A stretch of DNA of 64,000 nt from Mycolicibacterium aubagnense (lineage in GTDB: Bacteria; Actinomycetota; Actinomycetes; Mycobacteriales; Mycobacteriaceae). The stretch lies in NCBI RefSeq assembly GCF_010730955.1, contig NZ_AP022577.1, positions 5,766,001-5,830,000 on the forward strand, given 5' to 3'. Both the position numbers and the translations under genes were made by a program. The notes beneath the pieces are model-generated. The model was given only the letters and a program-made list of their open reading frames with translations. It made no database searches and was not told where the DNA came from. Of this stretch, positions 1 to 64,000 are shown piece after piece. How positions within the stretch are numbered: the stretch's first letter is position 1; each line of letters starts with the position of its first letter.

Positions 1-1022
1 ATGGTCAGCCAGCCCTGCCCGTTGACCTCGACTCGTACCGCGGGCCGCTCGGGCGCCGGGGCGCTCTCGGCGAGATGGGTGTCGAGCCAGGCCAGCGACT
101 CGCGCAGCACCCTGGCGCCGCCGCGGGTCATCACCTGTGTGTGCGTCCACGATCCGATGGTGACCGCGGTGGGTACGCCGCGCGCCTGGAGGCGCTGGAA
201 CTGGGTCAGGGTCTGCTCCAGGAACAGGTCCTGCCAGCCGCCGATCAGCAGCACCGGCACGTCGATCTTGTCGAGTGTGTCGGCCAGGGCCATGTTCTCC
301 CAGAACGGGTCGGTGCCATCGGGGTGGCTCAGCCACGATTCGTACCAGGTGGCTCCGGAGCCGAGGAGCCGACGCGCGGCGGCCCCGGCCGGCGCCTGCG
401 TGTGGGTGCGGGCGACCAGACGCGGTGCCCGAAGCCGGCGGGTGGCGACGGTCCACCGCGGGTCTTCCTGGTGCGCCATCATGTCGCTCCAGCCCAGGAA
501 GTTGTCGAGCGTGAATGCGCCTGTGCCCCAGGTTGATTCAGCGAAGTCGTGAGGGGCGACGCTGATGATCGCGGCCTTCAGCTCGGGCGGGGGATCGGTG
601 AGTAGTGCCCACTGGGTGAAGCCCAGATACGACAGCCCCATGGTCGCGAAGGATCCGGTGAACCACGGCTGGTCGCGCAGCCAGGCGGCGGTGTCCACGG
701 CGTCGGCGATCTCGTTGACCATCGGCTCGAACTCGCCACCGGAGCCGAACGTGCCGCGCACGCTCTGCACCAACACGTGGTAGCCGCGGCGCGCATACGT
801 CGCGCCGAACACCGGGCCGAACGGGAAGCCGCGACCGTAGGGGCACCGCACCAACAGGGTGCCCTTGGCGGGGCCGGAGGGGGCGTAGTGGCTGCCAACC
901 AGTTCGACGCCGTCACGCATCGGGGTGGTGACGCGGCTGACGGTGTAGTCCGTCGTTGGCGGCGGGACGTCGAGGATGCGGCTCAGCAACCGGGAGCCAT
1001 GACGGGCGATTCGGGAGCTCAC
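1..1022 (-). CDS. CocE/NonD-type serine hydrolase, 3' end cut by the window edge
   Basis: The reading frame runs without a stop from the left edge to a GTG at 1022, giving about 340 residues of a protein that continues outside the window. A GLSYLGF segment matches the G-x-S-Y-x-G nucleophile motif of the X-Pro dipeptidyl-peptidase (S15)/CocE family, and RCPYGRG nearer the N-terminus matches the conserved block carrying the oxyanion Tyr. The family hydrolyses esters or acyl peptides; the substrate here is unknown. The position beside the secreted protein and pptH fits the Rv2800 homologue. The start is uncertain because no clear ribosome binding site precedes it. Confidence 0.8.
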   Translation of the reverse strand, partial: MSSRIARHGSRLLSRILDVPPPTTDYTVSRVTTPMRDGVELVGSHYAPSGPAKGTLLVRCPYGRGFPFGPVFGATYARRGYHVLVQSVRGTFGSGGEFEPMVNEIADAVDTAAWLRDQPWFTGSFATMGLSYLGFTQWALLTDPPPELKAAIISVAPHDFAESTWGTGAFTLDNFLGWSDMMAHQEDPRWTVATRRLRAPRLVARTHTQAPAGAAARRLLGSGATWYESWLSHPDGTDPFWENMALADTLDKIDVPVLLIGGWQDLFLEQTLTQFQRLQARGVPTAVTIGSWTHTQVMTRGGARVLRESLAWLDTHLAESAPAPERPAVRVEVNGQGWLT

Positions 1023-1080
1023 CCTTCGGAGGGTACCGATCCGTACCGTTCGGCGCCGTGGCCGCTGACGCGGCCGGAAA

Positions 1081-1665
1081 TCAGAACTTGTAGAACGGCA
1101 CGAGCTGGTTGGCGCGCTGCAGGTTGGTCTGCAGGCAGTCCGGCCGGTCCGGCGACTCGATCGGCGAGTAGAAGAGCGACTGGTTGAGCAGGCCGTAGCT
1201 GGTTTTGAAGGTGATCATGCAGGTCACCCACCAGCGGTCATTCCAGTCGGTCGGCTTCATGATCCAGTACTGGGCGGCGCGGTGTCCGCCGATGGTGAGC
1301 TCGACGGCGTCGGCGGGCAGCGTCTGCTCGTAGGTGCGCCAGACGATGGGTTCGACAGCCATCTGGTAGTTGCCGGCGTCGTAGTGGCAGCGCAGGCCGT
1401 CTTCATGGTCGGGCGGGGTGAAGCCCAGGCCCATCCCGTTGATGGCATCGAGCGGGATCTGATCGCACGGATCGAACGGGCTGGGGTTTGTGGTGGCGAT
1501 GATCGGTGACTTGATGGTGCTGCTCAGCGGGGCAGAGGTGGAGCGCAGGTCCACGGCGTTGCCGCCGGTCGGTGTCACGGGGTTGGTCTGTGCGACCACC
1601 ACGCCTGCTGTCACGAGCGCACACAGCGCCGAAAACAGACGCAGTTTCCTGGCCATCGCTGCCAT
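1081..1665 (-). CDS. Secreted DUF3558-like protein
   Basis: 194 residues. ATG 1665 was chosen because AAGGGG lies a few bases upstream; an upstream extension of the frame has non-coding composition. A basic, then hydrophobic N-terminus (ARKLRLFSALCALVTAGVVVA) looks like a signal peptide or membrane anchor, with no lipobox Cys. The mature part has FDPCDQIP, then a Cys in GLRCHYD, and two further Cys, a pattern seen in the mycobacterial DUF3558 family of exported proteins. Function is unknown. It corresponds by position to Rv2799 of M. tuberculosis. Confidence 0.7.
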   Translation of the reverse strand: MAAMARKLRLFSALCALVTAGVVVAQTNPVTPTGGNAVDLRSTSAPLSSTIKSPIIATTNPSPFDPCDQIPLDAINGMGLGFTPPDHEDGLRCHYDAGNYQMAVEPIVWRTYEQTLPADAVELTIGGHRAAQYWIMKPTDWNDRWWVTCMITFKTSYGLLNQSLFYSPIESPDRPDCLQTNLQRANQLVPFYKF

Positions 1666-1814
1666 GACACCCCTTAACTCGAGCAATACTGCGGGGAGTC
1701 TACAAGTCGCCTGCGTCACACCGGACAGGATGGGAGAACCTGTTCTAGTTTCTCCCGCTGCGCGGGACGGATAGCAGGACAGAGCGGCTAGGCGCCCAAG
1801 TACCCTGGATTGTT

Positions 1815-2756
1815 GTGTCGAGCCAGCCGACCCTATGGGCAATCAGTGACCTGCACATTGGGCACACCGGAAACAAGCCGGTCACCGAGTCGCTGCACCC
1901 GGCCTCGCCTGACGACTGGCTGATCGTCGCCGGCGACGTCGCCGAGCGCACCGACGACATCCGGTGGTCCCTGGACCTGCTGCGCAAGCGCTTCGCCAAG
2001 GTCATCTGGGTGCCGGGCAACCACGAACTGTGGACCACCAACAAGGACCCGATGCAGATTTTCGGGAAGGCTCGCTACGACTATCTGGTCGACATGTGCG
2101 ACCAGATGGGCATCGTGACCCCGGAGCATCCGTTTCCGGTGTGGACCGGCCCGGGCGGCGCGGCCACGATCGTGCCGATGTTCCTGCTGTACGACTACAG
2201 CTTCCTGCCCGCGGGCACGGCGACCAAGGCCGAGGGCCTGGCGCTGGCCAAGGAGCGCAATGTGGTCGGCACCGACGAGTTCCTGCTCTCGAGTGAGCCG
2301 TACGCGACGCGGGATGCGTGGTGCCGGGACCGGCTGAACATCACGCGCAAAAAACTCGACGACCTGGACTGGATGGAGTCGACGGTCTTGGTCAACCACT
2401 TCCCGCTGGTCCGAGAACCCTGCGACGCCATGTTCTACCCGGAGTTCTCGTTGTGGTGCGGCACCACCGCGACGAAAGACTGGCACACCCGCTACAACGC
2501 CATCTGCTCGGTGTACGGCCACCTGCACATCCCGCGCACCACCTGGTACGACGGCGTGCGCTTCGAAGAAGTCTCCGTCGGCTACCCGCGAGAGTGGCGG
2601 CGCCGCAAGCCTTATCGATGGATGCGCCAAATCTTGCCGGACCCCCAGTACCAGCCCGGCTACCTCAACGACTTCGGTGGCCACTTCCAGATCACCCAGG
2701 AGATGCGGGAGCACGCGCAGAAGATGCAGGACCGAATCAATTCGAGGCGGCTGTGA
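1815..2756 (+). CDS. pptH: 4'-phosphopantetheinyl hydrolase PptH (metallophosphoesterase)
   Basis: 313 residues with the complete calcineurin-like metallophosphoesterase signature: DLH (D12, H14), GD (D41), GNHE (69-71), NHFP and GHLH. The M. tuberculosis homologue Rv2795c removes 4'-phosphopantetheine from holo carrier proteins, the reverse of PptT, and its loss protects cells from PptT inhibitors. The next intact gene is pptT, as in M. tuberculosis. The start is a GTG at 1815. The stop TGA overlaps the ATG of a repeat-derived micro-ORF (TGATG) that leads into pptT, so the two opposing enzymes are probably co-transcribed and translationally linked. Identity rests on motifs plus gene order. 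Confidence 0.9.
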   Translation: MSSQPTLWAISDLHIGHTGNKPVTESLHPASPDDWLIVAGDVAERTDDIRWSLDLLRKRFAKVIWVPGNHELWTTNKDPMQIFGKARYDYLVDMCDQMGIVTPEHPFPVWTGPGGAATIVPMFLLYDYSFLPAGTATKAEGLALAKERNVVGTDEFLLSSEPYATRDAWCRDRLNITRKKLDDLDWMESTVLVNHFPLVREPCDAMFYPEFSLWCGTTATKDWHTRYNAICSVYGHLHIPRTTWYDGVRFEEVSVGYPREWRRRKPYRWMRQILPDPQYQPGYLNDFGGHFQITQEMREHAQKMQDRINSRRL

Positions 2757-2824
2757 TGAGCGCTTGCGCGAAGAAGCGAGGAGCTGTGATGAGCGCTTGC
2801 GCGAAGAATCGAGGATCGCTGTGA
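2756..2824 (+). repeat. Two tandem units of the SACAK repeat forming a 22-codon micro-ORF between pptH and pptT
   Basis: Two 33-36 bp units, each beginning ATGAGCGCTTGCGCGAAGAA, fill the whole gap between pptH and pptT. The open frame 2756-2824 reads MSACAKKRGAV then [11 protein letters not shown] and stop. Its ATG overlaps the pptH stop (TGATG, 2754-2758) and its stop overlaps the pptT GTG (GTGA, 2821-2824). The same unit recurs at 61879-62035 and, degenerate, near 45.3 and 46.2 kb. The arrangement resembles mycobacterial MIRUs in logic (repeat with overlapping stop/start codons), but I do not recognise it as a MIRU sequence. Whether the peptide is made is unknown. Confidence 0.85.
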
Positions 2825-3486
2825 GCGATGCGCTCCTGACGCAGGTGCTGCCCGACGTGGTGGCCACTGCCGAGACGTATTCGGACCCGGGCGATCTCGT
2901 GCCGCTGCCGGAGGAAGAGCCGTTGATCGCCCGCTCGGTGGCCAAGCGGCGCAACGAGTTCATCACCGTCCGGCACTGCGCCCGCCAGGCTTTGGGTCAA
3001 CTCGGCCTAGGCCCGGTGCCGATCCTCAAGGGGGACAAGGGCGAACCGTGCTGGCCCGACGGCATCGTCGGCAGCCTCACGCACTGCGAGGGTTTCCGGG
3101 GCGCGGTGGTGGCGCGGACTGAGCAGGTGCGCTCGGTCGGTATCGACGCCGAGCCGCACGGCGTGCTCCCCAAGGGGGTGCTCGGCGCCATCGCGTTGCC
3201 GGCCGAGCAGAGCGTCATCGGGACACTGGACGGCGATCTGCACTGGGACCGAATCCTGTTCTGCGCCAAGGAAGCGACGTACAAGGCGTGGTTCCCCCTG
3301 ACGCACCGATGGCTGGGTTTTGAGGATGCGCATATCACCTTCGAGCTGGATGCCACGGGGAGTTCGGGCACGTTCCTGTCCCGCATCCTGATCGACCCGG
3401 CAGCCGAGTCCGGCCCGCCGCTGACCGAACTGCCGGGGCGCTTCACTGTGTCGAACGGACTTGTCCTGACGGCGATCTCGCTGTGA
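2821..3486 (+). CDS. pptT: 4'-phosphopantetheinyl transferase PptT (Sfp type)
   Basis: 221 residues. GTG 2821 was chosen because upstream codons belong to the repeat and because it overlaps the micro-ORF stop. It transfers 4'-phosphopantetheine from CoA to acyl and peptidyl carrier proteins of mycolate-related synthases, polyketide synthases and siderophore NRPSs. The Mg2+/CoA motif GIDAEPH and the downstream [13 protein letters not shown] block are the two diagnostic Sfp-family signatures. The stop overlaps the truB start (GTGA at 3483-3486), so pptH-pptT-truB form one tightly packed unit. Homologue of Rv2794c, essential in M. tuberculosis. Confidence 0.93.
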
Positions 3487-4409
3487 AGGCATCGAAGCCG
3501 GCCCCACCACCTGCGCACGCGAGGAGCAATCCAGCACCCGGCCTGGTGATCGTCGACAAGCCCGCCGGTATGACGAGCCACGACGTCGTCGGCCGGTGCC
3601 GGCGGCTGTTCGGCACCCGCAAGGTCGGGCATGCCGGCACGCTGGACCCCATGGCGACGGGCGTGCTGGTGGTCGGCATCGAGCGCGCCACCAAGATTCT
3701 GGGGTTGCTGACCGCCACCGACAAGACGTACATCGCGACGATCCGGCTCGGTCAGACCACATCGACCGAGGACGCCGAAGGTGAAGTGCTGCAGACAGTT
3801 TCGGCCGCGCACGTGGCCGATGAACAGATCGAGCACGCGGTCGCGGCGCTGCGCGGCGAGATCGACCAGGTGCCGTCGGCGGTCAGTGCCATCAAGGTAG
3901 ACGGCGAGCGGGCCTACAAGTTGGTGCGCGAGGGCAAGGCGCCGGAACTGGCGGCCCGCCGGGTGCGGATCGATCGGTTCACGGTCGATGCCACCAGACG
4001 AGTCGACGACTTCATCGACGTCGACGTCACCGTCGACTGCTCGTCGGGTACCTACATCCGGGCGCTGGCCCGCGATGTCGGCGCTGCCCTCGGAGTCGGT
4101 GGGCACCTGACGATGTTGCGGCGCACCAAGGTTGGGCGCTACGGGCTGGACGAGGCGCGCACGTTGGAGCAGTTGGCCGACGCCGCCGAGCTGAGCTACA
4201 CGTTGGACGCAGCCTGCTTGCTGGGGTTTCCGCGCCGCGACCTGACCGACGCCGAAACCGAGGACACGCGCCACGGCCGGGCGCTGGCCCCGGCCGGTAT
4301 CGACGGGACCTACGCGGCGACGGCTCCCGATGGGCAGGTGATCGCGCTGCTGGAGGACGGGTCCGAGCGCACGCGATCGGTTGTGGTGCTCCGGCCGGCG
4401 ACGCTCTGA
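3483..4409 (+). CDS. truB: tRNA pseudouridine-55 synthase TruB
   Basis: 308 residues. The catalytic-Asp motif is [11 protein letters not shown] with D55, followed by the family blocks [18 protein letters not shown] and [14 protein letters not shown]; the C-terminal region has the usual actinobacterial extension. It isomerises U55 of the tRNA T-loop. The GTG start overlaps the pptT stop by four bases. The first 20 residues ([16 protein letters not shown]) are a basic, disordered-looking extension before [17 protein letters not shown], where most TruB proteins begin, so a slightly later start is possible. Confidence 0.95.
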
Positions 4410-4412
4410 AGG

Positions 4413-5345
4413 TCAGTCGCCTTCGGCCAGAAACGGTTCCGCGCGGTGTGGTGGGGCCGCCGGGGCACCGGCCGCGTCCAGGAGGCTGAGGGCCTCGGCG
4501 TCGAGCCGGATCGAACCGGCCGCGGCGTTGTCCTCCAGATGCGCGACCGATCGGGTACCGGCGATCAGCAGGGTGTTCGGGGCGTGCGGCAGTAACCAGG
4601 CCAGGCCGACCTGGGCGGGCGTGGCGCCGATTCGCTCAGCCACTGTTCGTACCGAGGGGTCGTCGGCGACACTGGGGAATCCGGGGAACGCCGAGCCGAG
4701 CGGAAAGAACGGCACCCAGGCGATGCCCTCTTCGACGCACAGGCGCAAGGTGTCCTCCTGCGCCCGGTCGAGCACGCTGTAGGCGTTCTGGACGCAGGTG
4801 ATGCCCGCCGGTAGTGCGTGGCGAACCGTCTCGACCGGCACCGCGCTCAGGCCGATTGCGCCGATCTTGCCCTCGTCGCGCAGCGCGATCATCTCCGCCA
4901 GTTGATCATCGACGTCGACGATCTGATCACCCTCGGTCTGAACGCCAGGTGTCAGATCCAATCGACGCAAGTTGACCACCGGAATCTGTTCCAAACCAAG
5001 CTGATTCAGGTCCATTTCGACCGCAGCCCGCAATTCGGCGGGTTTCTGCGCGGCCGCCAGCGGCACCGGTCCGTCCGGCACGTGTACCGCACCGACCTTG
5101 CTGACGATGACCAGGTCGTCGCGGTACGGGCGGAGCGCTTGCCGGATCAGGGCATTCACCGTTCCGCCGCCGTAGAACGACGCGGTGTCGATGTGGTTGA
5201 TGCCGAGCTCGACCGAACGGTGCAGCAGCGCCACCGCGGCATCAGGGGAGCCGGCATCGTGCAGCTGCATGGCTCCGTAGCCGATCCGGGCCACCGGGCG
5301 GCCACCGATCGAACCGAGGCCGCCAGGGTGTGTCGTATCGGTCAT
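4413..5345 (-). CDS. Aldo/keto reductase family oxidoreductase
   Basis: 310 residues of an NADPH-dependent TIM-barrel reductase. D53 (HIDTA), Y58 (SFYGGG) and K83 (VSKVG) are in place. The position of the usual catalytic His is occupied by Arg (VVNLRRLD, R127), a variant common in short actinobacterial members. The C-terminus retains the GTRSVAHLEDN cofactor-phosphate block. It is divergently transcribed from a TetR gene at 5439, and two identical palindromes in the gap suggest that the TetR controls it. Substrate unknown. Its stop lies close to the truB stop on the opposite strand. Confidence 0.88.
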   Translation of the reverse strand: MTDTTHPGGLGSIGGRPVARIGYGAMQLHDAGSPDAAVALLHRSVELGINHIDTASFYGGGTVNALIRQALRPYRDDLVIVSKVGAVHVPDGPVPLAAAQKPAELRAAVEMDLNQLGLEQIPVVNLRRLDLTPGVQTEGDQIVDVDDQLAEMIALRDEGKIGAIGLSAVPVETVRHALPAGITCVQNAYSVLDRAQEDTLRLCVEEGIAWVPFFPLGSAFPGFPSVADDPSVRTVAERIGATPAQVGLAWLLPHAPNTLLIAGTRSVAHLEDNAAAGSIRLDAEALSLLDAAGAPAAPPHRAEPFLAEGD

Positions 5346-5387
5346 CGTCGCTCCTCAGCTGTGATTTTCTGCGATACTCGAGTGATT

Positions 5388-5401
5388 CGGAGGAACCTCC
5401 G
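5388..5401. promoter_or_regulatory. Palindromic operator copy 1 (TetR/AKR intergenic region)
   Basis: CGGAGGAACCTCCG: two 6-bp complementary arms around AA. An identical copy lies 35 bp downstream at 5423. Placement between a divergent TetR gene and an aldo/keto reductase is typical of a TetR operator pair. The binding role is inferred. Confidence 0.65.
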
Positions 5402-5422
5402 GTTAGTTCAACGTAACAGAAA

Positions 5423-5436
5423 CGGAGGAACCTCCG
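5423..5436. promoter_or_regulatory. Palindromic operator copy 2, overlapping the TetR ribosome binding site
   Basis: Second exact copy of CGGAGGAACCTCCG, two bases before the TetR ATG at 5439. Its GGAGG is also the only good Shine-Dalgarno sequence for that gene, so operator and ribosome binding site coincide. This suggests autoregulation. Confidence 0.65.
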
Positions 5437-5438
5437 CT

Positions 5439-5990
5439 ATGGCTGACGGTATCCGCGCCGATGCCCGCCGCAACCGGGAACGGATCCTGGAAGTGGCGGC
5501 GCTCGCCTTCGGCGCGGCTGACAGTCCGGTGTCGCTGGAGGGCATCGCACGTGATGCCGGCGTCGGTATCGGCACGTTGTACCGGCATTTCCCGAGCCGT
5601 GAAGCGCTGGTCGAGGCGGTATACCGCGCCGAACTGGTCGAGGTGGCCGCTACGGCCGAGGAGCTGGTACGTACCCATCCGCCGGTGGAGGCGCTGCGGC
5701 TGTGGATGGACCGCTACGCGAAGTTCGTGGCCGCCAAGCGGGGCATGGCCGAGTCACTGACGGCGATATTCGATTCGGGTGTGGTTACGGCGGGCGACAC
5801 CCGTGCGGGCGTGGTTGGAGCGGTCGGAACCCTGCTGGCTGCCGGCGCCGCCGATGGCACCCTGCGCGCCGACGTGCCGGCGGACGACGTCGTCACCGGG
5901 CTGCTCGGCATCATGGTCGCGAGCGCGTCACCCGAGCAGTGTGGGCGGATGTTCGACTTGCTGCTGGCCGGACTGGTGACCACCCGCTGA
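5439..5990 (+). CDS. TetR-family transcriptional regulator
   Basis: 183 residues. The N-terminal helix-turn-helix spans roughly residues 8-55 (RERILEVAALAFG ... GVGIGTLYRHFPSREALVEAVY). The C-terminal ligand domain is of the class with an LDR-like WMDRYAKFVAAKRGM segment. ATG 5439 is supported by GGAGG at 5424-5428; longer upstream readings are non-coding. It is divergent from the aldo/keto reductase and separated from it by paired palindromes, so it most likely represses both itself and the reductase. The inducer is unknown. Confidence 0.9.
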   Translation: MADGIRADARRNRERILEVAALAFGAADSPVSLEGIARDAGVGIGTLYRHFPSREALVEAVYRAELVEVAATAEELVRTHPPVEALRLWMDRYAKFVAAKRGMAESLTAIFDSGVVTAGDTRAGVVGAVGTLLAAGAADGTLRADVPADDVVTGLLGIMVASASPEQCGRMFDLLLAGLVTTR

Positions 5991-5994
5991 CCAA

Positions 5995-6714
5995 CTACGC
6001 GACGACCCAGATCGCTTCTGCCGCAGGGTTTCCCAGGTCGACGGTGGTGGCGTCGGCGTCCACGTCGGCCGCCGCGTCCGCAGCCGTCACGGCCACCGAG
6101 ATCATCCCCGCGAAGTCGCGCCGGGCGACCACGCGCAGGTGTGAATCGAGCGTGATTCCCACGCTGTCGAAGTACCGCAGCATCTCGGGGTCGTGATCGG
6201 AGATGCGGGCCACCGTGCCGGCGTCCCCGTCCGAGCACGCGGATAACTGCCGGGCGGGGGGAGTCGGAACCTGGCCGTCGGCCGCGGGAATCGGATCGCC
6301 GTGCGGGTCCCGGGTCGGGAAGCCGAGCTTGGCGTCGATGCGGTCCAGCATGCGATCCGACACCGCGTGCTCCAGGATTTCGGCTTCGTCGTGCACCTCG
6401 TCCCAGCCGTAGCCGAGCTCGCGCACCAGGAACGTCTCCATCAACCGGTGCCGGCGCACCATGGCCAGCGCCGCGCTGCGCCCGATGTCGGTCAGCGTCA
6501 CCGCGCCGTACTTCTCGTGGTGTACCAGACCCTGATCGGCCAGCTTGCGGATCGATTCGGAGGCCGTGGACGCCGATACGCCGATGCGTTCAGCCAGCAT
6601 TTTCGTACTGACTTTCTCGCGGGACCACTCCTGCGCGGTCCAGATGACTTTGAGGTAGTCCTGGGCAACCGGGGATAGGTCCGGCGGGTTGCCGGCGTCA
6701 TCTGCAGGACTCAC
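5995..6714 (-). CDS. mntR: DtxR-family metalloregulator MntR/SirR
   Basis: 239 residues from GTG 6714; a TTG at 6732 could extend it by six. It has an N-terminal winged helix (VAQDYLKVIW ... GVSASTASESIRKLADQGLVHHEKYGAVTLTDIG), a central dimerisation and metal-binding domain (RRHRLMETFLVRELGYGWDEVHDEAEILEHAVSD) with the expected His/Glu ligands, and a C-terminal SH3-like (FeoA) domain (TLDSHLRVVARRDFAGMISV). By position it is the Rv2788 homologue, described in M. tuberculosis as a manganese-responsive repressor of Mn uptake genes. No Mn transporter is visible here. It is divergent from ribF. Confidence 0.85.
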   Translation of the reverse strand: MSPADDAGNPPDLSPVAQDYLKVIWTAQEWSREKVSTKMLAERIGVSASTASESIRKLADQGLVHHEKYGAVTLTDIGRSAALAMVRRHRLMETFLVRELGYGWDEVHDEAEILEHAVSDRMLDRIDAKLGFPTRDPHGDPIPAADGQVPTPPARQLSACSDGDAGTVARISDHDPEMLRYFDSVGITLDSHLRVVARRDFAGMISVAVTAADAAADVDADATTVDLGNPAAEAIWVVA

Positions 6715-6794
6715 AGCACAAAGTTTAGGCAATGGTCACCTGATTCGGGGATCTCACGGTGCCTGCCGTAGCGGCGCGCCGTAGGCTTGCGATC

Positions 6795-7769
6795 GTGCAA
6801 CGCTGGCGTGGGCAGGACGAGATCCCCACGGACTGGGGCCGATGTGTCGTCACCATCGGGGTGTTCGACGGCGTACATCGTGGACATGCGGAGTTGATCA
6901 GCCATGCGGTGAAAGCCGGGCGGTCCCGCGGGGTGCCCACGGTGCTGATGACGTTCGATCCGCATCCGATGGAAGTGGTCCTGCCGGGCAGTCACCCCGC
7001 GCAGCTGACGACGCTGACCCGCCGGGCCGAACTGGTCGAGGAACTGGGCGTCGATGTATTCCTCGTCATGCCGTTCACCACGGACTTCATGAAGCTGACC
7101 CCCGAGCGCTACGTGCACGAGCTGCTGGTCGAACGCCTGCACGTCCTCGAGGTCGTGGTCGGTGAGAACTTCACCTTCGGCAAGAAGGCCGGCGGCAACG
7201 TGCCGCTGCTGCGCAAGGCCGGCGAGCGCTTCGGGTTCGCTGTCGAGGGCATCTCGCTGGTGGCCGAGCATCACCGGGCCGAGACCGTCACGTTCTCTTC
7301 CACCTATATCCGGTCCTGCGTGGACGCCGGTGACATGGTGGCCGCGACCGAGGCGCTGGGCCGGCCGCACCGCGTGGAGGGCGTCGTCGTCCGCGGCGAC
7401 GGCCGCGGCCGCGGGCTGGGCTTCCCGACCGCGAACGTCGCCCCGCCGATGCACTCGGCCATCCCGGCCGACGGCGTCTACGCCGCCTGGTTCACGGTGC
7501 TGGGCCACGGACCTTCGGTCGGCACCGTGACACCGGGGGAGCGCTACCAGGCCGCGGTGTCGGTCGGCACCAATCCGACGTTCTCCGGCCGTACCCGCAC
7601 TGTCGAGGCCTTCGTGCTCGATACCGAGGCCGACCTGTACGGCCAGCACGTGGCGGTGGACTTCGTCTCGCGCATCCGCGGCCAGGAGAAGTTCGATTCG
7701 GTGGACGACCTGATCGTGGCCATGGACCGCGATACCGGGCGAGCTCGCACGATTCTGAGCGCACACTAG
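6795..7769 (+). CDS. ribF: Bifunctional riboflavin kinase / FAD synthetase RibF
   Basis: 324 residues from GTG 6795, the start matching the conserved actinobacterial beginning QRWRGQDEIPTDWGRCVVTIGVFDGVHRGH. The N-terminal FMN adenylyltransferase domain carries the HxGH motif (H28-H31) and the TFDPHP block; the C-terminal riboflavin kinase domain (about 185-320) has GRGRGLGFPTAN, the kinase PTAN signature, and VSVGTNPTF. It converts riboflavin to FMN and then FAD. It lies upstream of rpsO, the common actinobacterial arrangement. Confidence 0.95.
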   Translation: MQRWRGQDEIPTDWGRCVVTIGVFDGVHRGHAELISHAVKAGRSRGVPTVLMTFDPHPMEVVLPGSHPAQLTTLTRRAELVEELGVDVFLVMPFTTDFMKLTPERYVHELLVERLHVLEVVVGENFTFGKKAGGNVPLLRKAGERFGFAVEGISLVAEHHRAETVTFSSTYIRSCVDAGDMVAATEALGRPHRVEGVVVRGDGRGRGLGFPTANVAPPMHSAIPADGVYAAWFTVLGHGPSVGTVTPGERYQAAVSVGTNPTFSGRTRTVEAFVLDTEADLYGQHVAVDFVSRIRGQEKFDSVDDLIVAMDRDTGRARTILSAH

Positions 7770-7859
7770 CTTCCTGTTAGACTGCCCGACGCGCGTGCTG
7801 CAGTTCGCGGCGGCCGCGCCCTCGTTGTTCTTCGCGGACCGAATTGATGGAGTTGTTTC

Positions 7860-8129
7860 GTGGCACTCACCACCGAGCAGAAAAAAGAGATCCTGGGCCA
7901 GTACGGCCTGCATGAGACCGACACCGGTTCGCCGGAGGCTCAGGTCGCCATGCTGACCAAGCGCATCTCGGACCTGACCGAGCACCTCAAGCAGCACAAG
8001 CACGACCACCACAGCCGTCGCGGACTGCTGCTGCTGGTCGGCCGTCGCCGCCGGCTGCTCAAGTACGTCGCTCAGGTCGACGTCGCGCGCTACCGCTCGC
8101 TGATCGAGCGTCTGGGTCTGCGTCGCTGA
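7860..8129 (+). CDS. rpsO: 30S ribosomal protein S15
   Basis: 89 residues, the standard S15 length, with the conserved [20 protein letters not shown] and [21 protein letters not shown] blocks that contact 16S rRNA helices 20-22. GTG start at 7860. It is followed immediately by a strong intrinsic terminator and then by pnp, the conserved bacterial rpsO-pnp order. Confidence 0.98.
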
Positions 8130-8146
8130 CGCACGTCTGAGAAGAG

Positions 8147-8179
8147 CCACCGGTCTGCCGCGCAGACCGGTGGTTTTTT
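8147..8179 (+). terminator. Intrinsic terminator after rpsO
   Basis: A perfect 11-bp stem (CCACCGGTCTG at 8147-8157, complement at 8163-8173) with a 5-base loop is followed by six T. This is an unusually canonical rho-independent terminator for a mycobacterium and probably separates rpsO from pnp. Confidence 0.93.
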
Positions 8180-8549
8180 CGTTGGAGCACCGACGAGTGT
8201 GATGGCTGTGTACGGACTTTCGTGATTTCCCGGGCACCGCCGTCACGACGGCCGATTTGCCGCTCCGATCAGGCAAATCACCCCGGTGTAGCATGTATTT
8301 GTTTTGGACCCAGTGTCCGAGACGTCGGAACGACACTGCAGCATCCGCCTGAACCTCGTGGGGCGGTCTTCGGTAGTGGCTGCCGGGGTATGGACCCCGG
8401 CCGCTTCGATCGACGGCCGTCAGCAATTAGCGGGATGGTTTTCGGGTTTTCTGGATGCTCGCGTGTGACGATGCGACAGCTGTAACAAAGAGGAACCAGA
8501 AATACGGAAACCCGCATAGGGCGGGCCGAGAGAGGTTATTGCGACATCC
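8180..8549 (+). promoter_or_regulatory. Long pnp upstream region with three hairpin-forming repeats
   Basis: 370 bases without a convincing gene. It contains inverted repeats at 8254-8261/8272-8279 (GATTTGCC), 8383-8389/8394-8400 (CCGGGGT around ATGG) and 8511-8515/8521-8525 (CCCGC). The last lies about 25 bases before the pnp start. M. tuberculosis has lppU (Rv2784c) between rpsO and gpsI; no such gene is present here. Part of the region is probably the pnp leader. A role of the hairpins in PNPase autoregulation, as in E. coli, is only inference. Confidence 0.45.
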
Positions 8550-10815
<2,266 letters not shown>

Positions 10816-10838
<23 letters not shown>

Positions 10839-12168
10839 ATCGACACTGCGTGGCGGCCGGGGTTCTTCAGCGACATCGCTGAAGGCCCCGGCCGCTGTAC
10901 GCAAGACCAATCTCCCCGGCGGGCTCCGAGTCGTCACCGAACACCTGCCGCACGTGCATTCGGCGTCGGTCGGCGTGTGGGTCAACGTCGGTTCGCGCGA
11001 CGAAGGCCCCAGTGTGGCCGGGGCGGCGCACTTCCTGGAACACCTGCTGTTCAAGTCGACCCCGACGCGCACCGCTGTCGAGATCGCCCAGTCGATGGAC
11101 GCCGTCGGCGGTGAGCTGAACGCCTTCACGGCGCGTGAGCACACCTGCTACTACGCGCACGTGCTCGACAGCGATCTCGGGCTGGCCATCGATCTGGTTT
11201 CGGACGTCGTGCTCAACGGCCGTTGTGCCGCAGCGGATGTCGAGCTGGAGCGTGACGTGGTGCTCGAAGAGATCGCCATGCGTGACGACGATCCCGAGGA
11301 CACCCTCGCGGACGTCTTCCTCGGGTCCATGTTCGGTGCGCACCCCGTGGGCCGTCCGGTGATCGGCAGCGTCGAATCGGTCTCGTCGATGACCCGCAAC
11401 CAGCTGCACTCGTTCCACGTCCGCCGGTACACCCCGGACCGGATGGTGGTCGCGGTCGCCGGGAACGTCGACCACGACGAGGTTGTGTCATTGGTGCGCA
11501 GGAATTTTCGGCCGCATCTGGTGCGCGGCCGCAAGCCCGTGCCGCCGCGCAAGGGGGCCGGCCGGGTGCCGGGGACCCCGACGCTGCAGTTCGTCAAACG
11601 TGACTCCGAGCAGGCCCACATGTACCTGGGTGTACGCACCCCTGGGCGCAACTGGGAGCACCGGTGGGCGCTGTCGGTGCTCAACACCGCACTCGGCGGC
11701 GGGCTGAGTTCCCGTCTGTTCCAACAGATCCGGGAGAACCGCGGTCTGGCGTACTCGGTGTATTCCACGATCGATACCTTCTCCGACGCCGGTGCACTGT
11801 CGGTGTACTCGGCGTGCCTGCCGGATCGCTTCGACGAAGTGGCCCGGGTGACCACGGACGTGCTGGAAGACGTTGCGCGCGAAGGCATCACCGCCGACGA
11901 GTTGCGCATCGCCAAGGGTTCGATGCGCGGCGGGCTGGTGCTTGGGCTCGAGGATTCCGGTTCCCGGATGCACCGCATCGGGCGCGCCGAGCTGAACTAC
12001 GGCAACCACAAGTCGATTTCGGAAACCCTTGCCTCGATCGACGCGGTGACCCTCGAAGAGGTCAACGCCGTTGCGCGCGAATTGCTGACGCGCCCCTTCG
12101 GCGCGGCGGTATTGGGTCCGCACCGGTCAAAGCGGTCACTGCCGAAGCAGCTGCGCACCCTCGGTTAG
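10816..12168 (+). CDS. pepR: M16-family zinc metallopeptidase PepR
   Basis: 450 residues. The inverted zinc motif HFLEH is at H72, E75 and H76, with the downstream third ligand in [18 protein letters not shown]; the second half has the M16 Arg/Tyr segment [14 protein letters not shown] 10816 was chosen because the protein then begins MPRLQ before [24 protein letters not shown], as in Rv2782c; it overlaps the pnp end in another frame, so the genes are coupled. It is a processing-peptidase-like enzyme of unknown physiological substrate. Its stop is followed by a large inverted repeat. Confidence 0.92.
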
Positions 12169-12170
12169 CA

Positions 12171-12223
12171 GTGATTTGTGCACGATAATCCGCGTTCAGC
12201 GCGGATTATCGTGCACAAATCAC
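12171..12223. terminator. 24-bp perfect inverted repeat between convergent genes
   Basis: Arms 12171-12194 and 12200-12223 are exact complements with a 5-base loop (TTCAG). It fills the space between the pepR stop (12168) and the stop of the convergent DUF4334 gene (12225). The perfect long stem and symmetrical position suggest a bidirectional terminator without a T-tract. Confidence 0.8.
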
Positions 12224-12224
12224 G

Positions 12225-12782
12225 TCAGTGGCTGAGGCGAAGCGAGTCGTCCCGGCGCAGCACGAAGAAATATGGCTGGGATTCGCCGCGGAGGTCCATG
12301 GCGCCCAGGACGGCATCGTCGCTGAGCTTGCGGAACACGTCCATGATCGGGAGCTGGTCGTAAACCATTGTCGCGGTGTCGACTCCGCGGTACCGCGTGG
12401 TGCGCAGTCGAGCCTTGGCGGAACGGGCTTGCAGTAGCGGACGCAGCGCGGCAATCGGCTTGGCCACCGGAAGTCGGTGCAGCAGCGGGATTTTGGACGC
12501 GAGCCCGACGCCGGAGAACGCCAGCGCCGGATTGAGCGGCCACAGCGACTGGCCCGAGGTGTCCGGGAACAGTAGCGGGTGGACGGTCTCAGCGTCGACG
12601 AACTGCTTGCCCCACCAGCCGCTGGCTTCCAGTAGTCCGTCCATGGGGTGTCCGGTGGGTACCTCCGCGCCGTGCCAGGTGCCGATCATGAAGTCCGGTT
12701 CGACGGCCGGTGCGGCATCGAAGATCTCGAGGGCTTCGGCGGTCGTGGCCGGCGGCGTGGGCAGCAGTTCCTGCAAGAGCAT
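12225..12782 (-). CDS. GXWXG / DUF4334 domain protein
   Basis: 185 residues. The N-terminal part has FMIGTWHGAEVPTGHPMDGLLEASGWWGKQF, the GXWXG domain signature. The C-terminal part (ARLRTTRYRGVDTATMVYDQLPIMDVFRKLSDDAVLGAMD) matches the DUF4334 domain that usually follows it. Function is unknown; such proteins often sit beside lipid or redox genes and TetR regulators. ATG 12782 is preferred over an upstream start at 12803, which would place the N-terminus inside a palindrome. Confidence 0.82.
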   Translation of the reverse strand: MLLQELLPTPPATTAEALEIFDAAPAVEPDFMIGTWHGAEVPTGHPMDGLLEASGWWGKQFVDAETVHPLLFPDTSGQSLWPLNPALAFSGVGLASKIPLLHRLPVAKPIAALRPLLQARSAKARLRTTRYRGVDTATMVYDQLPIMDVFRKLSDDAVLGAMDLRGESQPYFFVLRRDDSLRLSH

Positions 12783-12795
12783 GACCAAGACAATA

Positions 12796-12811
12796 CTTGA
12801 CACGTGTCAAG
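12796..12811. promoter_or_regulatory. 16-bp perfect palindrome upstream of the DUF4334 gene
   Basis: CTTGACACGTGTCAAG, fully self-complementary, lies 14 bases before the DUF4334 ATG. It looks like a TetR-family operator, but no regulator gene is adjacent, so the protein that binds it would be encoded elsewhere. Confidence 0.6.
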
Positions 12812-12903
12812 AAACGGTGGCGAACCCTGTGACGGTCATCGCCCGGCCAGCGCGACGCTGCGCGGACCGGGCGATGGGTACCAAGAATGACGAGTCAGAA
12901 CCC

Positions 12904-14010
12904 TCAGAATTCAATGTGGCCCAGCGGCAGGTCGAGGTCCGCGGCGACCTGGCCGCAGAGCAGCTGGCCATCGTGGGTCGACAGGCCCTTGGCCAGCGCG
13001 GCGTCGTTGCGGCACGCCGCCTGCCACCCCTGGTCGGCGAGCTTGAGCACGTATGGCAGGGTCGCGTTGGTCAGCGCGTAGGTCGACGTACGCGGCACGG
13101 CGCCGGGCATGTTGGCCACGCAGTAGAAGACCGCGTCGTGCACGGCGAAGGTCGGGTCGTCGTGGGTGGTGGGCTTCGAGTCCTCGAAGCAGCCGCCCTG
13201 GTCGATCGCGATGTCAACCAACACCGAGCCTGACTTCATGTGCGCCACAGTCGAATTGGTCACGAGCTTGGGCGCCTTCGCGCCGGGGACCAGCACGGCG
13301 CCGATCACCAGGTCGGCCTGCTTGAGGGCGTCTTCCAGGTCCAGGCTCGAGGAGTACCGGGTGTGGATGCGCCCGTTGAATTCGGCGTCGATCCGTCGCA
13401 AGGTATCCAGGTTGACGTCGAAGACGGTGACCTGTGCGCCCATGCCGCTGGCGATCTGTGCCGCGTGGAAGCCCGCGGTGCCGCCACCGATGACGACGAC
13501 GTTGGCGGGAGCGACGCCCGGTACGCCACCCATCAGGACGCCACGGCCGCCGTGGCTGCGCATCAGGTGGTAGGCGCCGACCTGGGCCGACAGCCGGCCT
13601 GCGACCTCGCTCATCGGGGCGAGCAGGGGTAGGCGGCCGTCGGCGGTCTGGACGGTCTCGTACGCGATCGAGGTGGTGCCCGACGCGAGCAGCGCGTCGG
13701 TGCATTCGCGCGAGGCGGCGAGGTGCAGGTAGGTGAACAGGGTCTGGCCCTGGCGCATGCGGTGGTACTCGGCCGCGATGGGCTCTTTGACCTTGAGCAG
13801 CAGATCGGACCCGGCCCAGACCTGGTCCGCGGTGGTGAGAATCTGTGCGCCGGCGGCCTTGAAGTCGTTGTCGGCGATCGCGGAACCTTCGCCGGCTCCC
13901 GCCTGGATCAGCACCTCATGGCCGTGCCTGACCAGTTCGGCGACGCCGGCCGGGGTGATGGCCACCCGGTACTCGTTGTTCTTGATTTCGGTCGGGATGC
14001 CGACGTGCAT
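12904..14010 (-). CDS. ald: L-alanine dehydrogenase
   Basis: 368 residues. ATG 14010 is preceded by GAGGAG. It interconverts L-alanine and pyruvate plus ammonia with NAD(H); the M. tuberculosis enzyme also reduces glyoxylate. Visible landmarks are [20 protein letters not shown] with the substrate-binding Arg/Lys region, the Rossmann glycine loop [18 protein letters not shown], and [18 protein letters not shown] near the active site. It is divergent from the Lrp/AsnC gene aldR, which activates or represses it in response to alanine in M. tuberculosis. Confidence 0.96.
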
Positions 14011-14099
14011 CTGCGGTTCTCCTCTGGGCGGATCAGGCGATGTCCCAAGTGTGAATAAACGTCGACTGACCTGCAATATCTGTGATTATAATTCTCTAT
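14011..14099. promoter_or_regulatory. ald-aldR divergent control region
   Basis: 89 bases between the two starts, AT-rich for this genome near the aldR side (CTGTGATTATAATTCTCTATA, ending at the aldR ATG). Lrp/AsnC regulators bind several degenerate AT-rich half-sites; the ATTATAAT core around 14085-14092 is the best candidate. No exact AldR site is claimed. Confidence 0.5.
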
Positions 14100-14624
14100 A
14101 TGGCCCAAGTGTCTGAACGATCTTCGAAAGTCGGGGTCCAAGAGGCCTTCCAGCCGAAGGATGTTCAGCCGGTTGAACTCGACGACGTCGACCGCCGGAT
14201 CGTCACCGCTCTGCACGCCGACGCGCGCATGCCCAACAGTGCGCTGGCGGAGCTCGTCGGGATCGCCGCGTCGACCTGTCACGGCCGCGTCCGGCGGTTG
14301 CAGGAACTCGGGGTGATCCGCGGATTTCATGCCGACATCGACCCCGCCGCCATCGGGTTGGGGCTGCAGGCCATGATCTCGGTGAGCCTGCAGTCGGGCG
14401 CCCGCGCCCGCATTCGCGACTTCATCGCCCACATGCGGCGGCTCCCGCAGGTGATGGATGTCTACTTCCTGGCCGGCGCCGACGACTTCATCCTGCACGT
14501 CGCCGCGCGCGACACCCCGCACCTGCGTGCGTTCGTGGTGGAGCACCTCAACGCCGACGCCGATGTGGCGGGCACGCAGACGTCACTGATCTTCGAGCAC
14601 CTGCGCGGCGCCTCGCCGTTGTAA
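14100..14624 (+). CDS. aldR: Lrp/AsnC-family regulator AldR
   Basis: 174 residues. The N-terminal helix-turn-helix (LDDVDRRIVTALHADARMPNSALAELVGIAASTCHGRVRRLQELGVIRGF, about 25-75) is followed by the RAM ligand-binding domain (VMDVYFLAGADDFILHVAARD). It is divergent from ald, the position of Rv2779c, which controls ald and is alanine-responsive. ATG 14100 was taken because the preceding in-frame codons fall in the AT-rich promoter. Confidence 0.93.
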   Translation: MAQVSERSSKVGVQEAFQPKDVQPVELDDVDRRIVTALHADARMPNSALAELVGIAASTCHGRVRRLQELGVIRGFHADIDPAAIGLGLQAMISVSLQSGARARIRDFIAHMRRLPQVMDVYFLAGADDFILHVAARDTPHLRAFVVEHLNADADVAGTQTSLIFEHLRGASPL

Positions 14625-14638
14625 CCGGTTGCCGCGGT

Positions 14639-15199
14639 TCAGGATTGGGTCGCGGCCTTGAGCTCGGCGAGTGCCTCGCGGATGTGCTCGGCGAGGCTGC
14701 GGTCGGCCGGATCGGTGAGCCATTGGTCGAACGCCACCTTGAACACCGCGATGCCGGCCTCGGCGACCAGGCTGGCCGCGGGGTCGGCGACGCCGTGTCG
14801 CCGCAACGCGTCGCAAATGGTCGTCGCCAGTGATGCGAGCTTGATGAGTTCGCGTTCTTGCAGGCTGGGGTTGGCGCTGATCACGGCCTGGCGCTGGCGT
14901 GCATGCGGGCGACGTTCGGCGAAGAAGTCGGACAAGGATTCCAGCGCCGCTGCGACCGCATCGAGTGGTGCGGCGGCTGCGGGAGCATCGTCGATGGCCG
15001 CCGCAAGCGCCTCGGTGAGTTCGCGGCCCCGAAACAGCACCTCCCGTTTATCCGTGAAGTGCCGGAAGAAGGTGCGTTCTGTAAGGCCTGCTCGGACGGC
15101 AATCTCGGCCACCGTCGTCTCGTCGAAGCCCTGCTGCAGGTATAGCTCCAGTGCCGCCTGCTCCAGGCGGCCCTGCGCGTTCGGTTCCCAACGGCCCAC
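14639..15199 (-). CDS. TetR-family transcriptional regulator
   Basis: 186 residues from GTG 15199, which gives the N-terminus GRWEPNAQGRLEQAALELYLQQGF typical of this TetR subgroup; an upstream GTG at 15235 is open but would run through an operator-like repeat. The helix-turn-helix is TVAEIAVRAGLTERTFFRHFTDKREVLF. The C-terminal domain is divergent and Ala-rich. It is divergent from an NAD-dependent epimerase; two inverted repeats between them suggest it controls that gene and itself. Confidence 0.88.
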   Translation of the reverse strand: MGRWEPNAQGRLEQAALELYLQQGFDETTVAEIAVRAGLTERTFFRHFTDKREVLFRGRELTEALAAAIDDAPAAAAPLDAVAAALESLSDFFAERRPHARQRQAVISANPSLQERELIKLASLATTICDALRRHGVADPAASLVAEAGIAVFKVAFDQWLTDPADRSLAEHIREALAELKAATQS

Positions 15200-15217
15200 G
15201 GGCGGATTGTAGGCGAT

Positions 15218-15255
15218 GGCAGTCACTGTCACCACGAGTGATGACAGTGACTGCC
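15218..15255. promoter_or_regulatory. 14-bp inverted repeat, probable TetR operator 1
   Basis: GGCAGTCACTGTCA at 15218-15231 and its exact complement at 15242-15255, with a 10-base spacer. Each arm is itself nearly palindromic around CAGTCACTG. It lies just upstream of the preferred TetR start at 15199. Confidence 0.6.
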
Positions 15256-15271
15256 GTCGGGTGTACGTTTG

Positions 15272-15294
15272 GTGATGTCATGGACTGACATCAC
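15272..15294. promoter_or_regulatory. 9-bp inverted repeat, probable TetR operator 2
   Basis: GTGATGTCA at 15272-15280 and TGACATCAC at 15286-15294, spacer TGGAC, directly before the AGGAG ribosome binding site of the epimerase at 15312. It shares the TGTCA/TGACA core with the neighbouring repeat. Confidence 0.6.
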
Positions 15295-15311
15295 TTGAGG
15301 AGCTGAAAACC

Positions 15312-17907
<2,596 letters not shown>

Positions 17908-17917
17908 CGGACCGGTG

Positions 17918-18388
17918 ATGACCAAACCGAGTTCGCAGGTATTCCGTATCCAGCTGGTCGTCGCATTCCTGTGCGTGGCGCTGGTGGTCTACTTCGTGAT
18001 GCTCGGGCGCTCCGGCGTCATCCTCATGCAATCGGGGGAGCCCGCGGCGATCGGCCTCGGCATCGGCATCTTCGTGCTGCCGCTGATCGGCCTGTGGGCC
18101 ATGGTTGCCACCTTGCGCGCCGGGTTCGCGCACCAGCGGCTGGCCCGGCTGGCGCACGACGAGGGCGTCGAGCTCGACATCAGTGAGCTCCCCAAGCGCC
18201 CGTCCGGCCGCATCGAACGCGACGCCGCCGACGCCCTGTTCGAATCGGTGCGGGACGAGGTCGAAGCAAGCCCCGACGATTGGCGGGGGTGGTACCGCCT
18301 GGCCCGGGCGTACGACTATGCGGGGGACCGGAGCCGAGCTCGGGAGACGATTCGCAAAGCCGTCCGACTGGAGCAGGCATCGCGATGA
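17918..18388 (+). CDS. Membrane protein with C-terminal TPR-like segment
   Basis: 156 residues. Two transmembrane segments (IQLVVAFLCVALVVYFVMLG and AIGLGIGIFVLPLIGLWAMVATL) precede a soluble C-terminus with DDWRGWYRLARAYDYAGDRSRARETIRKAV, which reads like one tetratricopeptide unit. Function unknown; by position the Rv2772c homologue. A GTG three bases earlier is an alternative start. Its stop overlaps the ATG of the broken flavodoxin-like gene (ATGA, 18385-18388), showing that the original operon continued into that gene. Confidence 0.8.
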   Translation: MTKPSSQVFRIQLVVAFLCVALVVYFVMLGRSGVILMQSGEPAAIGLGIGIFVLPLIGLWAMVATLRAGFAHQRLARLAHDEGVELDISELPKRPSGRIERDAADALFESVRDEVEASPDDWRGWYRLARAYDYAGDRSRARETIRKAVRLEQASR

Positions 18389-18630
18389 AACTCCTTGTCG
18401 TGCACCACACTCCGTCTCCGTACTGCCAGGAGATGTTCGAGGCGGTGCTGGCCGGAGCGACGGACCCCGAGATCGAGGGTGTCGATGTGGTGCGCCGCCC
18501 GGCGCTGACGCTGTCCGCGACCGACGTGCTGGAAGCCGACGGCTACCTCTTGAGCTCGCCGGCGAATCTGGGGAATATATCCGGGGCTTCGAAGCAATAT
18601 TTAGTCAACTACAGGTCTATTAGTGTCTAG
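18385..18630 (+). pseudogene. 5' fragment of a flavodoxin-like NAD(P)H:FMN reductase gene
   Basis: The first ~70 residues (starting MKLLVVHHTPSPYCQEMFEAV) are about 80 percent identical by eye to the intact gene at 19261. Homology stops near 18592 and the frame runs into unrelated lower-GC sequence before a stop at 18630, giving an 81-residue product that lacks two thirds of the domain. Because its ATG overlaps the stop of the preceding gene, as in the Rv2772c-Rv2771c pair, this is likely the original resident copy, broken by insertion. The downstream copy is diverged, so this is not a recent tandem duplication. Confidence 0.8.
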
Positions 18631-18713
18631 CATCTGGCTTTGACGCGACATCATCCACCCAGTCCGACCGGATTGGAGCCTGCGTCAGCTGCCTCGCACA
18701 TATGCTGTCGCGC

Positions 18714-19232
18714 ATGCACTGGACGGCTGCCAATGCTGCAATTGTGATCTCCGTGTGTTCGTTCGTCGTCAGTGCGGCGAGCCTGCGGTACACGCACGTC
18801 TCGAAGAAGCGTGAACTGTTCGTCAAGGTGTTCGACGAACTGCTGGAACCTGATCGCCAGCGTGGTCGCCAGGTTGTGTTCGAGTGGTGCGAACGCGGAG
18901 TGCGCTTCGAGTGTGGCCAACGCGGGCATTCATTGCAAGCATCATCGGAAGAAATGCGGAAGGCGAATCATGCGCTGTCGTGGTTCGAGCTGATGGCCTA
19001 TCTCTGTATGAAGGGCCACATCTCACGCAGGGATTCGAGGAAGGTCTGGGGTGTAGGTGCGGTGCGTACATATCGGGCGGCCGCGAAGTGCAATTTTGTC
19101 GAGTTCCGCAATTATCAACACGGCCAAGAAATCTGGCCTCATCTCCGTGAGTTTGTGACGATGGCGGAACTCAAACGCATCGTGGCGGCACCGCCCAAAC
19201 CTATTGAAACGCCGACCGACACGCTCGCATGA
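18714..19232 (+). CDS. Membrane-anchored hypothetical protein (accessory region)
   Basis: 172 residues. One N-terminal transmembrane helix (AANAAIVISVCSFVVSAASL), then a basic cytoplasmic-looking domain with ELFVKVFDELLEPDRQRGRQVVFEWCERGVRF and several Cys and Trp residues. I do not recognise the family; single-anchor proteins of this layout are common in phage- or island-derived regions. ATG 18714 is chosen over an in-frame start at 18702. It lies between the broken and intact flavodoxin-like copies, so it arrived with, or defines, the insertion. Base composition appears lower in GC than the flanks. Confidence 0.6.
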   Translation: MHWTAANAAIVISVCSFVVSAASLRYTHVSKKRELFVKVFDELLEPDRQRGRQVVFEWCERGVRFECGQRGHSLQASSEEMRKANHALSWFELMAYLCMKGHISRRDSRKVWGVGAVRTYRAAAKCNFVEFRNYQHGQEIWPHLREFVTMAELKRIVAAPPKPIETPTDTLA

Positions 19233-19260
19233 TCCAGTAAAGCGTTTGGAGGAACCGCTG

Positions 19261-19719
19261 GTGTCCCGTCGCCTGCTGATCATTCATCACACCCCGTCGC
19301 CACACTGCCAAGAGATGTTCGAGGCAGTGCTGGCGGGGGCTACAGATCCGGAGATTGAGGGCGTAGAGGTGGTGCGCCGCCCTGCACTGACGTGCTCACC
19401 CACCGATGCGCTGGAAGCCGACGGCTATCTGATCGGCAGCCCCGCGAACCTCGGTTATCTCAGCGGCGCTGTGAAACACGCCTTCGACCAGTTGTACTAC
19501 CCGTGTCTTGACGCAACGCGGGGGAGACCGTTCGGGGTCTGGCTGCACGGCAACGAGGGCACCGAAGGCGCCGAGCGCGCGGTGGACAGCATCACCACCG
19601 GGCTGGGCTGGGAGCGGGCAGCGGCGACCGTCATCGTGTCCGGCAAGCCGACCAAGGTAGACGTTGAGGCGTGCTGGAACCTCGGTGCGACCGTGGCTGC
19701 GACGTTGATGGAGGCGTGA
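19261..19719 (+). CDS. Flavodoxin-like NAD(P)H-dependent FMN reductase (intact copy)
   Basis: 152 residues from GTG 19261, preceded by GGAGGAAC. The flavodoxin fold is indicated by RRLLIIHHTPSPHCQEMFEAVLAGA (phosphate loop region) and DGYLIGSPANLGYLSGAVKHAFDQLYYPCLD (flavin-side loop). It corresponds to Rv2771c in M. tuberculosis. It is a complete gene replacing the truncated copy at 18385 and has its own start and ribosome binding site. The stop overlaps the ATG of a 22-codon ORF (TGATG). The redox partner is unknown. Confidence 0.82.
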   Translation: MSRRLLIIHHTPSPHCQEMFEAVLAGATDPEIEGVEVVRRPALTCSPTDALEADGYLIGSPANLGYLSGAVKHAFDQLYYPCLDATRGRPFGVWLHGNEGTEGAERAVDSITTGLGWERAAATVIVSGKPTKVDVEACWNLGATVAATLMEA

Positions 19720-19787
19720 TGGTGTGGATCGATGACGATTGGGTGGAGCTCAGTACCCAAACACGTTCTCGGCAGGGTGAGAAATGA
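19719..19787 (+). CDS. 22-residue micro-ORF coupled to both neighbours
   Basis: ATG 19719 overlaps the stop of the flavodoxin-like gene (TGATG), and its own stop overlaps the ATG of the next gene (ATGA at 19784-19787). The peptide begins MVWIDDDWVELSTQTRSRQG. No family recognised. The double overlap makes it a plausible coupling peptide, but 22 codons could be open by chance. Confidence 0.4.
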   Translation: MVWIDDDWVELSTQTRSRQGEK

Positions 19788-20497
19788 GCGGGTGGGTAGC
19801 CGCAGTCGGTGCCGTGCTCTCCGCGCTAATTGCTTCTGTCGCCCTGGCAGTTGCACTCCGCGCCAAGGAGGTTGCTGAGAGTGCCAACAAGATTGCAAAT
19901 CAGGGCAATGATCTTGCCCAGACCGCCAATGGGGTCGCTGAGGCGGGTAATGCGCTGGCCCAGTCTGCGAACGAAACTGCCGCGAACGCCCTCGGCGAGG
20001 CCGAGAAGGCGAACGAGATCGCCTCGGCGTCGAACCGACTCGCTGGTGATGCGAACGAGATCGCCGAGCGTGCGTTGCGCGTGGCTCAAGATGATGTCCC
20101 GTACAAGTGGGTGCTGTGTGTTGGGGACGACGGAAATGCTGTCGTGACCAACGACTGCGGACATCACGCCCTTCAGGTGACCGTCGCGCTGGAAAGCGGC
20201 GGTCGAGTCATAGCGGAGCATGCGGTTGAAGATTTTGACCCTTTCGGCAAGATCACGCTCGACGTATGGGGCGTACTGGGGCAGCATTTCGAGACCGTGC
20301 GCAGTCACCCAGTTGTGCACGCCCATAGGGAGGGCGGATTGGTCTTTGCGGGGCGGAACGGCGAGCCCGTCTGTATCACTTTCCGTGCCCATATGCGTTG
20401 GCGAACCGAGCAGGACATTCCCCGCACGAGTGTGGTCAAAGAAGTCCTCTGCCACCAGATGACCCACGACGGGCTGAAGCGGGTTACGGACGACTGA
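19784..20497 (+). CDS. Membrane-anchored coiled-coil protein (accessory region)
   Basis: 237 residues. One transmembrane helix at the extreme N-terminus (WVAAVGAVLSALIASVALAVAL) is followed by a long helical stretch to about residue 105 built of Ala/Asn-rich heptads (NKIANQGNDLAQTANGVAEAGNALAQ style) that should form a coiled coil. A beta-rich C-terminal domain (YKWVLCVGDDGNAVVTNDCGHHALQVTVALESGG) follows. Family not recognised. The layout, anchor plus coil plus sensor-like head, is similar to small proteins of mobile or defence regions. Confidence 0.6.
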   Translation: MSGWVAAVGAVLSALIASVALAVALRAKEVAESANKIANQGNDLAQTANGVAEAGNALAQSANETAANALGEAEKANEIASASNRLAGDANEIAERALRVAQDDVPYKWVLCVGDDGNAVVTNDCGHHALQVTVALESGGRVIAEHAVEDFDPFGKITLDVWGVLGQHFETVRSHPVVHAHREGGLVFAGRNGEPVCITFRAHMRWRTEQDIPRTSVVKEVLCHQMTHDGLKRVTDD

Positions 20498-20511
20498 CGT
20501 CCAACTGGGGC

Positions 20512-20811
20512 CTATGGATAGACGTGGTACTGCGGTTGCGCGATGGGCACCGGTGGCCACGGCTGTGAAGGACCAACGGGGAAGCATTTCCCCATCGCCG
20601 GGGTGACGTTCTGCACCTGCCCGAGCGGCCCGTAGGTCGCCAAGGCGTCGGAGTGCCAGCAGCGGTCCCACGTGCCGTCGGGTCGGATGGGACCGTCGCA
20701 GTACTGGACGCCCAGCATGTTCGTTTCGCACCCAGCGCTGGCGGACGCGGCGAACATCAGTCCCGCGGTGGATAGCGTGGCGGCACTCACAGCTACAAGA
20801 AAGCGGTTCAT
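20512..20811 (-). CDS. Small secreted Cys-rich protein (CDGP type)
   Basis: 99 residues. A clear signal peptide (MNRFLVAVSAATLSTAGLMFAASASA) ends before GCETNMLGVQYCDGPIRPDGTW. The mature part has four Cys and the C-D-G-P tetrad of a family of small exported mycobacterial proteins of unknown function; the C-terminus is Pro/Gln-rich. It stands alone between two plus-strand accessory genes. Confidence 0.72.
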   Translation of the reverse strand: MNRFLVAVSAATLSTAGLMFAASASAGCETNMLGVQYCDGPIRPDGTWDRCWHSDALATYGPLGQVQNVTPAMGKCFPVGPSQPWPPVPIAQPQYHVYP

Positions 20812-20932
20812 TGGCGAACTGTAACGTCGCGATCAGGAACTATACAGGCTAATGCTAGCCATTTGTCAGGGCTGCGGGGGCGTCGCAGCGCGTCCGCCCG
20901 GAGATGTCGGTAGAGAGGCCTACATTGCCAGC

Positions 20933-22294
20933 ATGACTGAGCCTAGCGGCGGCGCACCAAACAACGCCGATGGCGACGATTCGGACGACCAGGAATTAAC
21001 CAACTGGATTGCCTGGCTGTATGAGTATGTCGCTGGACTTCACGGCCTTCCAGGAGAGTTGGCTATCGATTTCTGCGGGGCCGCACTTGAGGTGGTGCAA
21101 TCGGCGTTTACCGAAAACCCGCCGAAGGCTCGAAGTAGAGCGGCACTTGTCGTATTGGGTACAACACGGGTCATTGCACAGGTGATGACAGCTGCGGCAC
21201 TGGATGAGCGAATCACGCGCCACGCCGCGGAGGCGGCGCTGCATGCTGCGCTAGACGGCGTGAGGAACGACGCGCGGTCATGGGCTGAAAGCGGTCCGCT
21301 CTCCGAGGCTGAAGTCGAAGCAGCAATCCAGGCGTGGAGAACGACAATGCAGCAAAGCAAAGATGCTGCGGATGAGCAGATCGCTGCGGACGCTGCGGCC
21401 GATGCGTACGCAGTGGAACACCCCTACGGCGCGATCCTCGGATATCAAGACCCAACTGTGGAGGCTGACATCATCTTCACCCAGGTGTGCGAGTTCACCG
21501 CCGAGGAGAACAACCGATATAGCGACGCATACGACCGTCTAAGACGGCTGGTCGACCAAGACCTGTTCAGCTACGTGTCTGATGCGAGCGATATTTTTCT
21601 TAACGTTGTGTGCGGCGTTCTACGCGAGGTGCAAGACCAGACGTTTTCATTGTCGAACATGGCCGAATCGCATGAACGTATTCGTCGAATCCGGTCAGCA
21701 TTAATCGGATTCACCAGCTCGCTAAAAATCCATCAAGACCAGACGTACTACCAGGTAAAGCGCAAGTTCGGTAACGAGTCAGACGAACACAAGGCGGTGC
21801 GAAAGCTGTTTCACGGCATCTACTCTGGCTGTTTCGAGTATCGCTGGCTCATCGAATTGCGGCACGTGATGCTGCATTTGAATATGGATGCTTTCACGGT
21901 CAACCTGACGGCCAGAATGCATGATGAGGCGACGATTGAACTTGGAATGAGCCGCTACTGGATGGCGAAGTCATCGGGCATCATGGAGAAGGCTTACAAG
22001 CGCACCGAGTTGGAGGGCATGACTTCCGATCCGAGCGTGCTCGACATGATCACGCAACTACCGTCTGAGTTCGGCAAGCTGCAGGATGCCATTGATGCGA
22101 TCATGTTCCCTGCCAGTGAGGTTGCCGCAGATACGGCAACCGTGCGTGAGTTGATTGGGCGGTTTAGCGGTCGGCACGGCATGTACGCACTTCAGACTGG
22201 GCCGGGATTCACGTGGACCTATAGGCACCCGTCGTTCTCGCAACTCGATCCGCGCGTCTTGGCCTTCGCAGACCACTATGAGCAGCCGGACTAA
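20933..22294 (+). CDS. Unrecognised 453-residue protein with a HEPN-like RxxxxH motif
   Basis: ATG 20933 is chosen because codons upstream look non-coding. No signal peptide or transmembrane segment. The N-terminal half (about 20-170) is helical and Ala-rich. The C-terminal half contains FEYRWLIELRHVMLHLNMDAF, with R310-x4-H315. This resembles the R-x4-6-H motif of HEPN RNase-like domains, often written as EYRF..LRNYxxH in hypothetical defence-type proteins. Codon and base use look less GC-biased than in core genes. I cannot assign a function; a nucleic-acid-targeting or abortive-infection role is speculation from the motif and accessory setting. Confidence 0.55.
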   Translation: MTEPSGGAPNNADGDDSDDQELTNWIAWLYEYVAGLHGLPGELAIDFCGAALEVVQSAFTENPPKARSRAALVVLGTTRVIAQVMTAAALDERITRHAAEAALHAALDGVRNDARSWAESGPLSEAEVEAAIQAWRTTMQQSKDAADEQIAADAAADAYAVEHPYGAILGYQDPTVEADIIFTQVCEFTAEENNRYSDAYDRLRRLVDQDLFSYVSDASDIFLNVVCGVLREVQDQTFSLSNMAESHERIRRIRSALIGFTSSLKIHQDQTYYQVKRKFGNESDEHKAVRKLFHGIYSGCFEYRWLIELRHVMLHLNMDAFTVNLTARMHDEATIELGMSRYWMAKSSGIMEKAYKRTELEGMTSDPSVLDMITQLPSEFGKLQDAIDAIMFPASEVAADTATVRELIGRFSGRHGMYALQTGPGFTWTYRHPSFSQLDPRVLAFADHYEQPD

Positions 22295-22304
22295 GAACTT
22301 TCCT

Positions 22305-22574
22305 TCAACGACCTAAGGGCTGCGCCCACTGGGTGGCGTAGCGGTGTAGCGGGCTGGCGCCTATTCGGGGAATTCTGCGCTGACCCATGCTGTCGCCAAG
22401 TCGGCCAATGGGCGCGCCGATCTGCACGTCGGCACCGGCGGCCTTGGCCAGGGTGTCGAACGCGATGACCGCGGCGGCCACTTGGTCGGGCTGGATGTAT
22501 CCCGCCTGCCATGACACCGCTGCCGCCTCGGATGCCGGGTGATGGCCAATCCGCCGGAACCGGCCGGTCTCCAT
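22305..22574 (-). CDS. Hypothetical small ORF, possibly a gene remnant
   Basis: 89 codons from ATG 22574. Composition looks coding (SEAAAVSWQAGYIQPDQV then AAAVIAFDTLAKAAGAD), and the same frame stays open further upstream with no start codon, up to the lipoprotein stop at 22633. It may be a truncated or frameshifted gene. No family recognised. Confidence 0.35.
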   Translation of the reverse strand: METGRFRRIGHHPASEAAAVSWQAGYIQPDQVAAAVIAFDTLAKAAGADVQIGAPIGRLGDSMGQRRIPRIGASPLHRYATQWAQPLGR

Positions 22575-22632
22575 TGCTTGGAGCAGCGGGGCCGACCGGG
22601 CGACGGCACCGCCCTTGCCGTGGGTGCACGCC

Positions 22633-23070
22633 TCATGGTTTCGTCACCTTCACAATGACTGGGTCGGATGCCTGTACCTGCGAGCCCGGTGTGGGCTCGA
22701 TGGAAACCACAGTCCAGTTTTTCGGCAGGAACACGTTCGAGTAATCGGGATTGGCGGAGCTGAGTTCGACGTTCGTTAGTCCAAGAGCTTCGAGTTTGCT
22801 CTTCGCGATCGCGGCGTTTGTGCCAGCCGCGATGTCGGGAATGGTGATCCCGCTCTTCGCGGGGACCGTAGCGGCAGGCGCAACCGAAGCTGCCGGCGTG
22901 GGCCCGGCAACCGTCACGGTGCTGGGAGCGACGGTGACTGTGCTCGGGGAGGCGGTGACGGTTGACGGTGCCGAAGAGTTCGACCCTCCGCAGGCGGTCA
23001 ACGTGACCGTGGCGAATGAAGCGGCGGCGAGCAGGCAAATGGTGCGAGAGAGAATCACAGACGAGGACAC
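22633..23070 (-). CDS. Lipoprotein with a C-terminal PASTA-like domain
   Basis: 145 residues. The lipoprotein signal ends in LTAC, followed by GGSNSS. A low-complexity linker repeats PSTVT three times (APSTVTASPSTVTVAPSTVT). Residues 75-145 (ITIPDIAAGTNAAIAKSKLEALGLTNVE ... SIEPTPGSQVQASDPVIVKV) have the pattern of a PASTA domain: pro-rich entry, an ALGL helix end, and a PGSQV-x-DPVIVKV strand. Single-PASTA lipoproteins may bind cell-wall fragments. It is in the accessory region and transcribed away from the gene at 23314. Confidence 0.7.
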   Translation of the reverse strand: MSSSVILSRTICLLAAASFATVTLTACGGSNSSAPSTVTASPSTVTVAPSTVTVAGPTPAASVAPAATVPAKSGITIPDIAAGTNAAIAKSKLEALGLTNVELSSANPDYSNVFLPKNWTVVSIEPTPGSQVQASDPVIVKVTKP

Positions 23071-23206
23071 TACTAATTCGACAGTAAATTTTCAGCAAAT
23101 TGACAGGAGTTAGCGTCCTCGTAGTGGGTCATGTTCGTTGGAGCGGCCGGCGGGCTGGTCAACATCTGTTGGTGGACCCAGATAGCAAGTGTCACAGGAG
23201 AACCCG

Positions 23207-23275
23207 ATGCACCGGGATCGGCTAGCGCAGACGCGCTCCGTCGTACGAAGGAGCAACGCTCGTACTGTCGGCTAG
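23207..23275 (+). CDS. Possible 22-residue leader ORF
   Basis: ATG 23207 is preceded by AGGAG at good spacing. The peptide starts MHRDRLAQTRSVVRRSN and stops 38 bases before the membrane protein at 23314. The DNA has a 7-bp direct repeat (CGGCTAG at 23219 and 23269). Chance cannot be excluded. Confidence 0.25.
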   Translation: MHRDRLAQTRSVVRRSNARTVG

Positions 23276-23313
23276 GGTGATTGACGTTTGCGTCGATCAG
23301 TGAGGAGCCCGCC

Positions 23314-23793
23314 ATGGGAATCGCGGACCTGGCATTGGGAGCCGCGCCGCTGGCTGGAGGCGCGCTGCTCGGAGCTGTCGCGGGCAACCTGAAGCCGCCG
23401 GACGTGCGTGCCGCGATCAAGGCCGACATGGACCTGCTGGACCGTATTCCGGCCGAGCAGACCGAGCGTCGTGCCGAGTTGCAACGCACGATCGACATGC
23501 GGATCGACGAGCTGATCAGTGCCGTCGACCGCAGCCGTCAGCTCAAGTCGACGGCGATCGGCTACGCGTTCAACCGCGAGGGCCGACTGCGCGACATCCT
23601 GGTCTTCATCTTGGCCGTGTTGTTCACCATCATCTGGTGGAACCTCAAGCACTCCCGCACCGGTTGGCTGCCGATGTTCGTTGCGCTGATCGTCTTTACC
23701 GCGTTGTCCGGTTGGTACGCGTTTCGCGGCGTCGTCCGGGCGTTCTCGTCAGTGCTGCGCCGGGACAAGAAGGCCGGGGACTCCGCTCAGTAG
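23314..23793 (+). CDS. Hypothetical membrane protein
   Basis: 159 residues. The N-terminus (ADLALGAAPLAGGALLGAVAGN) could be a membrane or signal segment. A charged helical section (about 30-85, with DLLDRIPAEQTERRAELQRTIDMRIDELI) follows, then two transmembrane helices (DILVFILAVLFTIIWWNL and WLPMFVALIVFTALSGWYAF). ATG 23314 is preceded by TGAGGAG. Function unknown. Its stop overlaps the CitE-like gene on the other strand by seven bases. Confidence 0.68.
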   Translation: MGIADLALGAAPLAGGALLGAVAGNLKPPDVRAAIKADMDLLDRIPAEQTERRAELQRTIDMRIDELISAVDRSRQLKSTAIGYAFNREGRLRDILVFILAVLFTIIWWNLKHSRTGWLPMFVALIVFTALSGWYAFRGVVRAFSSVLRRDKKAGDSAQ

Positions 23794-24704
23794 TGGTAGG
23801 TGTCCGACGGTGCCGACACGTGGTCGGGGTCGTCGCCGAACATCGACGGATGAATGCCGTACGCCTTCGCCAGATCCAGGATCTTGTTGGCGCGGGCGAT
23901 ACGCGGCAGGTCCGAGCCATTGCGGATTTCGCCGCCGTCGCGCTCGAACTCCGCGAAAAACTCCTGCGCCCAGGCAATTTCGTCCAGTGACGGGGACAGT
24001 CCCTCGTTGACCGTCCCGCACTGCTCGGGGGTCAGGCAGATCTTGCCCGTCATACCGAACTCGATGGACACCGCGGTGGCCTCGCTGAGCTTGCGGCTGC
24101 TGGACCCGATGGTGGGGCCGTCGATGGCGCCGGGCAGATGCGCCGCCTTGGCGGCGATGGTGAACCGCGACCGTGCGTAGGCCAGCGTCGCCGGGTTGTC
24201 GCCGAAGCCGGTGTCACGTCGGAAGTCGCCGATACCGAACGCCAGCCGGAACGTGCCCTTGGCCGACGCGATCTCGGTGATGCGCTCGAGTCCGCGGGCC
24301 GTCTCCACCAGTGCGACGATCGGCACGTTGGGCAGCCGTTTGGCGGTCTCGGTGACGTGGTCGACGGACTCGACCATCGCCAGCATGATGCCGCCGACCG
24401 CGGTCTTCGACAGCATCTCCAGGTCATCGGCCCACCAGGGAGTGCCGAAGCCGTTGACGCGGATCCAGTCGGTGTTGCCGTCGCCGAGCCAGCGGGCCGC
24501 GTTGTCCCGCGCTGCGTCCTTGTCCTTGGGCGCTACCGCGTCCTCGATGTCGAGGATGACGATGTCCGCGGGGGACCGGGTAGCCGGCGAGAATCGGTCG
24601 AACTGCGCTCCGTTGACCAGCAGCCAGCTGCGCGCCAATACCGGGTCCAACCGGGAGCCGTGCTCGTTGGCGTCGGGTTCGTAGGTGCTGGTCTGGTCAT
24701 ACAC
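23787..24704 (-). CDS. HpcH/HpaI aldolase / CitE-like CoA ester lyase
   Basis: 305 residues, TIM-barrel family. Landmarks are ARSWLLVNGAQFDRFSPA (CoA-binding start), IVILDIEDAVAPKDKDAAR, RVNGFGTPWWADDL, ALVETARGLERI with the metal-ligand Glu, and RLAFGIGDFRRDTGF with the second acidic ligand. Members cleave or form malyl-, citramalyl- or related CoA esters; the exact substrate is unknown. The next gene on this strand is the dienelactone hydrolase 46 bases upstream. Confidence 0.85.
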   Translation of the reverse strand: MYDQTSTYEPDANEHGSRLDPVLARSWLLVNGAQFDRFSPATRSPADIVILDIEDAVAPKDKDAARDNAARWLGDGNTDWIRVNGFGTPWWADDLEMLSKTAVGGIMLAMVESVDHVTETAKRLPNVPIVALVETARGLERITEIASAKGTFRLAFGIGDFRRDTGFGDNPATLAYARSRFTIAAKAAHLPGAIDGPTIGSSSRKLSEATAVSIEFGMTGKICLTPEQCGTVNEGLSPSLDEIAWAQEFFAEFERDGGEIRNGSDLPRIARANKILDLAKAYGIHPSMFGDDPDHVSAPSDTYHY

Positions 24705-24749
24705 ACGTCAATCGTCCCGCACGGCGGGAGCTGCACCGGCCCCGGGGGG

Positions 24750-25490
24750 TTACTTCAGCGCCGCGCCGAACACCCGTTCCATCGCGTCCCAGTGCCGCTG
24801 GGCCGCGGCCTCGTCGTAGGCGCCGACGTTGTCGGGCACCGCGAAGCCGTGGGCGGCCGGGTAGAACTCGACGGTGTGCTCGACGCCGGCGTCGGTCAGT
24901 GCCCGCTCCAGGATCTCGCCCTGCTCGGCGGTGAAGGACGCGTCGTTCTCGGCCGCACCCACGTAGACGACCGCGCTGATCCGGTCGGCGTTGAGGTGCG
25001 GGCTGTCATCGGTGTCGGTGACCAGTCCGCCGCCATGGAACGACATCGCCGCGGCGACGCGATCCGGCAGCTTGCCCGCGATGACGAACGAGGTGCGGCC
25101 ACCCATGCAGTAGCCGGTGGTGCCGAACTTGTCGCCTTGAACGTCTGCGCGTCGGGTCAAATAGTCGAAGAAGGCGCCGGCGTCGGCGGCCATGATGTCC
25201 TGCGTGACCTTGCGCATCATCCCGAACAGCCGCGCCCGCTCGGTCTCGTCGGAGAATGCGATGACCATGTCGAACGGAGCCCACCCGGCGTCGCGGTAGT
25301 AGATGTCCGGCACCAGCACCACATAGCCCAGACCGGCCAGTCGTGCGGCCATGTCGTCAAAGGTCTGCCGTGGGCCGCCGGCGTCGGGGTACATGACCAC
25401 CGCGGGCCACGGGCCGGTGCCCTCCGGTGTCGCGACGGTGATGGCACAGGTGCCGTCGGCGGTGGTGATGGTGTCCTTGGTGATCGGCAT
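24750..25490 (-). CDS. Dienelactone hydrolase family protein
   Basis: 246 residues. The alpha/beta hydrolase nucleophile is Cys in GYCMGG, as in true dienelactone hydrolases, with the catalytic His in YPAAHGFAVPDN. The family opens lactone rings in chloroaromatic breakdown, but many actinobacterial members have other ester substrates. By position it is the Rv2765 homologue, next to thyA and divergent from it. Confidence 0.86.
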   Translation of the reverse strand: MPITKDTITTADGTCAITVATPEGTGPWPAVVMYPDAGGPRQTFDDMAARLAGLGYVVLVPDIYYRDAGWAPFDMVIAFSDETERARLFGMMRKVTQDIMAADAGAFFDYLTRRADVQGDKFGTTGYCMGGRTSFVIAGKLPDRVAAAMSFHGGGLVTDTDDSPHLNADRISAVVYVGAAENDASFTAEQGEILERALTDAGVEHTVEFYPAAHGFAVPDNVGAYDEAAAQRHWDAMERVFGAALK

Positions 25491-25563
25491 GGCTTGTATA
25501 TCTCCCGTCGCTTCGCTCGCCCTTCAAGTTCTACTCCCGCAGTCCCGCACGTAAGCTGGCGGC

Positions 25564-26364
25564 GTGGCTGTGCCGACTCCTTACGAAGACCTGCTGCGCC
25601 TCGTGCTCGAGCAGGGCACGCCCAAATCCGATCGCACCGGTACCGGCACCCGGAGCCTGTTCGGCCACCAGCTGCGTTACGACCTGGCCGCCGGGTTCCC
25701 ACTCCTGACCACCAAGAAGGTGCACACCAAGTCGGTGATCTACGAGCTGCTGTGGTTCCTGCGCGGCGACTCGAACGTGCGGTGGCTCCAGGAACGCGGC
25801 GTGACCATCTGGGACGAATGGGCCTCGGAGACAGGCGAACTGGGGCCCGTGTACGGCGTCCAGTGGCGGTCCTGGCCGACGCCGTCCGGCGAGCAGATCG
25901 ATCAGATCAGCGCGGCGCTCGAGATGCTGAAGACCAACCCGGACAGCCGGCGCAACATCGTCTCGGCGTGGAACGTCGGCGAGATCGCCCAGATGGCGCT
26001 GCCGCCGTGCCACGCGCTGTTCCAGTTCTACGTCGCCGACGGCAAGCTGAGCTGCCAGCTGTACCAGCGCAGCGCCGACCTGTTCCTGGGCGTGCCGTTC
26101 AACATCGCCTCGTACGCGCTGCTGACGCACATGATGGCCGCCCAGGCGGGCCTCGAGGTCGGCGAATTCGTCTGGACCGGCGGCGACTGCCACATCTACG
26201 ACAACCACGTCGAACAGGTACAGCTGCAGCTCTCCCGTGAGCCCCGGCCATACCCGGAACTCGTTCTGGCGCCCCGTGATTCGATCTTCGACTACCAGTA
26301 CGACGACATCGCGATCGTCAACTACGACCCACACCCGGCGATCAAGGCACCGGTGGCGGTCTAG
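25564..26364 (+). CDS. thyA: Thymidylate synthase (folate-dependent)
   Basis: 266 residues. The catalytic Cys149 is in [14 protein letters not shown], with the phosphate-binding RR in [36 protein letters not shown] and [14 protein letters not shown]. It methylates dUMP to dTMP using methylene-tetrahydrofolate, producing dihydrofolate that the next gene product, DfrA, recycles; the two are two bases apart. GTG start. The flavin-dependent alternative ThyX, usually upstream of dapA, is not in this window. Confidence 0.97.
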
Positions 26365-26366
26365 CG

Positions 26367-26825
26367 GTGAAGCTGATCTGGGCCCAGGGCAACGGCGGCG
26401 TCATCGGCCGTGGCAATGACATCCCCTGGCAGCTGCCCGAAGACATGGCCCGGTTCAAAGAACTGACACTCGGGCAGAGCGTCGTGATGGGCCGGCTCAC
26501 CTGGGAATCGCTGCCGGCCCGGTTCCGCCCGTTGCCCGGCCGCCGAAACATCGTGGTCAGCCGAGACGGCGGGTACGTCGCCGAGGGCGCGGAGGTCGTG
26601 ACAGCGCTGCCCGCCGAGGTCGGCGGCTGGGTCATCGGTGGGTCGCAGCTGTACGCACTGGCGCTGCCGTCAGCGACGCAGTGCGAGGTCACCGAGATCG
26701 ACCTCGACGTGCCCGATGGTGACGCGTTCGCACCGGTGCTCGACGACTCGTGGCGCGTCACGCACGGGGAGTGGCTGACCAGCAAGACCGGCCTCCGGTA
26801 CCGGTTCTGCACCTATCAGCGGTAA
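26367..26825 (+). CDS. dfrA: Dihydrofolate reductase
   Basis: 152 residues starting at GTG 26367. Conserved landmarks are [29 protein letters not shown] (substrate loop, catalytic Asp26), [12 protein letters not shown] (NADPH adenine side), RRNIVVSR and [13 protein letters not shown]. It regenerates tetrahydrofolate from the dihydrofolate produced by ThyA immediately upstream; same operon. Confidence 0.96.
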
Positions 26826-26890
26826 CCGGCGAGCCATAGCGGCGACGGTCAGGTCGGCTTCGAAACCGGGTCAGTCGAACCCCGTCGTAC

Positions 26891-29038
26891 CTACCCCTCG
26901 GCGGGAGTCACGTCCGCACCCGTGCCCTTCACCGACGACTTCGCGCGCTTCTCGGCGCGTACCGCCTTGCCGTTGCGCACGAACCCTGTGGGGGAGGCCG
27001 ATGCCGACATCAGGGCGTTCTCGCCGCTCACGAACGGGTGGAACCCGATGCCCGCGCCGCCGCGGCCCTTGACCGGGATGTCGGCGACTTCGGTTACCTT
27101 CCAACCCTTTTCAGAGGTCGACAGGATTGCTTCGCCATTCCCGCACGTGATCGGCAGGGCGGCGATCACAGCGTCTTCTGGGTCACCCGCCACCAGCTTC
27201 ACCCCGGCCACGCCGTTGCCTGCTGCGCCTTGCGGATTCACCGCGGCGGGGTCGATGCGCAGAATCTTCCCGCGCCGCGTCACCAACGCCAGGTGATAGC
27301 CAGAGGGCAGCACGCCCGAGCGCAGCAGCCCGGTGATGTCCGGGGCCACCGGGATGTCGCGGGTCTTGAACGGTAGGCCGTTGCCGTTGGTGAACTTGAC
27401 GCGCCCGTCGGTCCACACCGCCCAACCCAGTCCCGAGGTGAGCAGGTCGCCGTGCGTGTCGGAGAACACGCCCCGATCGTCAAGTCGCCAGTTGGCGTTG
27501 ACTTTTCGTTCGCGGGGACCATCCTCGTCGGAGCTCGACGCCGTCGGGGTGGCGTCGAGGTCCAGGACGGTGCGGCGGTCGAATTCGGGCCCGGCGAACA
27601 GCTTCGCCGTCTCCTTCAGTTCGTTGTCGATCACGACCCGCCGGGCGTCCGGATTCGACACGAGTTCGGTCAGCTCGGCGAATTCCGCGTCCAGCTTGTC
27701 CGCTTCGGCCTGTAGTTCGATGACGTCGAGCTTCGTCAGTCGCCGAAGTTGCAGGGCCAGAACGTAATTGGCCTGCTCTTCGTCGATCTCGAAGTGTGCC
27801 TGCAGCCCCCGGCGCGCATCGTCGACGCTGTCGGATGCGCGGATGATCGCCACGGCGGTGTCGATATCGAGGTGGATCTTCATCAGGCCGGACACCAGGT
27901 GCCGGCGGGCGGTGACCTTCTCCAGCCGGTACTGGCTGCGGTGCAGCACCACGGAATCGCGCAGGTGCAGGAACGCGCCGATCAGCTCCCGCACCGTCCA
28001 CCAGCGCGGTACCCGGTCCTCGTCGAGCGCGACGAGGCTGGCGGCGAACGTCGACTCCAGCGGGGTCAACGCGAGCAGCTGGTCTCGGATGGTTTCGGCG
28101 GCGTGCCCGCGTTTGGCGGTGACGACGATCCGCAACCCGTTACGGCGGTCGGTCAGGTCGGACATGTCGGCCACTCCGGCGAGCTCGCCCGACTCGACGA
28201 GCGCCCGGATCCGGTCCTGCACAGTGTTGCTCGCGACACCGGGCGGTAGTTCGGTGATGATGACGTTCTTGCCGTCGACCGACAAGGTGCCGCGGACGGT
28301 GAGCGCGCCCCGGCCGGTGGTGAGGTACTCGCGCAGGCCGCCGGTGCCGACCACTGTCGACCCGCAGCCCCAGTCGGGGCCGGGAATGAGTTTGGCAAGC
28401 CGGTCGTCGGTCATGTTCGGGGTTTTCAGCAGAGCCCGGCAGGCCGCCATCACCTCACGCGGGTTGTGCGCGGGCACCTTGGTGGCCCAGCCTTCGGCGA
28501 TACCGACGGCGCCGTTGCAGAGCAGTACCGGCCACTGGGCCGGCAGCATCGTGGGCTCGATCCATTCCCCGTCGAAGGTGGGCACCATCGGGACGGCGTG
28601 GTCGTCGAGTTCGGCGGTCAGTGCCGCGCCGGGCGCCGACAGTCGCATCTCGGTGTACCGGTCGGCGGCGGGAATGTCGCCCTGGATGCGCGGGAAAGCG
28701 CCTTGTCCGTCAATGACTTTCACACGCTGGAACTCGGCGGCCATCAGCGCCGCGGCGCCGTACATCGACGCGCCGCCGTGCGGGTGCAGGTTGCCGGTGA
28801 CGGCCGAGCAGACCTTCGAGGACTTCTGCGGCTTGTTGCCGGGGAGGAGCTTCGAGTCGTGCATCTGGTACAGCAGCCGGCGCTGGCCGGGCTTGAGGCC
28901 GTCGAACGCCGACGGAATGGCGCGGTCGCTGACGCTGTAGAGCGCGAACGTCAGCTGGTAGTGGTTCCAGTAGTCGTCGGCGCTCTGGTCGAGGACCAGG
29001 TCCTGATTCTGTTCAGGAACGTCCAGGGTCGAGGTCAC
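26891..29038 (-). CDS. Atypical type II topoisomerase, GyrA/ParC-like subunit
   Basis: 715 residues, shorter than GyrA. The breakage-reunion domain has the catalytic Tyr128 in DRYTEMRLS and the HPHGGASMYG (85-94) equivalent of the quinolone region; positions matching M. tuberculosis GyrA D89 and D94 are both Gly. The C-terminal third is a reduced beta-pinwheel-like region; GRGGAGI there is only a weak echo of the gyrase wrapping box. With the B subunit upstream it matches the extra topoisomerase described in M. smegmatis (TopoNM, positive supercoiling), absent from M. tuberculosis. The GTG start is 12 bases after the B gene. Confidence 0.88.
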   Translation of the reverse strand: MTSTLDVPEQNQDLVLDQSADDYWNHYQLTFALYSVSDRAIPSAFDGLKPGQRRLLYQMHDSKLLPGNKPQKSSKVCSAVTGNLHPHGGASMYGAAALMAAEFQRVKVIDGQGAFPRIQGDIPAADRYTEMRLSAPGAALTAELDDHAVPMVPTFDGEWIEPTMLPAQWPVLLCNGAVGIAEGWATKVPAHNPREVMAACRALLKTPNMTDDRLAKLIPGPDWGCGSTVVGTGGLREYLTTGRGALTVRGTLSVDGKNVIITELPPGVASNTVQDRIRALVESGELAGVADMSDLTDRRNGLRIVVTAKRGHAAETIRDQLLALTPLESTFAASLVALDEDRVPRWWTVRELIGAFLHLRDSVVLHRSQYRLEKVTARRHLVSGLMKIHLDIDTAVAIIRASDSVDDARRGLQAHFEIDEEQANYVLALQLRRLTKLDVIELQAEADKLDAEFAELTELVSNPDARRVVIDNELKETAKLFAGPEFDRRTVLDLDATPTASSSDEDGPRERKVNANWRLDDRGVFSDTHGDLLTSGLGWAVWTDGRVKFTNGNGLPFKTRDIPVAPDITGLLRSGVLPSGYHLALVTRRGKILRIDPAAVNPQGAAGNGVAGVKLVAGDPEDAVIAALPITCGNGEAILSTSEKGWKVTEVADIPVKGRGGAGIGFHPFVSGENALMSASASPTGFVRNGKAVRAEKRAKSSVKGTGADVTPAEG

Positions 29039-29050
29039 AATTGACTCTTT

Positions 29051-31093
29051 CTAGTCCAGATCCAGCGCAAGGGTGTCGACACGGGAGGCCACATCGGCCA
29101 TCCACGAACGCCGGCCCTCCGGCGGCCCGCCGAACAGGGTGTGATGCAACTTCTTGTCACTGTCATCGAGGTGCACGCGAATCACGGTGCGCCGCTCCGG
29201 ATCCAGCACGGTGTTCCAGAAGTCGTCGGCGTCCATCTCACCGAGACCCTTGTTGCGCTGGACCTCCACTCTGCGTTTGGACCGGGCCTTCAATTCGGCG
29301 ACAGCGGTGTCGCGCTCGGATTCGTCCTGGCAGTAGATGCGCTCCTGGCCGTCCTTGACCACGAAAAGCGGGGGCAGCGTCACGTAGACCATGCCGGCCG
29401 CGACGAGTGGGCGGTAGAAATCCAGGAACATCGAGATCAGGCTCGAGTTGATGTTGCCGCCGTCGGGGTCGGCGTCGGACGCGAACAGGATGCGGTCGTA
29501 GCGGCACTGTTCGGGATCACAGTTGTCGCGCACGCCGCAGCCCAGGATGCGTTCGATGGAATCGAACTCGTCCTTGACCCGGGCCTTGTTCACGGTGAAG
29601 CCGTAGACGTTGGGCGGCTTCCCTTTCAGCGGGAAGGCCGCCTGGAAGGTGGCGTCGCGTGCCGCCTTGATGGTGCCCAGCGCCGAGTCGCCCTCACACA
29701 GGAACAATTCGGCGCCCGAACCGCGGCCCGTTTCCCGGCTGGGCAGCAGCTTCGGAGGCAGCGACAGGTTGGTGCCCAGGCCCTTCGCTTTCGACGCCGC
29801 TCGGGAGCGCGCTTTGGCGCCCTCGGCGCTGCGACGTGCCCGGGCCGACTCCAGCGCCAGCTTCGTCCACAGCGACACCGTCTCGCTGTTGGCGGGGTTT
29901 GCTGCCCACACGTTGACGCTGCGCGCCACATCGGGTGCCATCGCGACGTTCAGCGAGCGTGAGGAGACCGCGGTCTTGGCCTGGGAATCCCAGCCCACGT
30001 CCGGGGCGCGGGTATCGACGGCCAGCGCGGTGACGGCCGCGAAGTCCTGTGGCTCCGGGCCGTCTTCACCCTTGGCCAGGCCCAGATCGCGGATGCGGGA
30101 CGCACGATCGGCCAGCGCCTCCGACAGGCCCTTGATCGCGGCGGTCAGGTGCGAGCCGCCGCCCGGGGTGCGGACGGTGTTGCAGAACGCGGCCACCGTG
30201 ATCGGCTCGGCGGGTCCGGCGGTCAGAGACCAGCGGAACGGCGTGGCGCCGCGTCCGGTGGTGTATTCACCGCGGCCCTCCACCACGGCACGCACCGGCG
30301 GCAGGGGAGTGCCGGCCGAGGTGCACATGAGGTCCAGCAGCGCTTCGGTGCCCCACGGGCCGTTGAACTGTTCGAGCAGGACTGCTGGAATCTCCGTGCC
30401 GGGCCAGCCCTCGTCGACGACGGTCAGGTGCACGCCGGGACACATCCGGGCGGCGGCGTGGGCGCGCAGCAGTACCTCGGCGATGTCCACGCTGGCGTCC
30501 GGCACGACAGCCTGGTCGAACAGGATGCGCACCGTGGTGCCGTGGGCGTCGGGCTTGCGGTTGCCCGTGCCGCGCAGCTTCTGGTTGTCGACCCGGGTGA
30601 AAGGTGCATTTGCATCGAACGCCTGGCCCCCGCCGCCCTCGAACGTGCCGGGGTAGCCGTGGCCGAAACTCTGCAGGTACGTCTTGCCGGCGCGGCGCAC
30701 GGTGACGTCGGTGCGCGCGGAGATGAACACCGCCGCAGCGGCGCCGATGCCGTTGAGGCCGGCCCCGGTGCTGGTGGCGTCGGTGTGCGCGGAGAACTTG
30801 CCGCCGGCCCGCGCCGTGCCGAGGGTCTTGACGATGCCGTTCTTGCCGGTCACAGGATCGGAGTCGATGGGCAGGCCGCGTCCGTCGTCGGCGACGCTGA
30901 CCGAGCCGTCGGCATGCAGGGTGATGGTGACGGTGGACCCGCCGTGGCTGGGGTCGGCGACCTCTTCGACCGCGTTGTCCACCAGCTCGCGCAGGGCGGT
31001 GTTGAGCACGTCAAGGCCCAGGTTGACCGCCGGTCGCAGGCGGGTGTGCTGGACGTCGTCGAGCTCGGTGATGTCCGCAGCGTTGTAGCTCAC
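29051..31093 (-). CDS. Atypical type II topoisomerase, GyrB/ParE-like subunit
   Basis: 680 residues. The GHKL ATPase motifs are ELVDNAVEE, DDGRGLPID and GLNGIGAAA. The transducer and TOPRIM domain follow, with FLCEGDSALG (catalytic Glu), ASDADPDGGNI (the Asp-x-Asp metal site, usually DADVDG) and QRNKGLGEMD. It hydrolyses ATP to drive strand passage by the A subunit encoded 12 bases downstream. Start taken as GTG 31093. It is divergent from the AlkX-like gene. It is not housekeeping GyrB, which lies near dnaA in mycobacteria. Confidence 0.88.
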   Translation of the reverse strand: MSYNAADITELDDVQHTRLRPAVNLGLDVLNTALRELVDNAVEEVADPSHGGSTVTITLHADGSVSVADDGRGLPIDSDPVTGKNGIVKTLGTARAGGKFSAHTDATSTGAGLNGIGAAAAVFISARTDVTVRRAGKTYLQSFGHGYPGTFEGGGGQAFDANAPFTRVDNQKLRGTGNRKPDAHGTTVRILFDQAVVPDASVDIAEVLLRAHAAARMCPGVHLTVVDEGWPGTEIPAVLLEQFNGPWGTEALLDLMCTSAGTPLPPVRAVVEGRGEYTTGRGATPFRWSLTAGPAEPITVAAFCNTVRTPGGGSHLTAAIKGLSEALADRASRIRDLGLAKGEDGPEPQDFAAVTALAVDTRAPDVGWDSQAKTAVSSRSLNVAMAPDVARSVNVWAANPANSETVSLWTKLALESARARRSAEGAKARSRAASKAKGLGTNLSLPPKLLPSRETGRGSGAELFLCEGDSALGTIKAARDATFQAAFPLKGKPPNVYGFTVNKARVKDEFDSIERILGCGVRDNCDPEQCRYDRILFASDADPDGGNINSSLISMFLDFYRPLVAAGMVYVTLPPLFVVKDGQERIYCQDESERDTAVAELKARSKRRVEVQRNKGLGEMDADDFWNTVLDPERRTVIRVHLDDSDKKLHHTLFGGPPEGRRSWMADVASRVDTLALDLD

Positions 31094-31228
31094 TGCTGGT
31101 CCTTTCCGTCAGGGCCGGGCGTGAAGCACCCGATGCCCCAATACAGGGTGTGCCGCAGGAATGGTAGGCGGTGGAGCCGACAACCTTGCAGATCCATGCG
31201 CGAATTTGTCGGTGGTCTGCGCCACGAT

Positions 31229-32431
31229 GTGACAGTGGCAGTACTCACCACGGTCCAGGCCCGTCGCATCGCCGTCGCCGCCCAGGGCCTTCACGGGCCC
31301 AAGCCGGCCGGTCCGGTAACCCGGGCGCACCTGAAACGTCTGATGTCCAGAATACAAGTGCTGCAATTGGATTCGGTATCGGTCTCGGTGCGGGCGCACT
31401 ATGCGCCGGTATTCAGCCGGCTCGGGCCATACGACCGGGACGCGCTCGACGGGCTGGCCTGGAGCCACAGCGCGCGGTCGCCGCGGCAATTCATCGAATA
31501 TTGGGCGCACGAGGCGGCATTGCTGCCGGTCGAGGACTGGCCGCTGCTGCGCTGGCGCATGCGGGAATACACCCACGGCCGCTGGGGCACCGAAATCGTC
31601 AAGCGCAACGGTGAGCTGGCCGAGAAGATCGTCGCCGCCGTCGCCGAACTCGGGCCGTCGACCGCGGGCCAGATCGAGGCCCACCTGGAAGCCGAACCCC
31701 GTGGCGCCAAGGGGCCGTGGTGGGGACGCAGTGACACCAAATGGGTGGCTGAAGCGCTGTGGTCGTCGGGCGTGCTCACCACCGCCACCCGCGTCGGTTT
31801 CGCCCGGCACTATGACCTGGTCGAACGGGTGCTGCCACCGGAGGTGCTGGCCCGGGAAGTCTCCGACGACGAAGCCGTCCGGCAGTTGGTGCTCAAGGCG
31901 GCCGGCGCTCTGGGTGTAGGGACCGAGGCCGACATTCGCGACTATTTCCGGCTGGGCGCCCGGCAGGTCAAGCCGGCGTTGGCGGCGTTGGTCGCAGCGG
32001 GAGAGTTGGAACCTGTCGACGTTGACGGAACCCCGGCGTACCTGCGCGCCGGGCAGCCGGTGCCGCGGCGCGACCGCGGGACGGCGTTGCTGTGCCCGTT
32101 CGACCCGCTGATCTTCTTCCGGCCGAGAGTTGAGCGGCTGTTCGGGTTCCACTACCGGATCGAGATCTACACGCCGGCGCCCAAGCGCCAATTCGGTTAC
32201 TACGTCTGGCCTTTCCTGCTCGACGGCCAGCTGGTGGGGCGCGTCGACCTGAAACGTACTGGCGACGCACTGCATGTCGTCGGTGCGTTCGCCGAGGACG
32301 GCCAAGACCGCCGGCGGGTGGCCGCGGCCCTGGCCCCCGAGCTGACGTCGATGGCGACGTGGCTCGGGGTCGACGACGTGAGCGTCGGGGAGCGCGGAGA
32401 TCTAGTCGCCGAGCTGGGTCGACAGTTTTAG
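31229..32431 (+). CDS. Winged-helix DNA glycosylase of the YcaQ/AlkX family
   Basis: About 400 residues; starts at 31196 (ATG), 31229 or 31235 (GTG) are all open. The HTH_42 family pattern is clear: IQVLQLDSVSVSVRAHYAPVFSRLGPYD, with Q-L-D (Q46-D48) matching the QXD catalytic motif reported for AlkX/YcaQ interstrand-crosslink glycosylases, then WAHEAALLPVEDWPLLRWRM and LLCPFDPLIFFRPRVERLFGF. It probably unhooks alkylated bases or crosslinks from DNA. It ends four bases before the convergent lsr2-like stop. Confidence 0.83.
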   Translation: MTVAVLTTVQARRIAVAAQGLHGPKPAGPVTRAHLKRLMSRIQVLQLDSVSVSVRAHYAPVFSRLGPYDRDALDGLAWSHSARSPRQFIEYWAHEAALLPVEDWPLLRWRMREYTHGRWGTEIVKRNGELAEKIVAAVAELGPSTAGQIEAHLEAEPRGAKGPWWGRSDTKWVAEALWSSGVLTTATRVGFARHYDLVERVLPPEVLAREVSDDEAVRQLVLKAAGALGVGTEADIRDYFRLGARQVKPALAALVAAGELEPVDVDGTPAYLRAGQPVPRRDRGTALLCPFDPLIFFRPRVERLFGFHYRIEIYTPAPKRQFGYYVWPFLLDGQLVGRVDLKRTGDALHVVGAFAEDGQDRRRVAAALAPELTSMATWLGVDDVSVGERGDLVAELGRQF

Positions 32432-32434
32432 CGC

Positions 32435-32836
32435 CTAGTTCGCGGCGTGGTACGCCTCGACGATGTCCGCCTTGATGCGGCCGCGGGCCGCGACGTCGTA
32501 GCCGTTGTCCTGCGCCCATTCGCGGATGGCGGCGAGCTGTTCCTTCGTTGACGCGCTCTTGCCGGCTTTCTTCGCGCGACCACGGGACGTGCCGTTCTTG
32601 GCGGCGCGGCTGCTGGGTTCTGCGGGCTTCTGGGTCCGTGAGCGACGGCCGCCGACCCTGGTGGCGGCGTCCAGATAGGGCGCCAGCGCCTTTTCGAATT
32701 TCGCCACGTTCGCAGCGGAAAGATCGATCTGGTAATCAACCCCACGTACCGAGAAGTTAATACGCTCACCGGTGTCATCGGTGAGTTCAGTGCCGTTGAT
32801 ATCGTCAACAAGCTGGACGACAATGCGTTCGGCCAC
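32435..32836 (-). CDS. Second Lsr2-like nucleoid-associated protein
   Basis: 133 residues. The N-terminal dimerisation domain is [38 protein letters not shown]; the C-terminal DNA-binding domain is [35 protein letters not shown] with the RGR (118-120) minor-groove clamp. It is longer than canonical Lsr2 (112) because of a Lys/Arg/Ser-rich linker. The canonical lsr2 lies elsewhere in mycobacteria (near lysS), so this is a paralogue. Lsr2 proteins silence AT-rich DNA. The ATG is preceded by AAGGAG. About 200 bases upstream hold AT-rich sequence and no gene. Confidence 0.88.
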
Positions 32837-33038
32837 GAATGATCTCCTTTATCGGGGGTGTTCGGCCGGAAGTGTAACGATAAAAACTGAGGATGGCACC
32901 CCGGTGTCGTGATTACCGGTAGTCCGGCGTCGGTTCAGGTCTTTTTTTGCGCGGCAATCCGCTGAATATCGGAATTTGAATTCACGGTAATTGCCACGGC
33001 CCCAAGCTGATTCGGCGCGCGTCCACATCCGGACGCGA

Positions 33039-33421
33039 TCAGTCCACGTCGTGGTGGCACACCGCTTCCAGCATGATCCCGAACGGGTCCAGCCAGAACA
33101 TGGCGAAGTAGGGCGACGGATATTGGGGGAACGACTGTGGCTCGTGCACTACCTCGCCGCCGGCCCGCGGGACGAACTGATGGACGGGCTCAACCGCCGA
33201 TCGGGTCTTGACCATTAAGGCAAGGTGCTGCAGGCCGGTGCGGTGCCGGCTGTAGTCGCCGGGGTCTGCGGTGGGATAGAAGAACAGGAAGGTGCCAGGT
33301 TTGCCACCGGCGGGGTGAAAGGCGAACTCGTCGGCGGAAGCGATGAATGGTTCAAAACGACCAGTGGCATGAATTCGTCATAGTAATTCTTCGCCCTTGC
33401 AAGATCGCGCACGTTGACGCG
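33039..33421 (-). pseudogene. Frameshifted VOC/glyoxalase-fold gene
   Basis: The N-terminal part reads RVNVRDLARAKNYYDEFMPLV in one frame. The rest (FEPFIASADEFAFHPAGGKP onward, ending WLDPFGIMLEAVCHHDVD) continues in another, so one base appears lost near 33350, within CTGGTCGTTTTGAACC. Together they give a complete VOC-superfamily metalloenzyme fold. Either a pseudogene or a sequencing error. It lies just downstream of the permease operon on the same strand. Confidence 0.75.
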
Positions 33422-33457
33422 AGACGACCGAGCACTTTCCGACTCTGATGCCGGGCG

Positions 33458-34861
33458 CTAACCGGCCACCTCGTGCGACGCTTCGCCGAGCTCAGGCACA
33501 CCGCGGCCGCGTAGCTTGTTGACGACGAACACGACCGTGCCGATGCCCAGCCACACGATGCCGCCGATCTTGGCCAGGGAATCGGCATTGAAGAGCACAT
33601 AGCCGATGATGACGAAGCCAAGTGTCGGTACTGCCAGGTGCAGCAGATAGTTCTTCGACTTCTTTCGGCCGAGGTAGTACCAAACCACCGATACGTGCAG
33701 CAGACAGAAGGCGAACAGCGCGCCGAAGTTCACCAGTGACGAGATGAGCGCGATCTGGCCGACGAAGAACAGCACGAGCACCACGCTGATCGCGCTGACC
33801 AACAGGATTGCGGCGAACGGCACCTTGCGCGAGCTGACGCGGGATAGGAACGCGGGCAGCTGGCGGTCGCGACTCATCGAGAACAGCAGCCGGCTGGTTG
33901 CCGCTTGCGCGGCCATCGCGTTGGCGAAACCCACGGCGAGCACATTGACGACGAAGAACGCGTTCATCCAGCCGGTGCTGGACGCCGCTTCGACCAATGT
34001 GAAGAACGCGTTGCCCGCTTCGCTGTCGCTGAACGATGCCCGTCCGCCTGCCAGCAGGCTGGCCAACCAGGTCTGGCCGATGAACAGGAACGCCACGATG
34101 AACAACGCGCCGACCATTGCTTTGCCCGCCGGATTCCGCGTGCCGGTGGATTCCTCCGCAAGCGTCGAAATCCCGTCGAAGCCAAGGAAACTCAGCACGG
34201 CGATCGACAGGGCGGCGGCGATCAACGGTGCGCTGACGGTCTCCGGGTTCCAGAGCGGCGTGGTGCCCCAGTGCACATTGGGCAGCGAATTTCCGTTGAT
34301 GGCTCGCACCGCGATGACCACGAAGATCGCGAGAAAGACGAGCTCGAGAACCAGGAAAAACCGGTTGGCCACCTTCAGCGAGTCGACGCCGAGCAGATTG
34401 ATCACCGTATTGACGAGGACGAACACCAGTGCCCACAGCCACCGTGGCGTGCCGGGAAACAAGCCGATCATCGACTCGGCGGCCAGCACGTACAGCAGAG
34501 TAGGTATGAGCAGGTAGTCCAGCAGAATCGCCCAGCCGGCGAAAAAGCCTGCGCCGGGGTGGATTCCGCGGCCGACATATGAGAACACCGATCCCGCAAG
34601 GGGAAACGACTTGGCCATCTGCGCGTACGCCGTCGCCGTGAACACCATGGCGACCAAGCCGATGAGATACACCAGTGGCACCATGCCGCCGGCACTGTTG
34701 TACACGACGCCGAAGATGGTCCACGGCGCAATCGGCACCATGAACACGAGGCCGTAGACGATGAGGTCGACGGTGGAGACGGAACGATTGAGTTCCTGTT
34801 TGTAGCCGAATGATTCGACGGTGCGCTGGCCTTCGCCGGTGGCGACTCGGGTGGTGGTCAT
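33458..34861 (-). CDS. APC-superfamily amino acid permease
   Basis: 467 residues with about 12 hydrophobic segments. The APC signature at the start (SVSTVDLIVYGLVFMVPIAPWTIFG) and the unwound first-helix region are visible, as is FLGFDGISTLAEESTGTRNPAGKAM, the conserved TM6 block of the family. It imports amino acids or amines in symport with protons. It lies 29 bases downstream of the aminopeptidase gene and probably forms an operon with it, under the GntR regulator whose operator-like repeat lies upstream. Confidence 0.88.
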   Translation of the reverse strand: MTTTRVATGEGQRTVESFGYKQELNRSVSTVDLIVYGLVFMVPIAPWTIFGVVYNSAGGMVPLVYLIGLVAMVFTATAYAQMAKSFPLAGSVFSYVGRGIHPGAGFFAGWAILLDYLLIPTLLYVLAAESMIGLFPGTPRWLWALVFVLVNTVINLLGVDSLKVANRFFLVLELVFLAIFVVIAVRAINGNSLPNVHWGTTPLWNPETVSAPLIAAALSIAVLSFLGFDGISTLAEESTGTRNPAGKAMVGALFIVAFLFIGQTWLASLLAGGRASFSDSEAGNAFFTLVEAASSTGWMNAFFVVNVLAVGFANAMAAQAATSRLLFSMSRDRQLPAFLSRVSSRKVPFAAILLVSAISVVLVLFFVGQIALISSLVNFGALFAFCLLHVSVVWYYLGRKKSKNYLLHLAVPTLGFVIIGYVLFNADSLAKIGGIVWLGIGTVVFVVNKLRGRGVPELGEASHEVAG

Positions 34862-34890
34862 GGAAGTCCTGTCGGGTCGAGTGAGTGGGT

Positions 34891-35808
34891 TCAGACCCGG
34901 GCGTCGGCGGCCAGATCGTGGGTGGCGAGGAAGGCGGCGACGACGGCGCGGAATTCGGTGGGCTGCTCCAGGTGCGTGCAGTGACTGGTGTCGGGGAATA
35001 CCTGACTGACCGCACCGGCGATGTGGTCGACGTACGGTTGCCAGGAGGCGGGGGTCGCTTCGTCGAACTCGCCGGCGATCACCAGTGTCGGCGCGGTGAT
35101 CTCGGGCAGTCGGTCGATGACGGTCCAGCCCTTCAATGTGCCTACGACGTGAAACTCGTTGGGCCCGTTCATCGTGTGGTAGACGGTGGGCTCGGCCTCC
35201 ATCTGTGTGATGGTGTCGATCAGATCTTGCGGCATGGGTACGACGCGGCACAGGTGGCGCGCGTAGAACTCGTTCGTCGCGGCCACGTACTCGGGATCGG
35301 TGACCGTGCCCGCTTCCTCGTGCCGGGTGAGCGCGGCGCTGACCTCCGGTGGCAACTGCGAGCGCAGCTCCGCGCAGCCGGCCATCCAGAGTTCCATCGA
35401 TGCGGGGGAGTTGCAGATGACGAGCGACGTCAGTCCCGAGGGGCGGCGCACGGCGATCTCCGCGCCGAGCATGCCGCCCCAGGACTGGCCCAGCAGGTGG
35501 TATTCGTCGATGCCCAGCGCAGCGCGAACGGCGTGAAACTCCTCGACGAACAGCTCGGGTGTCCAGAACCCGGCAGGGGCGTCGGGCAGGTGGGTGCTGT
35601 TGCCGCAGCCGAGCTGGTCGTAGTGGATGACCGTGCGGTCGGTCTCGTCGGCCAACTCTGCGATGTTGCGCACGTAGTTGTGTGCCATGCCCGGTCCGCC
35701 GTGGAGCACGAACAGGGGAGGCGCCCCCGGATTCGGTGATTTGGGGGTGGTGATCTGGACCCAGGTCTCGTGTTCGCGGAACGGCACCCGGTGGCTGGTA
35801 GTCGGCAT
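34891..35808 (-). CDS. Proline iminopeptidase-like alpha/beta hydrolase
   Basis: 305 residues. PPLFVLHGGPGMAHNYV (oxyanion), the nucleophile elbow LGQSWGGMLG with catalytic Ser, VIAGEFDEATP with the catalytic Asp and DTSHCTHLEQPTEF with the His make a complete S33 triad. S33 enzymes release N-terminal proline or hydrolyse amides. Pairing with an amino-acid permease suggests uptake and cleavage of a peptide- or amide-type substrate. ATG 35808 or 35820 could be the start. Confidence 0.87.
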   Translation of the reverse strand: MPTTSHRVPFREHETWVQITTPKSPNPGAPPLFVLHGGPGMAHNYVRNIAELADETDRTVIHYDQLGCGNSTHLPDAPAGFWTPELFVEEFHAVRAALGIDEYHLLGQSWGGMLGAEIAVRRPSGLTSLVICNSPASMELWMAGCAELRSQLPPEVSAALTRHEEAGTVTDPEYVAATNEFYARHLCRVVPMPQDLIDTITQMEAEPTVYHTMNGPNEFHVVGTLKGWTVIDRLPEITAPTLVIAGEFDEATPASWQPYVDHIAGAVSQVFPDTSHCTHLEQPTEFRAVVAAFLATHDLAADARV

Positions 35809-35824
35809 GACAGTCAGCATGTTT

Positions 35825-35855
35825 GATTAATGGTCTCATCACAAGACCATTAATC
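35825..35855. promoter_or_regulatory. 12-bp inverted repeat, probable GntR operator
   Basis: GATTAATGGTCT at 35825-35836 and its exact complement at 35844-35855, spacer CATCACA. The TGGTCT/AGACCA core resembles FadR-type GntR sites (TGGT...ACCA). It lies between the divergent GntR gene and the hydrolase-permease operon, so it likely controls both. Confidence 0.7.
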
Positions 35856-35909
35856 GAGATTTAACAATTCGTGTCGATACTCTGTGAGGCGATAGGAAGG
35901 GAGCCGGTG

Positions 35910-39330
<3,421 letters not shown>

Positions 39331-39437
39331 CCGCACGCCAATCGCCTGTCTCTTTCGAAAGGGTCAGCGGAGCGGGCGGCGCCCCGGTGGGAGGGAAACT
39401 CGCATTCGAGTCGCGCCGTACCACTAAACTCTGCCCG

Positions 39438-40136
39438 GTGTCTTTGCCGCGTGGGGGTCAAGCATCCAAGCACCGTGCACGCGGCCGGCCGGCCAAGGCC
39501 GATTTGCGCGCCGCCCGTCGCAAAGAGATCGTGCGATCGGCCTATGCGGTGCTCACCGATCGTGGCTACGACCAGACGACGATGTCGGACATCGCGCGTC
39601 AGGCCAACGTCGGGCAGGGCACCTTGTACCGGTACTACCCGAGCAAGCGGGAATTGCTCGACGATGTTTTCGACTACGCCGTCACCAAAGCTGCACGGGC
39701 GCTTCGCATCGGTTCGCTGGCCAGCCTTGACCTGACCGACTACCACCAGGCGATGGATCTCATCACGGTATTCGGGACCCGGCTGTTCGATCTCGTCGAC
39801 GAAGACCCGGCGATCGTGCGACTGCTCACGGTGGAAAGCAGCGCCATCGATCCCGAGTTGAGGTTCCGGGTCAGCGGGCTCTTGTCGACGTTGGATGTCG
39901 CGTTTGCGCGGCTGTTCGAGACGGCAAACCCTGACCACGCCTCGGCGGATCACCGCCCGACCTGGGCATTGCTGGGCCGGTTGGTGATCGGACTGTCCGG
40001 TCCGGGGTTGTTGATGTCCATGCAGGGGGATACGGCGGCCGGGTCGCGCGCGAATTTCCTGTCGACGATCTCGGCTATCGCCGATCACGGATTGTTGACC
40101 GACGAACCTGCCGGCGAGGAACCCAGTGATGCCTGA
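39438..40136 (+). CDS. TetR-family regulator, first of a pair
   Basis: 232 residues from GTG 39438. It begins with a basic arm (SLPRGGQASKHRARGRPAKADLRAARRK), then the helix-turn-helix TTMSDIARQANVGQGTLYRYYPSKRELLDDVF; the C-terminal ligand domain is of unknown specificity. It overlaps the second TetR gene by eight bases. No target gene is adjacent on the divergent side: rnj ends 107 bases upstream. Confidence 0.86.
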   Translation: MSLPRGGQASKHRARGRPAKADLRAARRKEIVRSAYAVLTDRGYDQTTMSDIARQANVGQGTLYRYYPSKRELLDDVFDYAVTKAARALRIGSLASLDLTDYHQAMDLITVFGTRLFDLVDEDPAIVRLLTVESSAIDPELRFRVSGLLSTLDVAFARLFETANPDHASADHRPTWALLGRLVIGLSGPGLLMSMQGDTAAGSRANFLSTISAIADHGLLTDEPAGEEPSDA

Positions 40137-40734
40137 GAGAACCGCGCAGTTGTACGCAGCGGCCATCGACCTGTTCATCGAGCGCGGATACCGCGATGTC
40201 GACGTCACCGATATCACCGCTCGCTGTGGGGTCAGCCACGGCACGTTCTACAACTATTTCCGCAGTAAGCGAGACGTTCTCGAGTCGATTCAGGCTCGGA
40301 CGGTCCAGGAACTTTCGGCCGCGGCGGCCGGTGACCGCGACCCGGCCACGTTGACCGGCCGCACCGAGTACGTCGTGGAGTTCACCGACCGGGTACGCCG
40401 GGCCGTGGCCTACATCGCGAAGAACCGTGCGTTGGTCTCGTTCGTAGCGATCGCCGCGCCCGGCGTCGACGAGCAGGCCTATGAATCGGTGCTCGCCGCT
40501 TACGACGATCTCGGCGCGCAGGTGACGGCCTTCCTGGACGTGGGGCGCCGACAGGGATGGATACGCGACAGCGTCGACGCGCGCATTGCCGGGCAGGCGG
40601 TGGTGTCATGTGTGTTGATGGCGACGTTTCCGATGCTGATCGGCGACGGCACTGATGTCGACCCGGAGCAGGTCGCGCAGGCATGCGCAGCGTTTCTGCA
40701 GGGCGGGCTGCGCCGGGTGCTACCGGACTCGTGA
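40129..40734 (+). CDS. TetR-family regulator, second of a pair
   Basis: 201 residues. The helix-turn-helix is DVDVTDITARCGVSHGTFYNYFRSKRDVLESI. ATG 40129 is preferred to GTG 40126. It is co-transcribed with the preceding TetR (8-base overlap). The tail overlaps the convergent ABC1 kinase gene by 15 bases. Tandem co-transcribed TetR genes often heterodimerise or regulate a common target; that is inference here. Confidence 0.86.
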   Translation: MPERTAQLYAAAIDLFIERGYRDVDVTDITARCGVSHGTFYNYFRSKRDVLESIQARTVQELSAAAAGDRDPATLTGRTEYVVEFTDRVRRAVAYIAKNRALVSFVAIAAPGVDEQAYESVLAAYDDLGAQVTAFLDVGRRQGWIRDSVDARIAGQAVVSCVLMATFPMLIGDGTDVDPEQVAQACAAFLQGGLRRVLPDS

Positions 40735-42114
40735 GCGCCAGCGGGCGATCTGCTGTCCCATTTCGGTGGCCGGCGCAGCGTCCAAGGCCCACTCCGAAGC
40801 GATGTCGTGCCAGCGGCCCCGCGCCTGCAGCGTGCCCAGCAGCGCACACACGCTCATCTCCGTCCGGCGTGAGAACGCGTGCGCGCTGCGCATGCGCTGC
40901 TTGAAAATGCCGGACCGGAAATCAGACTGGGGCAGCATCGCCTGCGACAGCGCTTTGTAGGCGACCTTGTCGGTCACCTGAACCAGCCCCGGAGTGAGGT
41001 ACCAGCCGGCGACGGCCCGCATGTACTGCAATGCCATGTCCGGCGGCAACGCATCAGCATCGACGATGAACCCCGCCACGCAGGCCAGTCGGTGCGCAGT
41101 CTGGGCGTCACCGCGCATGACCGCCGTCAGCACCGACCGTTCCAGGTCGACCTCATCTCTGCTCATCCGCACGTACAAGCCGAAATCAAGGAAACCGACC
41201 CGGTTGTCGGGCAAGCACAGGATGTTGCCCGGGTGCGGGTCGGCGCAGAACTCACCGCTGGTGTAGATATTGGCGCAATAGAAGCGGAAGACCGCCTCGC
41301 CGATGTGGTCGCGCAGCGTCTGATCGACGTCGGCAAGGTGATGCAGCTGGGTGCCGTCCAGGTACTCGGTCACCAGGATGCGATCGGTGCACAACTCGTT
41401 GATCGGCTCGGGGATCACGAACACCGGATGGTCGCGATGAGCCTCGTACACGGCGCGGTGACTGGACAGCTCCTGGCGGTAGTCGAGCTCTGCCGTGATC
41501 TGCCGGCTGACCTCGGCGACGACCGCGTTCAGACCCCGGACCGGATAGGCCCCTGCCCGTAGCCGGACCAACAAGGCCAGGTTCTTCAGATCGGCGCGGA
41601 CCGCGCTGCGCGCCCAGGGATATTGGACTTTGACGGCCACCTCGCGTCCGTCGGTCAGCCTTGCTCGGTAGACCTGTCCGAGCGACGCCGTGGCCACCGG
41701 TTCGGGGTCCACGGTGCGCACGCGGTCACGCAGTGCGCCCCACTCGGAGTCCATCAACCGGAACATCACGGCGTTATCGACGGTGGGGGCTCGGCTGAAC
41801 AAGGGTGACAGCCGGCGGGAGAATTCGTCTCGATTCTGTGCGGAACTGAGACCGAAATTGAGCAGGGAAAGCAACTGGCCGAGCTTCATCGCCGCGCCCT
41901 TCATCGTGCCCAAGGTCGTGGCGAGATCATCGGCCAAGCGCAGCATCTGTTCGTCGCGCTCCTGCGCCTTCTGCTCCTCGGACAAGAACGGCTGGCGAAT
42001 CGCGCTGGTGGCTCGGCGCGCCGCCAGGCGGGCAGCGACCTGCCCGACGCGTGCGCCGCGCGCTGCGCGGTCGGTGGGTTGATCACCGGGTGTCACTGTG
42101 GCCCGCCTAGACAT
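40720..42114 (-). CDS. ABC1/AarF (UbiB/COQ8) kinase-like protein
   Basis: 464 residues. The N-terminal KxGQ motif is AMKLGQLLS; the nucleotide-binding blocks are ATASLGQVYRARLTDGREVAVKVQYP (Ala-rich loop and Lys), ITAELDYRQEL, CADPHPGNILCLPDNRVGFLDFG (catalytic Asp-Asn and DFG). This family supports quinone and lipid metabolism and acts as an ATPase more than a protein kinase. Its start overlaps the end of the EspR-like gene, so they form a two-gene operon. Confidence 0.88.
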   Translation of the reverse strand: MSRRATVTPGDQPTDRAARGARVGQVAARLAARRATSAIRQPFLSEEQKAQERDEQMLRLADDLATTLGTMKGAAMKLGQLLSLLNFGLSSAQNRDEFSRRLSPLFSRAPTVDNAVMFRLMDSEWGALRDRVRTVDPEPVATASLGQVYRARLTDGREVAVKVQYPWARSAVRADLKNLALLVRLRAGAYPVRGLNAVVAEVSRQITAELDYRQELSSHRAVYEAHRDHPVFVIPEPINELCTDRILVTEYLDGTQLHHLADVDQTLRDHIGEAVFRFYCANIYTSGEFCADPHPGNILCLPDNRVGFLDFGLYVRMSRDEVDLERSVLTAVMRGDAQTAHRLACVAGFIVDADALPPDMALQYMRAVAGWYLTPGLVQVTDKVAYKALSQAMLPQSDFRSGIFKQRMRSAHAFSRRTEMSVCALLGTLQARGRWHDIASEWALDAAPATEMGQQIARWRSRVR

Positions 42115-42592
42115 CGATGGACATGGCGCCGAGCCGAATCCCTCGTGGATGGTTTACAACCGGCTCGCCCAGGTTGGCAAGGGAACTCGTGGACTCGAGC
42201 AGGGCTTCGCGGACACTCGGCGGCAACGCCAGAAGCGCCGTGGTGACCTCACGCACGGATTCGTCACGGGCGAGCCGGAGCCAGTCCAATTCGCTTTCGA
42301 GGGCACGGGTGTACGCGGAGTTGCCGCCGTTGAGATATTCGCTTCGTACACCGAAGAATTCGGCCAGCATCCGTACCGTTTGGGGGGAGGGGCGCGTGCG
42401 CAGCCCGCGGCGCAGCTGTGACAGGTAAGGGTCCGACAAGTCGTGGCCGCGGCGAGCCAGCGTTTGCGTCACTTCGCTGTTCAGATACGGACCCCGCGAG
42501 GGTGGATGGATTGCGGCGAACAGCTTGTTGAGCCGTTCGGCGAACAAGGCGGTGTCCGCTGCTGACCGCTGCGGGTGCTTCCGGTTGTGCAT
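42107..42592 (-). CDS. EspR-like helix-turn-helix regulator
   Basis: 161 residues. FAERLNKLFAAIHPPSRGPYLNSEV then YLSQLRRGLRTRPSPQTVRMLAEFFGVRSEYL closely follows M. tuberculosis EspR, a nucleoid-associated regulator of ESX-1 secretion genes, with the recognition helix around SDPYLSQLRRGLRTRPS. The C-terminal helical dimerisation part (SELDWLRLARDESVREV) is also present. It is longer than EspR (132) at both ends. It is probably a paralogue with its own targets; an ABC1-kinase gene follows in the same operon. Confidence 0.8.
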   Translation of the reverse strand: MHNRKHPQRSAADTALFAERLNKLFAAIHPPSRGPYLNSEVTQTLARRGHDLSDPYLSQLRRGLRTRPSPQTVRMLAEFFGVRSEYLNGGNSAYTRALESELDWLRLARDESVREVTTALLALPPSVREALLESTSSLANLGEPVVNHPRGIRLGAMSIDV

Positions 42593-42951
42593 GTCGTTCC
42601 CCCAAAGTTGTTGCCAAGTTCCGACGTGCCGCGCACGTGCTGGAACCGGTGGCCTGGTAGTGGCCGCTTGGGGAGTGCTTTTCGGGCCAGGAGACGGCCT
42701 GACCGATGTTCGCCGATCTCGCCGTGCCGGGTACGTTAGCTCACCTTGACCGACTTCGCTACAAATGATCGAACGTGCTGGGTTGACACGTCAGTCCGAT
42801 ATATGCAATTCTCGGTTTGGAACGCGGAAGCCGGTCAAACTGGGGAGTAGGCGCCGGTCATCGCAAAGAAGGGGGTGGGGTGCGTGGTGGACCGCGGGGT
42901 GTTCGCCGCGGTTCACCCGGCTTGGCTGTGTGTTTGCTGTGATCGATAGAT
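42593..42951. promoter_or_regulatory. Divergent intergenic region, no gene seen
   Basis: 359 bases between the EspR-like start and the gene at 42952. No credible ORF, RNA gene or long repeat was seen. It is likely to hold both promoters; the stretch 42780-42830 is relatively AT-rich with TTGACA at 42783, but no well-spaced -10 element was found. Confidence 0.4.
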
Positions 42952-43746
42952 GTGAACACACTTACGCCGACGCCAGTTATTGCTGAATTCACGTTGTCTC
43001 GGTGTGGCCGAGGTTCGCCAACCCGGATGAATGGTGTGGTGGACGTGAAGTCTTCCGGGGGGATGGCTGCCGTCAGCGGCAGCAGAGGGGGTTTCGCTGT
43101 GGGGGTTAGGACGAACACGTTGCTGTGCGATGCCGAGATTGCACCTGACGGCAGCGTGGTGGTGATCGAGGACGTTGGCGCCAACGGCCTTTCGGGTGTC
43201 TACGTGCACCCGGATATCGATGGGGACGGCGGTACCGCCCGGGCGCTGTGGGTGCATACGATGGGCATCCACGAGTGCGACCTCGTCGGCAGGCTGGTAC
43301 GAGTGCGAGTGTTCGCGGGCTCGGATGCTCGGGGACTGGGCGTGCCGACGTTTGACGGACGGCTCGACATCGCCAGTGGGGTGCTGGCCTTGGGGGATCG
43401 CCATAATCGCACCCGCCAACTACTTTTCGGCGCACCGGCGGTTGTCCCGGTCAGGGTGTTCCTCGGCAATGAAATCGACACCATTCGGTTTGGCGATTCC
43501 GAGAGTCGTTATCCCGTGTCAGGTCCAAGTGAGGTCAATGTGCTGCTGCCCGCAGACGCGGGATTCGTTCATGCGCTCGGGTACCCGATGCCGCGGTGGA
43601 GCTGGCGTCGTCGGTCGCGTCGACGTGGCCGCGGCAGTTCCTCGGGTGCTTGTGTAAACGTGGAATCGCCGGTGGCCACCCGGCGGGTAAGCGAGGAACC
43701 AGAGCCGGCCTGGCGCGGCGTCGCCCCGAACTGTGGCGGGAGCTGA
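42952..43746 (+). CDS. Unrecognised protein, partner of the 43733 gene
   Basis: 264 residues from GTG 42952; ATG 43027 (239 residues) is equally possible. No signal peptide or membrane helix. Composition suggests a beta-rich globular domain (NTLLCDAEIAPDGSVVVIED then VGANGLSGVYVHPDIDG) with a basic tail containing [14 protein letters not shown], which might bind nucleic acid or membranes. Family unknown. It overlaps the next gene by 14 bases and is divergent from the EspR-like regulator, so regulation by it is plausible. Confidence 0.6.
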   Translation: MNTLTPTPVIAEFTLSRCGRGSPTRMNGVVDVKSSGGMAAVSGSRGGFAVGVRTNTLLCDAEIAPDGSVVVIEDVGANGLSGVYVHPDIDGDGGTARALWVHTMGIHECDLVGRLVRVRVFAGSDARGLGVPTFDGRLDIASGVLALGDRHNRTRQLLFGAPAVVPVRVFLGNEIDTIRFGDSESRYPVSGPSEVNVLLPADAGFVHALGYPMPRWSWRRRSRRRGRGSSSGACVNVESPVATRRVSEEPEPAWRGVAPNCGGS

Positions 43747-44437
43747 CGTGGGTCGCGTCCTGCCGACGGTGAATCGCAGCGGCGCGCACCCGCCCTGCTA
43801 TGCCGCACTGCCATTGAATTCTATTGCGTTGCAACCATTTCCGGCGGTACGTCCGCTCTATTGGTGGGCCCGGGAATTGCGCCAGCAAGGTTGTCTACTC
43901 CAGTCGGTGTCCTACAGCGTGAGCGAACTGGCGGCGGTGGTGTCTGTGCGGCTGCCATCTCACCGCGTGGTACACGTCCGCCGCCGCGGCGATGCCCTGG
44001 CCGAGTCGACTGATCTGCCGAGCGTGCTCGCCGACGCGGTATGCCAGCTCGCCGGCGGCGGTTGGGCGGACGAGACCAACCGCATGCTTGCACTGCTGCG
44101 GAATCGGCATCTGCTGATCCAGCCCCGACCCGCGGCCCGCAACTCTGCGCATATTCCTGGCTTGATCAGTCAACCAGTGCGTCCGGTTCGGGTGGCGTAT
44201 TGGTGGGCTGACGCGTTGCAGGTCCGAGGCTGGCGATTGTCGGCGCTCGGGGACGCGGTCGCCCGGGGCGGCTTCATCGCCGAAATCCCGGAGGGGCCGG
44301 GTCAATCGGTATTGGCGATCTACCCGCGGGGTACCGCCGAAGACGGCACCGAAGCGACAGCGCTGGCCAACTCTCTGCAGCGACTGACTTTCGAGCAGCG
44401 TAGATACCTCGAACGGCTGGTTTCCCAACGGGGCTAG
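43733..44437 (+). CDS. Unrecognised protein with two internal repeats
   Basis: 234 residues from GTG 43733. Two related segments are visible: VRPLYWWARELRQQGCLLQSVSYSV (about 40-64) and VRVAYWWADALQVRGWRLSALGDAV (about 158-182), each followed by a beta-like stretch, so the protein is probably an internal duplication of a ~100-residue unit. No family recognised. The 14-base overlap with the upstream gene indicates a functional pair. Its stop shares CTAG with the stop of the convergent methyltransferase. Confidence 0.6.
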   Translation: MAGADVGRVLPTVNRSGAHPPCYAALPLNSIALQPFPAVRPLYWWARELRQQGCLLQSVSYSVSELAAVVSVRLPSHRVVHVRRRGDALAESTDLPSVLADAVCQLAGGGWADETNRMLALLRNRHLLIQPRPAARNSAHIPGLISQPVRPVRVAYWWADALQVRGWRLSALGDAVARGGFIAEIPEGPGQSVLAIYPRGTAEDGTEATALANSLQRLTFEQRRYLERLVSQRG

Positions 44438-45306
44438 GGCTTCCCGGCCAACGCCGACCACTCCAGGCCGGAGGTGGGCAAGGCGCGACCGGTCGGCCGC
44501 ACATACCGGTCCCGCACCTCGTCAGGGCCCAGTTGGTCGAGAAGCTGCCAGCCGTACCCATCGAGAAACTGTGCGACCTCGTCGGGACGCAACCCGAATT
44601 TCCACACCTGACTGCGCTCGCGGAACCTGTGATACAGCGACGGGGCGGCGGAGATGTCCACTCCGTCGATGAAATCGCGCTGCACATAGGTGAAGTCGAG
44701 CCGGCTGCCGGTGGGCACGGATCGCAACTGCTCGAAGGTGCTGTCGATCGCCGCGGCGGTCAGGTACTGGGTGACGCCCTCCCAGATGAAGAATGTGCGG
44801 GCATCGCGCTGATAGCCCTGACCGGCCAGTGCGCTCATCAGGTCGTCACGCTCGAAGTCGACGGCGACCAGGTGGACCGACGGTGGGGGAGTGCCGAAAA
44901 CCCGCCTCAGGATGGCGCGCTTGCGCTCGATGTTCACGGTCTGGTCCACCTCGAAAACAGGAATCACGCTGTGGCGCGACAACCGGCAGCCCCGGGTGTC
45001 CAGTCCGGCGCCCAGCACCACCACGGCATCGATCCCAGCCAGCGCCGCCATGAGGTTGTCGTCGGCATAGCGCTTGCGGCACGCCATGTTGGCCCACATG
45101 CCCGGCGCCGACCGGTCTGATGCGGCGACCATGGTGCGACGCAACGGCGCCCAGCGCGTGGCCGCCACCAGCGCGCGAAGCGCTTGCGGCAGAAAAGAAG
45201 CCGCCAGGTCGTCGTCGACGAGACGACGGCCCGGCGGCTCATGCTGCTCGATTGCGGTGAGCGCCATCGGCCCGAAGGCCGTCAGTGCCGCTGGGTTACG
45301 AGCCAT
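44434..45306 (-). CDS. SAM-dependent methyltransferase (LCMT/PF04072 type)
   Basis: 290 residues from ATG 45306. VVVLGAGLDTRGCRLSR is the SAM-binding loop of the mycobacterial PF04072 methyltransferases, followed by VFEVDQTVNIERKRAILRR and FFIWEGVTQYLTAAAID. The family is expanded in mycobacteria and most substrates are unknown (O-methylation of polyketides or lipids is suspected). A degenerate SACAK repeat separates it from the upstream SDR gene. Confidence 0.86.
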   Translation of the reverse strand: MARNPAALTAFGPMALTAIEQHEPPGRRLVDDDLAASFLPQALRALVAATRWAPLRRTMVAASDRSAPGMWANMACRKRYADDNLMAALAGIDAVVVLGAGLDTRGCRLSRHSVIPVFEVDQTVNIERKRAILRRVFGTPPPSVHLVAVDFERDDLMSALAGQGYQRDARTFFIWEGVTQYLTAAAIDSTFEQLRSVPTGSRLDFTYVQRDFIDGVDISAAPSLYHRFRERSQVWKFGLRPDEVAQFLDGYGWQLLDQLGPDEVRDRYVRPTGRALPTSGLEWSALAGKP

Positions 45307-45341
45307 GTCAGGTTCTCTGTTCCTCGCGCAAACGCTCGTCA
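45307..45341 (-). repeat. Degenerate SACAK repeat unit between SDR and methyltransferase
   Basis: On the minus strand the SDR stop is followed by GACGAGCGTTTGCGCGAGGA and a few more bases, then the methyltransferase ATG. Compared with the intact unit the ATG has become ACG, so no micro-ORF remains. It occupies exactly the gap between stop and start, like the other copies. Confidence 0.65.
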
Positions 45342-46157
45342 GCGTTTGTTGACGAAACCGGCGTCCACCGGCAGCGTCACCCCGGTGATGTACCGCCCGG
45401 CGTCCGACACCAGCCATGCCACCGTGTTGGCGATGTCCTCTGCGTCGAGGACCTGCACGGGCAACGCGTTACTCATGTCCGGGCCGGCTTTGGTCTCTGC
45501 CGTCAACTGGCTCAACCACTTTCGGGTGAAGTCGTTGTCGATCATCGGGGTGTCCACCCCGGCCGGGTGGATCGAGTTGACCCGGATGTTCTGCGAGGCA
45601 AGCAGATTCGCGTACACCCGCATGAGGCCGACCATGCCGTGCTTGGCGGCGGCATAGCCCACCGAACCGGCCATCGGTGAGGCCAGCCCGACCAGTCCGG
45701 CGACCGAGCTGATCAGCACGATCGACCCACCGTTGCCGGCCTTGACCATGGGGCGCGTCGCCACCTCGAGAGTGTTGTAGACGCCGGTCAGGTTGACGTC
45801 GATGACGTCCTGCCAGGCGTCCTCACCGGCCATGGGTGCGATGCCCGCATTGGCGATGACGATGTCCAGCCGCCCGCCGAGTTCGTCGACGCCGGCCTTC
45901 AGTGCCGCCTTCAGGGCATCGCGGTCGCGGACGTCGGCCTGGACGGCCACGATCCGGGCCCCGTTCTCCTGGACGAGCTTGACGGTCGCAGCCAGATCGT
46001 CGGGCGTGGCCATGGGGTAGGGGACCGACGCGATCTGGTCGCACAGGTCGACCGCGATGATGTCGGCACCCATCGACGACAGCTTGACCGCGTGCGCGCG
46101 ACCCTGGCCGCGCGCCGCGCCGGTGATGAAGGCGACCTTGCCGCTCAGCTCGCCCAT
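45339..46157 (-). CDS. Short-chain dehydrogenase, mycofactocin-coupled type
   Basis: 272 residues from ATG 46157. [20 protein letters not shown] is the cofactor loop characteristic of mycofactocin-coupled SDRs, which keep a non-exchanging NAD(H). The active site has SSVAGLVG and YAAAKHG (YxxxK), followed by [12 protein letters not shown]. The mycofactocin dependence is inferred from the subfamily, since no mft genes are in view. Homologue of Rv2750 by position. It lies between two degenerate repeat units. Confidence 0.88.
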
Positions 46158-46192
46158 CGCGCGTCCTCTCGGCTCTTCGCACCAGCGCTCAT
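46158..46192 (-). repeat. Degenerate SACAK repeat with micro-ORF between monooxygenase and SDR
   Basis: On the minus strand the monooxygenase stop overlaps an ATG (TGATG, 46190-46194) that begins [15 protein letters not shown], 15 codons, running past the SDR start at 46157. The DNA is a diverged copy of the unit at 2756 and 61879 and again fills the gap between two genes. Confidence 0.7.
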
Positions 46193-46512
46193 CACTGGCC
46201 CCGCAGCTGGCCCTTGGCCGGATCGCCGGCGACCACGGGGGCGAGCATCTTGATGTCGGGTGCGCCGTCGAGGTGCTCGCCGATGGCGCCGAACAGCTTC
46301 CCGATGGCGGGAGCCGTGCTGTGGGTCTTGAGGGCATCCGCGTCGGCCCACTGCTCGACGAAGACAAAGGTGCCACCGTCGGCCTCGTGCAGTGAGTAGA
46401 GCTCACAGCCCGGCTCGCAGTGGACGGCGTCGACGGCTTCGACGCACGCGGTGCGGACCAGATCGACGGACTCGGGCTTGGCTTTCATGGTGGCGACGAC
46501 AACGACCGGCAT
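46192..46512 (-). CDS. Antibiotic biosynthesis monooxygenase (ABM) domain protein
   Basis: 106 residues, one ferredoxin-like ABM domain: [54 protein letters not shown] and [14 protein letters not shown]. Small quinol or anthrone monooxygenases and many dimeric proteins of unknown function share this fold. Rv2749 homologue by position. Operon with the SDR and probably the methyltransferase downstream. Confidence 0.83.
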
Positions 46513-46693
46513 GAGCGAACTCCTCGATAGATAGCTGAACTAGACAGGTGTCCACGTTAACCCGGAGCGCCGGCCGGGTGTGACGTGGCTCCCACTGCTC
46601 GGTGACCAGCGGATATGCGGCTCAGGTTGTGACCCAAGCGTTACCTGTGTTGCAGATGGTGCAGATGGGGTAACTGCGACTAGGCTGGCAGCC

Positions 46694-49339
46694 ATGGCGA
46701 GTAAAACCGCAACGAGCTCAGCTAACCGGGCCAAGGCCGGGTCGGCGAATCGTGGCGCAGCCGGTTCGGGGGCGCGTTCATCGAAGTCAGGCAGTGGAAA
46801 CTCGGGGCGGGCGGCACGTCCGCCGGCGCCGAAATCGCCCGCTCGCAAGCCGGCCCGCAAACCAGCGCCCCACCCATCTCCGGTGGCTACCGCCGGTGCT
46901 GCGGTAGGTCGTGGTGCCCGCGCCGGCTGGCTGATGCTCGCCAAGGGGGCCGGAACCACCGCTCGCAGCGTGGGCCGTGCGCGGGAACTCGAGCCCGGAC
47001 ACCGTCGTGACGGCATCGCGCTGGCACTGCTCGGCGTCGCATTCCTGATCGCGGCCAGCTCCTGGTTCGACGCGGCCCGACCCGTCGGTGCGTGGATCGA
47101 CTACGGCGTGCGCACGGTCATCGGATCCGCGGTCGTGGTGCTGCCGGTCCTGCTGTTGGCGCTGGCCATCACGCTGATGCGCACCCACCCGAACCCCGAC
47201 GCGCGGCCACGGCTGATCCTCGGCGCCGCCATGATCGCACTGCCGGTGCTCGGCCTGTGGCACGTCTGGGCCGGTGGGCCCACCGAGCCGGGGGAGCGCC
47301 GCGGCGCCGCGGGGTTCGTCGGCTTCGTCATCGGCGGGCCACTCTCGGACGGGCTGACCGTCTGGATCGCCACGCCGCTGCTCATCATGGGCGTGCTGTT
47401 CGGCCTGCTGCTGGTCACCGGCACGACGATCCGGGAACTGCCGGACACGTTGCGCTACATGGTGTCCGGTCGCCTGCACGGCGAGCACGGCGACGAGTAC
47501 GACGCCCCGGCCGGCTACATGGACGACTTCGCGGATGATTTCGCCGACGGCTACTACGACGACCCGACCTATTCACAGGACGAACCGGAGGCCTGGCCGG
47601 GTTCGGAGCAGGCCACCACGGCCATGACGCGGCCGCTGGGCCGCACGCCGCTGGACAACTACCCGGTCGAACCCGCAGCCGACGAGGCGCCGACCGCGCC
47701 CGAGCCGGCGGCCAAGACGACGCGCCGCCGCAAGGCCCAGAACGTTGCGGATCCCGTGCCCACGAAGGCCAAGGCCTTGGAGAAGGCACCGGAAAAAGCG
47801 CAAGACGACAGCCTCACGCTGGATCGCGTCATCGAGGGCGATTACACGCTGCCGCCGCTGGACCTGCTGGCCGACGGCGACCCGCCGAAGCGGGTCGGCC
47901 GCGACAACGACCGCATCATGAACGCGATCTCCGAGGTCATGGAGCAATTCAAGATCGACGCCACGGTCGTCGGCTTCCAGCGCGGCCCGACCGTCACGCG
48001 CTACGAGATCGAGCTCGGGCCCGGCGTCCGCGTCGAGCGGTTCACCCAGCTGCAGCGCAACCTCGCCTACGCGGTGGCCAACGAGCACATCCGCCTGCTC
48101 GCACCGATCCCCGGCAAATCGCTGGTGGGTGTCGAGGTTCCGAACAGCGACCGCGAGATGGTGCGGCTCAAGGACGTGCTGGGCGCGCCGTCCACCCGCA
48201 AGGATCACCACCCGATGGTGTTCGGCATCGGCAAGGACGTCGAAGGCCACTACATCAGCTACAACCTGGCCAAGATGCCCCACCTGCTGGTGGCCGGCTC
48301 CACCGGTTCGGGTAAGTCGAGCTTCATCAACTCGATGCTGGTGTCGCTGCTGCAGCGCGCCACCCCGGACGAGGTCCGGATGATCCTGGTTGACCCGAAG
48401 ATGGTGGAATTCCCGCCGTACCAAGGTATTCCGCACCTCATCACGCCCGTGATCATCGACCCGAAGAAGGCCGCCGCCGCGCTGGCCTGGCTGGTCGAGG
48501 AGATGGAACAGCGGTACCAGGACATGAGTGCCAGCGGTGTCCGGCACATCGACGACTTCAACAAAAAAGTGAGATCCGGGGAAATCTCAACGCCGCTGGG
48601 CAGCGAGCGGGTCTACAAGACCTACCCGTACATCCTGTGCGTCGTCGACGAGCTGGCCGACCTGATGATGCAGGCACCGCGCGACGTCGAGGACGCCATC
48701 GTCCGCATCACCCAGAAGGCCCGTGCCGCGGGCATCCACCTGGTGCTGGCCACCCAGCAGCCGGTGGTGTCGGTGGTGACCGGCTTGATCAAGGCGAATG
48801 TGCCGTCCCGCATGGCGTTCGGCGTCACCAACGCGACCAACTCGCGCGTCATCCTCGATCAGATCGGCGCCGAGAAGCTGACCGGTAAGGGTGACGGGCT
48901 GTTCCAGCCGTCGGAGGCGCCCAAGCCCATCCGGGTGCAGGGCGCGTTCGTCAGCGACGAAGAAATCCAGGCTGTCGTCGCCTACACCAAGCAGCAGGCC
49001 CAGCCGGAGTTCATCGACGGCGTCACGGTCAAGACCGTCGAGAAGCGCGAGATCGACAGCGACATCGGCGACGACATGGGCGTCCTCCTGCAGGCCGTGG
49101 AACTGGTCGTGTCGAGCCAGTTCGGGTCGACCTCGATGCTGCAGCGCAAGCTGCGGGTCGGGTTCGCCAAGGCCGGCCGCCTGATGGACCTGATGGAGAC
49201 CCGCGGCATCGTCGGACCGTCCGAGGGCTCCAAGGCCCGCGAGGTCCTGGTCAAGCCCGACGAACTGGCCGGCACTCTGATGCTGATCCAGGGCGGCTCG
49301 GATGCGGGCGGCTCGATGGGCGACGACCCCGGGTTCTAG
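46694..49339 (+). CDS. ftsK: DNA translocase FtsK
   Basis: 881 residues. A Lys/Ala/Ser-rich cytoplasmic N-terminus is followed by four transmembrane helices (about 110-260: LALLGVAFLIAASSWF, VVVLPVLLLALAITLM, LILGAAMIALPVLGLWHVW, TPLLIMGVLFGLLLVTG), an acidic linker, and the motor with Walker A GSTGSGKSS (near 536) and Walker B ILCVVDELADLM (near 647). The C-terminal winged-helix gamma domain (QFGSTSMLQRKLRVGFAKAGRLMDLMETRGIVGP) reads KOPS-type sites. It pumps DNA at the division septum. ATG 46694 leaves a 181-base upstream region. Confidence 0.96.
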   Translation: MASKTATSSANRAKAGSANRGAAGSGARSSKSGSGNSGRAARPPAPKSPARKPARKPAPHPSPVATAGAAVGRGARAGWLMLAKGAGTTARSVGRARELEPGHRRDGIALALLGVAFLIAASSWFDAARPVGAWIDYGVRTVIGSAVVVLPVLLLALAITLMRTHPNPDARPRLILGAAMIALPVLGLWHVWAGGPTEPGERRGAAGFVGFVIGGPLSDGLTVWIATPLLIMGVLFGLLLVTGTTIRELPDTLRYMVSGRLHGEHGDEYDAPAGYMDDFADDFADGYYDDPTYSQDEPEAWPGSEQATTAMTRPLGRTPLDNYPVEPAADEAPTAPEPAAKTTRRRKAQNVADPVPTKAKALEKAPEKAQDDSLTLDRVIEGDYTLPPLDLLADGDPPKRVGRDNDRIMNAISEVMEQFKIDATVVGFQRGPTVTRYEIELGPGVRVERFTQLQRNLAYAVANEHIRLLAPIPGKSLVGVEVPNSDREMVRLKDVLGAPSTRKDHHPMVFGIGKDVEGHYISYNLAKMPHLLVAGSTGSGKSSFINSMLVSLLQRATPDEVRMILVDPKMVEFPPYQGIPHLITPVIIDPKKAAAALAWLVEEMEQRYQDMSASGVRHIDDFNKKVRSGEISTPLGSERVYKTYPYILCVVDELADLMMQAPRDVEDAIVRITQKARAAGIHLVLATQQPVVSVVTGLIKANVPSRMAFGVTNATNSRVILDQIGAEKLTGKGDGLFQPSEAPKPIRVQGAFVSDEEIQAVVAYTKQQAQPEFIDGVTVKTVEKREIDSDIGDDMGVLLQAVELVVSSQFGSTSMLQRKLRVGFAKAGRLMDLMETRGIVGPSEGSKAREVLVKPDELAGTLMLIQGGSDAGGSMGDDPGF

Positions 49340-49340
49340 C

Positions 49341-49390
49341 CGGTGTTATCGACGTCACATCGGCGTTGCTGCACGGCGCGGATAACACCG
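49341..49390. terminator. Possible stem-loop after ftsK
   Basis: CGGTGTTATC at 49341-49350 is complementary to GATAACACCG at 49381-49390, enclosing 30 bases. It begins one base after the ftsK stop. No T-tract; terminator function is tentative. Confidence 0.4.
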
Positions 49391-49449
49391 TCGATTGGTG
49401 GCACGGGGCGCCGACTGTGGGAGGCTGGACTCCTTAAGGAGGCTTTGCC

Positions 49450-49956
49450 GTGGTTGACATTTCGCGCACCGAGGAGCTCGATGCAGAGGTCGAATCCGGT
49501 GGTCGCAGCTGGCCTGCGCTGACGGCATTCACCGACCTCGGATTCCGGAAGTCGACGGCGCAGCACGTGGTTCCGCTGTTGTACGGGCTTGTCATCGCCG
49601 GTGCGGTGGTTTTGTATCTCGCGGGCGCCGTCGTGGCGTTCGAGCTGTCCGCGCTGCTCGGCGTGTTCTGGTTGTTCCTCGCCGGCCCGGTCACCTGCGT
49701 GGCGATCGTGCTGGTGGCGCGGGTGGTCCTGGAGTCGCTGAGTGCGTTCATGGCGATGGGCCGGCAGGTCGACGAGCTCAACGAGCTCGTGCTGGAGATC
49801 GCCGAGCTGATGATCGGGGTATCGGACAAGATCGACGTGATCCCGACGCTCCCGTCGTTCGGCCGTGGTGGCCGGTCCCGCCGGAGGGCCGCGATCATGG
49901 ATATGCGGGACCGGATCGTCGCGCGGCGGGCAGCCGCGACCGACACCGCCGACTAG
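49450..49956 (+). CDS. DUF4282 membrane protein
   Basis: 168 residues, GTG start with AAGGAGG upstream. FTDLGFRKSTAQHVVPLLYGLVIAGAVVLYLAGAVVAF and LLGVFWLFLAGPVTCVAIVLVARVVLESLSAF form two transmembrane helices joined by the conserved DUF4282 segment. The C-terminal tail is basic (RGGRSRRRAAIMDMRDRIVARR). Function unknown. The 117 bases after it hold no gene. Confidence 0.8.
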   Translation: MVDISRTEELDAEVESGGRSWPALTAFTDLGFRKSTAQHVVPLLYGLVIAGAVVLYLAGAVVAFELSALLGVFWLFLAGPVTCVAIVLVARVVLESLSAFMAMGRQVDELNELVLEIAELMIGVSDKIDVIPTLPSFGRGGRSRRRAAIMDMRDRIVARRAAATDTAD

Positions 49957-50073
49957 CGGCGGTTCAGCACGTCTCGTACCGGGCAGACATGGTCTGTTGC
50001 GGTGGCGTCGGCGTTTCTTTGCCGGTGTGGGGCAGCGCCACGGCGAGCACCAGGCCGCCTGCCGTCGCCGGCC

Positions 50074-50595
50074 TCACAGCGTGACGATCATCCGGGTGTT
50101 GCCCAGGGTGTTCGGCTTCACGTAGGAGAGGTCCAGGAACTCGGCCACACCGGTGTCGTATGAGCGGCACATCTCCTCGTACACCTCTGCGGTGACGGGC
50201 GTGCCCTCGATCTCCTTGAAGCCATGCCGGCTGAAGAAGTCGGTCTCGAAGGTGAGCACGAAGACGCGCTGCAGCTCCAGCTCCCGCGCCACGTCGAGCA
50301 GCTGCGCCACCACTGCGTGCCCGACGCCCATGCCGCGCACCTTCGGATGGGCCGCGACGGTACGCACCTCGCCGAGGTCGGCCCACAGCACGTGCAACGC
50401 GCCGCAGCCGACGATCTCGCCGCCCAGGTCGGCCACCCAGAACTCCTGGACCGCCTCGTAGAGGGTGACCAGGTTCTTCTCCAGCAGGATCTTTCCCGCG
50501 TAGATGTCCACGAGGGCCTTGATTCCCGGGACGTCGGAAGTCCGGGCGCGGCGAACCACCAGCCCTGTGGTGCCCGGTTTCGGTGCGTCGCTCAC
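50074..50595 (-). CDS. argA: Amino-acid N-acetyltransferase ArgA (GNAT type)
   Basis: 173 residues from GTG 50595. GNAT fold: LVVRRARTSDVPGIKALVDIYAG, WVADLGGEIVGCGALHVLWADLGEVRTVAAHPKVRGMGVGHAVV (acetyl-CoA loop R/Q-x-x-G-x-G) and FVLTFETDFFSRHGFKEIEGTPV. It acetylates glutamate (or glutamine) at the start of arginine synthesis; homologue of Rv2747, a short single-domain NAGS. The start is divergent from pgsA by 55 bases. Confidence 0.9.
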   Translation of the reverse strand: MSDAPKPGTTGLVVRRARTSDVPGIKALVDIYAGKILLEKNLVTLYEAVQEFWVADLGGEIVGCGALHVLWADLGEVRTVAAHPKVRGMGVGHAVVAQLLDVARELELQRVFVLTFETDFFSRHGFKEIEGTPVTAEVYEEMCRSYDTGVAEFLDLSYVKPNTLGNTRMIVTL

Positions 50596-50650
50596 ATGTG
50601 GAGGGTATCGGCTGCGTATGGCCCGGTAGGTGACCGGATATCCTGTGTCG

Positions 50651-51235
50651 GTGACAGGCCAGTCAGATACCGATCCGCGCGCCTCGCGTGCCGGCGTGGC
50701 GAACATCGCCAATCTGCTGACCGGGCTGCGCATCGTGCTGGTGCCCGTGTTCCTGGCGGCGCTCTTCGCCGGTGACGGTCACGAAACCCGTTGGCGGATA
50801 GCCGCTTTCGTCGTTTTCGCGGCGGCCGTCATCACCGACCGGTTCGACGGCGAGATCGCCCGCAGCTTCGACATGGTCACCGAATTCGGCAAGCTGGCCG
50901 ACCCGATCGCGGACAAGGCCCTGATCGGGGCCGCACTGATCGGGCTGTCGATGCTCGGAGACCTGCCGTGGTGGATCACCGTCGTCATCCTGGCCCGCGA
51001 GCTCGCGGTGACCCTGTTGCGCTTCGCGGTGATCCGGCGCGGCGTCATTCCCGCCAGCCGTGGCGGCAAGCTCAAGACGCTGGTACAGGCAGTGGCGATC
51101 GGTCTGTTCGTGCTGCCCCTGCACGCCTGGCCCGCCCCGTGGCTGACCACCGCCTGGGTCTTGATGTGGGCCGCGGTGGTGCTGACGGTGCTGACGGGGA
51201 TCGACTATGTCGTCTCGGCGTTTCGTCGGCCCTGA
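50651..51235 (+). CDS. pgsA: CDP-alcohol phosphatidyltransferase (PgsA type)
   Basis: 194 residues from GTG 50651. The full CDP-OH-P motif is [26 protein letters not shown] (D63, D66, G67, R71, G80, D84, D88). Several transmembrane helices are present ([50 protein letters not shown]). It is the PgsA3 paralogue (Rv2746c), annotated as phosphatidylglycerophosphate synthase; substrate specificity among mycobacterial paralogues is inferred. It is followed by clgR and psp genes for envelope stress. Confidence 0.92.
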
Positions 51236-51246
51236 TTCGTCCCCGC

Positions 51247-51274
51247 GGGAACCAAAGCGGTGCGTTGCCGCGTT
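51247..51274 (+). promoter_or_regulatory. Sigma-E-type promoter upstream of clgR
   Basis: GGGAACC at 51247-51253 and CGTT at 51271-51274, with the spacing of the mycobacterial sigma-E consensus (gGGAACY ... cGTT). It lies 80 bases before clgR. In M. tuberculosis sigma-E drives clgR and the psp genes under envelope stress; here the assignment is by consensus. Confidence 0.7.
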
Positions 51275-51353
51275 GGTGCCTACAAGACCGTGTAGAACGG
51301 GTGGTCCGGCCGGGCTGCGCGGCTGCTGTTACTTCAGGGCGAAGGGAAACACG

Positions 51354-51707
51354 ATGACGACATCTGGGCAAGCGAAGCGCCGGGAAGCGATGTTGCTGCG
51401 TGAGGTCATCGGCGACGTGCTGCGTCAGGCCCGTACCGGGCAGGGACGCACACTGCGCGAGGTGTCCGACGGTGCTCGGGTGAGCCTGGGTTACCTGTCC
51501 GAGGTCGAACGGGGCCGCAAGGAACCGTCGAGTGAACTGCTCGGCGCCATCTGCGGCGCCCTGGAGATGCCGCTGTCGCAGGTACTGGCCGACGCTGCCG
51601 AGCAGATGCTGCGCACCGAGCGCGCCGAGGCCGACCGCACGGTGGCCAACATCGACGTCGCGACCAAGGTCGTCATCCCTCAGCATCTCGCCATGGCCGT
51701 TGCGTGA
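51354..51707 (+). CDS. clgR: Transcriptional regulator ClgR
   Basis: 117 residues. An XRE-type helix-turn-helix ([57 protein letters not shown]) is followed by a short acidic tail ending MAVA; hydrophobic C-termini of this kind can act as Clp protease degrons. In mycobacteria ClgR activates clp protease genes and, with PspA and PspM, the envelope-stress response. It is preceded by a sigma-E-like promoter and followed by pspA after 181 bases. Confidence 0.93.
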
Positions 51708-51888
51708 GCTAGCGCAGCCTGAACCGCAGCAAGACGCGCATGGCAGCCGCCGCGCCCAATAGTGCATGCGGGCTGCGTCCGGCTGTCCATACCTACTAGG
51801 TTGGCTCTAGACGCGCTGGCAGCCATGCGGCCGGGGCAAACCGTTAACCGATCCCGAATCACGAACGACACGAAGGCGGACCGATCTC

Positions 51889-52698
51889 ATGGCCAATCCC
51901 TTTGTCAAAGCCTGGAAGTACCTCATGGCGCTGTTCAGCTCCAAGGTTGACGAATACGCCGACCCGAAGGTGCAGATTCAGCAGGCGATCGAGGAGGCCC
52001 AGCGCCAGCACCAGGCCCTGACCCAGCAGGCGGCCTCGGTCATCGGCAACCAGCGCCAGCTCGAGATGCGGCTGAACCGCCAGCTTGCCGACATCGAGAA
52101 GCTGCAGGCCAACGTCCGTCAGGCCCTCACCCTGGCCGACCAGGCCACGTCTGCCGGTGACGTCGCCAAGGCCACCGAATACAACAACGCCGCCGAGGCG
52201 TTCGCCGCCCAGTTGGTGACGGCCGAGCAGAGTGTCGAGGACCTCAAGGGTCTGCACGACCAGTCGCTGCAGGCCGCGACCCAGGCCAAGAAGGCCGTCG
52301 AGCAGAACGCCATGGTGCTGCAGCAGAAGATCGCCGAGCGCACCAAGCTGCTGTCCCAGCTGGAGCAGGCCAAGATGCAGGAGCAGGTCAGCGCCTCGCT
52401 GCGCTCCATGACCGAGATCGCCGCGCCAGGCAACACCCCGAGCCTTGACGAGGTGCGCGACAAGATCGAGCGCCGCTACGCCAACGCCATGGGTTCCGCC
52501 GAGCTGGCGCAGAACTCGGTTCAGGGCCGCATGATGGAGGTGCAGCAGGCCAGCGTGCAGATGGCCGGGCATTCGCGACTGGAGCAGATCCGCGCCTCGA
52601 TGCAGGGCAACTCCCTGCCGTCCGGCGGCGCCGCCGCGCCGGCCACGCCGGCGGCTCCGGCAGCCAACCCGGCACCGGAAAACCCGCTGTCGCAATAA
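51889..52698 (+). CDS. pspA: PspA/IM30 homologue (35-kDa antigen)
   Basis: 269 residues. A long coiled-coil (about 25-215, e.g. [31 protein letters not shown] and [29 protein letters not shown]) begins after an amphipathic N-terminus ([17 protein letters not shown]) and ends in a Pro/Ala tail. PspA oligomers bind and stabilise the cytoplasmic membrane and bind ClgR. It is preceded by clgR and followed by pspM, the mycobacterial Psp arrangement. Confidence 0.95.
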
Positions 52699-52722
52699 TT
52701 TCTGAGATGTGAGGGGGCAGCG

Positions 52723-53547
52723 GTGAAAGCCCAGTCGGCCGGCCGTCCCGGGGAGACCCGGGGGTGGCAGGCAGTCCTGCAACGCGGTATCGACACCGCT
52801 GCCGAATTGTCCGACCTGGTGGCCCAGCGCCTCGGCGCGGCCGCCGACCCGCGGGCCCGGCTGCTGCGCAAGCGGCGCTGGGCACTGCGGTTGGGCTGGT
52901 TGTTCGCCGGCGCCAGTGCATTCTGGATCGGGTTGACGGCGCTGCTGGCCGCCTGGAGCACCCCGTTCTGGGTGCTGATCATCACCGGCCCCATCGCTGG
53001 TGGCGCCGCGTTCCTGGCGACCCTGTGCTTCCTGCGCTACCGCTGGCTGCGTGGCGAACCACTGCCACCCGTGCGGACCTCGCGACTGCTGCCGCCCAGG
53101 AGCTCGGCGGCACGGCGTCCGATGGAAACGCTCGCGTCGGCCGAACGTGGGCTGTACTCCCTGCTGAGCGTCATCCAGCGCGGCCAGTTGCTGCCCGCCG
53201 CCGAGATCGCCGAGGTGACCGCCGCGGCCAATGTGTCGGCCGCGGCGCTGGCCGGTACGGCCAGAGAAGTGGTCGCGATGGAGCGGGCCGCCGGCTCGAT
53301 ACCCCAGTCCCGCGCGCATCTGGCACCGACCATCAAGGCCCACGCGGCCCAGCTGGACGCGGGGGTGCGGCAGTACACCGAGATTGCCACGGCGGCAGCG
53401 CAATTGGTGTCAGCAGCCAGCAGCGGTGCGGGCTCGGCGCGGGCCATGGCCGAGCAGCGCTACCGCAGCGAACTGGTCGCCGCCACCGACCGGCTCAGCG
53501 CCTGGGCACAGGCCTTCGACGAACTCGGACGCCTGCGCCAGGCCTGA
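52723..53547 (+). CDS. pspM: Membrane partner protein PspM
   Basis: 274 residues. Two transmembrane segments (RLGWLFAGASAFWIGLTALLAAW and FWVLIITGPIAGGAAFLATLCFL) separate a short basic N-terminus from a C-terminal helical domain (about 135-270, Ala-rich) suited to coiled-coil contact. It is homologous to Rv2743c, which holds PspA at the membrane. ATG or GTG at 52723 gives a 24-base gap to pspA. The next gene is a convergent DUF5313 protein, so no pspN (Rv2742c) follows. Confidence 0.88.
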   Translation: MKAQSAGRPGETRGWQAVLQRGIDTAAELSDLVAQRLGAAADPRARLLRKRRWALRLGWLFAGASAFWIGLTALLAAWSTPFWVLIITGPIAGGAAFLATLCFLRYRWLRGEPLPPVRTSRLLPPRSSAARRPMETLASAERGLYSLLSVIQRGQLLPAAEIAEVTAAANVSAAALAGTAREVVAMERAAGSIPQSRAHLAPTIKAHAAQLDAGVRQYTEIATAAAQLVSAASSGAGSARAMAEQRYRSELVAATDRLSAWAQAFDELGRLRQA

Positions 53548-53561
53548 CGGCGGCGTCATCA

Positions 53562-54005
53562 CTAGATCGTGGTGGAACTGCCGGTGCCGTCATCGCTCCG
53601 TCGGCCATACCGCTCCTCGTAGGCCGCGTGGATGTGGGCGTTCTTCTGGCGCAGCACCTGGTCGAGCAGTTTCGGGTCGATGTCGTGTTTGACCAGCATG
53701 TGCCGGCGCCAGATCTTGTTCAGCGCATGGGAGAAGTAGATCACCGGGATCAGGATGGGGACCGTCGCGCTGAGGCGGATGACGAGGTCCGACGACCCGT
53801 GGATGCCGAGAAGTTCGGGCAGGAACCAGATCGGGATCAGGATCAGGAACGCCGGAATGAACATCCGCATGATGATCCGCAGCGTCGCGCCCTCACCGAC
53901 GAGGTCCTCGGTCACCCAGGCCCGCATCGAGTCGGGCAGCCGGCCGCCATAGCTGTACTTGATGTACTGCCAGGCGTTGGGCTTCGGGCGATTCTCGTTG
54001 GCCAT
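53562..54005 (-). CDS. DUF5313 membrane protein
   Basis: 147 residues from ATG 54005. It opens NRPKPNAWQYIKYSYGGRLPDSMRAWVTEDLVGEGATLRIIMR, the conserved DUF5313 head; two membrane helices (MFIPAFLILIPIWFLPELLG and LSATVPILIPVIYFSHALN) follow, then a charged tail (HMLVKHDIDPKLLDQVLRQKN). Function unknown. It is convergent with pspM; the next gene on this strand ends 22 bases away. Confidence 0.8.
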   Translation of the reverse strand: MANENRPKPNAWQYIKYSYGGRLPDSMRAWVTEDLVGEGATLRIIMRMFIPAFLILIPIWFLPELLGIHGSSDLVIRLSATVPILIPVIYFSHALNKIWRRHMLVKHDIDPKLLDQVLRQKNAHIHAAYEERYGRRSDDGTGSSTTI

Positions 54006-54026
54006 GGTGGCCAATTTTACCGGTGG

Positions 54027-54464
54027 CTACATGGTCGGTCGCAGGGCCGGGACGGCGGCCCCGAGGAGGCCGCGCACGGTGGCCTTGACCATGTCGAACA
54101 TGTCGAAGTAGTCGCGCCACAGCGTGATCTTGCCGTCGTGCACCTCGAACACGCCGCAGACCCAGAACTGCAGACGCACGGGTCCGATGACCAGCGCGTC
54201 GGTGCGTTCGTTGAGGACCGTGGTGCCCTCGCCGACGATGCGGTGGAACTTCACCTCGAAACCGACCGGACCCTTCTGCATCGGGCGGAACAGCTTCATG
54301 GCGCGAGCGCGACCGTGGATGGTGGGCAGGCCGACGTTCTCGTAGACGAGGTTGTCGTCGAGCAGACGGTCTGCCGTGTCCATGTCCGCGGCCTGCAGGG
54401 CGTAGAGGAAGGTTTCGACGATCTCGGCGTTGGTCTGAGTCACTGCCGGTGTGCTCTGTGTCAT
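54027..54464 (-). CDS. Limonene-1,2-epoxide hydrolase family protein (EphG-like)
   Basis: 145 residues with the SnoaL/LEH fold: NAEIVETFLYALQAADMDTADRLLDDNLVYENVGLPTIHGRARAM, then NERTDALVIGPVRLQFWVCGVFEVHDGKITLWRDYFD. The Arg-Asp pair in ERTDA and the Asp in WRDYFD fit the catalytic Asp-Arg-Asp set. It probably hydrates lipid or sterol epoxides, as reported for M. tuberculosis Rv2740 (EphG). Confidence 0.86.
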   Translation of the reverse strand: MTQSTPAVTQTNAEIVETFLYALQAADMDTADRLLDDNLVYENVGLPTIHGRARAMKLFRPMQKGPVGFEVKFHRIVGEGTTVLNERTDALVIGPVRLQFWVCGVFEVHDGKITLWRDYFDMFDMVKATVRGLLGAAVPALRPTM

Positions 54465-54524
54465 ACGGTCACCGTAATGCGCCTGCCCGACGGCGCACAG
54501 GGCCCGGTGTGACAGGGTGACCCG

Positions 54525-55700
54525 ATGCGCGTCGCGGTGGTTGCCGGGCCGGACCCCGGCCATGCCTTTCCGGCTCTCGCGTTGTGCCTCCGGTTTCACG
54601 CTGCCGGCGACCGACCCGTGCTGCTGACGGGCCGGCAATGGCTCGAGACGGCGCGGGCGGCCGGGCTTGAGGCGCGGGAGCTGCTGGGGCTGGACCCCGA
54701 GGATGGCGACGACGACCTCGACTCGGGGGCCAAGATTCACGAGCGAGCGGCCCGGATGGCGGTGCTCAATGTGCCGGTGCTGAGGGAGCTGGCTCCGGAG
54801 CTGGTGGTATCCGACGTCATCACGGCCTGCGGCGGCATGGCTGCCGAGCTGATGGGGCTGCCGTGGGTCGAGCTCACGCCGCACCCGCTGTACCTGCCGT
54901 CGAAGGCCCTGCCGCCGCTGGGCAGTGGGCTGGCTCCGGGCGTGGGGGTGCGGGGCCGGTTGCGCGACGCGATGCTGCGTTTCTTCACGGCGCGTTCGGT
55001 ACGCCAGGGGGACCGGCAGCGGTCGGCGGCGCGCGTCGGAATCGGCCTGCCCGCAACCGATCCCGGGCCGGCGCGGCGGTTGATCGCGACCCTGCCCGGA
55101 CTGGAGGTGCCGCGCCCGGACTGGCCGGCCGAAGCCGTCGTCGTCGGGCCGCTTCACTTCGAGCCGACAACCGCGGTGCTCGACGTACCTGCCGGTTCGG
55201 GCCCGGTCGTCGTGGTGGCGCCGTCGACGGCCACGACGGGGATGCAGGGCCTCGATGATCTGGCCCTGGAGGCGCTGATCCCGGGACGGACGCTGCCCGC
55301 TGGCGCGCGTGTCGTCGTGTCCCGGCTGCGCGGCCCCGATGCGCCGGTGCCGCCGTGGGCCGCGGTCGGACTCGGCCGCCAGGACGAGCTGCTGAAACGG
55401 GCCGACGTGATGATCTGCGGAGGCGGCCACGGCATCGTGTCCAAGACGCTGCTGGCCGGGGTACCGCTGGTGGTGGTGCCCGGTGGTGGCGACCAGTGGG
55501 AGATCGCCAATCGGATTGTGCGGCAGGGCAGTGGTGAGCTGATCCGGCCGTTGACCGCGGACTCGTTGACGGCGGCCGTCGGCCGAGTCCTGTCGGCGCA
55601 CTCCTACCGGGATGCCGCACGACGGGCCGGCAACAGTGGAGCGGGCGTCGCCGACCCGGTGGCCGTGTGCCGGGCGGCGTTGCGCGTTCATGCTGAGTAG
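54525..55700 (+). CDS. GT1-family glycosyltransferase
   Basis: 391 residues. The N-terminal acceptor half begins MRVAVVAGPDPGHAFPALALCLRFHAAGDRPVLLTG. The C-terminal donor half carries GRQDELLKRADVMICGGGHGIVSKTLLAGVPLVVVPGGGDQWEIANRI, the UDP/TDP-sugar binding block of UGT-type (GT-B) enzymes. Acceptor unknown; glycolipids are plausible. Homologue of Rv2739c. A small DUF3046 gene follows after nine bases. Confidence 0.87.
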   Translation: MRVAVVAGPDPGHAFPALALCLRFHAAGDRPVLLTGRQWLETARAAGLEARELLGLDPEDGDDDLDSGAKIHERAARMAVLNVPVLRELAPELVVSDVITACGGMAAELMGLPWVELTPHPLYLPSKALPPLGSGLAPGVGVRGRLRDAMLRFFTARSVRQGDRQRSAARVGIGLPATDPGPARRLIATLPGLEVPRPDWPAEAVVVGPLHFEPTTAVLDVPAGSGPVVVVAPSTATTGMQGLDDLALEALIPGRTLPAGARVVVSRLRGPDAPVPPWAAVGLGRQDELLKRADVMICGGGHGIVSKTLLAGVPLVVVPGGGDQWEIANRIVRQGSGELIRPLTADSLTAAVGRVLSAHSYRDAARRAGNSGAGVADPVAVCRAALRVHAE

Positions 55701-55709
55701 GTTGGTTCG

Positions 55710-55904
55710 GTGCGACTGACCGAATTCACCCTGCTGATCGAAGACCAGTTCGGTGCGGCGCGCGGTGCTGCGTTGGTGGCCGACCATGTGCTGGCCGTCC
55801 TCGGCGGTCGTACTCCGGCCCAGGCGATCGAGGCCGGGGTCGACCCCCGTGACGTGTGGCGGGCCCTGTGCGCGGATTTCGATGTCCCGCGCGATCAATG
55901 GTGA
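55710..55904 (+). CDS. DUF3046 protein
   Basis: 64 residues, GTG start. RLTEFTLLIEDQFGAARGAALVADHVLAVLGGRTPAQAIEAGVDPRDVWRALCADFDVPRDQW matches the short actinobacterial DUF3046 family (Rv2738c), which is consistently encoded just upstream of recA. Function unknown. Here an SDR gene has been placed between it and recA. Confidence 0.85.
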   Translation: MRLTEFTLLIEDQFGAARGAALVADHVLAVLGGRTPAQAIEAGVDPRDVWRALCADFDVPRDQW

Positions 55905-56038
55905 CGTGAGCTTTTTGGTCTCCGGCGACCAGCTGAACCGCGGTGTTTGTGGCTCGACGACATGGTGTTCGGCGCCCCGGCCTCGTTAGCGTTCTTCGGT
56001 CAGTCACCATGGAACATGATCACCGAGGAGGATGGCCG

Positions 56039-56833
56039 ATGAGTGCCACCGTTGCTGTCGTCACCGGAGCCGGCCGGGGGATCGGCCTGGCCATCGCGAA
56101 AGCTCTTGCCTCGCAAGGTCACCGCGTGCTGATCACCGACGTCGATGGGAACGCCGCGCAGCGGGCTGCCGAGGTCGTCGGGCACGGCGCGTGGGGGATG
56201 GCCCAGGACGTGCGCGAGGTCGCCGGTCATGTGGCCGTGGCCGCGGCAGCTGCCGAGCGGGGACGACTTGCGGTGTGGGTCAACAACGCCGGAGTGCTAC
56301 ACGCGGGCAACTGCTGGGAGCAGCCGGCCGAGCACGTCACCCAGACCCTCGACATCAATGTTCGCGGGATGATGGCGGGCTGTGCGGCGGCGGTCAACGC
56401 CATGGGGGCCGGCGGCGGCGTCATCCTCAACGTCGCCTCAATTTCCGCACTGACCCCGGTTCCCGGACTGGCGGTATACGCGGCGAGCAAGGCGGCAGTG
56501 CTCTCCTACACCACTTCGCTGCAGGGTGAACTGCGTAGTGCCGGCCTGCCGATCCGGGCCCGCGCGCTGTGTCCGGATGTGGTGAACACCGAGATGGTCA
56601 CCGCGACGACCCACGATCCCGGTGCCGCCCTGCTGTTCTCGGGACCCAAGCCGCTGGCGGCCGAAGACGTGGCCCGGGCCGCGATGGAGCTGATGGACTC
56701 CCGCCAGATCTTCCGCGTGGTGCCGCGCTGGCGAGGAGTGATCGCGCGCGGCACCGATGTCGCCCCTGCCGCGGGCCTGCGGGCCCTGTCTCTGATGAGG
56801 ATGCTGGGACTGCGACGCCAGCGTTCTCTGTGA
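56039..56833 (+). CDS. Short-chain dehydrogenase/reductase
   Basis: 264 residues from ATG 56039, preceded by GAGGAGGATGG. Classical SDR: VAVVTGAGRGIGLAIAKALA, NNAGVL, NVASISALTPVPGLAVYAASKAAV (Ser-Tyr-x3-Lys). A basic C-terminal tail (MRMLGLRRQRSL) is present. Substrate unknown. It lies between DUF3046 and recA, an addition compared with M. tuberculosis. Confidence 0.86.
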   Translation: MSATVAVVTGAGRGIGLAIAKALASQGHRVLITDVDGNAAQRAAEVVGHGAWGMAQDVREVAGHVAVAAAAAERGRLAVWVNNAGVLHAGNCWEQPAEHVTQTLDINVRGMMAGCAAAVNAMGAGGGVILNVASISALTPVPGLAVYAASKAAVLSYTTSLQGELRSAGLPIRARALCPDVVNTEMVTATTHDPGAALLFSGPKPLAAEDVARAAMELMDSRQIFRVVPRWRGVIARGTDVAPAAGLRALSLMRMLGLRRQRSL

Positions 56834-56870
56834 CCGCCTGAGTGGCATCGTTCGGCGTGTCTGCTTGAAA

Positions 56871-56886
56871 TCGAACATCTGTTCGC
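56871..56886. promoter_or_regulatory. SOS (LexA) box upstream of recA
   Basis: TCGAACATCTGTTCGC against the mycobacterial consensus TCGAAC-N4-GTTCGA, one mismatch at the last base. It lies 104 bases before the recA ATG. Confidence 0.88.
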
Positions 56887-56910
56887 TACTGTGGGTGCAG
56901 TTCGAAAAAC

Positions 56911-56933
56911 TTGTCGGTGGCCTCATCTAGCGT
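56911..56933 (+). promoter_or_regulatory. PafBC-dependent (LexA-independent) recA promoter
   Basis: TTGTCGGTG at 56911-56919, eight bases, then TAGCGT at 56928-56933: an exact match to the mycobacterial RecA-NDp motif (TTGTCRGTG-N8-TANNNT), used by PafBC after DNA damage. With the SOS box upstream, recA has the two-promoter arrangement known in M. tuberculosis. Confidence 0.9.
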
Positions 56934-56989
56934 CACGGCCAACCGATCGGAAACCCGATCAACGGACACCCACGAGGACGGAGACCACC

Positions 56990-58042
56990 ATGGCAGCACA
57001 GGCCCCAGATCGCGAGAAGGCACTCGAACTTGCGCTGGCACAGATCGACAAGAGTTTCGGCAAGGGCTCGGTCATGCGGCTGGGAGAAGAGACCCGCCAA
57101 CCGATTTCGGTCATCCCGACCGGGTCCATCGCACTGGATGTCGCGCTCGGTATCGGCGGTCTGCCGCGCGGCCGCGTCGTCGAGATCTACGGCCCGGAAT
57201 CCTCGGGTAAGACCACGGTCGCCCTGCACGCGGTGGCCAACGCGCAAGCCGCCGGCGGGATCGCGGCGTTCATCGACGCCGAGCACGCGCTGGACCCCGA
57301 GTACGCCAAGAAGCTCGGTGTGGACACCGACGCACTGCTGGTCTCTCAGCCTGACACCGGTGAGCAGGCCCTGGAGATCGCCGACATGCTGGTGCGCTCC
57401 GGCGCCATCGACATCCTGGTCATCGACTCGGTTGCCGCCCTGGTGCCGCGCGCCGAGATCGAGGGCGAGATGGGTGACAGTCACGTCGGTCTGCAGGCCC
57501 GTCTGATGAGCCAGGCGCTGCGCAAGATGACCGGCGCGCTGAACAATTCCGGCACCACCGCCATCTTCATCAACCAGCTGCGCGAGAAGATCGGTGTCAT
57601 GTTCGGCTCGCCCGAAACCACCACGGGTGGTAAGGCTTTGAAGTTCTACGCCTCGGTGCGTATGGACGTGCGCCGCATCGAGACGCTCAAGGACGGCACC
57701 GACGCGGTCGGTAACCGCACCCGCGTCAAGATCGTCAAGAACAAGGTGGCGCCGCCGTTCAAGCAGGCCGAGTTCGACATTCTTTACGGCCGCGGCATCT
57801 CTCGCGAGGGCTCGCTCATCGACATGGGTGTCGAGCACGGCTTCATCCGGAAGTCGGGTTCGTGGTTCACCTACGACGGCGAGCAGCTGGGGCAGGGCAA
57901 GGAAAACGCCCGTAACTTCCTGCTGCAAAACCTGGACGCCGCCAACGAGATCGAGAAGAAGATCAAAGAGAAGCTCGGTATCGGTGCGGTTCTGACCGAT
58001 GGTGCGGCTGATGACGTCCTTCCCGCCCCAGTCGACTTCTAA
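56990..58042 (+). CDS. recA: Recombinase RecA (no intein)
   Basis: 350 residues. Walker A GPESSGKT (68-75), Walker [10 protein letters not shown], loop L1 [16 protein letters not shown], loop L2 [34 protein letters not shown], and the C-terminal domain are all continuous; the intein that interrupts M. tuberculosis recA is absent. It performs strand exchange and stimulates LexA self-cleavage. Two DNA-damage promoters lie upstream. The 3' end overlaps recX by 32 bases. Confidence 0.98.
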
Positions 58043-58544
58043 GGCGGAGCCGGCTGACGCGCCGCGGCGTGAGGAGCAGGCACGGGACGTGTGTCTGCGT
58101 CTGCTCACCACCCGCGCGCGTAGTCGGGCCGAACTCGGGGCGCAGCTGACCAAGCGCGGCTTTCCTGACGATGTCAGTACCCGCGTACTCGACCGGCTCA
58201 CGGAGGTCGGGCTGGTGGACGACGCGGCGTTTGCTGAGCAGTGGGTACGGGAACGTCGTACCAATGCGGGAAAAGGCAAGCGTGCCTTGGCTTCTGAGCT
58301 GCGGACCAAAGGCATCGACGCCGAGGTGATCGCCGAGACACTCGACAGCGTCGACACGGGAGAGTGGCGGGTGCGAGCCGAGGAGCTCGTTGCCGCCAAG
58401 CTGCGGCGGGAAAACCTCGACGACGAGATGAAGGTGACCCGGCGTCTGGTCGCGATGTTGGCACGTCGTGGCTACAGCCAAGGCATGGCCTTCGATGTCG
58501 TCAGCACTCAGCTCACGCAGGAGCGTCAGCGCCGCGTGGTCTAG
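58011..58544 (+). CDS. recX: RecA regulatory protein RecX
   Basis: 177 residues from ATG 58011, within the end of recA; GTG 57999 is an alternative. The three-helix RecX repeats are visible ([55 protein letters not shown], then two more). It caps and inhibits RecA filaments. It is translationally coupled to recA. The stop shares CTAG with the stop of the convergent secreted protein. Confidence 0.95.
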
Positions 58545-59428
58545 TGGTGGTGGGGTCCCTTGTTCGAGGATTGATGGGTCTTGCCTTGCGGGGTGTTGCC
58601 GTCGGGCTGATGCGTCTGGAATGAATGTGTCTGGACGCCAAGGCCTTTCGGTGGGTCGGTGACGGTGTTGATCACGGCGGTCAGCGGGCGTTGTCCGGTG
58701 GGCTTGCCGACGCTGGTCGTCGTGGGACTGAAGGTGTTGACGGCTGACTGTTTTTGTCCCAGCAGTGTTTTCGGCGTGATGACGGGAATGCTGGTGGCGG
58801 CGACGGCGCCGGTCTTGAGTGGCGCCACCGGCAGCGGCGTACCCAGCAAGCCATGGGTGAACTGCTGTGCTCCGGTGACCATCGCCAGGGCGAAGTCGGC
58901 TATGCCCTGCACCAGGTTGAGGCCGAAGGCGGTGGTGGCGACGACGAACTGTTGACCAGGTCCTGCGTTGAATGGCGGGAACGCCGACAGGGTGGTGGCG
59001 CGGAACTGGAGCTGGAAGTTCGCGAAATCTTGGGCGAACCCGATCAGATCGCGTCCGGCTTCGACCTCGATGTCGGCGAAGGCGCTCAAAGCCCGAGCCA
59101 CAGCGGTTTGCGGTGGTACGCCGGCGCTTAGGTCGGTCACGAACGCTCCGGGCACCTGTGTCTGGCGCTGGAACAGTGCGGCACCGGTGGCGACCCAATC
59201 GGCGAACAGCCCGACGTTGAACACCACCTGCTGATTGAGCAGATCGAGCGGTAGCGGCAGCGGCTGGGCGGTCAGAGAGATGCTCGGGGGTGCCAGGACG
59301 GGCACCGATTGGTTGCGGGCGTGGCCTGGCGGTGACGCCGCGGCCAGGACCAAACACGCTGTGCACAGCGCTGCGATGGATTGGGCCGGAACTGGAACTG
59401 CCGTCAACGCACGAACCTCGACGCTCAT
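58541..59428 (-). CDS. Exported protein of unknown function with a His/Gln-rich tail
   Basis: 295 residues from ATG 59428, preceded by GGGAGG. The N-terminus ([27 protein letters not shown]) is signal-like. The middle (about 60-200) is hydrophobic and Phe/Ala-rich ([22 protein letters not shown]), without clear long membrane helices. The C-terminus is low-complexity and polar ([20 protein letters not shown]), ending in GPHHH. No family recognised. It is convergent with recX. Confidence 0.65.
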
Positions 59429-59534
59429 GACGCCTCCCGGAATCGAGTGAACCTCTCTACGGGACACGACATGCGTACCCGCGGGGTTCACCGGAAGGCG
59501 AACCCCGCGGGATTGGGTCGGTCGGCGTGCGGCG

Positions 59535-60290
59535 TCAGATCACGAAGCCGCCGTCGATGTTCCAGGTGACGCCCGTGACGAACCCGGACTCTGGATGGGC
59601 CAGATAAGCGACGGCACTGGCGATATCGCGAGGCTGCCCGTACTGGCCGACCGCGATGAGCGGGCGAAGCTCGTCGGCGAAGTCGCCGGTGTCGGGATTC
59701 ATGTCGGTCGCGACCGGTCCCGGCTGGATGGTGTTGACGGTGATGCCGCGCGGGCCGAGTTCGCGCACGAGGCCTCGGGTCAGTCCGGCGACTGCGGCCT
59801 TGGTCAGGGCGTAGACCGAGAACCCGACGGTCGGCACCCGGTCGGCGTTCACACTGCCGATGGTGATGATGCGGCCGCCGGCGCCCAAGTGCGGCACGGC
59901 ACGCTGGATGGCGGCAAAGACTGCCTTCACGTTGATGGCCAGCATCCGGTCGAAGTCCTCCAGCGGGAACGACTCGATCGGTGCGCCCTGCGCGACGCCG
60001 GCGTTGTTGACCAGGATGTCCAGTCCGCCGAGTCGCTCGACCGCTTCGTCCACCGCTGCGGCGACGGCCAGTGCGTCGGCGCTGTCGGCCTTGATCGCGG
60101 CTACCTTCGCGCCGGTCGCCTCGAGTTCGTCGACCAGGTCCTGCGCGGCGTCGGGCGAGGACTGGTAGGTGAACGCCACCGCTGCGCCGTCTGCCGCGAG
60201 TCGGCGTACGGTCGCGGCGCCGATGCCGCGGGAACCGCCGGTGACCAGTGCGCGCCGCCCCGCGAGCGGCGCTTCCGAAGTGGTGCTCAT
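59535..60290 (-). CDS. Short-chain dehydrogenase/reductase (FabG-like)
   Basis: 251 residues. RRALVTGGSRGIGAATVRRLAADGAAVAFTYQSS gives an NADP-type loop; NNAGVAQGAP, TIGSVNADRVPTVGFSVYALTKAAVAGL (Ser-Tyr-x3-Lys) and NTIQPGPVATDMNP are all in place. It is divergent from a TetR gene at 60411, probably its repressor. Substrate unknown. Confidence 0.9.
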   Translation of the reverse strand: MSTTSEAPLAGRRALVTGGSRGIGAATVRRLAADGAAVAFTYQSSPDAAQDLVDELEATGAKVAAIKADSADALAVAAAVDEAVERLGGLDILVNNAGVAQGAPIESFPLEDFDRMLAINVKAVFAAIQRAVPHLGAGGRIITIGSVNADRVPTVGFSVYALTKAAVAGLTRGLVRELGPRGITVNTIQPGPVATDMNPDTGDFADELRPLIAVGQYGQPRDIASAVAYLAHPESGFVTGVTWNIDGGFVI

Positions 60291-60322
60291 GAGCTTCTCC
60301 CCGTCGTGGAATGATTCTTTCG

Positions 60323-60334
60323 AACCAATCGGTT
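60323..60334. promoter_or_regulatory. Candidate TetR operator (AACC-N4-GGTT)
   Basis: AACCAATCGGTT, a short dyad in the 120-base gap between the SDR and the divergent TetR gene. Weak because the arms are only four bases. Confidence 0.35.
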
Positions 60335-60410
60335 ACTAAGTACGCTCAGGACAAGGCGCCACGGCCGGGCTTCATTCCGAACTGTGGCCCGGATCACATC
60401 GGGAGGGTTG

Positions 60411-61031
60411 ATGCCGATCGGTAGACCGCGCATGTTCGACCCCGAGTCCGTTCTCGACATCGCGATGCGGTTGTTCTGGGCGCACGGCTATGACGGGGTG
60501 TCCATCAGTGACCTCACGGCTGCGACCGGCATCAACCGCCGCAGCCTGTACGCCGAATACGGTTCCAAGGCGGACCTCTTTCGGGCTGCCGTGCGGCGCT
60601 ACCAGGCCGGGCCCGGCGGATACGCCGAGCGTGCGCTCGCCCTGCCCACCGCATGGGAAACGGCGTACGCCATGGTGCACGGCGCCGTCGACGCGTCGTC
60701 CGGGACAGCGGGCCCGCGCGGATGCCTGCTGGTGCAAAGTGCGCTGGCCGCCGGCGATGAGGCGACAGAGTTGCACGCCGAGCTGGCCCAGCTTCGCGAA
60801 GACGGAATCACGGAGCTGGCCGAACGATTCCGGGCTGCCCAGCTCGTGGGCGAACTACCCGGGGCGGACCCGGAGCTGTTGGCGCGCTGGATCGGTGCGA
60901 TCAGTCAGGGTCTGGCGGTCCAAGCCAACAGCGTTGCCGACCGTGACGAACTGCACGCGGTGGCGGATCAGGCTCTCCGGGCCTGGCCGATGGCGCCTCA
61001 GGCCGCCGGTGTGCCTGGCGTGTCGTCCTGA
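60411..61031 (+). CDS. TetR-family transcriptional regulator
   Basis: 206 residues from ATG 60411, preceded by GGGAGG. It begins GRPRMFDPESVLDIAMRLFWAHGYDGVSISDLTAATGINRRSLYAEYGSKADLFRAAV, the helix-turn-helix of the TetR group with a C-terminal domain containing GPRGCLLVQSALA. Likely represses the divergent SDR. Its 3' end overlaps the convergent ABC permease gene by 34 bases. Confidence 0.9.
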   Translation: MPIGRPRMFDPESVLDIAMRLFWAHGYDGVSISDLTAATGINRRSLYAEYGSKADLFRAAVRRYQAGPGGYAERALALPTAWETAYAMVHGAVDASSGTAGPRGCLLVQSALAAGDEATELHAELAQLREDGITELAERFRAAQLVGELPGADPELLARWIGAISQGLAVQANSVADRDELHAVADQALRAWPMAPQAAGVPGVSS

Positions 61032-61879
61032 ACACCGGTATTCACCGGCAGTGGCTCCGGGGCGCGTCGCGACCTCCGCAACCGGCGTTCGAGTCGGGTC
61101 GCCAGCGCCGACAGCGCGAAGTTGAGGCTGATCATCAGCACCGCGATCACCAGCAGCGCGGGGATGTAATTGCTGTACGCCGAACCGATGTTGGTGCCCT
61201 GGCGGACCATCTCGACGAAGGTGATCTGGTAGCCGATGGCGGTGTCCTTGAGCACCACCACCATCTGGGACACCAACACGGGCAGCATCGACGTCACGGC
61301 CTGGGGGAGCAGGATCAGCCGCAGCGTCTGACCGGGTCGCAGACCCAGTGCCACGGCAGCCTCACGTTGCCCGCGGGGCAGCGCGTACACGCCGGCGCGC
61401 ACGATCTCCGCGATCACGGCGCCGTTGTACAGCGTCAGCCCGGTGATCACGCCGGCGAGCGCGAGCTGCCGTGACGGGAAGACGTCGTACAACGCGAACA
61501 GGAAGTACGCGAACAGCATCATGATCAGCACGGGGACGGCGCGGAAGAACTCGACGAACACCGAGCACGCCCACCGCACCGCGCGGGCTTCGGACAGCCG
61601 GCCCATGCCCAGCAGTAGACCCAGCACCAGCGCCAGCACGATCGACACCGCCGCCGCCGTCAACGTGCCGACGGCACCCGGCAGCACGTACGTCGTCCAC
61701 AGGTTCGCGGTCAGGAACGGGTGCCACTTCGCTTCGGTCAGTTGGCCTTTGGACTCGAACTGCCACAGCACCCAGCCGGCCATCGCAATGATCACCGCGA
61801 CGATGACGGCGGCGAAAACCAGGTTGCGACGCTGCGCCCGCGGTCCCGGGGCGTCGTAGAGGACGGCGGAGGATGTCAT
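60998..61879 (-). CDS. Glutamate-type ABC transporter permease (GluD/HisM family)
   Basis: 293 residues from ATG 61879, which overlaps the stop of the last repeat-derived micro-ORF (TGATG). About five or six membrane helices; the EAA loop is GQREAAVALGLRPGQTLRLILLPQAVTSMLPVLVSQ. It pairs with the permease half of the fusion protein encoded upstream and with the ATPase at 63573 to form a polar amino-acid importer. The Arg/Pro-rich tail (LERRLRRSRRAPEPLP) is cytoplasmic. Confidence 0.9.
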   Translation of the reverse strand: MTSSAVLYDAPGPRAQRRNLVFAAVIVAVIIAMAGWVLWQFESKGQLTEAKWHPFLTANLWTTYVLPGAVGTLTAAAVSIVLALVLGLLLGMGRLSEARAVRWACSVFVEFFRAVPVLIMMLFAYFLFALYDVFPSRQLALAGVITGLTLYNGAVIAEIVRAGVYALPRGQREAAVALGLRPGQTLRLILLPQAVTSMLPVLVSQMVVVLKDTAIGYQITFVEMVRQGTNIGSAYSNYIPALLVIAVLMISLNFALSALATRLERRLRRSRRAPEPLPVNTGVQDDTPGTPAA

Positions 61880-62037
61880 CACAGCCCTCTGTTCTTCGCG
61901 CAAGCGCTCATCAGAGTCCTCTGTTCTTCGCGCAAGCGCTCGCGGGTCTTCTGTTCTTCGCGCAAGCGCTCATCACAGCCCTCTGTTCTTCGCGCAAGCG
62001 CTCGCGGGTCTTCTGTTCTTCGCGCAAGCGCTCATCA
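61879..62037 (-). repeat. Five-core SACAK repeat array between two transporter genes
   Basis: Five copies of TGTTCTTCGCGCAAGCGCTC (plus strand; at 61890, 61922, 61952, 61984 and 62014), alternately 32 and 30 bases apart. Read on the coding strand they form three micro-ORFs in series, each starting MSACAKN; the first two are 19 codons with two SACAKN cores and the third is 10 codons. Each stop overlaps the next ATG as TGATG. The first ATG overlaps the fusion gene stop and the last stop overlaps the permease ATG. Confidence 0.9.
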
Positions 62038-63570
62038 CCGAACCACCGCGTATCGCTTACCCAACCAACTGAACAACAGCCCCAACGGCAATGTCAGGAC
62101 CACGAAACCAGCGGCGAAGATCGAACCGACCGCCAGCAGTGCCGCGGTGTTCTCGATCATCTCCTTCATCAGCAGCGCCGCCTCGGCGACACCGATGGCC
62201 GATGCGATGGTGGTGTTCTTCACCAAGGCGATCAACACGGAACCCAGCGGGTTGAGCACCGCGCGAAAAGCCTGCGGCAGCAAGATCATCCGCAGGTTCT
62301 GCCCGAAGCTCAGGCCCAGCGAGCGCGCGGCTTCGGCCTGGCCCAGCGGCACGGTGTTGATGCCCGAGCGCAACGTCTCGCACACGAATGACGCGGTGTA
62401 GACGGTCAACCCGAGAGCCGCGAGCCGAAAGTTGCTGTCCACCACGGCTGTCGGCGAATGTGGATCGACCAGGGTGATCCGCAGGGTGTTCCCGATGCCG
62501 AACGAGCAGAACAGGATGATCAGCGTCAACGGGGTGTTACGGACCACGTTGACGTACGCCGTGCCCAGCCAGCGCAGCACCGGCACCGGCGACAGCCGCA
62601 TCGCGGCCAGCATTGTGCCGAGGATCAGCGCACCGACCCCGGCGAGCAGCGTGAGTTGGATCGTCGTCCAGAACGCGGCCAGAATCTTGCCGCCGTAGGT
62701 GCCCCACAGATCGACGCGCTTCGATCCGCCGGCGCCATTGATGTCGGCGTCCAGCGGGGGAGGCGCCGGCGCAGACAGGCCGGCCGGCCCCAGGTTGCGG
62801 TCGAATGCGGCCTGCCACTCACCGGTCTTCTGCATCTTCTCGATGGCGTCGTTGATCTTCTGGCGTAATTCCTTGTCGCCCTTGAGCAATCCGATGCCGT
62901 ACTTCTCCACCGAGAAGGGCTTGCCGACCAGTTTGAACGCGCCCGGGGTCTGGGCGGCGTAGCCGGCCAGGATCACCTCGTCGGTGCTGAGCGCATCGAT
63001 GGCGCCGGTCTTCACGGCCTCGAGACAGGCCGAGTAGGTGTCGTACTGCTGTAGCTGCACGCCCGGATATTTGTCCTTGATGCGTTGCGCCGGTGTGGAA
63101 CCCGACACCGAGCACAGCTTCTTGTGGTTCTGCAGCGACTCGACACTGGTGATCTCGTTGTTGTCGGCGCGCACCAGCAGGCTCTGGCCGGTGACCAGAT
63201 ACGGACCGCCGAACGACACCTTCTGCTTACGGGCGTCGGTGATCGAGTAGGTGGCCACGATGAAGTCGACCTGGCGGTTCTGGATCAGGTTCTCGCGCTG
63301 ACCCGACGGGGCCTCTTTCCACTCGATGTCACCGGGCTGATAGCCGAGCTGCCCGGCGACGTACGTCGCGACGTCGATGTCGAAGCCGGCCAGGGTGCCG
63401 TCTGGCTTCTTCGCGGCCAGACCGGGTTGGTCGAACTTGGTGCCGATGGTGATCTTCTTGCTGGTGCCGCCACACGCGCTCAGCGTCAGTAACGCGGCGA
63501 TCAGCACGGTGACCGCGGCGAGACGGCGGAACGCCTGCGGCGTCAGCTGCGGCCTGATTGATCGTTCCAC
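62035..63570 (-). CDS. Fused amino-acid binding lipoprotein and ABC permease
   Basis: 511 residues. A lipoprotein signal ends LLTLSACGG (Cys33). Residues 38-265 form a type-3 periplasmic binding domain (ITIGTKFDQPGLAAKKPDGTLAGFDIDVATYVAGQLGY, FIVATYSITDARKQKVSFGGPYL). A linker of about 35 residues leads to an ABC permease domain (about 300-505) with the EAA loop GQAEAARSLGLSFGQNLRMILLPQAF. In Corynebacterium the matching GluB and GluC are separate. The GTG start is two bases after the ATPase stop. Confidence 0.92.
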   Translation of the reverse strand: MERSIRPQLTPQAFRRLAAVTVLIAALLTLSACGGTSKKITIGTKFDQPGLAAKKPDGTLAGFDIDVATYVAGQLGYQPGDIEWKEAPSGQRENLIQNRQVDFIVATYSITDARKQKVSFGGPYLVTGQSLLVRADNNEITSVESLQNHKKLCSVSGSTPAQRIKDKYPGVQLQQYDTYSACLEAVKTGAIDALSTDEVILAGYAAQTPGAFKLVGKPFSVEKYGIGLLKGDKELRQKINDAIEKMQKTGEWQAAFDRNLGPAGLSAPAPPPLDADINGAGGSKRVDLWGTYGGKILAAFWTTIQLTLLAGVGALILGTMLAAMRLSPVPVLRWLGTAYVNVVRNTPLTLIILFCSFGIGNTLRITLVDPHSPTAVVDSNFRLAALGLTVYTASFVCETLRSGINTVPLGQAEAARSLGLSFGQNLRMILLPQAFRAVLNPLGSVLIALVKNTTIASAIGVAEAALLMKEMIENTAALLAVGSIFAAGFVVLTLPLGLLFSWLGKRYAVVR

Positions 63571-63572
63571 GA

Positions 63573-64000
63573 TCAGTGGTCCAGGATCTTGCCCAGGAAA
63601 TCCCGGGCCCGGTTGGACTTCGGCGCGGTGAAGAATTCGTCGGGCTCGGCGTCCTCGACGATGGTGCCGTCGGCCATGAACACCACCCGGTTGGACGCCC
63701 GGCGGGCGAAGCCCATCTCGTGCGTCACCACGATCATGGTCATGCCGTCGGTCGCCAGGGACGTCATCACCGAGAGCACCTCGTTGACCATCTCGGGATC
63801 CAGCGCGCTGGTGGGCTCGTCGAACAGCATGACCTTCGGGCCCATGGCCAGCGAGCGGGCGATGGCGACGCGCTGCTGCTGACCACCGGACAGCTGCGCC
63901 GGGTACTTGTCGGCCTGGTTGGCGACCCCCACCCGCTCGAGCAGTTCGAGCCCCTTCGTGCGCGCCTCCTCCTTGCCCTTGCCGCGGACCCTCATCGGCG
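63573..64000 (-). CDS. Amino-acid ABC transporter ATPase, 5' end beyond the window
   Basis: The visible 142 residues hold the ABC signature [16 protein letters not shown], Walker [15 protein letters not shown], the D-loop and the switch His in VVTHEMGF; Walker A lies outside the window. It is a GlnQ/GluA-type subunit powering import by the fused binding-protein/permease and the second permease. First gene of the operon within view. Confidence 0.95.

Follow-up and report, generated by a model that had tools for sequence, protein, structure and literature searches.

MIRU units measure 46-101 bp, their arrays vary in length, and to our knowledge they are without dyad symmetry. REP/BIME elements with their RAYT transposases are small imperfect palindromes which occur in many copies in intergenic regions, with a GTAG-type tetranucleotide beside the hairpin. 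According to the summary of Supply et al. 1997 given in a passage of PMC12548453, MIRUs are short, apparently mobile and insert at start codons; the same passage describes an internal ORF that is coupled, at a spacing of -4, to the gene that follows, tolerance of insertions through this coupling being a proposal. For the M. avium MIRU292 unit a length of 53 bp is given in an excerpt of PMC7977185. A second line of comparison comes from small ORFs that are RTGA-coupled to the following gene, which are reported in the main text of Shell et al. 2015 (PMC4633059) to be over-represented in mycobacteria. The terms 'miru' and 'repetitive' do not occur in that main text, and the paper is not about a repeat.

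Here, we describe a repeat in Mycolicibacterium aubagnense, starting from the window, i.e. the whole stretch of 64,000 nucleotides that was analysed. Our results suggest that a repeat of about 30 bases has spread across mycobacteria and some related bacteria by way of the stop/start junctions of genes. It is likely a small MIRU-like interspersed repeat with a probable hairpin, which sits at such junctions and usually keeps their coupling. At the level of sequence, there is a family of copies with a characteristic placement and orientation, there are empty sites and array-length differences among genomes, and there is covariation of outer and central pairs. New here is that the conserved part looks like a hairpin, with covariation of the outer pairs and an exchange of the central U-A for C-G.

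The window array lies on the minus strand between two transporter genes (Table 1). GAGCGCTTGCGCGAAGAACAGA is found five times at 61888-62033, all copies being exact, with start-to-start distances of 32, 30, 32 and 30. The full GATGA 5' end is present in three of the five cores, and GCGA stands there in the two inner ones. The first-pass annotation had described five cores that build three micro-ORFs, all starting MSACAKN, between the fused transporter gene and the second permease; this proved right to the base, and the alternating spacing of 30 and 32 was measured as had been described. Likewise, the coordinates bear out its TGATG overlap at every link, from the stop of the upstream gene through each micro-ORF to the next and from the last micro-ORF to the permease start. 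At three mismatches or less to the core, the window contains eight matches and 100 dinucleotide-preserving shuffles contain none; together with the read-backwards control described below, this rules out chance or low complexity as the source of the copies. A search of Rfam with positions 61700-62200 yielded no family at the gathering score, the best of 12 weak matches reaching 15.2 bits as compared to the 90 needed. No paper recognisable as describing the repeat was listed in the open-library literature searched, and the core, MSACAKN and MSACAKS strings were absent from the texts searched.

Table 1. Copies of the repeat, micro-ORFs and adjoining transporter genes in the window.
Feature	Position	Strand	Remarks
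Second site, copy 1 with two flanking bases per side	2753..2776	+	metallophosphoesterase stop TGA 2754-2756
Second site, copy 2 with flanking bases	2786..2809	+	core match
Second-site micro-ORF	2756..2824	+	22 aa, in frame through both copies
Diverged copy, GACGA..GAGGA (C-G) subfamily	45319..45342	-	at a TGA; flank CT..AC
Diverged single copy	46172..46195	-	GTGATGAGCGCTGGTGCGAAGAGC
Downstream gene, second permease (BPD_transp_1)	60998..61879	-	ATG at 61879
Micro-ORF 3	61879..61911	-	10 aa, MSACAKNRGL; TGA overlaps permease ATG
Core copy 5, last before downstream permease	61888..61909	-	full 20-mer 61893-61912
Micro-ORF 2	61911..61973	-	20 aa, MSACAKNRRPASACAKNRGL again
Core copy 4	61920..61941	-	GCGA in place of GATGA at 5' end
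Core copy 3	61950..61971	-	full 20-mer 61955-61974
Micro-ORF 1	61973..62035	-	20 aa, MSACAKNRRPASACAKNRGL
Core copy 2	61982..62003	-	5' end GCGA
Core copy 1, at stop codon of upstream gene	62012..62033	-	full 20-mer 62017-62036
Upstream gene, SBP_bac_3 solute-binding protein fused to BPD_transp_1 permease	62035..63570	-	stop 62037-62035

Three sites in the window add to those of the first-pass annotation, namely 2753-2809, 45319-45342 and 46172-46195. At the first of these, the TGA of the micro-ORF (2822-2824) overlaps the GTG at 2821 of a phosphopantetheinyl transferase gene. A long target-site duplication, suspected at 2753-2830 and at one further locus (L150), was rejected, because the flanks of 58 arrays match no better than shuffled ones beyond (G)ATGA.

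A search of the home genome and of other mycobacterial genomes with the core, as had been proposed, revealed a dispersed family of which the window array is one site. At one mismatch or less, the 20-mer GATGAGCGCTTGCGCGAAGA has 30 copies in the home genome and is present in 270 of 396 genomes of the same genus (home genome included; 244 of the 361 of good quality). Copy number per genome ranges from 0 to 98, with absence from 126 of the 396 at this threshold, and the 20-mer read backwards gave no match in the same-genus genomes. In the 6.32 Mb home genome, the 15-base centre has 22 exact occurrences and another 14 with one mismatch (three for the pattern read backwards). TGA or TGAG directly precedes 32 of these 36 places; the other four comprise both GCGA copies from the inside of the window array and two coding-like places (L023 and L028 minus). 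A covariance model, built from 45 aligned sequences out of 68 distinct ones after nine whole loci and two coding copies had been left out, yielded 44 home-genome matches at E<=1, 36 of them at E<=0.0024, a lower bound since 150 of 9311 first-look candidates were scored. A weak three-unit array with 33-nt spacing on the plus strand of the home genome (G000:C1:4501163-4501253; covariance-model E 0.12-0.35) is perhaps an older subfamily.

In an order-level sample, the 20-mer was found in 32 of 150 genomes, nine of them among the 14 genomes of the window's genus. A class sample of 158 genomes, searched with the two loop bases free and no mismatch, was positive in 4 of 12 genomes of the own order and in 3 of 146 outside it, the latter with one copy each. 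Among the matches listed, a scan of named records returned mostly mycobacteria, besides a few MAGs under other labels (Rokubacteria, L087 and L095; Planctomycetota, L098; Melainabacteria, L060; Bifidobacterium, L085). On the Planctomycetota contig, five cores with 87-89 nt spacing lie within a longer tandem repeat on the reverse strand (about 4758-5130), and no coding flank was found around these five copies. A phage or plasmid origin was ruled against, as the exact 20-mer was absent from viral contigs and blastn of a 69-nt query against plasmid and phage records gave no match at E<=1.

The position of the copies with respect to stop and start codons of co-directional genes, tabulated as the first-pass annotation had advised, is not random and lies far above control. 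The placement set comprised 233 distinct copies with two mismatches or less from home-genome loci, the window and at least 120 named loci. They form 162 arrays, of which 150 were used (12 being too near the end of their locus), and a frame was taken as coding when open for at least 300 nt with GC3 well above GC2. In 87 of the 150 arrays the stop of such a frame coincides with the TGA of the element (46 with GATGA, 41 with TGATGA), the control count at GATGA sites elsewhere in these loci being 20 of 1500. Coding in the same direction on both sides was found for 108 of 150 arrays versus 82 of 1500 control sites. Flanks were sense/sense in 105 of 147 cases and anti/anti in 2, the respective counts at 1500 random places being 332 and 309.

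Downstream, the chain of micro-ORFs was followed in 90 arrays, the other 60 of the 150 being left out because their flanks were not both coding or the stop was further off. Followed from the first ATG, 72 of the 90 chains end on a start in the downstream frame and overlap it exactly (61 at -4, 11 at -1); six chains run in frame into the gene, seven end near a start, four break and one is without a start. The other two frames of the same DNA (n=180) gave 27 exact overlaps, 58 in frame, 72 near and 23 none. In 49 of 58 arrays the distance to the overlapping NTGA start keeps the frame of the micro-ORF, and in 33 it amounts to 33 bases (92 of the 150 arrays were without coding flanks, an exact stop or an overlapping in-frame NTGA start). 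Within arrays, 63 of 69 spacings of up to 35 are 0 or 2 modulo 3, i.e. in frame or overlapping, and 60 of the 69 are 30, 32 or 33. The strictly conserved part is 20 nt long; the tail differs among loci and is nearly constant within most arrays.

The exact stops, the sense orientation and the exact downstream overlaps support at sequence level the view of a dispersed element that preserves stop/start coupling, with some corrections. The stop/start link stands, but the commonest overlap with the next gene comprises 4 nt (ATGA or GTGA) and not TGATG. In place of a fixed 32-mer, the unit comprises a 20-24 nt core plus a variable tail. Of the 69 array spacings, six break the frame. We infer that the micro-ORFs are probably translated, that coupling would be the reason why insertions are tolerated and that arrays would grow through local duplication. 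Tolerance through micro-ORF coupling is in line with the MIRU proposal and with the reported excess of RTGA-coupled small ORFs.

The conserved part is a probable hairpin, NN-GAUGA-GCG(CUUG)CGC-GAAGA-N'N'. Outer pairs were counted in 154 first copies, eight of the 162 with two mismatches being left out. The -1/+1 pair, formed by the bases that flank GATGA on its 5' side and GAAGA on its 3' side, is Watson-Crick in 145 of the 154 (shuffle mean 79.9, sd 5.5), and the -2/+2 pair in 110 (shuffle mean 75.7, sd 4.7). Among the seven full copies of the window, -1/+1 is Watson-Crick in six and a T..G wobble in one, and -2/+2 is Watson-Crick in three. A third outer pair, -3/+3, is depleted (8 of 154 as compared to 35.6 expected, sd 4.7), for which a stem of fixed length is the only explanation we offer. 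The two middle loop bases, i.e. 2 of 20 positions, account for 11 of 30 single changes, with the variants TC, CT, TG, GT and TA.

Central-base variants (flank T..A, 5' base not T) were found at 159 places; among the 150 listed, 142 are C..G doubles, the rest being six C..A, one C..C and one A..A. Changes on the 3' side only gave six matches in 392 genomes. The GCG/CGC stem has zero both-side changes in its three pairs among the 45 aligned sequences, and its seven single changes leave a G-U in three cases and break the pair in four. Overall, three of five covariation measures on these 45 sequences lie above shuffles and two do not: cells with double changes and the covariation score exceed them (0 of 500 as high), pairs with a double change and pair types do not (390 and 285 of 500 as high). 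As the shuffles ignore relatedness, neither these values nor those for the outer pairs are probabilities. An unusually stable thermodynamic fold was rejected, as the minimum-energy folds of four copies are no better than shuffles (z 0.22, 0.46, 0.79 and -0.81) and one copy folds otherwise.

In the C-G subfamily (GACGA..GAGGA), the central U-A of GAUGA/GAAGA is exchanged for C-G. Thirty such loci were fetched, two of them without the double change, and 28 first copies were used for stop placement. In 20 of these 28 the upstream stop lies exactly at -1, which argues against a coding coincidence, a candidate considered as GACGAGCGCTTGCGCGAGGA can encode DERLREE inside genes and the copies in L023, L065 and L088 look so. 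The -2/+2 pair is formed in 15 of 29 copies (shuffle mean 6.6, largest 13). The exchange removes the internal ATG of GATGA. One codon upstream in this frame, the 11 of 29 copies with flank AT or GT have an ATG or GTG, and the other 18 have neither there; fold and coupling can therefore part. This loss of the start codon in most C-G copies renders our main reading slightly weaker and the rival of an mRNA element, discussed below, slightly stronger. The subfamily may represent few events or one old change that spread.

Occupancy of the window junction was compared among relatives. The junction was recovered in 55 of 98 same-genus genomes searched, 27 of the 98 giving no match at all. Thirteen are occupied, one is a relic and 41 are empty, and the comparison of array lengths that the first-pass annotation had called for shows lengths from one to about five copies at this one junction. 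All 41 empty junctions have an overlapping stop/start motif (30 NTGA, 11 at -1), and in about six the true start is seemingly further on (L170, L172, L174, L178, L201 and L202). The relic (L196) is a decayed copy in which the tail GAAGAACGGGCAGCCATGAG is kept and the rest of the hairpin is gone, its sister on the tree (L169) being occupied. Two related genomes, L172 and L174, have something else at this stop/start place, namely an insert of about 80-90 nt whose ends are inverted and resemble GAGCAGACAC..GTGTCTGCTC.

Four occupied loci from the named records were added for a protein tree, which has 59 rows (17 occupied, one relic and 41 empty; L168, which is without the junction, and the duplicates L212, L213 and L100 were left out) and gives 13 changes of state, at least six to seven of them forced by the starred branches. 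Shuffled occupancy labels gave 15.0-15.7 changes on average, and 40 to 65 of 500 as few as 13. These changes are gain and/or loss, the two being indistinguishable on the tree. Two other junctions were followed in the best 30 of 78 genomes each. The PptT junction, between the metallophosphoesterase and phosphopantetheinyl transferase genes, is occupied in 1 of 30, the home genome only, and the overlap motif is present in 29 of the 29 empty ones. Since the home genome alone is occupied while the others are empty with the motif, the sequences point to a recent gain. The L020 junction is occupied in 3 of 30, the 27 empty ones showing NTGA in 16 and a TAG stop without the motif in 11. Taken across junctions, we infer that copies would move to new junctions and be lost again.

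In the reading we prefer, the conserved part of the element would be a hairpin of 20-24 nt in which two outer pairs are followed by a 5x5 internal loop (GAYGA/GARGA) and then by the GCG/CGC stem, closed by a CNNG loop. Within the internal loop, a Watson-Crick pair would stand at the centre, possibly accompanied by tandem G-A pairs. A variable tail would follow, its commonest end putting the next start 33 bases after the first G. The site would be a same-strand stop that overlaps or abuts the next start, and (G)ATGA or a similar motif would be present at either end. The upstream stop would lie within the 5' strand of the hairpin, where an ATG would open a micro-ORF whose own stop usually meets the following gene's start; termination and reinitiation could thereby continue as an unbroken chain. 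Our leading guess, at somewhat less than even odds, is that the moving machinery recognises the hairpin and that the flanking pairs reflect target choice, which would account for the match between host and element bases. No mobilising enzyme was found.

The strongest rival, though in our view a somewhat unlikely one, is that the hairpin is a selected mRNA element which modulates termination, reinitiation or mRNA processing and spreads by usefulness and not by selfishness. The almost exclusive sense placement (105 sense/sense versus 2 anti/anti of 147) would be expected of such an element, as would an upstream stop located in the hairpin's 5' strand and the C-G copies that keep the fold where the start codon is lost. 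The pairing with host flanks at -1 and -2, together with the depleted third pair, would point to selection on a fixed stem length. However, occupancy flips widely, with 13 changes in 59 rows and 1 of 30 PptT junctions occupied, and 126 of 396 same-genus genomes are without a copy at one mismatch or less; taken together, these counts imply that no single gene pair needs the hairpin. Moreover, the folding energy is unremarkable.

That the copies are old junction sequence, kept via descent or gene conversion and not inserted, is very unlikely. Some junctions, such as that of the window array, are occupied in many species, as would be expected from it, but the PptT junction is occupied in the home genome and empty with overlapping codons in the 29 others examined, and copy number within the genus runs from 0 to 98. 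Highly improbable, too, is a family of micro-proteins in which the MSACAKN... peptide itself is functional. The frame of the core is conserved and most copies have an ATG start, yet conservation includes third codon positions and fades at the edge of the hairpin, the tail and hence the C-terminus varies between loci, arrays fuse units in frame, and in the C-G subfamily residues differ and the start is often missing. Least probable of all is a REP/RAYT-type element whose movement on single-stranded DNA would depend on a Y1 transposase, for although a short imperfect hairpin in many intergenic copies would suit it, the Y1 transposase profile PF01797 has no match in the home genome and is found in 18 of 98 genomes, and the placement at stop/start junctions is in one orientation.

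Returning to the MIRU-like repeat, a narrower version of it, decidedly unlikely on present evidence, would be a transposase-less minimal mobile hairpin of 20-24 nt with base pairing as the readout of its target choice. The two host bases ahead of the upstream stop motif would be the complement of the two that follow the hairpin in the element, and each insertion would complete its own stem on host sequence while rebuilding the stop/start link. If true, no self-contained unit of a MIRU-like superfamily would be smaller than this hairpin, which would stand alone in mycobacteria and form the 3' module of units of 75-95 nt in f2, another family of the order.

In f2 (L252-L269), the hairpin is the 3' part of longer units and mostly has a CTCG loop. 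Spacing in its arrays is 75-95 nt, once 184, and many units begin with ATGAGYGAGSATCGC after gene ends. In 16 of 18 loci the upstream gene stops 43-102 nt ahead of the hairpin, at or close to where the unit begins and not within the hairpin, and RTGA follows within 16 nt after the last hairpin in 17 of 18. By eye these composite units are MIRU-like, but homology to MIRU292 was rejected, the shuffle scores not being convincing: among the 26 units compared (those of L268 and L269 were not scored), 1 and 2 of 500 shuffles were as high for the best two and 8-350 of 500 for the other 24. A further family, f12, has 32-nt arrays, one of them with 19 tandem copies after one gene (L270, G437 contig 82) and a CGTG loop in every copy but the first.

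Operon junctions seem closed to insertion, yet this repeat entered many of them across an actinobacterial order, and its insertions mostly keep the stop/start link and the probable fold. The C-G copies are natural variants in which the pairing is kept and the start is gone in 18 of 29, and they allow fold and coupling to be separated. Coupled reinitiation, a possible RNA role and the mobility of the repeat thereby become directly testable. In addition, mycobacteria carrying the element may offer copy-number markers.

Among known systems, domain II of the hammerhead ribozyme and tandem G-A motifs have the order UGAUGA - stem - GAA. The element shares this order and the possible tandem G-A pairs, but no third stem or cleavage site was seen and GAUGA is mostly preceded by a C that pairs with G. 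With REP/BIME elements it has in common a short imperfect hairpin in many copies between genes; it differs in its mostly fixed orientation, its stop/start placement, its micro-ORF and a home genome without a Y1 transposase match. As in the small ORFs described in the main text of Shell et al. 2015 (PMC4633059), a TGA overlaps the RTG start of the next gene, whereas the coupled ORF described here is supplied at many loci by a single repeat.

The closest likeness is to MIRU, the principle named in the first-pass annotation, which is apt for placement, coupling and mobility. The element sits at stop/start junctions with an internal ORF that overlaps its neighbours in most, not all, copies, and it is polymorphic among genomes and apparently mobile. 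Its sequence had been noted there as not a recognised one; tests for MIRU sequence, length and fold failed, and Rfam gave no match at the gathering score in 61700-62200. Against the sequence of one MIRU unit, MIRU292, 181 of 500 shuffles were as high for the window array and 7 of 500 for a typed single unit, a weak signal. The unit is mostly 30-33 bp as compared to 53 bp for MIRU292, with 75-95 nt reached only in the composite units of f2, and, in contrast to MIRU, it has covarying outer and central pairs. Hence the element works like a MIRU, yet by sequence, length and fold it is none.
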